Shown here in pieces: positions 1 to 43,123 of a DNA stretch of 43,123 nucleotides; within the stretch, counting starts at the first letter, position 1, and the number at the start of each line of letters is the position of its first letter. The translations under genes and the position numbers were made by a program. Below the pieces are notes generated by a model. It was not told the DNA's origin and searched no databases. It worked only from the letters and a program-made list of their open reading frames with translations. Source of the DNA: Rhodocyclaceae bacterium (GTDB lineage Bacteria > Pseudomonadota > Gammaproteobacteria > Burkholderiales > Rhodocyclaceae); the NCBI GenBank assembly GCA_013426785.1, contig JACDZI010000023.1:1-43123 (forward strand), read 5' to 3'.

Positions 1-2
1 GC

Positions 3-101
3 TGGCTGGCCGACATCGGCGCCGTGCGGCTCGATGGCGACCAGGTGATGATCGAGGCCGAAGGGCGCGAGCACGTCTCCCGCCTGCGGAGTTTGTTCTG
101 A
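3..101 (+). CDS. C-terminal end of a phage protein (partial at left edge)
   Basis: An open frame enters from the left edge and stops with TGA at 99-101. The 32 visible residues are charged and end in RLRSLF. The DUF1804 gene starts 22 bases downstream on the same strand, so this is the preceding gene in the late operon. In related Mu-like phages a small winged-helix (ArsR-like) or DUF2730-type protein often sits here. The visible part is too short to decide, so the function is left open. Confidence 0.5.
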   Translation, partial: WLADIGAVRLDGDQVMIEAEGREHVSRLRSLF

Positions 102-123
102 TGATTCCCGACGGAGACGGTTG

Positions 124-597
124 ATGGCCCACAGCCCCGACAAGAAGATCAAGCTGCGCGCCGCCTACATAGGCGGCTTGCCACTTGAAGCGGCCGCCGA
201 CAAGGTTGGCGTTCCCCTGCCTACCGCGCGCACCTGGTATCGGGCTGACAAGACATCCGGCGACGACTGGGACAAGTTCCAGCGCGCCAGCATGATCGTC
301 TCCGGCGGCGGCATCGAGGCCGCGATGGGCCGCATCATCGCCGCTGCGCTGCTGCGCTGCGAAGCGTTACTGGAAACCCCGCCCGACGACATCGAGGCCA
401 GCATCAAGGCCATGTCGACCATTGGCGATACCGTCGCCAAGCTCAACGCCGCCAGCGGCAAGTGGATGCCCGAGGCCGACAAACTCGCCATCGAGACGGC
501 CGCCGTCAAACGCTTTACCGATCTGTACGTCAAGCACCATCCGGCGGATGCCCTCCATATGGTCGCCGTGCTGGAACTGTTCGCCCGCAATGGCTAA
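124..597 (+). CDS. DUF1804 family protein, probable small terminase / DNA-binding subunit
   Basis: A 157-residue protein. Residues about 5-45 form a helix-turn-helix-like segment (LPLEAAADKVGVPLPTARTW), followed by an alanine-rich helical region. This matches the DUF1804 family found directly upstream of the large terminase in Mu-like phages, where it is thought to act as a DNA-recognition or small terminase subunit. ATG at 124 is preferred over TTG at 121 because it follows a GGAGACGG ribosome-binding site. The stop overlaps the large terminase start at 590, suggesting translational coupling. The family is seen in the sequence; the packaging role is inferred from position. Confidence 0.8.
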   Translation: MAHSPDKKIKLRAAYIGGLPLEAAADKVGVPLPTARTWYRADKTSGDDWDKFQRASMIVSGGGIEAAMGRIIAAALLRCEALLETPPDDIEASIKAMSTIGDTVAKLNAASGKWMPEADKLAIETAAVKRFTDLYVKHHPADALHMVAVLELFARNG

Positions 598-2215
598 GAT
601 CAGCCCCAAGCAGCAGCAGACCGACCTGCTGGCCTACGCTGCCACGTTGCGCGCCCGCATCGAGGCCGAGGTCGATGGCTTCGATCCTGATCCGCTCGCC
701 TCGGCAGAGCGCCGCCGTCTCGCCAGCGCCGACTTTCAGAGCTTCGCACGGGTTTACTTCCCGCACTACGTCAAGCGCCCGAATTCGGTGCTGCACGACT
801 ATTTATATAGCCGGCTGCCGGCAATCGCCGCCAGCGCCCGGGCCGAAACCGATGCGATCGCCGCGCCGCGCGGCGAGGCCAAGTCCACCATCACCAGCCA
901 GCTTTTCGTGATCTGGTGCGTGGCCACCGGGCGCAAGTGGTACGCCATGATCGGCATGGACGCGTTTGACCAGGCCGCGATCATGCTGGAAGCCATCAAG
1001 GCCGAACTCGAAGCCAACCCGCGCCTGCTGATGGACTTCCCCGAAGTCTGCGGCATCGGCCCGGTCTGGCAGGCCGGCGTGATCGTCACGCGTAACGACA
1101 GAAAAGTTGAAGCGGTTGGCAGCGGCAAGCGCATCCGGGGCCGGCGGCATGGCCCGCACCGGCCCGACCTGTTCGTCGGCGACGATCTCGAAAACGACGA
1201 GAACGTGCGCACCCCCGAGCAGCGCGACAAGCTGCAGTCTTGGATCACCAAGGCCGTGCTGAAGCTCGGTGGCGCCGGCGAAAAGTTCGACGTCATCATC
1301 ATCGGCACCATCCTGCACTATGACTCGGTGCTGGCGCGGCTCTTGAAGAACCCGCTGTGGCATTCGGCCAAGTTCAAGGCGATCATCCGGTGGCCGGACA
1401 ACATGGTGCTGTGGGATGCCTGGGAAAACCTGATCCTCTCCGCCGGCGAGGATGCCGCAACGCGTTACTACGAGAATTTCAAGGCGGAGATGGATGCCGG
1501 CTCCGAGGTATCTTGGCCGGCTGCGCGCCCGCTGGTCGACCTGATGAAGATCCGCGCCCGGGACGGCCATGCTGCTTTCGATTCCGAACTGCAGAACGAT
1601 CCGCTCTCCGACGACGACGCCCCGTTCGCCAAGTGCATCAACTTCTGGGTCGATCGCCTGGCGCAGTGGATCTTTTTCGGCGCGTGTGACCCGTCGATGG
1701 GCAAGGCCGGCGCCAGCCGCGATCCGTCCGCCCTGCTGGTCGGCGGCCTGAATCGCGAGACCGGCATTCTCGACGTGGTCGAGGCTCTGATCCGCAAGCG
1801 CCTGCCCGATCGCATCATCGAAGACATCATCACGCTGCAGATCCAGTATCGCTGCCTGCTGTGGGGTGTCGAGACCGTCCAGTTTCAGGAGTTCCTGCGC
1901 ACCGAACTGGTCAAGCGTTCGGCCGCGCGCGGCATCGCGGTACCTGCGCGTCCCGTGGAGACCATCACCGACAAGACCCTGCGCATCGAGACCCTGCAGC
2001 CGCACATGGCCAATGGCCTGATCCGGCTGCACCCGTCGCAGAGCACCCTGATCGAACAGCTGCGGCACTTCCCCAAGGCCGACCACGACGACGGGCCGGA
2101 CGGGCTGGAAATGCTGTGGAAGATCGCCACCACCGGCTATGCGTCGATCGCCGACATCCGCCACCTGCCGCGCTCCGCCAGTAACGGCGGGCTGGCCGGC
2201 TTTCAGCAGGGATAA
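590..2215 (+). CDS. Phage terminase large subunit (Mu gp28-like)
   Basis: A 541-residue packaging motor. An ATPase domain carries a Walker-A-like segment (APRGEAKST) and a Walker-B-like acidic patch (DLFVGDDLEND). The C-terminal half holds a nuclease domain of RNase H fold that begins FGACDPSMGKAG, with an Asp expected to bind metal. It cuts and pumps DNA into the prohead through the portal encoded next. The frame is open further upstream (to 422), but ATG 590 overlaps the DUF1804 stop and gives a normal N-terminus (MAKISPKQQQ). A segment at 714-736 resembles the dispersed repeat found in host genes; in this protein it reads RLASADF. Confidence 0.93.
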   Translation: MAKISPKQQQTDLLAYAATLRARIEAEVDGFDPDPLASAERRRLASADFQSFARVYFPHYVKRPNSVLHDYLYSRLPAIAASARAETDAIAAPRGEAKSTITSQLFVIWCVATGRKWYAMIGMDAFDQAAIMLEAIKAELEANPRLLMDFPEVCGIGPVWQAGVIVTRNDRKVEAVGSGKRIRGRRHGPHRPDLFVGDDLENDENVRTPEQRDKLQSWITKAVLKLGGAGEKFDVIIIGTILHYDSVLARLLKNPLWHSAKFKAIIRWPDNMVLWDAWENLILSAGEDAATRYYENFKAEMDAGSEVSWPAARPLVDLMKIRARDGHAAFDSELQNDPLSDDDAPFAKCINFWVDRLAQWIFFGACDPSMGKAGASRDPSALLVGGLNRETGILDVVEALIRKRLPDRIIEDIITLQIQYRCLLWGVETVQFQEFLRTELVKRSAARGIAVPARPVETITDKTLRIETLQPHMANGLIRLHPSQSTLIEQLRHFPKADHDDGPDGLEMLWKIATTGYASIADIRHLPRSASNGGLAGFQQG

Positions 2216-2218
2216 ATC

Positions 2219-3715
2219 ATGAGCGAAACCAACCCGACCCCCCGCGACCTCACCCAGGAGATCGCCACCGTCGCCAAGGATATGACCTATCCGGCCTTCG
2301 ACGGCATCATGCGCCCCAGCGACGACGTGCTGGCCCTCAAGGGCGGCGCGCGCGGCCTGGCGATCTACGACGACCTGGAACGCGACCCGTGGGTCTACGC
2401 CTGCATGCACAAGCGCAAGATGGCCGTGATCGGCCGGCGCTGGATCGTCGAGCCGGCCTCTGACTCGCGCCTGGACAAGAAAGCCGCGGAAATGGTGCAG
2501 CGGCACCTGGAGCAGGTCGGTTTCGATCCGCTGTGCTATCACCTGCTCGATGCGATCCTCAAGGGCCGCAGTGCCGGGGAAATCATGTGGGTGCGCGACG
2601 GGGCGGAATTGCGGCCGGGCGAGGTGCGCCCCCGCGACGGCCGGCGCTTCACCTTCGCCGACGACTACTCGCTGCGCCTGCTCACCATCGCCTCGCCCGT
2701 GTACGGCGAGCCGGTGCCGGACAAGAAGTTCGTGGTGCACATCGTCGGCGCGAAGGATGGCAACCCGCATGGCCTCGGCCTCGGTCAGAAGCTGTGGTGG
2801 CCGGTCTTTTTCAAGCGCCAGGGCCTGTCCTTCTGGCTGCAGTTCCTCGACAAGTTCGGCGCGCCCACGGCCATCGGCAAGTATCAGCCGGGCGTCGATA
2901 TCAACCAGCTCGAAGACGCGCTGCGCCGCATCGCCCACGATGCCGGGGTCGCCCTGCCCGAAGGCGCGGCCGTCGAGCTGCTCGAAGCCACGCGCTCTGG
3001 CACCGCCACGCACGAATCGCTCTGCCGTTACATGGATGAGCAGATTGCCGCGGCGATCCTCGGCGAAGGCGGCGGCAAGGGCAGTGGCGGCGAGCTGGCC
3101 AGCGCCGCGATCCTGCGCAACGAACTGCGCCTGGAGCTGGTGCAGGCCGACGCCGATCTGCTGTCGGCCACCCTGGCCAGGAGCCTGGTCGCCTGGGATG
3201 TCGAACTCAACATGCCCGGCGCCAAGCCGCCGCGCGTCTGGCGCGAGGTGAAGGAAGAAGAAGACCTCAAGGCGCGCGCCGACCGGGACAAGATCCTTTT
3301 CGACATGGGCTTCCGGCCCACGCTCGATTATGTGCAGGACACCTACGGCGGCCAGTGGGAGCTTGCCGCTCCCATGACCGCCTCTGGCGGAAAGGGGTCG
3401 CCCCCCACCCCCCAACCCCCGCCCCAGGGCGGGGGAGCAGAGTTTTCCGAGTTCCAGGCAGGCGACAGCGACCCCGGCCAAGCTGCGCTGGATGCTGCGC
3501 TGAAGCATCTGCCCGGCGTGGCGATCGATGCCGCGATGCAGGCCCTGCTGGCGCCGGCCATCGCTGCACTGCAGGCGGGCGCTACGCCCGACGAGGCAGG
3601 GGATGCGCTGCTGGGGACTTTCCCCGATCTCGATGACGGCGCGTTGACCGAGTTGCTCGCGCGGGCGATCTTCGTGGCGGACATCTGGGGTCGCATCAAT
3701 GGCGCAAACGGTTGA
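2219..3715 (+). CDS. Portal protein, Mu gp29-like (DUF935)
   Basis: A 498-residue DUF935 portal protein, the dodecameric ring through which DNA enters the head. The family is recognised from the core at residues about 30-370 (DPWVYACMHKRKMAVIGRRW and the HGLGLGQKLWWPVFFKR region). It begins three bases after the terminase stop. Residues about 388-408 (PPTPQPPPQGGG) do not look like the family: they are encoded by a C-rich palindrome at 3402-3435 that seems to have been inserted in frame between the core and the C-terminal helices. The 3' end overlaps the next gene by 17 bases. Confidence 0.93.
   Translation: MSETNPTPRDLTQEIATVAKDMTYPAFDGIMRPSDDVLALKGGARGLAIYDDLERDPWVYACMHKRKMAVIGRRWIVEPASDSRLDKKAAEMVQRHLEQVGFDPLCYHLLDAILKGRSAGEIMWVRDGAELRPGEVRPRDGRRFTFADDYSLRLLTIASPVYGEPVPDKKFVVHIVGAKDGNPHGLGLGQKLWWPVFFKRQGLSFWLQFLDKFGAPTAIGKYQPGVDINQLEDALRRIAHDAGVALPEGAAVELLEATRSGTATHESLCRYMDEQIAAAILGEGGGKGSGGELASAAILRNELRLELVQADADLLSATLARSLVAWDVELNMPGAKPPRVWREVKEEEDLKARADRDKILFDMGFRPTLDYVQDTYGGQWELAAPMTASGGKGSPPTPQPPPQGGGAEFSEFQAGDSDPGQAALDAALKHLPGVAIDAAMQALLAPAIAALQAGATPDEAGDALLGTFPDLDDGALTELLARAIFVADIWGRINGANG
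3402..3440. repeat. C-rich palindromic element inside the portal gene
   Basis: A C-tract is followed by a near-perfect hairpin: a 9-bp stem at 3416-3424 and 3427-3435 with a 2-base loop. It looks like the short C-rich palindromes scattered between genes in many high-G+C proteobacteria. Here it lies inside a coding region without breaking the frame and encodes a Pro/Gly-rich linker. The structure is visible; its status as a dispersed element needs a genome search. Confidence 0.5.
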
Positions 3716-5048
3716 TCTGGCCTATGCGATCGGCCTGCCACCCAGGGACGCGATTGCCTACCTGGCGGGCAAGGGCTATCAGGTAGGCTTCTCCTGGACG
3801 GATGTCTGGCAGGAGGCGCAGGCCAAATCCTTCACCGCTGCCGGCGTCATGAAGGTCGACGTGCTGGCCGATCTGCGCCAGGGATTGCTTGACGCGCAGA
3901 AAGCCGGATTGACGCGAGCCGACTATATCGACCGGTTGAAGCCGCTGCTGCAGAAAAAGGGCTGGTGGGGCAAGGATGCGCAGACCGACCCGGCCACCGG
4001 CGAGATGACGGGCAAAGGGCTCACACCGCGCCGGTTGGGCACGATCTTCGACACCAACATGCAGTCCGCCTACATGGCCGGGCGTTACAAGTCGTTCGTC
4101 GGCAACGTCGCCGACCGTCCTTACTGGATGTATGTGGCGATCATGGACCGGCGCACCCGGCCGGCGCATGCCGCGCTGAACGGCCGCACCTTTCGTCACG
4201 ACGACCCGATCTGGGGCAGCATCTGGCCGCCCAACGGGTTCCGCTGCCGCTGTTCGGTGCGGGCGCTCAGCGCCGACAATCTGAAGAGCCGCAACATCGA
4301 TCTGTCCAGCAGCCGCGGCAAGCTGTCTGAGATCGAGGTGGAGACCAGCCGCCGACCCGGCGCGCCGCTGGCTAAGGTAACGCGCTTTGAATATGCGCCA
4401 GGGAAATACTTCCACCCAGATCCGGGGTGGAACTACAACCCCGGCCGCGCGTGGGGCGAGCGGATCGGCGCGGTCGGCCCAGCCCGGCGCGGGTGGGATG
4501 TCAACGCCTTCGTTCCGGATTGTTCCTGGTCGAACGGCACAGTCGAATTCGCCCAGGGTGGCTGTATCAAGCCGATCAAGGGCAAGACCTACCTTGACTA
4601 TAAGCGGCCGTGTTTGGCCGACGTTCCTCGTACATTGCGGCAGACGGCCCCTCCATTGTTACCGATAGCAATGGACCGTGCGGCAGCCCTGGCACAGCTT
4701 TCCGCCGCAGTTGGGGTCAGTGCTGTAACGCCGCTTAGGGTGATGCAAACCCCGGTTGAGAAGTTGGTGATCGACTACGGATGGTTGCCACATATGGTGG
4801 AAAAGACCGATGCGGCGCGTGAGCGCTTCGGTAATTTCATTTTGCCAACGCTTGAGCAGCCTTTCGAGGTCTGGATGGTCGAGTACAAGGATGGTTTTCG
4901 CCGCCGCTATATTGGCCTGTTTGAAACCATCGGGATGCTGGCAATCGTTCGTGTCAATCGTGACGGCAGCCTGCTGTGGAATGTAATGCGCGCCAAGGAA
5001 AACTATCTAAATGGCCAGCGATGCGGAATTTTGCTTTACCACAAATGA
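3699..5048 (+). CDS. Mu gp30/gpF-like head morphogenesis protein with C-terminal PBECR2-like nuclease domain
   Basis: A 449-residue protein. Residues 1 to about 230 are the MuF/gp30 minor head protein domain (DTNMQSAYMAGRYKSF, YWMYVAIMDRRTRPAHAALN, then NGFRCRCSVRAL), which helps assemble the head at the portal vertex. Residues about 350-449 are a separate module ending QRCGILLYHK. With ILPTLEQPFEVWMVEY, a following RRRYIGLF segment and this arginine/tyrosine-rich end, it fits PBECR2, a Barnase/EndoU/colicin/RelE-like nuclease domain known at the ends of MuF proteins. The DNA encoding this tail is less G+C-rich than the gene's 5' half. No obvious immunity gene follows. The domain call is from pattern memory; toxic activity is inferred. 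Confidence 0.85.
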   Translation: MAQTVDLAYAIGLPPRDAIAYLAGKGYQVGFSWTDVWQEAQAKSFTAAGVMKVDVLADLRQGLLDAQKAGLTRADYIDRLKPLLQKKGWWGKDAQTDPATGEMTGKGLTPRRLGTIFDTNMQSAYMAGRYKSFVGNVADRPYWMYVAIMDRRTRPAHAALNGRTFRHDDPIWGSIWPPNGFRCRCSVRALSADNLKSRNIDLSSSRGKLSEIEVETSRRPGAPLAKVTRFEYAPGKYFHPDPGWNYNPGRAWGERIGAVGPARRGWDVNAFVPDCSWSNGTVEFAQGGCIKPIKGKTYLDYKRPCLADVPRTLRQTAPPLLPIAMDRAAALAQLSAAVGVSAVTPLRVMQTPVEKLVIDYGWLPHMVEKTDAARERFGNFILPTLEQPFEVWMVEYKDGFRRRYIGLFETIGMLAIVRVNRDGSLLWNVMRAKENYLNGQRCGILLYHK

Positions 5049-5050
5049 GA

Positions 5051-5072
5051 AAGCCGCCCTTGCGGGCGGCTT
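5051..5072 (+). terminator. Hairpin after the MuF-like gene
   Basis: A 9-bp perfect stem (AAGCCGCCC / GGGCGGCTT) with a 4-base loop, three bases after the stop. No T-run follows, so it may be a weak terminator or an mRNA-stabilising hairpin. Confidence 0.45.
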
Positions 5073-5186
5073 AGGATCGGAGCAGGGGTCTGGGCCATGC
5101 CGTGCTTGCCCTCCCGGTTTTCAGCCCACTATTGACCACGGCATCAGTGGGTTTCGCACAATCCACGTACAAAGTATAGGCCAACC

Positions 5187-5702
5187 ATGATCGAAATCAA
5201 GATCGACGCCGCCCAGGTTACCGGCGCGCTCGGGCGCCTGGCGAAAGGCATGGCCGATGCCTCTCCCGCAATGCGGGCCGTCGCCGGCATCATGCACGAT
5301 GCGGTGATGGAGAATTTCGAGCGCGGCGGCCGTCCCGAATGGGCCGGGCTGCTGCCGGCCACCCTGGCGCAAAAGCGCAAGCTCGGCTACAGCGACAAAC
5401 CGTTGATCCGGCGTGGTGGTGGCCAGAGCTTGCATTCGAGCGTCACGCAACAGTCGGATTCCACCTCCGCCGTCGTCGGTACCAACATCAAATATGCCGC
5501 CATCCACCAGTTCGGCGGCCAGACCCGACCGCATGTGATCCTGCCGAAGAACAAAAAAGCGCTGGCCTTCGGCGGGCGCGTGGTGAAGAAGGTCAATCAC
5601 CCTGGGTCGAAGATCCCGCCACGACCGTTCCTGAAGTTGACCAATGACGACGAGGCCGAGATCGTGCGCACCGTATCGGGCTATCTCGCCAGCCTGGTGT
5701 GA
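5187..5702 (+). CDS. Phage virion morphogenesis protein (Mu gpG-like)
   Basis: A 171-residue protein of the phage virion morphogenesis (Mu gpG) family, involved in joining heads and tails. Diagnostic segments are the N-terminal helix with IMHDAVMENFERGGRPEW, the central YAAIHQFGG motif and the C-terminal PPRPFLKLTNDDE. It is separated from the MuF-like gene by 138 bases containing a hairpin and little else. It is the last gene before the leftward antirepressor cassette, and the shared hairpin at 5717-5735 lies just beyond its stop. Confidence 0.9.
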   Translation: MIEIKIDAAQVTGALGRLAKGMADASPAMRAVAGIMHDAVMENFERGGRPEWAGLLPATLAQKRKLGYSDKPLIRRGGGQSLHSSVTQQSDSTSAVVGTNIKYAAIHQFGGQTRPHVILPKNKKALAFGGRVVKKVNHPGSKIPPRPFLKLTNDDEAEIVRTVSGYLASLV

Positions 5703-5708
5703 TCAGGC

Positions 5709-5745
5709 AAAAAAAAGCCCCGGTCGGGCCGGGGCGAATTTTCGA
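5709..5745 (-). terminator. Intrinsic terminator for the leftward antirepressor cassette (possibly bidirectional)
   Basis: The stem GCCCCGG / CCGGGGC (5717-5735, 5-base loop) is flanked on the left by eight A's, which read as a U-tract on the minus strand. A shorter T-run (GAATTTT) follows on the plus strand. It lies 30 bases past the antirepressor stop and should keep leftward transcripts from entering the head genes. Confidence 0.8.
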
Positions 5746-5764
5746 GCGAGGCGTCTGTGGCGCG

Positions 5765-6607
5765 TTACTGATCGGCCGGGGCGGCATGGGTATTACCCCC
5801 CCTGTGGATAACCCCGCCACGCGCGTTACCTACTATAGGAAACGCGGCTATAAAACCCTGCCCCGCCTCGCCTATATCGACGGCTTCTGGTTTTTTGGCT
5901 TCGCGCCGTTTGGCCGCGATGATTTTGTGCGCCGCACGCGTGCTTTCGTTGTCGTGATACTTGCCGGAGAGAAACAGGGAAACGACCGTCCTGGAAACTC
6001 CCACCTCGCGCGCGATGGCAGCGTTATCCATTCCCTGTTGTTTGAGTTCCCACATCCTGACGTAAGCGTCCGCCTTGCTCAGTTTGACTCTGTCCGTGTA
6101 GCGGGCGGCAACCGGTGTCCAAGTGCCAGACCTGAGGTCAGCAATCACTTTTTCCTTGGCGCGAATCTCTGCTTCAAGTTTTTGGATTGTTTCTTTGTCC
6201 GCGCGCCCGGCTGCCTCGGTGACGCGCACCAGCAGGCTGCCGGCGTCAGAAAAGATTTCCGGGCAGTTCGGGAACATCGCCGCCAGGGTCTTGGGCCACG
6301 TATCCCGGAGTTCTTCGAGTATCACCCTGGACTGCTGTTTTCTGGGAAGAAGAGACCACAGAAGCCCTTCAACGCGATGCGCCCGGATACAGTCGAACCG
6401 CTCCCACCCACCGCTGCCGAGGCGGACATTAAGTGTGATGGCGTGCAGGCTGCGAATTGTCTTGGCGGCGCTGCATTTTCTGGACCAGACCATTCCCAAC
6501 GTATTCAGGAGAGGGCGGACGGGAATGTAGAGGTAGCCCTTGGCGTTAACGCTGAGAATGCTGACGCCTCCAACGGCTATCTTCGAGAACACGTAAATCT
6601 CACTCAT
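5765..6607 (-). CDS. Antirepressor-type regulator (P22_AR_N-like N-terminus, HTH C-terminus)
   Basis: A 280-residue protein encoded opposite to all neighbouring phage genes. Residues about 15-110 (GYLYIPVRPLLNTLGMVWSR followed by a WERFDCIRAHRVEGLLWSL stretch) resemble the P22 antirepressor N-terminal domain. Residues about 140-165 look like a short coiled coil. A helix-turn-helix (MDNAAIAREVGVSRTVVSLF) follows at about 190-215. The start at 6607 has a good site (GAGGAGATCGTC). It ends just before its own terminator, so it behaves as a moron placed between gpG and the protease. It could modulate the phage repressor or act as a repressor itself; its target is unknown. Confidence 0.75.
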   Translation of the reverse strand: MSEIYVFSKIAVGGVSILSVNAKGYLYIPVRPLLNTLGMVWSRKCSAAKTIRSLHAITLNVRLGSGGWERFDCIRAHRVEGLLWSLLPRKQQSRVILEELRDTWPKTLAAMFPNCPEIFSDAGSLLVRVTEAAGRADKETIQKLEAEIRAKEKVIADLRSGTWTPVAARYTDRVKLSKADAYVRMWELKQQGMDNAAIAREVGVSRTVVSLFLSGKYHDNESTRAAHKIIAAKRREAKKPEAVDIGEAGQGFIAAFPIVGNARGGVIHRGGNTHAAPADQ

Positions 6608-6690
6608 GACGATCTCCTCTCAAATAGGGGTTCGGGATTGTTGCAGGTCGCTTTCAAGCTGGGGAGTGAACAAGCGGTGAATGTTTTCAT
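6604..6690 (-). CDS. Possible 28-residue leader ORF coupled to the antirepressor gene
   Basis: A short frame begins at ATG 6690, two bases from the TGA of the upstream small gene, and ends with TGA overlapping the antirepressor ATG (ATGA). The peptide MKTFTACSLPSLKATCNNPE continues for eight more residues and matches nothing I recognise. The tight stop/start links on both sides suggest it is translated, perhaps to couple expression, but it could be chance. Confidence 0.35.
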   Translation of the reverse strand: MKTFTACSLPSLKATCNNPEPLFERRSS

Positions 6691-6691
6691 G

Positions 6692-6883
6692 TCAGCCCCT
6701 CGTCCGCAGCAGGCCGCGCGCCTTGAGGCTATTCACCATGTGCATGGCGAATTCGAAGCCGGCGTCGAAGTCGGGCGTGGTGAAGGTGGGCGCGGCCTGC
6801 GCCCGCCGGTGGCGCGGCGCACGGTAACGCGGAAAGGGTATGACAACGGCGGGTTGCGCCGGGGGGGTGCGGTTTTCAGCCAT
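6692..6883 (-). CDS. Small hypothetical protein, first gene of the leftward cassette
   Basis: A 63-residue, proline- and arginine-rich protein (PFPRYRAPRHRRAQAAP) with a C-terminal helix (FEFAMHMVNSLKARGLL). A strong ribosome-binding site (AAGGAGTCATC) precedes ATG 6883, which supports translation. It heads the minus-strand cassette and is followed by the 28-codon frame and the antirepressor. The basic N-terminus could bind nucleic acid, but no family is recognised. Confidence 0.6.
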   Translation of the reverse strand: MAENRTPPAQPAVVIPFPRYRAPRHRRAQAAPTFTTPDFDAGFEFAMHMVNSLKARGLLRTRG

Positions 6884-7228
6884 GATGACTCCTTATCGTT
6901 TAGTTGTAGTGGACTGCTGGTGCTACGGGTGGCGGGCCTCAACTCGGCCGATAAGGACCGGGTAGGTATTTCCCGAGGGTGTTCTATTTCCTACTCTCGG
7001 CCCGCCGTGAAACTTCACTACAAAAAGCAACGCCCCTTTGACGGGGCGGCAGTCGACACATGTCTTTCGGGTGTGCCTTCCGCTTATCGTTCAGTAACGC
7101 CGATTATCCGCGCCGGTTTGACATTGTCAAGACTTTCGGGCAGCGTAAACCGCGCGTAAGTCCTGCCCGCCTCCGGCGGTGTGGCGTGAAAGGGTTCATC
7201 CCTGATCCGTGCGCGCCCGATCCGCATC
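6884..7228. promoter_or_regulatory. Divergent control region between the leftward cassette and the protease gene
   Basis: A 345-base gene-free stretch. It contains: two direct TATTTCC repeats at 6967-6973 and 6985-6991, flanked by GTAGG/CCTAC (6962-6994); a repeated CTTATCGTT-type motif at 6892-6900 and 7083-7091, with the inverted form CGATAAGG at 6949-6956; a hairpin CGCCCC/GGGGCG at 7031-7048 whose minus-strand side is followed by a T-rich run; and TTGACA at 7118-7123 within the palindrome TTGACATTGTCAA. The repeats are candidate operators and TTGACA a candidate -35 box, but no convincing -10 box is seen. Confidence 0.45.
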
Positions 7229-8368
7229 ATGCGGGTCATGGACAAAAACACATCTTCCAAGCTCATCCACGTCTTCCGGGCCGGTACCCATGTAACCGCC
7301 GCCGGTGAGCGGATCGAGTTTTCCAGTGCCGATCTGGCCGCCTCGGCGGCCGCCTACAACCCCGCTCTTCATGAAGCGCCCCTGGTGGTCGGCCACCCGA
7401 AGACCGACGATCCGGCCTATGGCTGGGCCAAGGGCCTGGTGGCGGACGGTGCGGATCTGTATGTCGATCCCGCCCAGGTGCAGCCCGAGTTCGCCGAAAT
7501 GGTGAATTCCGGTGCCTTCAAGAAGCGCTCCATGAAGTGGTACCGGCCGACAGATCCGCAGAACCCGGCGCCCGGCGTCTGGTATCCGCAGCACATCGGC
7601 TTCCTCGGTGCCGTGCCGCCGGCCATCAAGGGGCTCAAGGCCGTCCAGTTCGCCGCCGGCGATGCCGGGGTCGTGGTCGAGTTCGGGCAGTGGGAAGACC
7701 GCACGGTCGCCCGCCTGTTCCGCCAGCTGCGCGAGTGGCTCATCGGCGCGCATGGCCAGGAGACCGCCGACAAGGTGATCGGCAGCTACGACGTGGATGC
7801 CCTGGCCGAAGACGCCGCCCGCGAAACCTCATCCGAAGTTTTCCCTGCCCCGGCGTTCGCCGAGGCTTCCGCCACCGTCATCGAGGAGCCCACAGTGACC
7901 CCTGAAGAAAAAGCCGCCCTTGAGGCGGAAAACGCCGCCATGAAGGCGCGCGTCGCCGAGTTCGAGTCCCGCGAGAGCGCTAACCGTGCCGCCGCCATCA
8001 AAAGCACCGCCGTGCAGTTCTGCGAGGGGCTGATCGGCGCCGGCCAGCTGCTGCCCGCCGAAAAGGACAGCGCCGTGGGCCTGCTGATTCTGGCCGCCAA
8101 TGCCCAGCCGGTGGAATTCGGCGAGGGCGACGGTGCCGTTACCGAAGCGCCGCTGGCCCGCCTGGAGGCGCTGTTCAAGCAACTGCCCAAGCGCGTCGAG
8201 TTCGGCGAGGTCGCCCATCCCGGCAAGTCTGCCGCTGCGGTCGAGTTCGCCGCGCCGGATGGCATGGGCATCGATGCCGAGCGCCTCGACCTGCATGGTC
8301 GCGCCCTGCAGCACCAGGCCGCTCACCCCGGCACCGACTACGTCACTGCCGTCAAGGCCGTGTCCTGA
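7229..8368 (+). CDS. Mu gpI-like head maturation protease with C-terminal scaffold
   Basis: A protein of up to 379 residues. The N-terminal half is the Mu gpI protease type (HEAPLVVGHPKTDDPAYGWA near residue 50 and FKKRSMKWYRP near 95). An Ala/Glu-rich helical scaffold follows from about residue 223 and ends in a conserved-looking tail (DLHGRALQHQAAHPGTDY). Two starts are possible, ATG 7229 and ATG 7238 (MDKNTSSK); neither has a strong Shine-Dalgarno sequence. In Mu, I cleaves the scaffold and Z, made from an internal start, is the scaffold itself. Confidence 0.88.
   Translation: MRVMDKNTSSKLIHVFRAGTHVTAAGERIEFSSADLAASAAAYNPALHEAPLVVGHPKTDDPAYGWAKGLVADGADLYVDPAQVQPEFAEMVNSGAFKKRSMKWYRPTDPQNPAPGVWYPQHIGFLGAVPPAIKGLKAVQFAAGDAGVVVEFGQWEDRTVARLFRQLREWLIGAHGQETADKVIGSYDVDALAEDAARETSSEVFPAPAFAEASATVIEEPTVTPEEKAALEAENAAMKARVAEFESRESANRAAAIKSTAVQFCEGLIGAGQLLPAEKDSAVGLLILAANAQPVEFGEGDGAVTEAPLARLEALFKQLPKRVEFGEVAHPGKSAAAVEFAAPDGMGIDAERLDLHGRALQHQAAHPGTDYVTAVKAVS
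7895..8368 (+). CDS. Nested scaffold protein from an internal start (Mu gpZ-like)
   Basis: An in-frame GTG at 7895 is preceded by GAGGAGC (7883-7889) at suitable spacing. It opens a 157-residue product beginning with a long Ala/Glu coiled coil (PEEKAALEAENAAMKARVAE). This arrangement matches Mu genes I and Z, where the scaffold is made separately in the same frame as the protease C-terminus. The start signal is visible; independent translation is inferred. Confidence 0.6.
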   Translation: MTPEEKAALEAENAAMKARVAEFESRESANRAAAIKSTAVQFCEGLIGAGQLLPAEKDSAVGLLILAANAQPVEFGEGDGAVTEAPLARLEALFKQLPKRVEFGEVAHPGKSAAAVEFAAPDGMGIDAERLDLHGRALQHQAAHPGTDYVTAVKAVS

Positions 8369-8401
8369 CCACCCGCCCCCTCACCTGAATAGGAGCCCTC
8401 C

Positions 8402-8752
8402 ATGAGCGCCCAGAACACCGCTGTCCTGACTCACACCATTTCCGCTGCCGGCGTTATCGCGGCGGCTCGTTTCGTCACGCCTGCGCTGGCCCAGGCCGGC
8501 GCCGACGCCAACACCCTGGGCGTGGCGCGTTTCGCCTCCGCGGCGGCCGGCGACAAGGTGCCCGTCGATGTGCTCGGTACTGCCGTTGTCGAAGCCGGCG
8601 CCGCCGTTGCGGCTGGCGCCACCGTCAAGTCCGATGCCTCCGGCCGCGCCATCACCTGGGTGACCTCCGGCGCCAAGGTCGGCGTTGCCCTGCAGGCCGC
8701 CGGCGCTGCGGGCGAAATGATCGAAGTGCTGTTGATCCCGAACGCCGCTTAA
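8402..8752 (+). CDS. Head decoration / capsid cement protein (DUF2190-like)
   Basis: A 116-residue Ala/Gly/Val-rich beta protein with a clear ribosome-binding site (TAGGAGCCCTCC). Composition, length and position between protease/scaffold and capsid match the DUF2190 decoration proteins that trimerise on the outside of the head (GDKVPVDVLGTAVVEAGAAV; ITWVTSGAKVGVALQAAG). The call rests mainly on position and repeat pattern. Confidence 0.75.
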   Translation: MSAQNTAVLTHTISAAGVIAAARFVTPALAQAGADANTLGVARFASAAAGDKVPVDVLGTAVVEAGAAVAAGATVKSDASGRAITWVTSGAKVGVALQAAGAAGEMIEVLLIPNAA

Positions 8753-8777
8753 CCCAATCAATTAAGGAGCTATCACC

Positions 8778-9716
8778 ATGCCCATCCTCAACACTGCCGG
8801 CGCCCGCGTCATCGATCCGATCCTCTCCACGGTCGCGCTGGGCTACCAGAACGCCGAGTTCGTCGGCATGAACCTGTTTCCGTATGTCCCGGTCGGGCAG
8901 CGCGGCGGCAAGATCATCACCTTCGGCAAGGAAGACTTCGCCCTCTACGCCACGGCGCGCGCGCCCGGCGCCGACACCAAGCGTATCCAGTATGGCTACA
9001 GTGGCAGCCCCTACGCCCTGGAGCAGCATGCGCTGGAAGCCCTGGTGCCCTTCGAGTTCATGCAGGAAGCCGCTGCCGTCCCTGGCATCGACCTGGCCAA
9101 GGGCGCCATCATCCGGGTGCAGAACATCATCGGCCTGCGTCTGGAATATGCCCAGGCGGTGCTGGCCACCACTGCGGCGACCTACGCCGCGAGCAACAAG
9201 ACCACCCTGGCCGGCGTCAATCAGTGGAGCGACTACAGCGGCACGTCCGACCCGACCAACGACATCGAGGTCGCCAAGGAAGCCGTGCGCGCCAAGATCG
9301 GCAAGCGCCCCAACACGGTGGTGCTGGGAGCGGCGGTCTTCGCCAAGCTGCGCCAGCACCCGAAGATCATCGATCGCATCAAGTACACCGCCCGCGATTC
9401 CGCCACCCCGGAACTGCTGGCCCATCTGTGGGGCGTCAAGCGCGTCCTGGTCGGCGATGCGGTCTATGACAACAACGGCACCTTCGTCGATGTCTGGGGC
9501 AAGTTCGTGGTGGTGGCCTACACCGACATCGCCAGCGTGGCCGAGCAGGGTACGCCGTCCTACGGCTACACCTACCGGCTCAACGGCTACCCGAACGTCG
9601 AGCAGCCCTACGAGGATCGTGGCGCCAAGAGTTGGATCTACCCGGTCACCGACGAGGTGAGTCCGGTGATTGCCGGTGCCACTGCCGGTTACCTGATCTC
9701 CGCCGCTGTCGCGTAA
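8778..9716 (+). CDS. Major capsid protein
   Basis: A 312-residue protein with a strong site (AAGGAGCTATCACC). It follows the protease and decoration genes, where Mu-like phages encode the head subunit (gpT position). Features include an N-terminal arm (PILNTAGARVIDPILSTVAL), a long spine-helix-like segment (AIIRVQNIIGLRLEYAQAVL) and a beta-rich end (SYGYTYRLNGYPNVEQPYED). These fit an HK97-fold capsid subunit of the type common in Mu-like prophages outside the enterobacteria. The assembly role is inferred from order and length. Confidence 0.85.
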   Translation: MPILNTAGARVIDPILSTVALGYQNAEFVGMNLFPYVPVGQRGGKIITFGKEDFALYATARAPGADTKRIQYGYSGSPYALEQHALEALVPFEFMQEAAAVPGIDLAKGAIIRVQNIIGLRLEYAQAVLATTAATYAASNKTTLAGVNQWSDYSGTSDPTNDIEVAKEAVRAKIGKRPNTVVLGAAVFAKLRQHPKIIDRIKYTARDSATPELLAHLWGVKRVLVGDAVYDNNGTFVDVWGKFVVVAYTDIASVAEQGTPSYGYTYRLNGYPNVEQPYEDRGAKSWIYPVTDEVSPVIAGATAGYLISAAVA

Positions 9717-9792
9717 CGGAACACACCCCCCGAGAGCAGCACGCGCGCCGGCCCGATTGCGGGGCCGGCGTCACAACCAGGAGCATGGATTT

Positions 9793-10002
9793 ATGGCTAC
9801 CGCACCGAAGAAAGCTACCGCAGCCGCCGCTGCCGCCCAGAAGGCCGCCGCTGCCAACCCCGATCTGGTCTTGCTCACCGCCATCGAGCCGATCCGTTAC
9901 AACAACGAAGACATTCCGCCCGAAGGCCAGTTCGCCTGCGACCCGAAGTATGTCGAGGCGCTGCTGGAAGGCAAGCACGCCCGCATCGCCGACGCCGAGT
10001 AG
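9793..10002 (+). CDS. Small head-region protein (gp35-like)
   Basis: A 69-residue protein beginning with a Lys/Ala-rich tract (MATAPKKATAAAAAAQKAAA), then a compact region (AIEPIRYNNEDIPPEGQF). A ribosome-binding site (CCAGGAGC) precedes ATG 9793. Small proteins of this type occur between the capsid and gp36 genes of Mu-like phages (Mu gp35 position). Its function is unknown; it could be a head-completion or minor virion protein. Confidence 0.65.
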   Translation: MATAPKKATAAAAAAQKAAAANPDLVLLTAIEPIRYNNEDIPPEGQFACDPKYVEALLEGKHARIADAE

Positions 10003-10005
10003 CGC

Positions 10006-10518
10006 ATGACCTACGCCACCGCCCAGCAGATGGAGGAGCAGTTCGGTCTGCGCGAGCTGATCGCGCTGACCGATCGAGACAATATCGGCGTGGTCGATAG
10101 CATTGTGCTGGCGCGCGCCCTGGGAGACGCCGACGCCGAGATCGACAGCTACCTGGCCGGGCGTTACACCCTGCCACTCAGCGGCACCTTCCCGATCCTG
10201 GTGCGGCACGCCTGCAACATGGCGCGTTACCACCTCTCTGGCGTCGAGGTGACCGAGGTCGAGGTGGTGCGCAACCGTTACAAGGATGCCATCCGCTGGC
10301 TGGAATCGGTGCGCGATGGCAAGACACGCCTGGCGGCCGATGCCGCCGGCCAGCCCGCGAACGAACCGGCGCGGATCTCCGTCGTCGGTTCCGGGCGCAC
10401 CTTCACCAGCGACACGCTCGCTGACTTTACGGGACCGAACCCGCTTTACCCACCCTCACCACAGGAGGCACCTTCACCAGCGACACGCTCGCTGACTTTA
10501 CGGGCTGATCATGGCTGA
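10006..10518 (+). CDS. Mu gp36-like protein (DUF1320) with a duplicated, frameshifted 3' end
   Basis: A 170-residue DUF1320 protein (YATAQQMEEQFGLRELIALT; DAEIDSYLAGRYTLPL; ACNMARYHLSG), a head-tail connector-type protein. The last 37 bases of the normal-looking coding sequence occur twice (10397-10433 and 10468-10504), 71 bases apart. In the original frame the second copy would end DFTG-stop at about 10508, just before the next gene. Because 71 is not a multiple of three, it is read in another frame and adds a proline-rich tail ending RADHG that overlaps the next gene start. The first 140 residues should be functional. Confidence 0.88.
   Translation: MTYATAQQMEEQFGLRELIALTDRDNIGVVDSIVLARALGDADAEIDSYLAGRYTLPLSGTFPILVRHACNMARYHLSGVEVTEVEVVRNRYKDAIRWLESVRDGKTRLAADAAGQPANEPARISVVGSGRTFTSDTLADFTGPNPLYPPSPQEAPSPATRSLTLRADHG
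10397..10504. repeat. 37-bp direct repeat at the end of the gp36-like gene
   Basis: Identical 37-base copies at 10397-10433 and 10468-10504, separated by 34 unrelated bases. The copies are read in different frames. This looks like a recent partial duplication at the gene's 3' end. Confidence 0.9.
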
Positions 10519-11656
10519 CGACATCAAAGTCCCCGACGAATCGGCCGGCAGCGGCCCTGTCGTCGCCACCGACGAGGTCGGCGACCGGCATTTCCAGATC
10601 GTCAAGCTGGCGATTGGCGCGGATGGCACGGCCACGCTGATCGATGCCGGCGGGATGCCGGTCGTCGATGCCAACGTCGCTGCTGCTACGCATCAAGAAG
10701 ATGTGGCGCACACGTCCGGCGACTTCGGCCATCTCATGCTCGCCGTGCGGTGGGATTCTGATACGGCGACAGCAAACGACGGTGACTACACTGTTTTGAA
10801 GATGGACGAAGAAGGTCGACTGAAGGTGTCGACCAAGCCCGCCAGCTACGCCGCAGTCACCGGGTCAATCACGGCTAACGGGCAGAACGTCTCAATCCCG
10901 TGCGGGCGCTTCGGGAACATCGCCGCTTCAATGGTAGCGACATCACTGGTCGGCCATAACGTCAGCTTCGAGTGCTCCAATAACTCGACCAACGGCACCG
11001 ATGGCAACTGGTACGGCGTGCAGGCCGTGCGCTCCAATGCGAACACGGTCGAAACCGCCTCCGGCGTGCTGGCCGCCACCCCGGCATACATGTGGCATGT
11101 GAATGTCGGTGACTACACCTATTTCCGCGTGCGCGCCACGGCGCACACGTCCGGCACTGCGGCCTACATCCTCAAGCCAGGGTCGAACGCCACCGAGCCA
11201 ATCCCGGCCATCCAAGTCACCGGCACCCAGCCAATTTCCGGATCGGTCACGGCAGCGCTGGCTGCGGCCACGGTTCGTGCCGGCTTCGTCGCCGCAGCCG
11301 GTATCTGGTATGACGACAGTGCGGTGGCCCTTGCTGCTGCGGCATCGTTCACCGGCACCTCGCGCGATCTGACCGTCACGGCCACGGCCACCGCGTTCGC
11401 TAACGCCGCAACCTACGCGCAGGAACTGCGCGTCTCGGCCGAGTCGGATCAATCCGGCACCCTCTGGCTGGAAGTTTCGCGCGACAACACCAACTGGCGG
11501 CGCGTGAAGTCGGTGGCCACGGCCGCCATCGCAGGGGGCGGGCAATACGCTGAGATCATTCACCGACCGAGTTGGCGATACGCGCGGGTCGGTTTCACCA
11601 ACGGCGCGACTTTGCAAACGCGCTTCTCCATCGGCTCGCTCATGGTGGCGCTATGA
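10511..11656 (+). CDS. Predicted virion protein, beta-rich, unknown function
   Basis: A 381-residue protein rich in Ala, Thr, Val and Ser. The N-terminal 70 residues (DEVGDRHFQIVKLAIGADGT, then LIDAGGMPVVDANVAA) resemble modules of phage structural proteins. The rest alternates short beta segments, including a part like a carbohydrate- or Ig-type beta sandwich (SGTLWLEVSRDNTNWRRVKS). It starts just ahead of the gp36-like stop and overlaps the next gene by ATGA. Canonical Mu has no gene of this kind between gp36 and gp37, so it is probably accessory: a decoration, fibre-like or adhesion protein. No firm family is recognised. Confidence 0.7.
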   Translation: MADDIKVPDESAGSGPVVATDEVGDRHFQIVKLAIGADGTATLIDAGGMPVVDANVAAATHQEDVAHTSGDFGHLMLAVRWDSDTATANDGDYTVLKMDEEGRLKVSTKPASYAAVTGSITANGQNVSIPCGRFGNIAASMVATSLVGHNVSFECSNNSTNGTDGNWYGVQAVRSNANTVETASGVLAATPAYMWHVNVGDYTYFRVRATAHTSGTAAYILKPGSNATEPIPAIQVTGTQPISGSVTAALAAATVRAGFVAAAGIWYDDSAVALAAAASFTGTSRDLTVTATATAFANAATYAQELRVSAESDQSGTLWLEVSRDNTNWRRVKSVATAAIAGGGQYAEIIHRPSWRYARVGFTNGATLQTRFSIGSLMVAL

Positions 11657-11793
11657 ATCCTGAAAACTTCAATCCGAATATCGCCCACATTCGCGACGGC
11701 GACAACGTATTCCAGGTGCTCAACGAGGACGGCACCGACTGGGACGAGGCCGCGACCCGCGCCGCTTACGAAGCATGGTTGGCTGAACAATGA
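11653..11793 (+). CDS. Small acidic hypothetical protein
   Basis: A 46-residue acidic protein (MNPENFNPNIAHIRDGDNVF; EAATRAAYEAWLAEQ). ATG 11653 overlaps the preceding stop (ATGA) and its own end overlaps the next start (ATGA), so it is translationally chained in the accessory block. Small acidic proteins with a Trp/Tyr helix are common in such phage positions; the function is unknown. Confidence 0.6.
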   Translation: MNPENFNPNIAHIRDGDNVFQVLNEDGTDWDEAATRAAYEAWLAEQ

Positions 11794-12029
11794 GCCTGCT
11801 GCTGCTTTTCCGGCGCTGGCGCACGGCGGTAACCGCCGTCCGGCGCTTCACCCTGTCCGCTTCGGCCGCGACGCTGCGGCCGATGGAATCCGTCTGCGTA
11901 AAGTTCACGCAGATCTGTGTAAAAGTTACGCAGGCTTCCGTCGTCGTTACTACGGCGGATCAGACAGCGCACCTGGGCGTCACTGTAACGCCAACAGCCT
12001 TATTGTCTACCGGAGCCGGCCATGTCTGA
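11790..12029 (+). CDS. Small hypothetical protein
   Basis: A 79-residue protein starting MSLLLLFRRWRTAVTAVRRF, a short hydrophobic/basic N-terminus, followed by a Thr/Val-rich region with two VKxTQ-type repeats (CVKFTQICVKVTQASV). Overlapping ATGA upstream and an 8-base overlap with the next gene support translation. No family is recognised. The repeated CGTAAAGTTCACGCAG-like DNA near 11896-11932 gives the internal repeat. Confidence 0.5.
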   Translation: MSLLLLFRRWRTAVTAVRRFTLSASAATLRPMESVCVKFTQICVKVTQASVVVTTADQTAHLGVTVTPTALLSTGAGHV

Positions 12030-12315
12030 TTGGCTTATCGGCCAGGCCGCGCGGATCTCGGTCGAGGTCAAGGAATTCGGTGGAACGCTGGCCGATCCGG
12101 GCGCGCTGCGGCTCAAGGTCAAGCCGCCGACCGGCGCACTGCAAACCTTCGCCTATGGAACGGATGCCGCACTGGTTATGGATGCGACTGGGCAGTATCA
12201 CGTCGACCTGACCCTCAATCAGTCCGGCCCCTGGTCCTGGCGCTGGGAGTGCGACGCGCCCAATGCCGGCGCCGTCGAGGGGTCGCTGCAGGTGCGTAAA
12301 AGCGCAGTGATCTGA
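12022..12315 (+). CDS. Small beta-rich phage protein, unknown function
   Basis: A 97-residue protein with a pattern resembling small BppU-like or Ig-like phage proteins: IGQAARISVEVKEFGGTLAD, then GQYHVDLTLNQSGPWSWRWE and a C-terminal strand. Its stop overlaps the gp37-like start (TGATG). Likely a minor virion or adhesion-associated protein, but this is inferred from fold-like patterning only. Confidence 0.6.
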   Translation: MSDWLIGQAARISVEVKEFGGTLADPGALRLKVKPPTGALQTFAYGTDAALVMDATGQYHVDLTLNQSGPWSWRWECDAPNAGAVEGSLQVRKSAVI

Positions 12316-12896
12316 TGCTGATCTATGCCGCCATCGAAGACGCCATCATCGCCCGCATCCAGGCGGCCAGCGACGGCAATGCCCTGGGTTATCGCCTGGC
12401 GCAGATCGGCAGCTACGGCGGCGAGTTCGACGACGAGACCTTCTTCACGCAGTTCCGCAAGTTCCCCGCGGTGTGGGTGACGGTCGGTGGCTCGAAGCCG
12501 AAGCGAGTCGGCTCGCATTCCTGGTTGCTGGCGCCGACGATTGCCGTCATGGTCGGCACCCGCAATGTGCGCGGCGAGCGCCAGACGCGGCATGGCACGG
12601 TGAATGAGCCGGGCAGCTACCAGATCCTCGAAGACGTGCGCAATCTGCTGGTGGGGCAAACGCTCGGGCTGGCCCTTGCGCCGCTGGCGGTCGGTAATGA
12701 CCGCACCCTGTTCAATACCCGCCAGGGTGCGGAGGCGCGCTCGGTGCTGGCGGCGGAGTTCCTGACTAGCTTTACGTATCAGCCGCCCGCCCCGGATGCT
12801 GTTGCCGAAGATCTCAACCTGATTGGCCTGAACTACTACCTGCGTCCCGGCGACGAAATCGCCGACGCGGTCGATACCGTCACCCTTGCGGCGTGA
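12315..12896 (+). CDS. Mu gp37-like protein (DUF1834)
   Basis: A 193-residue protein matching DUF1834 (Mu gp37): YAAIEDAIIARIQAAS at the N-terminus, FRKFPAVWVTVGGSKPKRVG in the middle and a conserved SYQILEDVRNLLVGQTLGL helix. It belongs to the head-tail connection and tail module and precedes gp38 and the sheath gene, as in Mu. It overlaps the preceding stop by one base. Confidence 0.88.
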   Translation: MLIYAAIEDAIIARIQAASDGNALGYRLAQIGSYGGEFDDETFFTQFRKFPAVWVTVGGSKPKRVGSHSWLLAPTIAVMVGTRNVRGERQTRHGTVNEPGSYQILEDVRNLLVGQTLGLALAPLAVGNDRTLFNTRQGAEARSVLAAEFLTSFTYQPPAPDAVAEDLNLIGLNYYLRPGDEIADAVDTVTLAA

Positions 12897-12957
12897 ATGC
12901 CGTCATGCCCATAGCCCCCGCGCGCCCGCGCGATCATCGCCACAAAGGAGAATGCTC

Positions 12958-13125
12958 ATGTTCGTAAAAGCCGCCCCCGGTCTCAAGGTGCCCCAGGAAG
13001 AAAAGCCTCGCGACTACATCACTGACGCTGAGTCTGTCGAGGTTCCCGCAAGCGCCTACACCCTGCGGCGCATTGCCGATGGCGACCTGATCGAGGTCGC
13101 TGCCCCCAAGAAAGCCAAGGAGTAA
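12958..13125 (+). CDS. Mu gp38-like protein (DUF2635)
   Basis: A 55-residue protein beginning MFVKAAPGLKVPQEEKPRDY and ending YTLRRIADGDLIEVAAPKKA, the pattern of DUF2635 (Mu gp38), always found just before the sheath gene. ATG 12958 is chosen because AAAGGAG at 12944-12950 is correctly spaced from it; an earlier ATG at 12952 is too close. The role is unknown. Confidence 0.85.
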   Translation: MFVKAAPGLKVPQEEKPRDYITDAESVEVPASAYTLRRIADGDLIEVAAPKKAKE

Positions 13126-13128
13126 ATC

Positions 13129-14550
13129 ATGGCCTCGCCCAATATCGCCTTTGCCAACATCCCGGCCAGCATCCGCAAGCCGGGCAAGTATTTCGAGTTC
13201 AATACCGCCCTGGCGGTGCGCACCCTGCCGGGCAACCTGCAGAAGACGCTGATTGTCGGCCAGAAGCTGGCGGCCGGCACCATCGCCGCCAATACCGTGG
13301 TCGACGTTTTCTCGGACGCGGACGCCGCCACTTATTTCGGGCGCGGCTCGATCGCCCACCTGATGGTGCGCGCCGCTCTGCAGGCCAATCCCTACCTGTC
13401 TTTGCAAGTGCTGGCGATGGACGATGCCGGCGCCAGTATCGCCGCCACCTGTACGGTCACCATTACCGGACCGGCGACGTCATCGGGCGTGCTGACGGTG
13501 AATGTGGGGGGTCAGAACGTCGCCATCGCCATCGCTGGCGCCGACACGGCAACCATCATAGCCGCCGCGTTGAAGGCGCAATTCGACAAACGGCCCGATC
13601 TGCCCGTTACGGCCACGGTTGCCGTCGGCGTGGTTACGCTCACCGCGAAGAACAAGGGCACGCTGGGCAATGGTCTCAAGGTGGCCGCCGCGGTCACCGC
13701 AATCGGTGTGATCGCGGCCGTGACCGTGCCTTCGGCCGGCGCTACCGATCCGACTCTCGCCACTGGCCTGGCCGTGGTGTTCGCCAGTGGCCATGACATC
13801 ATCGTGGTGCCGTGGAATGACCAGACCAACCTGACGGCGTTGCGGACCCACCTGGACAACGTATCCGGGCCGCTGGAACAGCGCGGCGCGGTTGGCGTCT
13901 ATGGCCATGTCGGATCGTTGGCCACCGCCACCACGCTGGCCGGCCAGGTCAATAGCGGGCGCATCACTTGCGCCCTGGTGCCGAACGCCTATGAAAATTC
14001 GTATGAGGTTGCCGCCGCCTACGCGGCAGTGATCGCGTCGGAGGAAGATCCCGCCCGCCCGCTCAATACCCTGCCGCTGACTGGCATCCTGGCCAATCCG
14101 CTGGCGAACCGCCTTTCCCGCACCGAACAGGAAAACACGCTCAACAATGGCGTCACGCCGACCGAGGTTGGCCCTGGTGGCAAGGTGCAGATCGTGCGCG
14201 CCATCACCACCTACACGCTCGATCCGCAGAGCATCCCCGATATCAGCCTGCTGGACCTGACCACCATCCGCACGCTCGATTATGTGCGCAAGGCGATCCG
14301 CGAGCGCATCAGCCTGCGCTTCCCGCGCGAGAAGCTCTCCGAGCGGACGGCCGCCAAGGTTCGCTCCGAAATTCTCGATGTCCTCTACAAGCTGGAGGAG
14401 CTGGAGGTCGTCGAGCAGGTGGCCGCCAATCTGGCTGGCGTCATCGTCGAGCGTGATCTGCAAGACCCGAACCGGCTCGACGCCAAGATTCCCTGCGACG
14501 TGGTCAATGGCCTGCATATCTTTGCCGGCCGTATCGATCTGTTGCTGTAA
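13129..14550 (+). CDS. Contractile tail sheath protein (Mu gpL-like)
   Basis: A 473-residue sheath subunit. The N-terminus (NIAFANIPASIRKPGKYFEF) and the C-terminal core (SLRFPREKLSERTAAKVRSE, then GRIDLL) are typical of Mu gpL. The middle (residues about 100-230) is Ala/Val/Thr-rich and probably forms the surface domain. It contracts to drive the tube through the envelope, which makes this a myovirus-type tail. The start follows AAGGAG inside the end of the gp38-like gene. Confidence 0.93.
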   Translation: MASPNIAFANIPASIRKPGKYFEFNTALAVRTLPGNLQKTLIVGQKLAAGTIAANTVVDVFSDADAATYFGRGSIAHLMVRAALQANPYLSLQVLAMDDAGASIAATCTVTITGPATSSGVLTVNVGGQNVAIAIAGADTATIIAAALKAQFDKRPDLPVTATVAVGVVTLTAKNKGTLGNGLKVAAAVTAIGVIAAVTVPSAGATDPTLATGLAVVFASGHDIIVVPWNDQTNLTALRTHLDNVSGPLEQRGAVGVYGHVGSLATATTLAGQVNSGRITCALVPNAYENSYEVAAAYAAVIASEEDPARPLNTLPLTGILANPLANRLSRTEQENTLNNGVTPTEVGPGGKVQIVRAITTYTLDPQSIPDISLLDLTTIRTLDYVRKAIRERISLRFPREKLSERTAAKVRSEILDVLYKLEELEVVEQVAANLAGVIVERDLQDPNRLDAKIPCDVVNGLHIFAGRIDLLL

Positions 14551-14577
14551 GCCGCCCGTCAATCGAAAGGAACCGAC

Positions 14578-14952
14578 ATGGCACTGCAAGAATATCTTGG
14601 CGCAATCATCATGGAGATCGACGGCAAGGAAGTTGAGGTCGAAAGTCTCGATGTCACCTTCAAGACCGGGCGCAAGCTGGTCAAGACGATGAATAAAACC
14701 GGTCGCGCCAAGGGCTTCGCCAAGGGCATCGGCGAATACGATCTGAAGATCACCGCCGTGATCCCGGTGACCGGAGATATCGACTGGGCAGCCATCGAGG
14801 GTGCCAAGATCGACGTTTACCCGCTGACCTCCGGCGGCACGCGCGACAGTTACCTGGATTGCTTCACCATCGACGTGGGCAAGAAATACACGGTCGATAA
14901 CGAGGCGAAGCAAGACCTGACCATGATCGCGCTGCGGAAAACCACGGTATGA
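14578..14952 (+). CDS. Tail tube protein (Mu gpM-like)
   Basis: A 124-residue tube protein (YLGAIIMEIDGKEVEVESLD; TGRAKGFAKGIGEYDLKI; a Thr-rich C-terminus). Its position directly after the sheath and its length fit Mu gpM, which stacks as hexameric rings inside the sheath. The ribosome-binding site AAAGGAACCGAC is clear. Its stop overlaps the chaperone start (ATGA). Confidence 0.9.
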   Translation: MALQEYLGAIIMEIDGKEVEVESLDVTFKTGRKLVKTMNKTGRAKGFAKGIGEYDLKITAVIPVTGDIDWAAIEGAKIDVYPLTSGGTRDSYLDCFTIDVGKKYTVDNEAKQDLTMIALRKTTV

Positions 14953-15437
14953 GCGAGCTGCTGAATCGGCTCAAGATGAGCCGCGCCGCCATCGCTCGGG
15001 TTACCGTGGGCGAGGTGCCGTTCGGGCTGCGCGTGCTGACAGAGCAGGATTACCTGGAGGCTGGGTTCGCCACGGACGCGGCATTGAAGGCAGCCGGGGT
15101 GGAGCTTTCCGTCGCTACCGCCGACCTGTTCGAGGATGAAAAAGCCAGCCAGCTTCTGGCGCGGGCTTTGGTCGATCCGAACTCGCTGCAGCCTGTGGCG
15201 GCCTCGGCGCGCGAACTGCGCCAGGCGCTAACGCGCAATGATCGCGCCTGGCTGGCGGATCGCTACCTGGAACACGAAAAACAGTTCTCACCTTCGGAGC
15301 GCACGCTTTCCGCCGACGAGTTGAGCGCCCTGGTTGATGAAGTAAAAAAAAATCCAGCGACGCCGCGTTTGAACGATTCAAGTATCGCCACGCTGAAAAG
15401 GCTTATCACTGCTTTGGTATCCCCGCCTGCGCCCTGA
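14949..15437 (+). CDS. Tail assembly chaperone, zero-frame product (Mu gp41-like)
   Basis: A 162-residue acidic helical protein that in Mu-like phages coats the tape measure during tail assembly. N-terminal (MSRAAIARVTVGEVPFGLRV) and central helices are followed by VDEVKKNP, encoded by the slippery A-run at 15344-15352. Beyond this, the zero frame gives only a short tail ending SPPAP. Position between tube and tape measure is diagnostic. Confidence 0.85.
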   Translation: MSELLNRLKMSRAAIARVTVGEVPFGLRVLTEQDYLEAGFATDAALKAAGVELSVATADLFEDEKASQLLARALVDPNSLQPVAASARELRQALTRNDRAWLADRYLEHEKQFSPSERTLSADELSALVDEVKKNPATPRLNDSSIATLKRLITALVSPPAP

Positions 15438-15583
15438 CTGATGGGCAGTGGCTGTGGCTGCTGGGTATGGCGCTGGCGGAAGCTGCGCCCGCTAGCGGGG
15501 GGGCGAGTGAGGTGACGCGTTACCGCTCGAAGCGGCGCCGGCCATCCGCCACGTCGCCAGCGCCAAGCAAAACGGCAGCTTGA
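14949..15583 (+). CDS. Tail assembly chaperone, -1 frameshift product (gp41/gp42-like fusion)
   Basis: Nine A's at 15344-15352 form an A-AAA-AAA slippery site in the correct phase. A -1 slip reads on as SSDAAFERFKYRHAEKAYHC and continues with a well-formed helical region (TDGQWLWLLGMALAEAAP) to TGA 15581-15583, giving about 211 residues. A conserved frameshift between tube and tape measure is established for many tailed phages, including Mu. The protein-like quality of the -1 frame, without a start codon of its own, supports it. Only the last part (about 15500-15583) looks poorly conserved. Confidence 0.8.
15344..15352 (+). promoter_or_regulatory. Programmed -1 ribosomal frameshift site
   Basis: Nine consecutive A's, read as AAA AAA AAT in the zero frame and AAA AAA TCC after slippage. 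It lies near the end of the tail chaperone gene and connects two coding frames. Confidence 0.8.
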
Positions 15584-15692
15584 CCAGCCACCAGAACAGT
15601 TCGACATAGAGAAAGACCGCCCACAGCGCCGCTGTCAGCACCAGCGGTGCGAGGAAGTAGAGAAAGAGCGTGCCGACTAACGTGGTTCCCAT
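15492..15692 (-). CDS. Small membrane protein encoded antisense between chaperone and tape measure
   Basis: A 66-residue minus-strand frame: MGTTLVGTLFLYFLAPLVLT, then a second hydrophobic stretch (VELFWWLVKLPFCLALATW) and a short polar tail. Two membrane helices and codon use typical of the region (CTG, GTC, GCG, TTC) suggest real coding. It overlaps the end of the -1 frameshift product by 92 bases on the other strand. There is no convincing Shine-Dalgarno sequence. It could be a moron with an envelope or lysis-related role; no family is recognised. Confidence 0.5.
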   Translation of the reverse strand: MGTTLVGTLFLYFLAPLVLTAALWAVFLYVELFWWLVKLPFCLALATWRMAGAASSGNASPHSPPR

Positions 15693-15719
15693 GTATCCAG
15701 TGTAGACCGGAAATTCGTC

Positions 15720-17516
15720 ATGAGCAAAAATCTCGATCTGTTTATGCGTTTGAATTGGTCTGGCGGCAACGTCTCGACCGGGCTCGCGCGCACCACAAGG
15801 GAGGTTGGCGCGTTCACGCGGGCGGCGCAAACCGGCTTCGGCAAGATGGCGGACCAGATGCGGCGGCTGAATGCGGAACTGAACGGGTTTTCGGCGATTA
15901 CCCGGATGGCGGGCGGCTATCTCGGTTTTCAAGTCGCGCAGGCTACGTTCAAAACCAACCTGGACTTCCACAAGAATCTGCTGGAGATGAAACAGACCGG
16001 CGAGATGAGCCGGCAACAAATGGCCGGCGCCAAGAAGGCCATCATGCAACTGTCCGGGCAGATGCTGCAGTCGCCGCAGGACATGCTCGAAGGCCTGCGC
16101 GCCTTCACTACGGCCGGCGAAAAATATGAGTTTGCTCTGGCGGCGGTGGGTGAGTCGGCGCGCACGGCGACGGCGTTTTTCTCGCGCCCGGTGGACATCG
16201 CCAACATGGACGTGGACCTGAAGCAGAAGATGGGCTTGCGCGCCGAGGATTTGAAAACCGCCCACAACATGCTGCTCTATCACGCGCGCTCTGGCCGCTA
16301 TGAGACGAAAGCCATGTCGATGGATGCGCCACGCACCCTCAATACGATGGCACAGGCCGGCATCACCGGCATCGAAGGTGTCAACCTGATGGGGGCACTG
16401 ACCCAGCGCCTGATGCGTCTGGCGCCGACGACGCAGCCCGCCGAGGTGGCGACCTACATGGAACACTTCATGGGGCATCTGACGCAGCCGCACTATGTGA
16501 AGGGCCTCGCCAAGGCCGGTATCGATATCAAGAAGTTCATGCCCGGCGGCAAGTTCGGTGGGGTCGACAGCGCCGGCAACGCCATCGGCGGTCAGGCGGC
16601 CGTCAATGGCTTTCTGGCTTTGCTGGAGGAGATGAACGCCAAAGGGCTTAAAGACCCATTCAAGATGGGCGAAGCGGGTTTCCGCGAGATGTACACGCAA
16701 AAGGCGGCGATGCAGTCGCTGCAAGACGTTGGCGAGCTGCGCAAGGCGCTGGACGCCGGCACGCAAGGGGCAAAGGTGGACCTGGTCGGTGCCGCGTTCG
16801 CGGAGATCCGCGAGGCGGATTTCGGTAAGGTAAAAATCGCTGAAGTCGAAATCGCCAAGGCGCAACTGGGTGAAGCGGCGACCGGTGGTACCGGCGTGGT
16901 GGCCAGTTTGTCAGGCTGGGCGGCGGAGAGTAAGGCGGCGGCGGCGCTGGGGGCAGGCGGTGCTTTAATCGGCGGGCGTTTGCTGTGGAAACACTTTCGC
17001 GGTGGTGTCGGGGGCGGTGATCTGCCTGGCGCACCAGTGCGGCGCGATACGCTAACCAATGCGGTCATCGGCGGGGGTTCCACCACGCCATCGCGCACCG
17101 CCGTGGCGCTCGGCGGATTCAAGGGCGCGCTCAAGTTCGGTGCGCCCCTGGCCGTGGGCATGGGCGCCTGGAATGCCTACGAGATATCCGGCGACAATGA
17201 TCTCAGCGCGGGACAAAAGCGCGACGCTTATGGCAGGATCGCGGCGGGTACGGCTGGCGGGCTGGTAGGTGCCGGCATCGGTGGCGGCATCGGTGCATTG
17301 TTCGGCGGTTTTGGGGCACTCCCTGGTGCCATGATCGGTGGTGCCATTGGCAATGTCATCGGCGAAAAAATCGCGGCGTGGCTGCAGAAAGAAAAGTCCG
17401 TGACGGACGGCTACACAGGGCCGCCGATCGTGTTGCATAACAACATCAATCTGTCCGGAGAGCAGATTGCCACGGCGGTCAATGAGTTCAACGCCCGTAC
17501 CAGCCGCCGCCACTGA
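15720..17516 (+). CDS. Tail tape measure protein (Mu gp42-like)
   Basis: A 598-residue protein that sets tail length and helps DNA entry. Residues 1-330 contain the TP901-type core (QAGITGIEGVNLMGALTQRL; a preceding AGGYLGFQVAQATFK segment). Residues about 400-425 and 505-560 are Gly/Ala-rich hydrophobic segments able to insert in membrane (AGTAGGLVGAGIGGGIGALF). The C-terminus is a short polar tail. Placement between chaperone and gpN is as in Mu. Confidence 0.88.
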   Translation: MSKNLDLFMRLNWSGGNVSTGLARTTREVGAFTRAAQTGFGKMADQMRRLNAELNGFSAITRMAGGYLGFQVAQATFKTNLDFHKNLLEMKQTGEMSRQQMAGAKKAIMQLSGQMLQSPQDMLEGLRAFTTAGEKYEFALAAVGESARTATAFFSRPVDIANMDVDLKQKMGLRAEDLKTAHNMLLYHARSGRYETKAMSMDAPRTLNTMAQAGITGIEGVNLMGALTQRLMRLAPTTQPAEVATYMEHFMGHLTQPHYVKGLAKAGIDIKKFMPGGKFGGVDSAGNAIGGQAAVNGFLALLEEMNAKGLKDPFKMGEAGFREMYTQKAAMQSLQDVGELRKALDAGTQGAKVDLVGAAFAEIREADFGKVKIAEVEIAKAQLGEAATGGTGVVASLSGWAAESKAAAALGAGGALIGGRLLWKHFRGGVGGGDLPGAPVRRDTLTNAVIGGGSTTPSRTAVALGGFKGALKFGAPLAVGMGAWNAYEISGDNDLSAGQKRDAYGRIAAGTAGGLVGAGIGGGIGALFGGFGALPGAMIGGAIGNVIGEKIAAWLQKEKSVTDGYTGPPIVLHNNINLSGEQIATAVNEFNARTSRRH

Positions 17517-17582
17517 TCCTGGCAGGGCGTGAATCAGGTCACGTCCGGTCGCCATCGCGCGCGCGCGTAATCTCGCGCCACT
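17517..17582. other. Spacer with alternating CG tract
   Basis: A 66-base spacer between tape measure and gpN genes. It contains GCGCGCGCGCGTAAT at 17557-17571; 13 bases of this recur inverted at the proposed right phage end (25715-25727). The tract could adopt Z-form DNA. No promoter is seen. Confidence 0.4.
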
Positions 17583-18812
17583 ATGGCCTGGTCCGAATCC
17601 CTTCTGGAAGCTCGCTTTCGCGACGCCGTCTTCGATGTGCTCAAGACCGATGACGATATCGGTCGCGCCACGGCGGAGCATGCCTATCCGTATGTCGATG
17701 GGGCCGCGATCGAAGACCTCGGGCGCACTCCCCGGCGCATTTCGCTCGATGCAGTGTTCTATGGCGACGACTACGAGGCGCGCCTGGAGACCTTCCTCAA
17801 AGCCCTGCACGAGAAGCCTGGCGCGGGTGAGTTGATCCACCCGGTGTTCGGCAGTTTGTCGGTGCAACTCGTCAGCAGCCGTCTGCATCATGAGGCCGAT
17901 AACGTCGATCAGGTCCAGGTGGCGCTGGAGTTCATCGAGACGCTGGCCCCGCGCCCGTTCTTCGCGCGCGCGGTGGCATCGCAACAGGCGGCTGGGGTTG
18001 GTGTGAGCGGCGCTCCGGCACAGGCCGCCTCTATTGCCGCGTTGGGGGACGTGGTGGGCCGGTTGCGTGCCGCTTTGCCCTTGGCGGCGCTCAATGATTT
18101 GCGCAGCGCCATGCTCGGTCCGGTTTTGGCAGGTCTGGCTGTAGTCCGTGGCATCACGACCTCCGGTCTTGATGTGCTGTCTTTCCCGCGTGCCTGGGCT
18201 AGCGATATTGCTGCCATTGCCGATGGCATGCTCGATCTGCGTGACTTCGCCATGACGCCGCTGGCCGATTTTGTTGCCGTCAATCGTGCGCTGTCGCGCT
18301 TCGATGTGTTCAGTCATCGAGACGTTACCGTGGCGCCGCTGCGTGCTGGAGTAACGCCGACCGAGCCCCAGGCGCTGGCGGCCACGCAGGCACACCTGGC
18401 GGTGACGGCCGCGCTGGGCACGGCGAATGCAGCGGCGCTGGTGTTGGGAACCGAAGCGGACTCGCCAACGCTATCACCCCCAGAAATCGAGTCGGTCGTG
18501 AATGCGGCGCGCTCGCGGCTGGAGTCATGTATCGAGGCGGTGCGCGCCATCCATACTCTGGAAACGGCACGCAGCATCACCGAACCACTCAAGGATACGG
18601 CGCTGGCATTGCAGGATGCGGCGCGCACGATCATTGAGGCACGTCCGCCATTGCTGCGGCGGCGCGTCGAGGCACCGGGGAATCTACGCTTGCTGGCACA
18701 TCGCTGGTATGCGGACCACGCCCGCGCACCCGAGTTGTGGCGCTTGAACCCATCACTGCGCCAGCCCAATACGATCCAGACCGGTGACGCGCTCAATGGC
18801 TACGCCCACTGA
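17583..18812 (+). CDS. DNA circularisation / tail protein (Mu gpN-like)
   Basis: A 409-residue protein. The N-terminal 110 residues (FRDAVFDVLKTDDDIGRATA, then GRTPRRISLDAVFYGDDYEA) are the DNA_circ_N domain of Mu gpN. The rest is alpha-helical and Ala-rich, and the end (HRWYADHARAPELWRLNPSL) resembles a small LysM-like or connector segment. gpN is a tail-tip protein that also circularises infecting Mu DNA. It overlaps the next gene by 17 bases. Confidence 0.9.
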   Translation: MAWSESLLEARFRDAVFDVLKTDDDIGRATAEHAYPYVDGAAIEDLGRTPRRISLDAVFYGDDYEARLETFLKALHEKPGAGELIHPVFGSLSVQLVSSRLHHEADNVDQVQVALEFIETLAPRPFFARAVASQQAAGVGVSGAPAQAASIAALGDVVGRLRAALPLAALNDLRSAMLGPVLAGLAVVRGITTSGLDVLSFPRAWASDIAAIADGMLDLRDFAMTPLADFVAVNRALSRFDVFSHRDVTVAPLRAGVTPTEPQALAATQAHLAVTAALGTANAAALVLGTEADSPTLSPPEIESVVNAARSRLESCIEAVRAIHTLETARSITEPLKDTALALQDAARTIIEARPPLLRRRVEAPGNLRLLAHRWYADHARAPELWRLNPSLRQPNTIQTGDALNGYAH

Positions 18813-19926
18813 AACCGTCGAGCTGCTGGTTGGCGGTAAAACGCACGCCGGTTGGGAGCGCTACGAGATCGATGCGGATCTGCTGACGCCTGCCGATGCC
18901 TGGCATTTCACGCTGGGGCCGGTAGATGGCGTATGGCCGGCAGCGGTGGTGGCCGGCGCGCTCGCAGAGGTGAGGGTCGGCGGAGATACCGTGCTGACCG
19001 GTCGTATCGACGAGATCTGTCTCACGGTAGATAAGCGCGCACATACCCTGTCGATTTCCGGCCGCGACGGCGCCGCGATCCTGGTGGATTGTTCGGCACC
19101 GATCTTTGTGCGGCGCCAGGTCGATCTGGCCGAGGTGATGGCCAGTGTGGTCCGGCCGTTGGGCATCACCAAACAGCGCATCGACGCTGCCGCAGTGCGC
19201 ACTCGCGAAAAGATCAACGTCGAACCGGGCGACACGGCCTGGCAGGTGCTCGCGAATGCTGCCGAGGCCAATGGCCTGTGGCCGTGGTTCGAGCCTGATG
19301 GCACGCTGGTGGTAGGTGGGCCGGACTATGACGCGCCGGAAGTGGCGTCTTTGATCATGCGTCTTTCGGGTGCGGAAAACAACGTGCTGGCGCTGACCTT
19401 GCGCCGCTCGATCGCCGAGCGCTACTCGCACTGGACGGTGCTCGGCCAGACCCACGGCACCGAGCGCGAACAAGGGAAGCATGGCATTGGCGCGCTGAAG
19501 ACAGACCCGGAAATGGTTGCTATCGCCTATCGGCCGAAGATCGAGGTCGATCATGAGTCCGATAACGTCGGCGTGGCGGAAGATCGTGCGGAAAAGCACT
19601 TGCGCGATGCCCGTCTGCATGGTTACACACTGACTGCCATCGTGAGGGGGCACCGTATCGATGCGCCAGGCATGCCCGGACACGGCAAGCTATGGACTCC
19701 GGGGCAGCGCGTGCGCCTGGTATCGGAACCGCATGGCATCGATGCCCCCCTGTTCTTGCTGGGCCGAAAATTTACCGGTGGGCGCAACGATGGAGCGCGC
19801 ACCGAATTGACGCTCAAAGAGGATCGGCAGTGGGTTGTTAAAGCGCACCCCCACAAGCGTAAGCATCGCCGTGGCAAACACGGCATTGGCACCGGTCAAG
19901 TCGGCAACGGGGGTGAGATTAAATGA
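18796..19926 (+). CDS. Baseplate hub protein (Mu gpP/gp44-like)
   Basis: A 376-residue hub protein of the gp44/late control D type (VELLVGGKTHAGWERYEIDA; VEPGDTAWQVLANAAEANGL). It forms the trimeric hub on which gp45 sits. ATG 18796 is preferred over the GTG at 18784 because it gives the usual MATPTETVEL start. The C-terminus is unusually basic (KAHPHKRKHRRGKHGIG), and KHGIG also appears near residue 230. It overlaps the gp45-like gene by ATGA. Confidence 0.9.
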   Translation: MATPTETVELLVGGKTHAGWERYEIDADLLTPADAWHFTLGPVDGVWPAAVVAGALAEVRVGGDTVLTGRIDEICLTVDKRAHTLSISGRDGAAILVDCSAPIFVRRQVDLAEVMASVVRPLGITKQRIDAAAVRTREKINVEPGDTAWQVLANAAEANGLWPWFEPDGTLVVGGPDYDAPEVASLIMRLSGAENNVLALTLRRSIAERYSHWTVLGQTHGTEREQGKHGIGALKTDPEMVAIAYRPKIEVDHESDNVGVAEDRAEKHLRDARLHGYTLTAIVRGHRIDAPGMPGHGKLWTPGQRVRLVSEPHGIDAPLFLLGRKFTGGRNDGARTELTLKEDRQWVVKAHPHKRKHRRGKHGIGTGQVGNGGEIK

Positions 19927-20492
19927 TCGCGACGATTGACCGCCGCATCAGGCACTTCCTTGGTGGCATTCGTCTCGGCTTTCGCGGCGTGATTACCCTG
20001 GTCAAGGCGGCCGGCCATGTGCAGCTGGTGCAGATGGATGGCCTGGCAGGCGAGCAGCTGCAGGACAACGAACTGTTCCAGCACTATGGCTACACCAGCA
20101 ACCCGCCGGCCGGCACGATGGCCATCGTGCTGCCGATCGGTGGCCGCACTGCGCACGGCATCATCGTGGCGACGGAGCATGGCGGCTACCGGCTGAAGAA
20201 TCTGGCCTCTGGCGAAGTGGCGCTCTACTCCGACGAGGGCGATAGCATCGTCCTGCGGCGCGGGCGGCTGATCGAGGTCACCACGCAGACCCTGCGAATC
20301 AATGCCAGCGACAGGGTGGAAATGAATACGCCGCTGGTGACCACCACCGGCGAGATCCAGGCCGATCTTGATATCACCGACCAGATGCCGGCCGGCGGGC
20401 GCTCGATGGACAGCATGCGCAATTCGTACAACACGCATACCCATCATGAGAACAACAGCGGCGACACCAACGTGCCGACGCAGCAGGTGTAA
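19923..20492 (+). CDS. Baseplate spike protein (Mu gp45-like)
   Basis: A 189-residue membrane-piercing spike. An N-terminal OB-like region (TLVKAAGHVQLVQMDGLAGE; NPPAGTMAIVLPIGGRTAHG) is followed by a beta-helical stem. A tip motif THTHHEN near residue 175 matches the HxH motif that binds an iron ion in Mu gp45 and P2 gpV. It assembles on the hub encoded just upstream. Confidence 0.92.
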   Translation: MIATIDRRIRHFLGGIRLGFRGVITLVKAAGHVQLVQMDGLAGEQLQDNELFQHYGYTSNPPAGTMAIVLPIGGRTAHGIIVATEHGGYRLKNLASGEVALYSDEGDSIVLRRGRLIEVTTQTLRINASDRVEMNTPLVTTTGEIQADLDITDQMPAGGRSMDSMRNSYNTHTHHENNSGDTNVPTQQV

Positions 20493-20494
20493 CG

Positions 20495-20869
20495 ATGAGC
20501 GACGCCTGGATCAACCCCGTTACCGGCGACTACGAATTGACGCTGGGTGCGCCGGCCCGCGATGCCGCTGCCGGTCTGGCCAATGCGGTCTATTTGCGCC
20601 TGATGACGCCGCTCGGCTCCTATTGGGGCGATGCCGAACTTGGCTCGCGCCTGCACGAGCTGCAGCGCGAGAAGGATCTGGCGCGCGTGGCGGTGCTGGC
20701 CCGGCAATATGCGGAGCAGGCGCTGGCCCCCATCCTCGTCGATGGGCGAGCCCTGGCGATCGACGTTGCTACCGAGCGCCCCGGTAACGGCCGGATGCAC
20801 CTCCTGATCGAGGTGACCGCTGCCAGTGGCGAGCGGCTCACCTTCACTCATCCTGTCACGGTGCTCTGA
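20495..20869 (+). CDS. Baseplate wedge protein (Mu gp46, gp25-like)
   Basis: A 124-residue protein of the Mu gp46 / T4 gp25-like family (INPVTGDYELTLGAPARDAA; TPLGSYWGDAELGSRLHELQ). It starts two bases after the gp45 stop, and its stop overlaps the gp47 start (TGATG). It forms part of the baseplate wedge with gp47 and gp48. Confidence 0.9.
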   Translation: MSDAWINPVTGDYELTLGAPARDAAAGLANAVYLRLMTPLGSYWGDAELGSRLHELQREKDLARVAVLARQYAEQALAPILVDGRALAIDVATERPGNGRMHLLIEVTAASGERLTFTHPVTVL

Positions 20870-21927
20870 TGCCCTACACGACCCCCGACTACCTGGCGAT
20901 CCGCGACGCAATCCTGCGCGATGTCGCCAACCAGATCCCCGGCGCCAACGTCAATGCCGATGGCGACTATGCGATTCGCGCGAATGCAGTGGCCGCCGCC
21001 ATCGAGGGGCTATACCAGCACCAACAGTGGATGGCGCGCCAGATCCTGCCGGATACGGCAGACAGCGACTTCCTGGAGCGCTGGGCGAGCCTTTACGGGC
21101 TGTCCCGCCTCGTCGCCTCTGCCGCAACGGGATCGGTTGATTTCTCCGGCACCCCGGCGACGGCCGTGCCGATCGGTACCGAGGTGCGCACGGTGGCGGG
21201 CGTGGCCTACCAGACCACTGCGCCCGGCGTGCTTTCCGGTGGCGGCACGGCTACCATCGCTGCCCAGGCCGTGGCCGCGGGCGCGGCCGGCAACATCGCT
21301 GACAATACCGCGCTCACGCTGACCTCGGCCCCGGCCGGCGTGGATAGCACGGCACTGTCGGGCGCCATGACTGGCGGTGCCGATGCCGAGTCCGACGCGG
21401 AGCTGCTGACGCGGCTGCTGACGCGCATCCAGTTGCCACCGCATGGCGGTGCGGCGCATGACTATCTGGCCTGGGCGCTCAGCGTGCCCGGCGTGGCCGC
21501 TGCTTATGTGTATCCGTCCCGGCGGGGCCTGGGCACGGTCGACGTGGTGATCACCGCCGATGGCGGCCTGCCGGGTGCGCCGCTGATCGCGGCCGTGCAG
21601 GCCGTGATCGATGCCGAGCGCCCGGTGACGGCTGACGCCCTGGTCTTCGGTCCCACCGCGGTGCCGGTCGCTGTCACGGGTATCCTGACCCTGGCCAGCG
21701 GTTACCTGCTGGCGGATGTCAGCGCCGCGATCGCCACGGCGCTGGCTGCATATTTCGCCACCCTGAAGCCCGGCGATACGGTCTATCTCAACCGCATTCG
21801 CGCCGTGATATCCGACACGGCCGGCGTGGTGGACTTTGTCCTGTCGGCTCCGGCGGCGAATGTGACGACGCTGGTTGATGACACCCACACCCAACTGGCC
21901 ACCCTGGGCGCGATCACCCTGACATGA
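20869..21927 (+). CDS. Baseplate J-like protein (Mu gp47-like)
   Basis: A 352-residue baseplate J family protein (DTADSDFLERWASLYGLSRL; GAAHDYLAWALSVPGVAAAY; PSRRGLGTVDVVITADGG). It links the central hub to tail fibres. It is coupled to gp46 upstream and to gp48 downstream (ATGA overlap). Confidence 0.93.
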   Translation: MPYTTPDYLAIRDAILRDVANQIPGANVNADGDYAIRANAVAAAIEGLYQHQQWMARQILPDTADSDFLERWASLYGLSRLVASAATGSVDFSGTPATAVPIGTEVRTVAGVAYQTTAPGVLSGGGTATIAAQAVAAGAAGNIADNTALTLTSAPAGVDSTALSGAMTGGADAESDAELLTRLLTRIQLPPHGGAAHDYLAWALSVPGVAAAYVYPSRRGLGTVDVVITADGGLPGAPLIAAVQAVIDAERPVTADALVFGPTAVPVAVTGILTLASGYLLADVSAAIATALAAYFATLKPGDTVYLNRIRAVISDTAGVVDFVLSAPAANVTTLVDDTHTQLATLGAITLT

Positions 21928-22493
21928 TCCACGCCGATCTCCTCAAGCTGCTGCTGCCACCGTCGAGCCTCGATCCCGGCGCGCCCGCGCTGTCGGCCGA
22001 GCTGCTCGCCGAAGGTAACGCGCTCGATGCCGCTGCGGCCACGGCAGAGCTACTGCTGGACGAAGCCGACCCGCGCACCACGTCCGCTTTTCTCACCGAT
22101 TGGGAGCGCGTTGCCGGCCTGCCGGATGGGTGTGTGCTGGCCTCCGGCATCGCGCAATCGTCGGCCCAGCGCCGCGCCGCCCTGGTTGCCCGCATCACCA
22201 TGCTGGGCGGGCAGAGTGCCGCCTACTACATCGCCCTGGCCGCCAGCCTGGGCTACACCATCACCGTCACCGAGTTCGATCTGCACGATGTTGATGACAG
22301 CGTCGAGCATCCGCTCACCGGCGCACCCTGGCAGTTCGCCTGGCGGGTCAACGCTCCCTTGAACACCATCGGCGTGCTGGCCGTCACCGATACCGTTGCA
22401 GACCCGCTCGCGTGGTGGGGCAACGAACTGCTGGAGTGCGTTATCAACCGGCTCAAGCCCGCCCACACCCACGTTTTATTCGCTTACACCTAA
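21924..22493 (+). CDS. Mu gp48-like tail protein (DUF2313)
   Basis: A 189-residue DUF2313 protein (LLKLLLPPSSLDPGAPALSA; FLTDWERVAGLPDGC; C-terminal NRLKPAHTHVLF). It corresponds to P2 gpI/Mu gp48, the wedge component that holds the tail fibre. Confidence 0.9.
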   Translation: MIHADLLKLLLPPSSLDPGAPALSAELLAEGNALDAAAATAELLLDEADPRTTSAFLTDWERVAGLPDGCVLASGIAQSSAQRRAALVARITMLGGQSAAYYIALAASLGYTITVTEFDLHDVDDSVEHPLTGAPWQFAWRVNAPLNTIGVLAVTDTVADPLAWWGNELLECVINRLKPAHTHVLFAYT

Positions 22494-22505
22494 GAAGGAG
22501 ACCAC

Positions 22506-23114
22506 ATGGATCGCACATTCGAATCCGGCGCCGCCGGCAGCCCGCCCAGCGCACCCGCCAGCCCCTCCAGCGGCTACCCGACGGCAGGTAATCCGTCCCT
22601 CGGCGTGCCGGCCACCAAGCCGGGGCCGTGGTGGTATCACATGATGACCGAAGAGCTGCGCGCCGTGATCGTCGCGGCCGGATTGACGCCAGGCCATACC
22701 AACCTCAACCAGTTGCTGGATGCCCTGACACTGCTTGGCTTGCGGGATGCCAGCGAGACGCTCAAAGGTCGGATCGAGATCGCCACCGCCGCCGAAGTCG
22801 CGGCGCTGACCGATGCCGGGCGCGCCATCACGCCGGCCGGATTGGCGAGCGTGTTTGCTAAATCCCTTGCTACCAACGGCTACCAGAAGCTGCCGGGGGG
22901 GCTGATTATTCAGTGGGGCACTCCAATTACAACGGGGACAACTTCGACCTTTTCATTGCCAATCGCATTCCCGAACGGCGGCTTTTCTATCACCGCCGTC
23001 GATCAAGGCGCGGGAAGAAATTCTTACGGCGTTGCGTTCTCTTCGTTATCGCAAATAACTGTGTATTCGTCTGCTTCCGGGCAGGGATTCAGATATATCG
23101 CCGCTGGCTACTAA
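22506..23114 (+). CDS. Tail fibre protein
   Basis: A 202-residue short tail fibre with a strong site (AAGAAGGAGACCAC). A Pro/Ser/Gly-rich N-terminus and a region typical of prophage fibres (HMMTEELRAVIVAAGLTPGH; ATAAEVAALTDAGRAITPAG) precede a C-terminal beta domain (QWGTPITTGTTSTFSLPIAF to FRYIAAGY) like the gp53-type fibre tip. DNA for this tip (about 22905-23114) is clearly less G+C-rich than the 5' half, suggesting exchange of the receptor-binding end. Confidence 0.85.
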   Translation: MDRTFESGAAGSPPSAPASPSSGYPTAGNPSLGVPATKPGPWWYHMMTEELRAVIVAAGLTPGHTNLNQLLDALTLLGLRDASETLKGRIEIATAAEVAALTDAGRAITPAGLASVFAKSLATNGYQKLPGGLIIQWGTPITTGTTSTFSLPIAFPNGGFSITAVDQGAGRNSYGVAFSSLSQITVYSSASGQGFRYIAAGY

Positions 23115-23127
23115 GGAGAAACTAAAA

Positions 23128-23655
23128 ATGTACTACGCAAAATCCACAGGCGGCTTTTACGATGCCGCAATTCACGGCGGCAATATCCCTGCCGATGCCG
23201 TCGAGATCGCCACTACCGAACACGCCGCGCTGCTCGCCGGGCAGAGCAATGGCAAGCGCATCGTCGCGGATGCCGCTGGCCGGCCGGTGCTTGCCGATCC
23301 GCCAGCGCCGACTTTTGACGAACTGCGCACCGCCAAGCTCGCCGAGATCAACGCGGCCTGCGAAGTCGCCATCGGCGCGATCAAGGCCAGCTACCCGGCC
23401 AGCGAGGTATTGAGCTGGTCGAAACAGGAGGCCGAGGCGCGCGCCTTCGTGGCCGATGCCGCCGCCGCGACACCGCTGCTCGATGCGCTGGCGACGGCAC
23501 GCGGCATCGCCAAGGCCGACCTGGCGGCGTGGGTGATCGCCAAGGCCGACCTGTTCGCGCAGATCTCCGGCGGCATCATCGGTAAGCGGCAAAAGCTGGA
23601 AGACCAGCTCGAGGTGGCCACCACGACCGAAGAAGTCGCGGCCATCATGTGGTGA
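23128..23655 (+). CDS. Tail fibre assembly-like protein
   Basis: A 175-residue protein following the fibre gene, with a strong site (AAGGAGAAACTAAAA). The N-terminus (YYAKSTGGFYDAAIHGGNIP), the central GKRIVADAAGRPVLADPPAP and the Ala-rich C-terminal helices are typical of fibre assembly chaperones. The DPPAPTFD segment is encoded by a sequence (23299-23316) that matches 18 bases of the dispersed repeat. Confidence 0.75.
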   Translation: MYYAKSTGGFYDAAIHGGNIPADAVEIATTEHAALLAGQSNGKRIVADAAGRPVLADPPAPTFDELRTAKLAEINAACEVAIGAIKASYPASEVLSWSKQEAEARAFVADAAAATPLLDALATARGIAKADLAAWVIAKADLFAQISGGIIGKRQKLEDQLEVATTTEEVAAIMW

Positions 23656-23666
23656 TCGGGGCCAGC

Positions 23667-24005
23667 ATGATCACCCTTGCCCTTGGCCTGCTGCTCGCGT
23701 TCTACCTGCTCTGGATTCTCTATCTGGCCACCATGAGCATCGAGCGCGCCCGCCGGGCCGGCACCATCACCAAGCCCGCCCTGGGTATGGCCGTCCCGTT
23801 CGTGCTGGTCGGGCTCACCATCGACATCGCGATCAACGTGGTACCCATGACTTTTTTCCTGTTCGAGCTGCCACAGGAAAAAACGACCAGCGAGCGGTTA
23901 CGGCGCCTGAATCGAGATCCCGGCACGAACCGGTATCGCAAGGCGGTGGTGCGGTTATTCGAGCCGCTGCTCGATCCGTTCGACCCGAGTGGAGACCATA
24001 TCTGA
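23667..24005 (+). CDS. Small membrane protein, prophage accessory gene
   Basis: A 112-residue protein with two probable membrane helices (ITLALGLLLAFYLLWILYLA and MAVPFVLVGLTIDIAINVVP, continuing to about residue 65) and a basic cytosolic tail. GTG at 23649 is possible, but ATG 23667 gives a normal membrane N-terminus. Its stop overlaps the hydrolase start (TGATG), so the two are probably a functional pair. The function is unknown; an envelope role is inferred. Confidence 0.65.
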   Translation: MITLALGLLLAFYLLWILYLATMSIERARRAGTITKPALGMAVPFVLVGLTIDIAINVVPMTFFLFELPQEKTTSERLRRLNRDPGTNRYRKAVVRLFEPLLDPFDPSGDHI

Positions 24006-24502
24006 TGCGTTACAACGACGTCAGGCCCACCCTCAAAACCGGTGATCTGCTCGCCTGGACGCATGACGGCATCGAGAGCTGGCATGACTTCGAGGTGCAG
24101 CTGGTACGCGTCGGTACTCGCAGCGAGTTCACGCACGTCGGCGTGGCTTTTGTCTTTGCCCAGCGGGTGTTCGTGATTGAGGCGGTGGGCACTGGTGTGC
24201 GCATCTTCCCGCTGTCTCGGCTGCTGCCTTTCTACCTGGTGCGCAAGCCAAAGCCGCTCGGCGAGGTCGCCATCGAGTATGCCTTCCAGCACATCGGCGT
24301 CGAGTATGAGTCGAAGCTGGCGATGGTGCTTGCCTTCATCACCGGAGAGAGCCTGGCCAACAATAAGCGTCTTCAATGCTGCGAGCTGACCCGCGCGATC
24401 TATGACGCCGACGACGACCCGCTGGACTGTGAAGATAAACCTACCAGCGTGGTGCGTGTGGCGATGGAGACGTGGGGGCCACTGGAGTGGGTGGCACCCT
24501 GA
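24005..24502 (+). CDS. YiiX/YebB-like NlpC/P60-type cysteine hydrolase
   Basis: A 165-residue protein with the permuted papain-like pattern: LKTGDLLAWTHDG at the N-terminus, then FTHVGVAFVF with the likely catalytic His, then VIEAVGTGVRIFPLSRLLPF, and a late CCELTRAIYDADD with the likely catalytic Cys. Such enzymes cleave peptide or lipid amide/ester bonds. There is no signal peptide, so envelope action would need help, perhaps from the membrane protein upstream. It sits after the fibre genes, where Mu-like phages often carry accessory (moron) genes. Confidence 0.75.
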   Translation: MRYNDVRPTLKTGDLLAWTHDGIESWHDFEVQLVRVGTRSEFTHVGVAFVFAQRVFVIEAVGTGVRIFPLSRLLPFYLVRKPKPLGEVAIEYAFQHIGVEYESKLAMVLAFITGESLANNKRLQCCELTRAIYDADDDPLDCEDKPTSVVRVAMETWGPLEWVAP

Positions 24503-24510
24503 TGCAAGGC

Positions 24511-24535
24511 GCCGTCCCGCCAGCGCCGACTTTTT
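24511..24535 (-). repeat. Dispersed repeat, prophage intergenic copy
   Basis: The minus strand reads AAAAAGTCGGCGCTGGCGGG then ACGGC. The 20-base core GTCGGCGCTGGCGGGACGGC is identical to the copies at 35788 and 37931. It lies eight bases after the hydrolase stop. Confidence 0.8.
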
Positions 24536-24547
24536 GCTCTTTAACAA
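24535..24547 (+). promoter_or_regulatory. boxA-like sequence
   Basis: TGCTCTTTAACAA matches the NusB/S10 boxA consensus (TGCTCTTTA) seen in rRNA leaders. It lies immediately after the dispersed repeat and just ahead of the promoter. Antitermination activity is inferred. Confidence 0.4.
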
Positions 24548-24552
24548 TCGAC

Positions 24553-24581
24553 TTGACAGCGCCATGCCCGGCGCGGAAAAT
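24553..24581 (+). promoter_or_regulatory. Sigma70-type promoter of the Bro-N gene leader
   Basis: TTGACA at 24553-24558, a 17-base spacer and GAAAAT at 24576-24581. The spacer contains the inverted repeat GCGCC/GGCGC (24559-24574), which could be an operator. The predicted start is near 24588. Confidence 0.6.
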
Positions 24582-24587
24582 CGGCCT

Positions 24588-24659
24588 CACTAAATCAGTG
24601 CGGAAGCCCCACCCGTAAGCCTCGGGGCGACTGCCGGCCCGTTTGGGCCGTTGTTGTTT
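24588..24659 (+). ncRNA. Predicted ~70-nt structured RNA or attenuated leader
   Basis: From the predicted start the RNA would form a small stem (CACT/AGTG, 24588-24600), a second stem GCCCC/GGGGC (24606-24628) and a terminator hairpin (24635-24650) followed by a T-rich tail. It could be a free-standing small RNA or the prematurely ended leader of the Bro-N gene. Structure was read by eye; expression is not known. Confidence 0.45.
24635..24659 (+). terminator. Intrinsic terminator within the Bro-N leader
   Basis: A perfect 6-bp stem CGGCCC/GGGCCG with loop GTTT, followed by TTGTTGTTT. It lies about 135 bases upstream of the Bro-N start and would end most transcripts from the promoter at 24553. 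Confidence 0.65.
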
Positions 24660-24723
24660 CTAAGTTTCACGCCGGGAAGAGAGACGGAAATAAAAGAGGC
24701 GCAAGCCGAATACCGTCCAGGCT

Positions 24724-24790
24724 CCACTGAGCCTAGTTGATTCCCGGCACCCGTAGTAACGGCAGTTCCCATCAACTTAATCAGTGGAGG
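24724..24790 (+). promoter_or_regulatory. Shine-Dalgarno-masking hairpin upstream of the Bro-N gene
   Basis: CCACTGA (24724-24730) and AGTTGAT (24735-24741) are exactly complementary to TCAGTGG (24781-24787) and ATCAACT (24771-24777). The long stem has a small internal loop and an apical CCGT/ACGG hairpin (24751-24762). The stem covers the start of the GGAGG ribosome-binding site (24786-24790). TCAGTG at 24595-24600 is an identical copy of the masking partner and could compete for CCACTGA, freeing the site. Confidence 0.6.
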
Positions 24791-24794
24791 CTAT

Positions 24795-25343
24795 ATGGCC
24801 AAACTCAAAGAAACACCCGCAGCGGCTACTCACCGCTTCGATGCTGTCCCGATCCGCGTCCTGTTCGTCGCCGACGATCCGTGGTTCTACGCGGCTGACG
24901 TGCTGGATGCGCTCGCCGCACCGCGCACCCTGCTCGACGTGCTTTCCGACCAACCCGGTGCAGTCAACGTTAACCGCGACGATCCCATCATCAGTGAGTC
25001 CGGCCTGCATCGGCTGCTCTTCGAGGTTGATTCGGACACCGCCCGCCGCTTCCGCCGCTGGCTGGCGGCAGAACTGTTCCCGACCCTCTACCGCGATGAA
25101 TACATCGCTCGGTTGCGGGTGATGGTCAAGGAGGCGCGCGTTATGTCTGGTGGTGATGCGAAGCGAGGAAAGTATCGCCATTACACCCCAGAGGAGAAGG
25201 AGGAGATTCGCAGCCTATACAAGGATGGGTGATCCGTCACGGGGTTGATGCGTAAGTTCATGCGGTCCGACGAGTCAATTCGTGCCGTGATCAGGGGTTG
25301 TTATCCTCACCAGCGTAAAGCAGCAGAGCGGGAGGTGTCATGA
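24795..25343 (+). pseudogene. Bro-N antirepressor-type gene interrupted by in-frame TGA
   Basis: The open part (24795-25232) encodes 145 residues. Residues about 18-105 are a Bro-N domain (IRVLFVADDPWFYAADVLDA; IISESGLHRLLF; FRRWLAAELFPTLYRDEY). The C-terminus begins an HTH-like segment (YTPEEKEEIRSLYKDG) and stops at TGA 25230-25232. Beyond this TGA the same frame continues with SVTGLMRKFMRSDESIRAVI and runs to TGA 25341-25343, overlapping the next gene's ATG. The joined sequence reads as one HTH, so the gene was probably 182 residues with a codon such as Trp at the TGA. Nonsense mutation is likelier than readthrough, but the truncated protein still has the whole Bro-N domain. Confidence 0.75.
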
Positions 25344-25555
25344 CACAACTCACCACCATCGAAAAGCCGCTTGTCGACCTTGATGAACTCGGCTCCATCT
25401 GCGGCCGCGCCAAGAGCCTGGCCTTTGCTTTGCAGCTGGTCATGTCCGGTTCTGGTGTGCCCAATGGCCACGTGAAGGAGTGCGTCATGTATGACCTTGC
25501 CGCTCTTATTGAAGACCTCTCCGGCCGTGCCGAAAAGTTGGTCGGCGATCTGTGA
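25340..25555 (+). CDS. Small hypothetical phage protein
   Basis: A 71-residue acidic helical protein (FALQLVMSGSGVPNGHVKEC; VMYDLAALIEDLSGRAEKLV). The ribosome-binding site CGGGAGG precedes ATG 25340, which overlaps the end of the extended Bro-N frame (ATGA). It is the last gene before the phage right end. It weakly resembles small phage proteins of the DUF3077 type, without enough evidence to assign it. Confidence 0.6.
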   Translation: MTQLTTIEKPLVDLDELGSICGRAKSLAFALQLVMSGSGVPNGHVKECVMYDLAALIEDLSGRAEKLVGDL

Positions 25556-25570
25556 CCAATGACTTTTCAC

Positions 25571-25622
25571 CCGCGTTACAACGTCTCGCGAAGGGTGTCG
25601 TGAAGCCTGCTTTGTAACGCGG
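25571..25622. repeat. 11-bp inverted repeat after the last prophage gene
   Basis: CCGCGTTACAA at 25571-25581 and TTGTAACGCGG at 25612-25622 form a perfect inverted repeat with a 30-base spacer, just upstream of the terminator. Could be a protein-binding site or an mRNA stem. Confidence 0.7.
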
Positions 25623-25640
25623 TATCTGGTCGCGAAAATT

Positions 25641-25675
25641 AAGCCCTGCCGAGTACCATTCGGCGGGGCTTTTTA
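25641..25675 (+). terminator. Strong terminator at the end of the prophage late/right-end transcripts
   Basis: A 12-bp stem with one mismatch (AAGCCCTGCCGA / TCGGCGGGGCTT), a 7-base loop and a TTTTT run. It should stop transcription before the phage end and the host tRNA genes. Confidence 0.85.
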
Positions 25676-25688
25676 TTGTGGTGTGCTG

Positions 25689-25732
25689 TGCCAAATAGCG
25701 CACAAATGAATGCCATTACGCGCGCGCGCTTA
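25689..25732 (+). mobile_element. Probable right end of the Mu-like prophage with transposase-binding repeats
   Basis: TGCCAAATAGCGC (25689-25701) and TGCCATTACGCGC (25711-25723) are similar and exactly 22 bases apart, the spacing of adjacent MuA sites at the Mu right end. The sequence then reads GCGCTTACA, and CA at 25731-25732 fits the conserved transposable-phage terminus. Host tRNA DNA begins shortly after. The exact end is inferred and needs the left end for comparison. Confidence 0.5.
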
Positions 25733-25783
25733 CAAGATCAGGTCGGTCTTGGAAATCGCCAGGTAAGCCGCAGGCCACAAGTG

Positions 25784-25813
25784 AAAACGGCCCTCCCGAA
25801 GGAGAGCCGTTTT
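25784..25813 (-). terminator. Terminator of the tRNA-Lys transcript
   Basis: A 13-bp stem with one mismatch (AAAACGGCCCTCC / GGAGAGCCGTTTT, loop CGAA), placed six bases past the 3' end of tRNA-Lys(CTT) on the minus strand. A/T-rich on both sides, so it could work in both directions. Confidence 0.75.
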
Positions 25814-25819
25814 GAATCC

Positions 25820-25895
25820 TGGTAGGGCGTGTAGGGGTCGAACCTACGACAAACGGATTAAGAGTCCGCTGCTCTACCAACTGAGCTAACGCCCC
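25820..25895 (-). tRNA. tRNA-Lys (CTT)
   Basis: A 76-nt cloverleaf on the minus strand with CCA encoded (25820-25822). The acceptor stem is GGGGCGT/ACGCCCT. The anticodon loop CTCTTAA between GCGGA and TCCGT gives anticodon CTT, reading AAG. The T loop is GTTCGACCC-like. It lies seven bases downstream of tRNA-Lys(TTT), so the two are probably co-transcribed. Confidence 0.95.
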
Positions 25896-25902
25896 AACTT
25901 GG

Positions 25903-25978
25903 TGGTGGGTGGTACAGGATTTGAACCTGTGACCAATTGGTTAAAAGCCAACTGCTCTACCGACTGAGCTAACCACCC
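25903..25978 (-). tRNA. tRNA-Lys (TTT)
   Basis: A 76-nt cloverleaf on the minus strand with encoded CCA (25903-25905). The acceptor stem is GGGTGGT/ACCACCC. The anticodon loop CTTTTAA between GTTGG and CCAAT gives anticodon TTT, reading AAA (and AAG by wobble). It is first of the two tandem lysine tRNAs. Confidence 0.95.
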
Positions 25979-26063
25979 CCGAAAGGTCGCGGATTATAAC
26001 GGCTCAAGACAGGTTGCGGAACCCCCCCCCGCACTTGAAAAATCTGTTTGATAGGTGCCGAGG

Positions 26064-27164
26064 TCAGGCTTCCTGCATCATCCGCCAGTACTGGTACTTC
26101 ATCATGGTCGCAGCTCCGGCGACGATGGCAGCGAAGGTGACGAACGAGCCGAGCGCGAGAGTGGATACGCCGGTGATCGCCTGGCCAACCGTGCAGCCCA
26201 TCGCCAGCACGCCGCCGATGCCCATCAGCACGGCGCCGATGGCGTGATTGACGAAGTCGCCGCCGGAGGCGAACCACTCGATGCGGAAGCCGCGGCTGAT
26301 CATCGCCCAGAGGAAGGAGCCGACGACGACGCCGAGCAGCGCGACGATGCCGAAGTTGATCAGCGAGGTGTCCTGCGGGCTGGTCAGGTAACGCGCCGCG
26401 TCGCCCATGGCGCTGATGAAGGTGAAGGACTGGGTTTCCACGCGCAGCGGTTTGGTCTCGGCGAAGTCGGCATATTCCTTCCATTCGTTGCCCATCGTGC
26501 CGCCGGTGACAATCCAGCCGGCGACGACGATCAGGCCGATGACGATGCCGGCGAGCAGGTTGTCCCTGTTGCTGCGGAAATCGCTGGAGGATAAACAGAA
26601 GGCCGCGATACCCAGCGCGACGACGATGCTGGCGATCGGGGTGCTGATACCGATCAGGTCGCCGAGCGCCTGGCTCTGGAAGCCGCTGGCGGCAAGATTA
26701 ACCGTGGTGGCGGCGACCAGCTTGCCAAAGACGTTGTTGTAGAAGTCGGTCCATAGCATCGCATAGGCGCTGGCACCGGCGATGGCGAGCACCACCAGCG
26801 ACTTGAGGTTGCCGCCGCCGATGCGCACCAGCGTCTTGTTGCCGCAACCGGAGGCGAGCGTCATGCCGATGCCGAACAGCAAGCCGCCGAGCAGGTTGCG
26901 CAGCCAGGCGAAATTGGCGGTGCGGTAGGGCGGGAAGGTGGCGGTGCCCAGCGCCAGCTTGCCGCTGGCTTCGAGAATGGCCACGCCCAGCATGGCCACG
27001 GCGGCGGCCAGCAGCCAGGCACGCAGGCGACCGGTATCTTCCATGTTCACCCAGTCGGAGACGGCTCCCATGGTGCAGAAATTGGTCTTGTTGGCGACCG
27101 CGCCCATGACGACGGCCAAGCCGAACACGCTCAGCAATACCTGATGGTGGATGGTGAATTCCAT
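26064..27164 (-). CDS. YeeE/YedE family sulfur-compound (thiosulfate) transporter
   Basis: A 366-residue, very hydrophobic inner-membrane protein with about nine or ten helices. It carries the family's Cys-containing motifs: NKTNFCTMGAVSDW near the N-terminus, ASGCGNKTLVRIGGGN in the middle and AMGCTVGQAITGVS near the end. In this family the Cys residues pass thiosulfate or sulfide-level sulfur. ATG 27164 is chosen because GGGAGATAACAGC precedes it. It lies downstream of queC on the same strand, separated by 105 bases. The substrate is inferred. Confidence 0.9.
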   Translation of the reverse strand: MEFTIHHQVLLSVFGLAVVMGAVANKTNFCTMGAVSDWVNMEDTGRLRAWLLAAAVAMLGVAILEASGKLALGTATFPPYRTANFAWLRNLLGGLLFGIGMTLASGCGNKTLVRIGGGNLKSLVVLAIAGASAYAMLWTDFYNNVFGKLVAATTVNLAASGFQSQALGDLIGISTPIASIVVALGIAAFCLSSSDFRSNRDNLLAGIVIGLIVVAGWIVTGGTMGNEWKEYADFAETKPLRVETQSFTFISAMGDAARYLTSPQDTSLINFGIVALLGVVVGSFLWAMISRGFRIEWFASGGDFVNHAIGAVLMGIGGVLAMGCTVGQAITGVSTLALGSFVTFAAIVAGAATMMKYQYWRMMQEA

Positions 27165-27269
27165 GCTGTTATCTCCCCTCGCTGCCGCCAATGACCAGAC
27201 AGCCCGTGATTCTCTTGCCAAAGGGGGCGACCAGCAAATTCAATGCTTCTTTTCGCCAATAACCGCAGC

Positions 27270-27959
27270 CTATCGTTGCGCTTGGCGATAACGCGTGGGG
27301 TCGTCCAAGCCGGCGGTGGCGAAGCCCTCGCGGCGCAGCCGGCAGGCATCGCACAGGCCGCAGGCGCGGCCGTCGGCATCGGCCTGGTAACAGGACACCG
27401 TCGCCGCGTAATCGACGCCAAGGGCCATGCCGCGCCGGATGATCTCGGCTTTCGAGAGGTCGATCAACGGGGCGTGGAGATTCAGCCGGTGGCCTTCGAC
27501 GCCGGCCTTGGTGGCAAGGTTCGCCAGGGTTTCGAAGGCGGCGATGAAGGCCGGGCGACAGTCCGGGTAGCCGGAATAATCGACGGCATTGACGCCGACG
27601 AAGATGTCGCGCGCACCGAGGATTTCCGCCCAGCCGAGGGCCAGCGACAGCATGATGGTGTTGCGCGCCGGCACGTAGGTGACGGGGATGCCTGGTGCGA
27701 CGCCGCCGGTGGGCACGGCGATGGCCGCATCGGTGAGCGCTGAGCCGCCGAATTGGCCGATGTCCAGATGGACGACGCGATGCTCGGTGGCACCGTGCAG
27801 CGCTGCCACGCGCACCGCGGCGGCGAGCTCCGAGGCATGGCGCTGACCATAGTCGACGGACAGACAATGGCAGGTAAAACCGGCTTCGCGCGCGATGGCG
27901 AGGCAGGTGGCGGAATCGAGCCCGCCGGAAAGCAGAACGACTGCGCGTTTAGCGGCCAC
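27270..27959 (-). CDS. queC: 7-cyano-7-deazaguanine synthase QueC
   Basis: A 229-residue enzyme that converts 7-carboxy-7-deazaguanine to preQ0 using ATP and ammonia, a step in queuosine synthesis. The PP-loop [14 protein letters not shown] is at the N-terminus; [13 protein letters not shown] and [17 protein letters not shown] follow. The zinc-site cysteines are near the end ([18 protein letters not shown]). Start GTG 27959 follows GGGAGGAC and overlaps the queE stop by 11 bases, so translation is coupled to queE, the preceding step. Confidence 0.95.
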
Positions 27960-28617
27960 GGCTGTCCTCCCAGAGAATCTTGTGCAACTGCAGCTGGAAG
28001 CGCACGGGGAGGCGATCTTCAAGTATCCACTCGGCGAGTTGGGCCGGCGGCAGGGTGTCCCAAACGGGTGAGAACAGCACCGGGCAGGGAATCCGCCGTC
28101 CTGCCAGCGCCGACTTTTCCTCGATGATTTCCTTCGCCCACTCGTAGTCGGCTCGGGAAGCCAGCACAAGTTTCAGTTCATCGGTTGGGCGCAGCAGCTC
28201 CAGGTTTCCCCCGCGATTCTTTTCACATTCGCCCGAGTCAGGCGCTTTCAGGTCGACGATGCGGGAAACGCGCGGGTCGACCGCGCCGATGTCGAGTGCG
28301 CCGGAGGTTTCCAGCGACACCGAATAACCAGCATCACAGAGGGCCGTCAGCAGCGGCAGGCAGCCGGGCTGGGCGAGGGGTTCGCCGCCGGTAACGCAAA
28401 CGGCTTGGCAACCGCAGGCGGCTACGCGTTCGATGATGATAGGCAGGGCTAGTACTTCGCCGCCGCTGAAGGCATAGGCGGTATCGCACCAGACGCAGCG
28501 CAGCGGGCAGCCGGTGAGGCGGATGAATACCGTCGGTAGCCCGACACGCGTCGACTCGCCCTGCAGGGAGTGAAAGATCTCGCTGATGCGCAGCGTCATT
28601 TCAGCGTTGGCGGGCAT
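27949..28617 (-). CDS. queE: 7-carboxy-7-deazaguanine synthase QueE
   Basis: A 222-residue radical SAM enzyme that makes 7-carboxy-7-deazaguanine from carboxy-tetrahydropterin. The CxxxCxxC cluster motif is [14 protein letters not shown] at about residue 37; SLQGES and [11 protein letters not shown] are also diagnostic. Residues about 167-176 ([10 protein letters not shown]) are encoded by a copy of the dispersed repeat. ATG 28617 is used; an alternative is ATG 28599 (MTLRISEIF). It overlaps queC and follows cpoB by 12 bases. Confidence 0.95.
28095..28118 (-). repeat. Dispersed repeat, copy inside queE
   Basis: The minus strand reads AAAAGTCGGCGCTGGCAGGA then CGGC, one mismatch from the 20-base core. 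It encodes KSALAGRR in frame in the C-terminal third of QueE. Confidence 0.75.
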
Positions 28618-28629
28618 GCGCCTGAATGA

Positions 28630-29406
28630 CTACTTCTTCTTTGGTGCCAAGGTCTTGATGCGGGCGCGGGCCGTTTCGACCACGGGGCTGGTGGGGTATT
28701 TTTCCACCAGCGTTTCGAGTACCTTCACGGCACCACTGACATCCTTTGCCCCGACCAGAGCATCCGCCTGCGCTAGCAGCGCATCCGGCGCCTTCGGGTC
28801 GGTCGGCCAGGTGGCGAAGACCTTGCCGAGCACTTCGGCTGCCGTGGCGTGCTGCTTCTGCTGATAAAGACTCAAGCCCAGCCAGTAGGTCGCGTTAGGC
28901 AACAGCGGTGACTTCACGTGTTTGGCGGTGAAGGCCTCGAAGCTGGCCTGTGCTTCCTTGAGTTTGCTGGCGCGCAGCAACCCGAGCGCTGCTTCGTAAT
29001 CGCGCATTTCCGCCTGCGGATCGGGTTTCGCCTCAGCGGCGGGTGTGGCCTGGTTCGCTTCAGGAGTTCCCGTGCTCCCTGTACCTTCGAGCTTACGCAG
29101 GCGGTTATCCAGGTCGACGTAAAAATCCTGCTGACGCTTGTGGGCGGATTCGAGCGAGTTCGCCAATATCTCGATCTGGCCGTTGAGGCGTGCCACATCG
29201 GCGCGCAGGGTTTCGATCTGGTTGGCGAAATCGAGTTGGTTGCGCGACACAATATCCACGCGCTGCGTCAGCGCCTCGACCACCAGTCGCAATTCGGCGA
29301 CCTGCTTGCGCGCTTCATCGTCGTTGAAAAAAGCGTGGGCGGAGGCGCTGGAGAGCGCGATAGCCGCGCAGACCAGCAGCGGCGTCAGCCTACGCATCGG
29401 ACCCAT
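28630..29406 (-). CDS. cpoB: Cell division coordinator CpoB (YbgF)
   Basis: A 258-residue periplasmic protein. A signal peptide (LTPLLVCAAIALSSASAHA) precedes a coiled coil (residues about 30-110), a Pro/Ala linker and three TPR-like repeats (ATYWLGLSLYQQKQHATAAE; LLAQADALVGAKDVSGAVKV). CpoB links Tol-Pal to PBP1B during division. ATG 29397 (MRRLTP) is an equally possible start. It follows pal by three bases, the usual tol-pal order. Confidence 0.92.
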   Translation of the reverse strand: MGPMRRLTPLLVCAAIALSSASAHAFFNDDEARKQVAELRLVVEALTQRVDIVSRNQLDFANQIETLRADVARLNGQIEILANSLESAHKRQQDFYVDLDNRLRKLEGTGSTGTPEANQATPAAEAKPDPQAEMRDYEAALGLLRASKLKEAQASFEAFTAKHVKSPLLPNATYWLGLSLYQQKQHATAAEVLGKVFATWPTDPKAPDALLAQADALVGAKDVSGAVKVLETLVEKYPTSPVVETARARIKTLAPKKK

Positions 29407-29409
29407 GGA

Positions 29410-29934
29410 TCAGAACTCGCCGGAGTAGAGCATGTCGCTGCGGCGATTCTGGCCCCAGCAGGCTTCGGTCGCGTCCTGGCAGGCTGGTTTCTCCTCGCCG
29501 AGGCTCACCGATTCGAGCTGCGCTTCCCTGGCACCGAGCAGTAGCAGTGCCTTTTTCACCGCCTCGGCACGCTTCTGGCCGAGCGCCAGGTTGTATTCGC
29601 GGCTGCCGCGTTCGTCGGCATTGCCCTGGATCAGCATCTTGTACTGGCCATTTTTGGCAAGGAAGCGGGCGTGATGGTCGAGGATGGTCTTGTATTCGTC
29701 CTTGACGACATAGCTGTCGTAGTCGAAATAAACGCTACGCTTCGACAGCGGACTCTTCGGATCCTTGAGCATCGCGGCAGAGTACTGGTCGGAACTGATG
29801 CTTGAAGCAATCGCACTGAGATTGCGGTCTTCGACGTTGGCGCCATCCTGTTCGGGGGCGGCGGGCTGGCTGCCGCAGCCCGCGAGGGTAGCGAGCAGAA
29901 GCAAGGAGATGGAGAGTGTGGGGAGGTGTCTCAT
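29410..29934 (-). CDS. pal: Peptidoglycan-associated lipoprotein Pal
   Basis: A 174-residue outer-membrane lipoprotein. The signal peptide ends in the lipobox LAGC (Cys near residue 20). The OmpA-type peptidoglycan-binding domain carries SVYFDYDSYVVKDEY, IQGNADERGSREYNLALGQK and RAEAVKKALLLLG. A longer frame exists, but ATG 29934 follows AGGAAA and gives the correct signal peptide. It works with TolB and TolA in outer-membrane invagination. Confidence 0.97.
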   Translation of the reverse strand: MRHLPTLSISLLLLATLAGCGSQPAAPEQDGANVEDRNLSAIASSISSDQYSAAMLKDPKSPLSKRSVYFDYDSYVVKDEYKTILDHHARFLAKNGQYKMLIQGNADERGSREYNLALGQKRAEAVKKALLLLGAREAQLESVSLGEEKPACQDATEACWGQNRRSDMLYSGEF

Positions 29935-29953
29935 ATTATTTTCCTGACATGAA

Positions 29954-31228
29954 TTAGCGGTTGAAGGGTGCCCAGGCGGGCTCGCGTACATCGGCGGCCT
30001 GGACCGAAAGACGTTGCTTGACGCGCCCGTCGGTGGATACGGCGGCGAGGACGCCGCGGCCACCGACCTCGGTGGCGAAGAGGATCATGCGCCCGTTGGG
30101 GGCGAAACTGGGGGATTCATCCTTGGCGGTATCGGTCAGCACCTGGATCTGGCGCGTGGCCAGATCCATGACCGCGACGCGGAAGCGGCCGCTGTCACGG
30201 GTGACGAAGGCCAGCATCTTGCCGTCGGGCGACAGCCGGGGCGTCACGTTGTAGCTGCCATCGAAGGTGACGCGTTGGGCCGGACCGCCGGCCACCGGCT
30301 GGCGATAGACCTGCGGGCTGCCGCCGCGGTCGGAGGTGAAGTAGATGAATTCGCCATCGGGTGAAAATTGCGGTTCGGTGTCGATACCGGATGAAGAAGC
30401 CAGGCGCACCACGCCGCTGCCGTCGGCATTGACTAGATAAAGCTGCGAGGCGCCGTCCTTGGTGAGCACGACGGCGAGTTTCTGGCCGTCCGGCGACCAG
30501 GCCGGGGCGGAATTGGAACCCTTGAAATTGGCCGCGATGTGCCGCTTGCCGGTGGCCAGATCATGTACGTACACGACCGGCTTCTTGGCCTCGAAGGAAA
30601 CATAGGCCAGCTTGCTGGCATCGGGCGACCAGGCCGGCGAGATGATCGGTTCGCGCGAGGCGAGTGCCGCTTGCGCGCCGTTGCCGTCGGCATCGGCGAT
30701 CTGTAGTTCGAAGCGCCCCGGACTCTTGACGACGTAGGCGATGCGCGTCGAGAAAATGCCGCGTTCGCCGGTGAGTTTTTCGTAGATGATGTCGGCGATG
30801 CGGTGCGCTGTGGCGCGAATCTGGGTGGTGTTGTGGGCCAGTGCCTGGCCGGCGACCACGCCCTGCTTTTGGGTGTCGTAGAGGCGGAAGCGCGTTTCGT
30901 AGCGGCTATCGGCGCTCGAGCTGAGGCTGCCAGCGGCCAGGGCATCGGCGCCGCGCGACTTCCAGTCGGCGTAATTGGGCGAGGTGTTTTCATCCATCGT
31001 CACGCCAGTCGTATCGACCAGATTGAAGCGGCCACTCCTTTCTAGATCCGAGCGAATCACCGAAGTGAGTGCTTGAGAAACGACGCGTTCGCCGCCGAAG
31101 TCAGCAATTGCCAGCGGCAAGCGGTTGGCGCCGGCACCGGTGATCTCGATGGATAGCTGGGCCTGTGCCAGATGGGTGGCAACGGCGAAAAGCGCGCCAA
31201 TCGCCAGTCGGGATATGTGTTTTTTCAT
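29954..31228 (-). CDS. tolB: Tol-Pal system protein TolB
   Basis: A 424-residue periplasmic protein with a cleavable signal peptide (residues 1-23). An N-terminal anticodon-binding-like domain precedes a beta-propeller with repeated blade motifs (PAWSPDASKLAYVSFE; PAWSPDGQKLAVVL; PQFSPDGEFIYFTSDRGG; PRLSPDGKMLAFVTRDSG). It couples TolA to Pal. It lies 29 bases after tolA on the minus strand. Confidence 0.97.
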   Translation of the reverse strand: MKKHISRLAIGALFAVATHLAQAQLSIEITGAGANRLPLAIADFGGERVVSQALTSVIRSDLERSGRFNLVDTTGVTMDENTSPNYADWKSRGADALAAGSLSSSADSRYETRFRLYDTQKQGVVAGQALAHNTTQIRATAHRIADIIYEKLTGERGIFSTRIAYVVKSPGRFELQIADADGNGAQAALASREPIISPAWSPDASKLAYVSFEAKKPVVYVHDLATGKRHIAANFKGSNSAPAWSPDGQKLAVVLTKDGASQLYLVNADGSGVVRLASSSGIDTEPQFSPDGEFIYFTSDRGGSPQVYRQPVAGGPAQRVTFDGSYNVTPRLSPDGKMLAFVTRDSGRFRVAVMDLATRQIQVLTDTAKDESPSFAPNGRMILFATEVGGRGVLAAVSTDGRVKQRLSVQAADVREPAWAPFNR

Positions 31229-31257
31229 GGGGTTGGTATTATAGCCCAGCCCGAGAC

Positions 31258-32019
31258 TCAGTCTTCGAGCGGGCGGAATTTCAGGGCCAGGGTGCGGGCA
31301 AACAATTCGCTGTGCGCGGGTTTGGGCAAGGGGCTGGATTTGCGGATGGCCCGTTCGGTAGCGGCGTCGTAGGCGGCGTGGCCGGATGACTTGACCAGTT
31401 TGACATTGAGCACATCGCCGCTGGGCAGTTGGGTGACTTCGAACTCGGCTTCCGGGTTGCCCTTGAGGTCCGGCGGCAGCACGAGGTTGCCGCGCACCTT
31501 GCCCTTGATGGCTGCAATGTACTTGTCCAGTTCCCCGGCCAACGCAGCGCTTGCCTGTTTCGCCTTGAGATCGGCCAGTTCACGGTCGGCTGCCGCCGCC
31601 GCCTTACGTTGCTGCAACTGCTCTGCCTCGCGCTTCAATTGTTCCTGAAAAGGATCGGGGGCTGGCTTGGGCGGCTCCGGCTTGGGTTCGGGCTTCGGTT
31701 TCTCTTTTTCTTTCTGGGCGATGTCCGGCTTCAGTACGGGCTTGGGTGGCTCCGGCCTAGGCTCGGGCTTTACCGCAGGTTTGGGTTCCGGTTGTGGCTC
31801 CGGCTTGGGTTCGGGCTTCGGCGCCGGTGCGGAAGTCGGCGCTGGCGCGACGGCACTGACCAAATCGACTTCGACCGCCTCCTGTTTTTTCGTCTGCCAG
31901 TGCACACCATAGATTAGCAACATGGCGAGCAGCACGTGCATCGTCACGGCGAGAGCGAAGGAAATGCGCTTGCCGGGTGCAGGCGGGGGAGCGACCGGGG
32001 CTTCGTGCGGTTCTCGCAT
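31258..32019 (-). CDS. tolA: Tol-Pal system protein TolA
   Basis: A 253-residue energy-transducing protein: one N-terminal membrane helix (ISFALAVTMHVLLAMLLIYG, residues about 19-38), a long PKPEP-rich spanning region, a Lys/Glu/Gln coiled coil and the C-terminal TonB-like domain that binds TolB and Pal (VRGNLVLPPDLKGNPEAEFE; a final ALKFRP). Part of the linker just after the membrane helix (VAPAPTS) is encoded by a near-identical dispersed repeat copy. Confidence 0.95.
   Translation of the reverse strand: MREPHEAPVAPPPAPGKRISFALAVTMHVLLAMLLIYGVHWQTKKQEAVEVDLVSAVAPAPTSAPAPKPEPKPEPQPEPKPAVKPEPRPEPPKPVLKPDIAQKEKEKPKPEPKPEPPKPAPDPFQEQLKREAEQLQQRKAAAAADRELADLKAKQASAALAGELDKYIAAIKGKVRGNLVLPPDLKGNPEAEFEVTQLPSGDVLNVKLVKSSGHAAYDAATERAIRKSSPLPKPAHSELFARTLALKFRPLED
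31833..31857 (+). repeat. Dispersed repeat, near-identical copy inside tolA
   Basis: The plus strand reads AAGTCGGCGCTGGCGCGACG then GCACT, one mismatch in the 20-base core. On the coding strand it gives VAPAPTS in the TolA linker, another frame and orientation than in queE or ruvA. Confidence 0.6.
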
Positions 32020-32025
32020 GGCCCC

Positions 32026-32439
32026 TTACTTGCCTTTGGGCTGCACCAACAGGCCGATCCTGGCGACTTGGGCACGTTGCAATTCGTCCATCACGGTCAG
32101 CACCGATTCATATTTGGCATTCTTGTCGCCGGCAATCAGCACAGGCTGGTCGGGATGCTTGACTTGTCGTTCCCTGATCATTGCGGCGAGTTCGGTGCGA
32201 CCGACCGTCACCTCGGCACCACCGAGGGCGCGGTCGCGCATTGACATGGCGCCATCCGCCTTGACGATGATCTCCAGCGGTCCGACCGGGGGCTGCGCAG
32301 CCTTGCCGACGCTCGGCAGGTCGATGCTGGCCGGCTGGATCATCGGCGCGGTGACCATGAAGATCACCAGTAGCACCAGCATGACGTCGATATACGGAAC
32401 GACGTTGATTTCGTGCTTGAGGCGACGCGGGCGGCGCAT
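32026..32439 (-). CDS. tolR: Tol-Pal system protein TolR
   Basis: A 137-residue ExbD/TolR protein. A short cytosolic N-terminus (RRPRRLKHEINVVPYIDVML) leads into one membrane helix carrying the conserved Asp of the proton path (YIDVMLVLLVIFMVTAP), then a periplasmic domain (PVLIAGDKNAKYESVLTVMD). It forms the motor with TolQ and is packed between tolQ and tolA. Confidence 0.96.
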   Translation of the reverse strand: MRRPRRLKHEINVVPYIDVMLVLLVIFMVTAPMIQPASIDLPSVGKAAQPPVGPLEIIVKADGAMSMRDRALGGAEVTVGRTELAAMIRERQVKHPDQPVLIAGDKNAKYESVLTVMDELQRAQVARIGLLVQPKGK

Positions 32440-32442
32440 GGC

Positions 32443-33120
32443 TTACTTCATCTGCCGTTGCAGGATGTTCGAGCACTCTTCCATGAAACTTTCGAAGCGC
32501 ACGGCGATGCGGTCGACATCGTGGGCAAAGCGGTTGTAGGCAATGACGGCGGGAATCGCGGCGAACAGGCCGATGGCGGTGGCCACCAGCGCCTCGGCGA
32601 TGCCCGGTGCCACGGCAGCGAGCGTCGCGGTCGTCATGCTGGCGAGGCCGCGGAACGAGTGCATGATGCCCCACACCGTACCGAACAGGCCGACATACGG
32701 GGAGACAGAACCGACCGACGCGAGGAAGGCAAGATGTGCTTCAAGGTCATCAATCTCGCGCTGGTAGGTGGCACGCATCGCACGCCGCACGCCATCGATG
32801 GCGGTGGATGGGTCAAGATTTCCTTGCCCACGCAACTTGTTGAATTCGCGAAAACCGGATTCGAAAATGCGCTCCAGCGCGCCGCTGTGCTGACGGTCGT
32901 GAACGGCGTTCTCATAGAGATTGTTGAGGTCGCCACCGCTCCAAAAATCGCGCTCGAACTTTTCGGTTTTCTCCCGGGCGTCGCGCAGGGCGAACCACTT
33001 GCGAAAGATCCAGTACCACGACATCACGGAGACATAGGTGAGCAAGGCCATCACCAGCTTGACGACCAGGCTGGCATTGGCGATCAGTTCGAAGAGGGCA
33101 AGGTCCTGAGAGACGTTCAT
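32443..33120 (-). CDS. tolQ: Tol-Pal system protein TolQ
   Basis: A 225-residue ExbB/TolQ inner-membrane protein with three helices. The first is near residues 15-35 (SLVVKLVMALLTYVSVMSWY); a large cytosolic loop follows. The last two flank the conserved VGLFGTVWGIMHSFRGLA and IPAVIAYNRFAHDVDRI segments. It uses the proton gradient with TolR to power TolA. It starts two bases after ybgC on the minus strand. Confidence 0.97.
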   Translation of the reverse strand: MNVSQDLALFELIANASLVVKLVMALLTYVSVMSWYWIFRKWFALRDAREKTEKFERDFWSGGDLNNLYENAVHDRQHSGALERIFESGFREFNKLRGQGNLDPSTAIDGVRRAMRATYQREIDDLEAHLAFLASVGSVSPYVGLFGTVWGIMHSFRGLASMTTATLAAVAPGIAEALVATAIGLFAAIPAVIAYNRFAHDVDRIAVRFESFMEECSNILQRQMK

Positions 33121-33122
33121 GG

Positions 33123-33515
33123 CTATGCTTTGAGTTTTTCGTGGATCGGTTTTGGCATCGCGGTTACCTTCCCCTTGGTCAGATCGAGGCAGGCAACCCG
33201 CACCGTGGCGGTCAATAGCGTGTCATTACCCCGGCGGATCGATTGCGCGAATGTTACCTGAGCGCGCCCCAAGTCCTCGACGACAGTATGGACTTCGATC
33301 AGGTCGTCGAGTTTGGCCGGCTTCAGGTATTCGGCCGAAAGTGAGCGTACGGCGAAGGCCAGACCGGCTTGTTCGGCCAATTGCCGCTGCTCGAAGTCGC
33401 GTTCCCGCAGGTATTCGGTACGGCCGCGTTCCAGATACTTCAGGTAGTTGGCGTAATACACCACGCCGCCCGAATCGGTGTCTTCGTAGTAGATGCGGAC
33501 TGTCAAACTTTTCAT
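33123..33515 (-). CDS. ybgC: Tol-Pal-associated acyl-CoA thioesterase YbgC
   Basis: A 130-residue hotdog-fold thioesterase with the 4HBT motif [20 protein letters not shown] containing the catalytic Asp, then [20 protein letters not shown]. The start ATG 33515 overlaps the ruvB stop (ATGA) and has CAGGAGCT ahead of it. YbgC is the usual first gene of the tol-pal operon and acts on phospholipid-linked acyl-CoA. Confidence 0.95.
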
Positions 33516-34561
33516 AGCTCCTGCCATAGTTCTCGATTGACTGCTCCAGGCGAATCCAGCCCGAAATGCCGCCAGATGCTCGCCGTCGCCACGCGACCGC
33601 GCGGGGTGCGCTGCAAATAGCCCTGCTGGATCAGATAGGGTTCGAGTACATCCTCGATGGTGTCCCTTGCTTCACCGATGGCGGCTGCGAGGTTATCCAC
33701 GCCGACCGGGCCACCGCCGAATTTTTCCAGCATGGCGGAAAGCAGTTTGCGGTCCATCACGTCCAGGCCGAGGTGATCGACATCCAGCATGATGAGCGCG
33801 GCATCGGCGATGTCGCGCGTAATCGCGCCATCATGCTTGACCTCGGCAAAATCGCGCACGCGGCGCAACAACCGGTTGGCGATACGCGGGGTGCCACGAC
33901 TTCTTCTTGCAATTTCGACCGACCCCTCCTCGGCGATGATACAGTTGAGCAGTTGTGCCGAGCGGCGCACGATCAGGCCGAGATCTTCCGGCGTGTAGAA
34001 CTCCAGACGGGCGACGATGCCGAAACGGTCGCGCAGCGGGTTGGTGAGCATGCCGGCGCGGGTGGTAGCGCCGACCAGGGTGAACGGGGGGAGATCGAGC
34101 TTCACCGAGCGGGCCGCCGGACCCTCGCCGATCATGATGTCGATCTGGAAGTCTTCGAGTGCCGGGTAGAGGATTTCCTCGACGACGGGTGACAGGCGAT
34201 GGATCTCGTCGATGAACAGCACGTCGTGCGGTTCGAGGTTGGTGAGGATTGCGGCCAGGTCGCCGGCACGTTCGAGCACGGGGCCCGAGGTCTGGCGCAG
34301 ATTGACGCCCATCTCGTGGGCAACGATGTGGGCCAGCGTGGTTTTGCCGAGGCCTGGCGGGCCGAACAGCAGCACGTGGTCGAGCGCCTCGCCGCGTTTT
34401 CTGGCGGCCTCGATAAAAATTTCCAACTGGTTGCAAATCTTCTGCTGGCCGACATACTCGGCGAGTCGCTTCGGCCGCAGGGCGCGCTCGATGACTTCCT
34501 CCTGTGTCGAGGCGCTGGCCGGGGCGATCAAGCGGTCGGCAAGGGTGTCGGTTTCGATCAT
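33512..34561 (-). CDS. ruvB: Holliday junction branch migration helicase RuvB
   Basis: A 349-residue AAA+ ATPase: Walker [19 protein letters not shown], Walker [21 protein letters not shown], sensor [18 protein letters not shown] and the C-terminal winged helix ([20 protein letters not shown]). Hexamers drive branch migration with RuvA. It overlaps the AI-2E transporter stop upstream and ybgC downstream (ATGA overlaps), so ruv and tol genes share one transcript at least in part. Confidence 0.98.
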
Positions 34562-35604
34562 GGGGTGACGGTGGATGGTGCCGACCAGTGGTCGGCGAGC
34601 ATGAGGGCGAGGGCGAGGATCACCGGACCGAGGAAGATCCCGACGAAGCCGAAGGCCAGGATGCCGCCGAAGACGCCCAGCGCGATGAGCAGGATCGGCA
34701 GGCTGGACGTCCGGCTGATGAGAACGGGCTTCAGAAAGTTATCCACGCTGCTGATGACCGCGACACCCCAGACGATCATGAAGAGGGTCATACCGGTTTC
34801 GCCCTGGCTGTAAAGCCACCAGGCGGCGCCACCCCAGATCAGTGGCGGGCCGACCGGGACCATCGACAAGAAGAAAGTCCCGGCGGAGAGCAGCAGGGCG
34901 GCCGGAACGCCGGCAATGAGGAAGCCGACGAGGGCTACGAGCGACTGTCCTGCTGCCGTGCCGACGATGCCGACCATAACGCCGATGATGGTGGAGCGTG
35001 ACAGCAACAGCATGCGCCGACCGAGTTCGCCGCCGATCTTGTCGGCCAGGTGAGTGAGGCGGGCTGCCAGGAAACGGCCGTCACGATAGAAAAAGAAGGC
35101 GATGAAGACGACCAGGGTGAGTTCAAGCAGTCCCTGGCCGATCAGGCTGACGGAGGCGAGCAGCAGTTTGCGGGCTGGTTCGAACAATTGCTGGCCGAGT
35201 TGCGTTAGCTCCATCTGGCTTCCCGCAAGTTTGCGCCAGTAGGCATCGAGGTGTTCGCCCGCCAGCGGGATGGCGGACAGCCATGCCGGTGGCGACCAGT
35301 CGCCGGCCGCGAACCATGCCCGCAACAGACCCAGCAGCTGGGCTACGCCATCGGCAATGGTAGCGGCGAGATAGGACATGGGCACCAGAACGGCCGTCGC
35401 CAGCAGCAGGGTGACGAGCAGCGCAGCGAGCGTGGCACGCCCCTGGACACGTGCCTCGATCCAAGCAAACAGCGGCCAAGTGGTCAGGCAGAGAATGGCG
35501 GCAAACAATACCGCAGCGATGAAGGGGGCCAGCACCCATGCCGCCCCGATCATGATGAGCACGGCGACAGCGATGCGGGCGTAGGCGCGGGTGCTTTCGT
35601 TCAT
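34558..35604 (-). CDS. AI-2E (PerM) family transporter
   Basis: A 348-residue inner-membrane protein of the AI-2E/PerM family: two hydrophobic N-terminal helices ([20 protein letters not shown], then [17 protein letters not shown]), a cytosolic loop and a C-terminal bundle ([40 protein letters not shown]). These are exporters or permeases of varied substrates, so none is assigned. It is inserted between ruvA and ruvB, which are adjacent in many bacteria. Confidence 0.9.
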
Positions 35605-35636
35605 GCTGCCTAGTTTATGCCTGAATGGCAGCCGTT

Positions 35637-36230
35637 TCAGGGTTTGGCCAGCGATTTCAAAGCCTGGCGAATCCCCTCAGAGACGCTCACGCTGTCTGCC
35701 AAGCCCTTCATCGCGGTCAGCGCTTCCCGCTCGCTGTAGCCGAGCGACAAGAGTGCATTGAGGATGTCGCTCGATGCGTCGGGAATTGCCGTCCCGCCAG
35801 CGCCGACTCTTACCGGTGCGCTGTTCCCGGTGGGGAGTTTGCCCTTGAGTTCGAGCAGCAGGCGTTCGGCGGTTTTCTTGCCGATGCCCGGAACCTTCAC
35901 CAGCCGCCCCGCTTCCTGCAGCGCAACGGCTTGGGCCAGTTCGGAGACGGACAGGCCCGAGAGTATTGCCAGCGCGGTGCGGGCGCCGACCCCGGCAATC
36001 TTCAGCAACTGCCGGAACAGCGTGCGCTCCTCATGGGTGAGAAACCCGAACAGCAGATGGGCGTCCTCGCGTACGACGAGATGCGTCACGAGGGCGACTT
36101 TCTCGCCATTCGCCGGCAGGTTGTAAAAGGTGCTCATCGGCACGTCCAGCTCGTAGCCGACGCCGCCGACATCGACGAGGATTTGTGGCGGGTTCTTTTC
36201 CAACAGGGTACCTGCGATTCTGCCAATCAT
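35637..36230 (-). CDS. ruvA: Holliday junction DNA helicase subunit RuvA
   Basis: A 197-residue protein: domain I ([20 protein letters not shown]), domain II with two helix-hairpin-helix motifs ([32 protein letters not shown]) and domain III ([20 protein letters not shown]) that contacts RuvB. Residues 140-150, in the flexible linker between domains II and III, are encoded by the dispersed repeat. ATG 36230 is chosen for its spacing from GGAG and its overlap with the stop of the relic upstream; an in-frame ATG lies six bases earlier. Confidence 0.97.
35788..35810 (-). repeat. Dispersed repeat, copy inside the RuvA linker
   Basis: The minus strand carries the identical 20-base core GTCGGCGCTGGCGGGACGGC. 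In RuvA it reads VGAGGTA, a frame different from that used in queE. Confidence 0.8.
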
Positions 36231-36548
36231 GTACATAGCTCCTCGACGCGCCGCACGAGGTTGGCAACGACCAGCTCCCGCGGTAACGCGGCATATTTTC
36301 GCGCAAAGGCCTGCGCATTGACGGCGAATAAAGGATCGAAAAGCATGCGCTGGAGTTTTTGCGGCAGGTCGCTTGCCGGCGAGCACGGCGTTCAGGCTTG
36401 CCAATGCGGAGTTTTCGATGGCCCGCAATTGATCCACCGTCCAGTGCACTTGATGTCCTCGTTCACGCAGAGCGCGCGCCAGCGGCAGGAATGCGCCCAG
36501 ATGCCCCAGGCCGGCACCGAACCCCCAGGCGTAGAGCAGGTTCGCCAT
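36227..36548 (-). pseudogene. Relic glycosyltransferase gene reduced to its two ends
   Basis: The first ~55 codons ([40 protein letters not shown]) resemble the N-terminus of an MGT/UGT-type glycosyltransferase. From about 36375 to the end, a different frame encodes [20 protein letters not shown] and continues with a helical tail ([20 protein letters not shown]) to a TGA at 36227-36229, like the C-terminus of such enzymes. The 322-base span is not divisible by three and lacks about 300 central residues. Both ends keep operon-type overlaps (TGATG with ruvC, ATGA with ruvA), so a full gene once stood here and lost its middle. Confidence 0.7.
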
Positions 36549-37078
36549 CAGACCAGCCGCCCGTTCCTGACGCGGAATCCCGCTGTGGCCAGCGACCCCA
36601 GGCCCTGCCCGCCGTGAGCGTGGCAGATCGCGCAGGCGAGGGCGTCGGCGGCGTCCGCCGAAGGCGATCCGGGCAATTGCAGTAGCCGCGTGACCATGTG
36701 GGCGACTTGCTCCTTGGCGGCTTTGCCATGGCCGACCACCGCCTGCTTGATCTGCAGGGCCGTGTACTCGGCGACCGGCAGATTCGCCAGTACCAGTGCG
36801 GAAACGGCTGCCCCGCGCGCCTGACCGAGCAGCAGCGTAGACTGCGGATTGACGTTGACGAACACTTTTTCGATCGCAGCTTCGCTGGGTGTGTACGTCG
36901 CGATGACCTCGCCGATGCCATCCAGCAGGGTTTTCAGCCGCAGCGGCAGACTGTCGTTGTCGTTGCTTTTGATGCAGCCGCTTGCCACGTAGGCCAGTTT
37001 TTGGCCGACCTTGTCGATGACCCCGAAGCCGGTGATGCGCAGGCCTGGGTCGATGCCGAGGATGCGAACGGTATTCAT
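36548..37078 (-). CDS. ruvC: Holliday junction resolvase RuvC
   Basis: A 176-residue endonuclease that cuts Holliday junctions. Catalytic acidic residues are visible: Asp in [15 protein letters not shown] (residue 10), Glu in [15 protein letters not shown] and Asp residues in [16 protein letters not shown] near the end. ATG 37078 overlaps the stop of the EamA gene (ATGA). Longer frames upstream are shadows of that gene. Confidence 0.97.
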
Positions 37079-37923
37079 CGCCGCGAAAGATACACGCCCC
37101 ATACCGCCAGCGCCATGCCGGCGAGCGCGAGGCCGGTCAGGGTTTCGCCGAACAGCAGCCAGGCCAGCAGGGCCGTTGTGGGCGGGGTGAGGTAAAATAG
37201 GCTGGCGACATTCACGGCGCTGCCGTGGCGGATCAGCCAGTTGAGCAGCGAAATGGCACCGATCGACAACACCAGCACCAGCCAGCCGAGCGCGAAGAGG
37301 AATTCGCTGGCCCAATCGATGCGGAAGCCATTGGTGCAGAAAACGACGATACCCGTGATGACCGCCGTAGGCAGAAACTGGGCGACCGAGCCGCTGCGCC
37401 AGTCGAAGTGCGGACAAAAACGCTTTTGATAGAGCGTGCCGGCGGTGATGCCGAGCAGGGCGGTGAGTGCCGGCCATAAGGCTTCGACCGCGAAGTCGGT
37501 GCCGATCCTGCCGGACAGCACCAGCGCAACGCCGCCGAAGCCTAGCACCAGGCCCAGCCACTGGCGCGGCAGCACGGTTTCGCCGAGCAGGCGGCCGGCG
37601 AGGGTGGCGGTGAGCAGCGGTTGCAGTCCGACCACCAGGCTGGTGATGCCGGCCGGGAGTCCCATACCGATGGCAATGAATACCCCGCCGAGGTAGGCCG
37701 CGTGTACCAGCAGGCCGCTGACGCCGATGTGGAACCAGTGACGGCCACTGCCCGGCCAGGGTGCGCGCAGGATCAGCGCCAAGCTGGTCATCAGGCTGAT
37801 GACCAGCAGGTAGCGGACCAGCAGGAACGCCAGCGGCGCGGCATGGGGCAACCCCAGTTTCGCGCCGAGGAAGCCGGTGCTCCAGAGCAGGACGAACAGG
37901 AAGGGAGCGAAGCGAGCCAGCAT
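37075..37923 (-). CDS. EamA/DMT family transporter
   Basis: A 282-residue inner-membrane protein with about ten helices in two EamA repeats ([20 protein letters not shown] at the start; [20 protein letters not shown] and [20 protein letters not shown] in the second). These drug/metabolite exporters have varied substrates; none is assigned. ATG 37923 is chosen over the TTG just upstream. It is translationally coupled to ruvC. Confidence 0.9.
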
Positions 37924-37930
37924 CAATGGA

Positions 37931-37955
37931 AAGTCGGCGCTGGCGGGACGGCAAT
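37931..37955 (+). repeat. Dispersed repeat, copy between yebC and the EamA gene
   Basis: The plus strand reads AAGTCGGCGCTGGCGGGACG then GCAAT, containing the identical 20-base core. It fills most of the 41-base spacer after the yebC stop. Confidence 0.8.
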
Positions 37956-37964
37956 CGTTGTCGT

Positions 37965-38690
37965 TTATTCGTCCATCACCGCCGAGCTATAGACCTCTTG
38001 CACGTCGTCGAGGCTTTCCAGCGCATCGAGCAGTTTCTGCATCTTCGTCGCATCGTCGCCGGCCAGTTCGGTTTCGTTCTCGGGTTTCATCGTCACTTCG
38101 GCATACTCGGCGGTGAACCCCGCTGCTGCTAGCGCTTCCCTGACGGCGAGAAAATCGTTGGGGGCAGTGACGATCTCTATCGAATCATCCTCGTTCGTCG
38201 CCACATCTTCGGCGCCGGCTTCGATGGCTGCATCCATCAGTTTCGCCTCGTCCGTGCCCGGGGCGAAGATCATCTGGCCGCAATGCTTGAACATGAAGGC
38301 GACGCAGCCGTCGGTGCCCATGTTGCCGCCGTGCTTGGCGAAGGCGTGACGCACTTCGGCGACAGTGCGGACACGATTGTCGGTGAGGCAATCGACCATC
38401 ACGGCCGCGCCGCCGATGCCATAGCCTTCGTAGCGGATCTCATCGTAACTCACGCCTTCCAGTTCGCCGGTACCCTTCTTGATGGCGTTCTCGATCTTGT
38501 CCTTGGGCATGTTGACGGCTTTCGCCTTATCGACCGCCATGCGCAGACGTGGGTTGAAGCCAGGATCGCCGCCGCCCATCTTGGCCGCAACGGTGATTTC
38601 CTTGGCGATCTTGGAAAAGGCTGCGCCGCGTTTTTCATCCTGGCGACCCTTGCGGTGCTGGATGTTGGCCCATTTGGAATGTCCTGCCAT
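37965..38690 (-). CDS. yebC: YebC/PmpR family regulatory/translation protein
   Basis: A 241-residue YebC family protein: [20 protein letters not shown] at the start, [20 protein letters not shown] in the middle, [20 protein letters not shown] and [19 protein letters not shown] after it. The family acts as transcription regulators and has been linked to translation at proline stretches. It is often found next to ruvC. It is the first gene of the long minus-strand block. Confidence 0.96.
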
Positions 38691-38797
38691 GATGGATTCT
38701 GTTTCCTAGTGAAAATGGGCGCGATTTTACGGCACGGCGCCTGCTTGGCGCGTGTTACGATAATTCACCCTTGATTTCAGCCAATTGCTGCGCCCCA
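38691..38797. promoter_or_regulatory. Divergent intergenic region yebC / PP0621-like
   Basis: A 107-base gap between divergent genes that must hold their start signals. GATAAT at 38759-38764 could be a rightward -10 box, but no well-spaced -35 is seen. No repeats are evident. Confidence 0.35.
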
Positions 38798-39019
38798 GTG
38801 CCGAAGACGATCCTGTTGATTCTCGCCGCGATATTTGCCTACTGGTACTTCGTAGGCAGAAAACGTGTGGCGTCAAAACCCCGCCGACGAGATGCCGCCT
38901 CGAGCGAAAACATGGTGGCCTGCGCCCATTGCGGGTTGCGTGTTCCCGAAAGCGATGCGATCTCGGCTGCCGGGCGCAATTATTGTTGCGATGAGCACCG
39001 CCAGCTTGGCTCATCCTGA
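38798..39019 (+). CDS. PP0621 family protein
   Basis: A 73-residue protein with one N-terminal membrane helix (TILLILAAIFAYWYFVGRKR) and a cytosolic Cys motif (MVACAHCGLRVPESDAISAA, then NYCCDEH) that probably binds zinc. This matches the PP0621 family found before pilS-type genes in betaproteobacteria. GTG 38798 is the likely start; the next gene overlaps its end by 29 bases. Confidence 0.8.
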   Translation: MPKTILLILAAIFAYWYFVGRKRVASKPRRRDAASSENMVACAHCGLRVPESDAISAAGRNYCCDEHRQLGSS

Positions 39020-40643
39020 CGCTCCTGCGCAGGAGAGCCCCCTTTCATCCCAGGCGGATTTTTCGGGCGAGGCCTACTGGCGCTCCCTCAGGTACTTTTC
39101 ATACTATCGGCTGATCGTTGCCGGCATGTTCCTCGGTGCGACCCTGTTCTCGGACGGGGCATTGAATCTTGGGACGGAAAATCCGCGTCTGTTCCTTGGG
39201 ACCTGCGTGGTCTATTTTGCCGCTGGCATCCTGAGCCTCTATGTCCTCAAGCGCTGGCGCCACGCCTTCAACCTGCAACTGAGCTTGCAGGTCGCCCTCG
39301 ACATCCTGCTGCTCACCCTGCTGCTGTTCGCCAGTGGTGGAGTCGGCAGCGGCCTTGCCATGATGTTGCTGGTCGTTCTGGTCGGCGCGGGACTGGTGGG
39401 GCAGGGGCGCATGGTGCTGTTCTATGCCGCCCTGGCCACGGTGGCATTGCTGCTGGAACAAAGTTACCGAGTGCTGGAGCAGCATGGGGAATTGGGCGAC
39501 CTGTTCCGCACCGGTCTGACCAGTATCGGCTTCTTCGGTTCCGCGATCGCCGCCCGCCTGCTGGCACGCCGGGTAGTCGCCAACGAGGAACTGGCACGCA
39601 AGCGTGGCATCGAACTGGCCGATCAGATGCGTATCAATGAACGGGTCATCCGCGACATGCAAGACGGCGTGCTGGTGGCCGATGCGGCGGGGCGCGTGCG
39701 GCAATGCAACCCGCGTGCTTCATTGTTGCTCGGACTCGCCAACGAAACGCCTGAGACGGTCGCTGCTTGCTCGCCCATCCTCGCGCGCGAATATCTTAAG
39801 CGGCGCAATCGCAATAGCGAATCGGCCATGCTGATCCAGGTTCCCAGCACCGGCCGGGTCTTGCGTACTCGCTTCCTGCCGCCCGGCGAAGGCGGCAAAA
39901 CCTTGATCTTTCTTGAGGATACGCAACGTCTACAGCATGAAGCACAACAGATGAAACTTGCCGCACTGGGGCGTCTGACCGCAAATATGGCGCACGAAAT
40001 CCGTAACCCGCTGGCCGCTATCAGTCATGCCGCCGAGTTGCTGGCCGACCAGCCGGAAGGTCAGCCCGCTGGCGGCGAGGAGCGCCTGGTGCGCATCATC
40101 GGTGATAACACGCATCGTCTGAATCGCCTGGTTGCCGAAGTGATGGAACTCGGACGTCGCGATCGTGTTGCCCCCGAGTTGATCGACTTGAGGGAATTCC
40201 TCCGTTCGATCCTCGACGAGTTATCGCTGCACGAACTGGGCAGTCCCGAACGCATCCACCTGGATGTCGTGGCGGGAACCCCGGTGTGCTTCGATCGCGG
40301 CCATCTGCACCGCGTGGTCAGCAACCTGCTTGGCAATGCCCTGCGCTATGCCAGTTCTGCTGAGGGGGCCGTGCGGCTGTTTGCGGATCGGAAGACGGAC
40401 TACGTGTTCCTGCATGTCATCGACGACGGCCCAGGAATCGAGGAGAGCGTACGCAATCAGGTATTCGAACCCTTTTTCACCACGCGTACTTCAGGGACCG
40501 GACTGGGGCTCTATATCGCCCGCGAACTGTGCGAAGCGAACGGTGCGCGCCTGTCTTTGCGCGAAAACACACCGGGCGCCCATTTCTGCATATCATGCCT
40601 GCCAGCATGTCAAGACCAGGCCAACGAACCGATTCCGATCTGA
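38991..40643 (+). CDS. pilS: Sensor histidine kinase PilS-like
   Basis: A 550-residue kinase. About six membrane helices occupy residues 30-190 (FSYYRLIVAGMFLGATLFSD; LDILLLTLLLFASGGVGSGL). A PAS-like domain (VIRDMQDGVLVADAAGRVRQ) follows, then the HisKA domain with the phospho-acceptor His near residue 335 (NMAHEIRNPLAAISHAAELL), and ATPase motifs VVSNLLGNALRYA, DDGPGIEESV and GTGLGLYIARELC. Paired with the regulator that follows, it fits PilS, which controls type IV pilus genes. The start is uncertain because of overlap with the preceding gene. Confidence 0.88.
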   Translation: MSTASLAHPDAPAQESPLSSQADFSGEAYWRSLRYFSYYRLIVAGMFLGATLFSDGALNLGTENPRLFLGTCVVYFAAGILSLYVLKRWRHAFNLQLSLQVALDILLLTLLLFASGGVGSGLAMMLLVVLVGAGLVGQGRMVLFYAALATVALLLEQSYRVLEQHGELGDLFRTGLTSIGFFGSAIAARLLARRVVANEELARKRGIELADQMRINERVIRDMQDGVLVADAAGRVRQCNPRASLLLGLANETPETVAACSPILAREYLKRRNRNSESAMLIQVPSTGRVLRTRFLPPGEGGKTLIFLEDTQRLQHEAQQMKLAALGRLTANMAHEIRNPLAAISHAAELLADQPEGQPAGGEERLVRIIGDNTHRLNRLVAEVMELGRRDRVAPELIDLREFLRSILDELSLHELGSPERIHLDVVAGTPVCFDRGHLHRVVSNLLGNALRYASSAEGAVRLFADRKTDYVFLHVIDDGPGIEESVRNQVFEPFFTTRTSGTGLGLYIARELCEANGARLSLRENTPGAHFCISCLPACQDQANEPIPI

Positions 40644-41983
40644 GCAGCCAGCGCGTACTCGTCGTGGATGACGAGGCCGATATCCGCGAATTGCTGGACA
40701 TGACGCTCGCGCGCATGGGGCTGGAATGCGATTGTGCCGCCAACGTGGCCGAAGCCATGGCGTATCTGCGGTCGCACGAGTATCGCCTTTGCCTGACTGA
40801 CATGCGCATGCCGGATGGCGATGGTATCGAACTGGTGCGGTACATCGAGGCCAAGTGCCCGACCCTGCCGGTGGCCGTGATCACCGCGCACGGCAGCACT
40901 GAAAACGCTGTCGCCGCCCTCAAGGCAGGGGCATTCGACTACCTCTCGAAACCGGTTTCCCTGGCGCAGTTGCGTGCGCTGGTGAAATCGGTATTGACTC
41001 TGCCCGAGCGCAAGGCAGCAGCTGGTACCCGCACCCAGGATTTGTTCGGCAACTCGGTACCCATGGCGCAGGTGCGGGCGTTGATCGCCAAGGTCGCCCG
41101 TAGCGAGGCCCCGGTCTATATTTCCGGCGAGTCAGGCAGCGGCAAGGAACTGGCCGCCCGACTGATCCATCGCGAAAGCGTCAGGGTGGGCAAGCCATTT
41201 GTTGCCGTCAATTGCGGCGCGATCCCGGAAAACCTGATGGAAAGCGAATTTTTCGGTTACCGCAAGGGCGCATTCACCGGCGCCGACAGCGAACGTGAGG
41301 GGTTCTTCCAGGCCGCCGATGGCGGCACGCTGTTCCTCGATGAGGTGGCTGATCTGCCGCTTGGCATGCAGGTCAAGTTGCTGCGAGCCATCCAGGAAAA
41401 GCATGTACGGCGTGTCGGAGCGACCAGCGAAGAACCTGTCAATGTGCGCATTATTTGCGCGACTCACCAGAACCTGCGCCTCCTCGTCGAGGCAGAAAAG
41501 TTTCGCCAGGACCTGTTCTTCCGCATCAACGTGATCGAGATCCGCATGCCGGTCTTGCGGGAATGCCGCGAAGATATTCCGGGATTGGCGCAGCGCATTC
41601 TCGAACGACTGGCGGCGGCGGGTGGTATCCCGCTACCGTTTCTCAGTGACGCCGCCCTGACGGCCTTGCAGGACTACGCTTTTCCCGGCAACGTCCGTGA
41701 ACTGGAAAACACCCTGGAGCGTGCGCTGGCCCTGCACGTGGATTCCGTTATCGATGTTGATGACCTGCAACTTCAGCCGCAAAAAGTTGGCGCTGGGGAG
41801 ACGGCACAATTTGGTGGCCAATCACTGCAGGACTTACTTGACGAACATGAACGCCGTGCCATCCTCGAAGCGTTGCAAAAAACGCGTTTCAACCGGACGG
41901 CGGCGGCACGCATTCTCGGTGTCACTTTCCGTTCTCTGCGTTACCGGCTGGAACGGCTGGGCCTTAATGACAATAACGGCTGA
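40607..41983 (+). CDS. pilR: Sigma54-dependent response regulator PilR-like
   Basis: A 458-residue regulator. The receiver domain has acidic residues at VLVVDDEADIRE and the phospho-acceptor Asp near residue 65 (LCLTDMRMPDGDG). The AAA+ domain has Walker A GESGSGKELAARLIH (about 174), the sigma54-contacting GAFTGA (about 221) and GGTLFLDEVADLPLGMQ. The C-terminal Fis-type helix-turn-helix (FNRTAAARILGVTFRSLRYR) closely follows the PilR pattern. It overlaps the pilS end by 37 bases. Its target operons are not in the window. Confidence 0.9.
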   Translation: MSRPGQRTDSDLSSQRVLVVDDEADIRELLDMTLARMGLECDCAANVAEAMAYLRSHEYRLCLTDMRMPDGDGIELVRYIEAKCPTLPVAVITAHGSTENAVAALKAGAFDYLSKPVSLAQLRALVKSVLTLPERKAAAGTRTQDLFGNSVPMAQVRALIAKVARSEAPVYISGESGSGKELAARLIHRESVRVGKPFVAVNCGAIPENLMESEFFGYRKGAFTGADSEREGFFQAADGGTLFLDEVADLPLGMQVKLLRAIQEKHVRRVGATSEEPVNVRIICATHQNLRLLVEAEKFRQDLFFRINVIEIRMPVLRECREDIPGLAQRILERLAAAGGIPLPFLSDAALTALQDYAFPGNVRELENTLERALALHVDSVIDVDDLQLQPQKVGAGETAQFGGQSLQDLLDEHERRAILEALQKTRFNRTAAARILGVTFRSLRYRLERLGLNDNNG

Positions 41984-42518
41984 ATGGTTTCTTGATGCTG
42001 CTGGCTGGCTGCCGGCAGCCGCGCGGATCGATAGCCCCAACCGCGACCGTCGCCTACCCGGTGCATCCGTCAGGCTCGTGGTGATTCATGCCATCAGCCT
42101 GCCGCCGGGCGAGTTCGGCGGGAATGCGGTGACTGAATTATTCACCAATCGCCTCGACCCGGCCGGACATCCGTATTATGCGTCATTGGCCGGCTGGCGT
42201 CTATCCACCCACTTTTTCATCCGTCGCAGCGGTGTGTTGCTGCAATTTGTTTCCTGCCTCGAACGTGCCTGGCATGCCGGCGTTTCCTGCTGGCGCGGCG
42301 AGCAGCGCTGCAACGATTATTCTCTTGGCATCGAACTGGAAGGAGATGACTACAGCGATTACGCAGTGGCCCAATATGTAACGCTGCAACGCCTGCTGGC
42401 GGCACTGCGGCTACGCTACCCGCTCGAGGCCATCGTTGGACATGCCGACATTGCGCCGGGGCGCAAGACCGATCCCGGCCCGCATTTCGACTGGACCGCA
42501 ATTGCCGTACGCGCATGA
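41967..42518 (+). CDS. ampD: 1,6-anhydro-N-acetylmuramyl-L-alanine amidase AmpD
   Basis: A 183-residue cytosolic amidase of cell-wall recycling. The zinc ligands are visible: His in LVVIHAISLPPGEFGG, and His and Asp in IVGHADIAPGRKTDPGPHFD. THFFIRRSGVLLQFVSCLER and NDYSLGIELEGDD also match. ATG 41967 overlaps the pilR end by 17 bases, so translation may be coupled. Confidence 0.95.
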   Translation: MTITAEWFLDAAGWLPAAARIDSPNRDRRLPGASVRLVVIHAISLPPGEFGGNAVTELFTNRLDPAGHPYYASLAGWRLSTHFFIRRSGVLLQFVSCLERAWHAGVSCWRGEQRCNDYSLGIELEGDDYSDYAVAQYVTLQRLLAALRLRYPLEAIVGHADIAPGRKTDPGPHFDWTAIAVRA

Positions 42519-42945
42519 CGCTGTGATGCTTGGCCGTGGTTTCATCGCAACGTCGAGGCATGGCTGATGGGGCAGCCATTAAATTATCTTGCATTGAAAA
42601 TTTCAAGCCACTACCATTAGTGCCGAAAAGCGATTCACCCACTACATCTAGTAGGTCGATGCAATTCTATCAGGCAGGTCTTCAGGGGGGGCATGCAGGC
42701 AGAAACTGGGCGCACAAATGCTGAAAGAATCGGTCCCGCACCCCGATCGCGCCGATTCGCCACCATTGCCGGCTGCACCACCATCTCTTCCTTTTCGCGC
42801 TTTCACCCTTGCCTGCAAACGCAGGGATGGCAGGTGAAAGTCTTTGAATTCATCAATTCCGGTCCGCCGGCGTTGCTGAATAATCCGTGCTGTTGTAGGC
42901 GGGTTGTTTTTGATTCTTTCCTCAAACACGCAATGGAGGTTCGAC
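42519..42945. promoter_or_regulatory. Long leader region upstream of the H1-like gene
   Basis: A 427-base stretch without a convincing gene. An A/T-rich section near 42578-42660 could hold a promoter (TTGCAT, then TACCAT 17 bases later), and CTACATCTAGTAG at about 42642-42654 is a small inverted repeat. No terminator for ampD was recognised. A long 5' leader for the H1-like gene is likely. Confidence 0.35.
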
Positions 42946-43123
42946 ATGGCTGAAGAGAAGAAAGCCAAGAAGCCGGCGGCTGCGAAGAAGACTACTGCTG
43001 CCAAGCCTGTGGCCAAGAAAGCGGCCGCACCGAAGAAAGCTGCTGCCAAGCCGGCTGCCAAGCCTGTGGCCAAGAAAGCGGCTGCACCGAAGAAAGCTGC
43101 TGCCAAGCCGGCTGCGAAGCCTG
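42946..43123 (+). CDS. Histone H1-like / AlgP-like DNA-binding protein (partial at right edge)
   Basis: The first 59 residues are almost entirely Lys, Ala and Pro (MAEEKKAKKPAAAKKTTAAK, then AKKAAAPKKAAAKP repeats), typical of bacterial H1-like proteins that coat DNA. GGAGG precedes ATG 42946. The DNA is a 57-base tandem repeat (43000-43056, 43057-43113 and the start of a third), encoding a 19-residue unit; copy number probably varies. The gene continues beyond the window. Confidence 0.9.
   Translation, partial: MAEEKKAKKPAAAKKTTAAKPVAKKAAAPKKAAAKPAAKPVAKKAAAPKKAAAKPAAKP
43000..43123 (+). repeat. 57-bp tandem repeat in the H1-like gene
   Basis: Two full, nearly identical units (43000-43056 and 43057-43113) and the first 10 bases of a third. 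Each keeps the reading frame. Confidence 0.85.

Follow-up and report, generated by a model that had tools for sequence, protein, structure and literature searches.

A predicted sRNA-Xcc1-like, C4-type antisense RNA module in the leader of a prophage Bro-N antirepressor gene

The DNA analysed here, a stretch of 43,123 nt from a Rhodocyclaceae bacterium (hereafter the window), carries a gene for an antirepressor-like Bro-N protein of 145 aa on the forward strand (24795..25232; PF02498, E 8.4e-10), and this protein also matches phage anti-repressor families in PHROG. Upstream lie genes of a contractile-tail phage (terminase, portal, head, sheath, tape measure and baseplate), and two tRNA-Lys genes are found downstream. 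The start codon is the ATG at 24795, with the Shine-Dalgarno sequence GGAGG (24786-24790) ahead of it. The frame is open beyond the TGA (25230-25340), and for the extra piece the sole match was weak, to a winged-helix family (PF23159, E 0.024). Upstream of the leader promoter, a terminator-like repeat, CGCCGTCCCGCCAGCGCCGACTTTTTGC, occupies 24509-24537; at least 40 further near-identical matches occur on both strands of the same genome, a lower bound, as 40 of 682 candidates were scored. Immediately 5' of the promoter is TGCTCTTTAACAAT (24535-24548), which we take to be similar to the rrn boxA antitermination site.

The preliminary description of the leader had proposed a promoter followed by an early terminator. 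The promoter was confirmed as TTGACA-17-GAAAAT (24553..24581, + strand), with a predicted start near 24588; it is the sole promoter-like site within 24400-24830, where shuffled sequences lead one to expect 0.1. As for the terminator, a terminator-like sequence composed of CGGCCCGTTTGGGCCG and TTGTTGTTTC was indeed found at 24635..24660 (+ strand), the single one in 24400-24830, but this is weak evidence alone because 0.4 such sites are expected by chance. Its tail is TTGTTGTTT, lacking the run of at least five T seen in relatives. Two further elements on the + strand precede it: the decoy, a b1-like copy of the target with the sequence ATCAGTGCGG (24594..24603), whose placement and trailing CGG match those of relatives, and a hairpin, GCCCC-ACCCGTAAGCCTC-GGGGC (24606..24628), which bears the motif CACCCGNNAG, found as C[GA]CCCGNNAG upstream in relatives.

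Between the terminator and the target lies the half of the system that the preliminary description had missed, a compact RNA at 24671-24748. We annotate it as a predicted sRNA-Xcc1-like antisense RNA (24671..24756, + strand), on the basis of its match to Rfam family RF02221, its covariation and its fold. The closing stem is formed by GCCGGGAA (24671-24678) and TTCCCGGC (24741-24748), and two inner elements are present, P2 (24683-24687/24713-24717 and 24698-24700/24705-24707) and P3 (24719-24724/24729-24734). The RNA contains two antisense segments, the loop segment b', CTCCACTGA (24722..24730), and the linker a', AGTTGAT (24735..24741). Their counterparts, on the same strand, are the targets b2, TCAGTGGAG with the overlapping Shine-Dalgarno GGAGG (24781..24790), and a2, ATCAACT (24771..24777). 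The long stem previously described as covering the Shine-Dalgarno sequence is present, with 9 + 7 pairs (24722-24730/24781-24789 and 24735-24741/24771-24777).

It had also been proposed that CCACTGA can form two mutually exclusive pairings, one with the ribosome-binding site and one with an upstream copy. For the first, the window loop/target pairing took rank 1 of 65 in both directions of a swap test. For the second, TCAGTG (24595-24600) is present inside the decoy, where relatives have their decoy copy of the target, but the match to the antisense loop spans 6 nt only and took ranks 14 and 20 of 64. Whereas a1/b1 copies are strong in relatives, the window leader has these 6 b1-like nucleotides without a clear a1. 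When folded, as the preliminary description had suggested, the leader (24588-24800) was found to be more stable than shuffled sequences (z -2.72; 1/200 as good). The segment 24671-24750 alone reached -34.1 kcal/mol (z -5.79; 0/200 shuffles as good). This compact alternative fold, located at 24671-24748, is the portion conserved in relatives and excludes the Shine-Dalgarno stem; 24671-24810 forced into either has an energy of -44.5 kcal/mol.

The window RNA matches RF02221 (sRNA-Xcc1) over its full length and with the same fold, at 42.9 bits (E 1.7e-6, relaxed threshold), which is below the curated cut-off of 53 bits. The nearest relative in layout (L055) scores 53.6 bits. Matches to this family were found in 21 of 249 genomes of the same taxonomic family (20 above the cut-off) and in 27 of 369 genomes of the class (12 above the cut-off), the window's own genome being included in both. 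Under the filters of those surveys, no match was found in 14 control genomes; under laxer filters two of these controls did match, below the cut-off. A first set of relatives comprised 66 hits, from which one near-duplicate (L094) was removed, leaving 65 loci for the pairing tests; 64 served for the decoy test, L064 being without sufficient upstream sequence. A second set comprised 160 listed loci from at least 240 stretches, with 6 loci unplaced, 156 RNAs placed and 74 non-redundant; its RNA ends are approximate, and it may overlap the first set.

In an alignment of 32 sequences hand-picked from the 66 hits, the window included, 98.7% of the cells of the closing stem and inner hairpin are paired, and this value falls to 59.1% when the partner is shifted by one column. 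Both sides have changed in 9 of 12 pairs, with 45 double-change cells, and none of 500 shuffles scored as high. The window RNA and its relatives thereby share the RF02221 consensus fold with covarying stems. Loop, decoy and target change jointly across relatives, and the covariation of the decoy is at least as strong as that of the target. Of 64 loci, 29 have a sigma-70-like site (at least 9 of 12 positions) between -200 and -61 relative to the RNA, versus 2 in a control stretch; the motif C[GA]CCCGNNAG occurs within 130 nt upstream in 27/65 loci, versus 1 in the control, and a run of at least five T within 70 nt upstream in 46/65. The arrangement GCGG..CCGC..GCGG..TTTT, where CCGC has a possible partner on either side, was found in 34/65 loci of the first set and 33/74 of the second. 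RCC follows the stem at the 3' end in 50/65 and 23/74 loci, respectively, the latter count being subject to the approximate ends, and 41/65 RNAs begin with GG, while that of the window begins with GC. The preliminary description had read the leader as an RNA switch or attenuator and had made this reading depend on covariation or conservation in related leaders. As both were found, and as promoter, decoy, terminator and exclusive pairings recur in relatives, this reading is supported, except that the nearest kind is a C4-type antisense RNA and not a ligand riboswitch.

The genes located behind these RNAs are diverse. The 62 downstream proteins of the first set (3 of the 65 loci have no usable ORF) include 7 SymE, 4 Bro-N (that of the window among them), 4 KilA-N, 1 Rha and 1 AntA, and at least 35 have no Pfam family at E 0.001. 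At the seven SymE loci the RNA is upstream, and its loop matches the symE leader to a varying degree. In E. coli, the genes behind such RNAs are annotated as AntA/AntB, BRO and 'phage antirepressor Ant', and an ORF6N protein was identified behind one RNA by DNA match only. In three of the four copies from E. coli and an E. coli phage (L101, L102 and the BRO copy of L104), decoy and target each complement the loop exactly over 7 nt, and the fourth, the Ant copy of L104, has a G-U pair in the target helix. L104 is a single E. coli prophage with two modules ~800 nt apart (625-710 and 1504-1593), which have different loops and precede 'phage antirepressor Ant' and a BRO protein. Of the 17 loci of Xanthomonas and relatives, 16 have an upstream decoy that agrees with the loop (L107, L111, L123, L131, L139, L142, L143, L150, L162, L163, L170, L171, L178, L180, L181 and L184), the exception being L157, where no match was seen in the usual position; complementarity to the loop near the next start codon or Shine-Dalgarno region was found in 0/17.

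The same prophage carries another such module on the minus strand (6692..7130), among the head genes and opposite to their direction. It comprises a promoter-like TTGACA (7130-7125) and GATAAT (7108-7103), a decoy CGATAAG (7089-7083), an RNA (7006-6923) scoring 38.8 bits on RF02221, below the cut-off of 53, a target CGATAAGG (6898-6891) and an ORF of 63 aa with its stop (6883-6692), for which a PHROG search gave no match.

We consider it probable, at roughly 80%, that the Bro-N leader is a C4-type antisense module controlling translation of the antirepressor. The parts, their possible pairings and the covariation in relatives can be seen in the sequences; from these we infer how the leader would be transcribed and processed, how translation would be blocked and in which direction the decoy would act. 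Transcription would begin near 24588. Some transcripts would stop at the leader terminator, yielding an RNA of ~72 nt bearing the decoy only, and the remaining ones would read through it, across the antisense RNA and on to the Bro-N gene. The segment 24671-24748 would fold compactly (fold A) and would probably be excised as a separate RNA. The b' loop and a' linker would pair with b2 and a2 over the Shine-Dalgarno sequence, in cis (fold B) or in trans, and this pairing would keep the antirepressor from being translated. The upstream decoy would compete with the target for the same antisense segment, and the balance between decoy and antisense would therefore set the timing of the antirepressor.

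A less probable alternative, which nevertheless deserves serious consideration, is that activation of the IsrK type dominates. The anatomy would be the same, with a different regulator: the short terminated leader RNA would free the Shine-Dalgarno sequence of the read-through mRNA in trans, turning the antirepressor on. According to passages of PMC4825925, the short terminated leader RNA IsrK does likewise for an antirepressor operon, and the strength of decoy covariation, equal to or above that of the target, could be explained in this way. However, the window decoy match is only 6 nt long, IsrK reportedly binds a stretch of ~30 nt in orf45 and no Shine-Dalgarno copy (same passages), and with E values up to 10 allowed the isrK model (RF01394) hit neither the window nor L035, and L042 only at E 3.9.

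Somewhat more doubtful is the dominance of transcription attenuation, as reported for the P4 CI RNA, in which the antisense RNA would bind the decoy of the nascent leader and alter read-through at the leader terminator. The decoy immediately precedes the terminator, the GCGG..CCGC..GCGG..TTTT arrangement described above recurs in P1, and the Xanthomonas-group copies retain decoy pairing without a Shine-Dalgarno target. On the other hand, inspection by eye showed no covariation between the first GCGG and the terminator arm, the window is without this arrangement, and attenuation leaves the Shine-Dalgarno targets unexplained. A ligand-binding riboswitch would be in keeping with the two exclusive folds, whose computed energies are equal, but it is very improbable, given conserved stems that bear a variable loop tracking the target and a search with E values up to 10 in which no Rfam riboswitch model hit the window. 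Equally improbable is chance or a DNA-level inverted repeat serving as a protein-binding site, never a functional RNA: the target and antisense strands do form an inverted repeat in DNA, at a locus known here from sequence alone, yet the stems change on both sides, loop, decoy and target change together, and sRNA-Xcc1 itself is a mapped 88-nt RNA (PMC2996969, in part).

The recurrence of this layout before many phage and toxin genes suggests a job for the common and poorly understood sRNA-Xcc1 family. We think it likely that sRNA-Xcc1, rather than acting chiefly in trans as a virulence sRNA, is a widespread, unrecognised sister of P1 C4, namely a portable decoy-terminator-antisense cassette in phages and other mobile DNA that silences antirepressors, SymE toxins and many unknown proteins, its specificity being redefined from locus to locus as loop, linker, decoy and Shine-Dalgarno region change together. 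The C4-type reading provides a testable mechanism for an RNA family whose core pattern occurs at least 120 times in each of the two collections scanned. The rule that loop and linker complement the Shine-Dalgarno region of the next gene would allow direct target prediction and carry C4-type control well past P1. It also offers a possible answer to a question raised in a passage of PMC12444791, that of the relation between sRNA-Xcc1 and the adjoining symE gene.

In the passages available from PMC2996969, PMC12444791 and PMC12189769, sRNA-Xcc1 is presented as an sRNA carried on integrons and controlled by virulence regulators, and the mechanism proposed here does not appear. The first of these reports the 88-nt RNA in Xanthomonas by Northern blot and RACE, with predicted targets; the last treats it as a vesicle-borne sRNA in Xylella, where one copy has an isrK match 100 nt away and, farther on, a C4 match. 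Read counts for a copy in E. coli O157 are given in a table of RNA-seq and ribosome-profiling data (PMC5331693, in part), and sRNA-Xcc1, Rfam and prophage are all mentioned in PMC12370729. Our literature search, with most subscription journals outside its reach, found sRNA-Xcc1 and antirepressor nowhere mentioned together, and sRNA-Xcc1 together with 'C4 antisense' in PMC12189769 alone.

Like the window, the P4 CI RNA system (seqA, CI, seqC) has an antisense RNA with complements upstream and downstream (passages of PMC4825925); compared by description only, it differs from our proposal in acting through transcription termination of replication genes. IsrK of prophage Gifsy-1 shares with the window a terminated leader RNA and a read-through antirepressor-operon mRNA with two alternative structures (same source), but there orf45 intervenes and the pairing site is another.

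The order of parts in the P1 C4 system (RF01695, RF03163), promoter, a1b1, C4, a2b2 and a gene of the antirepressor operon, is paralleled in the window by promoter, b1-like decoy, terminator, RNA, a2, b2 and gene. In P1, a1 lies at 48255-48261, b1 at 48269-48276, C4 RNA at 48343-48419, a2 at 48423-48429, b2 at 48452-48459 and icd at 48470, followed by ant1. The RNAs measure 77 nt in P1 and 78 nt in the window, with gaps from b1, or the b1-like decoy, to the RNA of 66 and 70 nt, respectively, and both use a loop segment and a linker as antisense parts; in our reading of P1 C4, b' is in the hairpin loop and a' in the linker ahead of the closing strand, with an ACC end. The complementarity of a'/b' to a2/b2 over the ribosome-binding site, characteristic of C4, is found in the window with the 9 + 7 pairs and the rank given above. 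After P1 b1 comes GCGG-acaa-CCGC...GCGG-TATTTTT, and the same grammar occurs in E. coli sRNA-Xcc1 leaders. RNase P processing and the loop roles of C4 are recounted in part of PMC5320573, and c4-a1b1 appears in a table of PMC2864571 (seen as an excerpt). The two RNAs differ in the inner hairpin and in the closing stem, which is shorter, the window RNA starts with GC unlike P1 C4, and the C4 target in P1 is icd, coupled to ant. The C4 and c4-a1b1 models, which Rfam places in clan CL00128 while sRNA-Xcc1 is in none, found nothing in the window, L035 or L042 with E values up to 10 allowed; P1 itself scores 68.8 on the C4 model. By these model tests the window module falls outside C4 and, at the curated cut-off, outside sRNA-Xcc1 as well, while in its predicted working it is C4-like, and we have chosen to refer to it as an sRNA-Xcc1-like, C4-type module.
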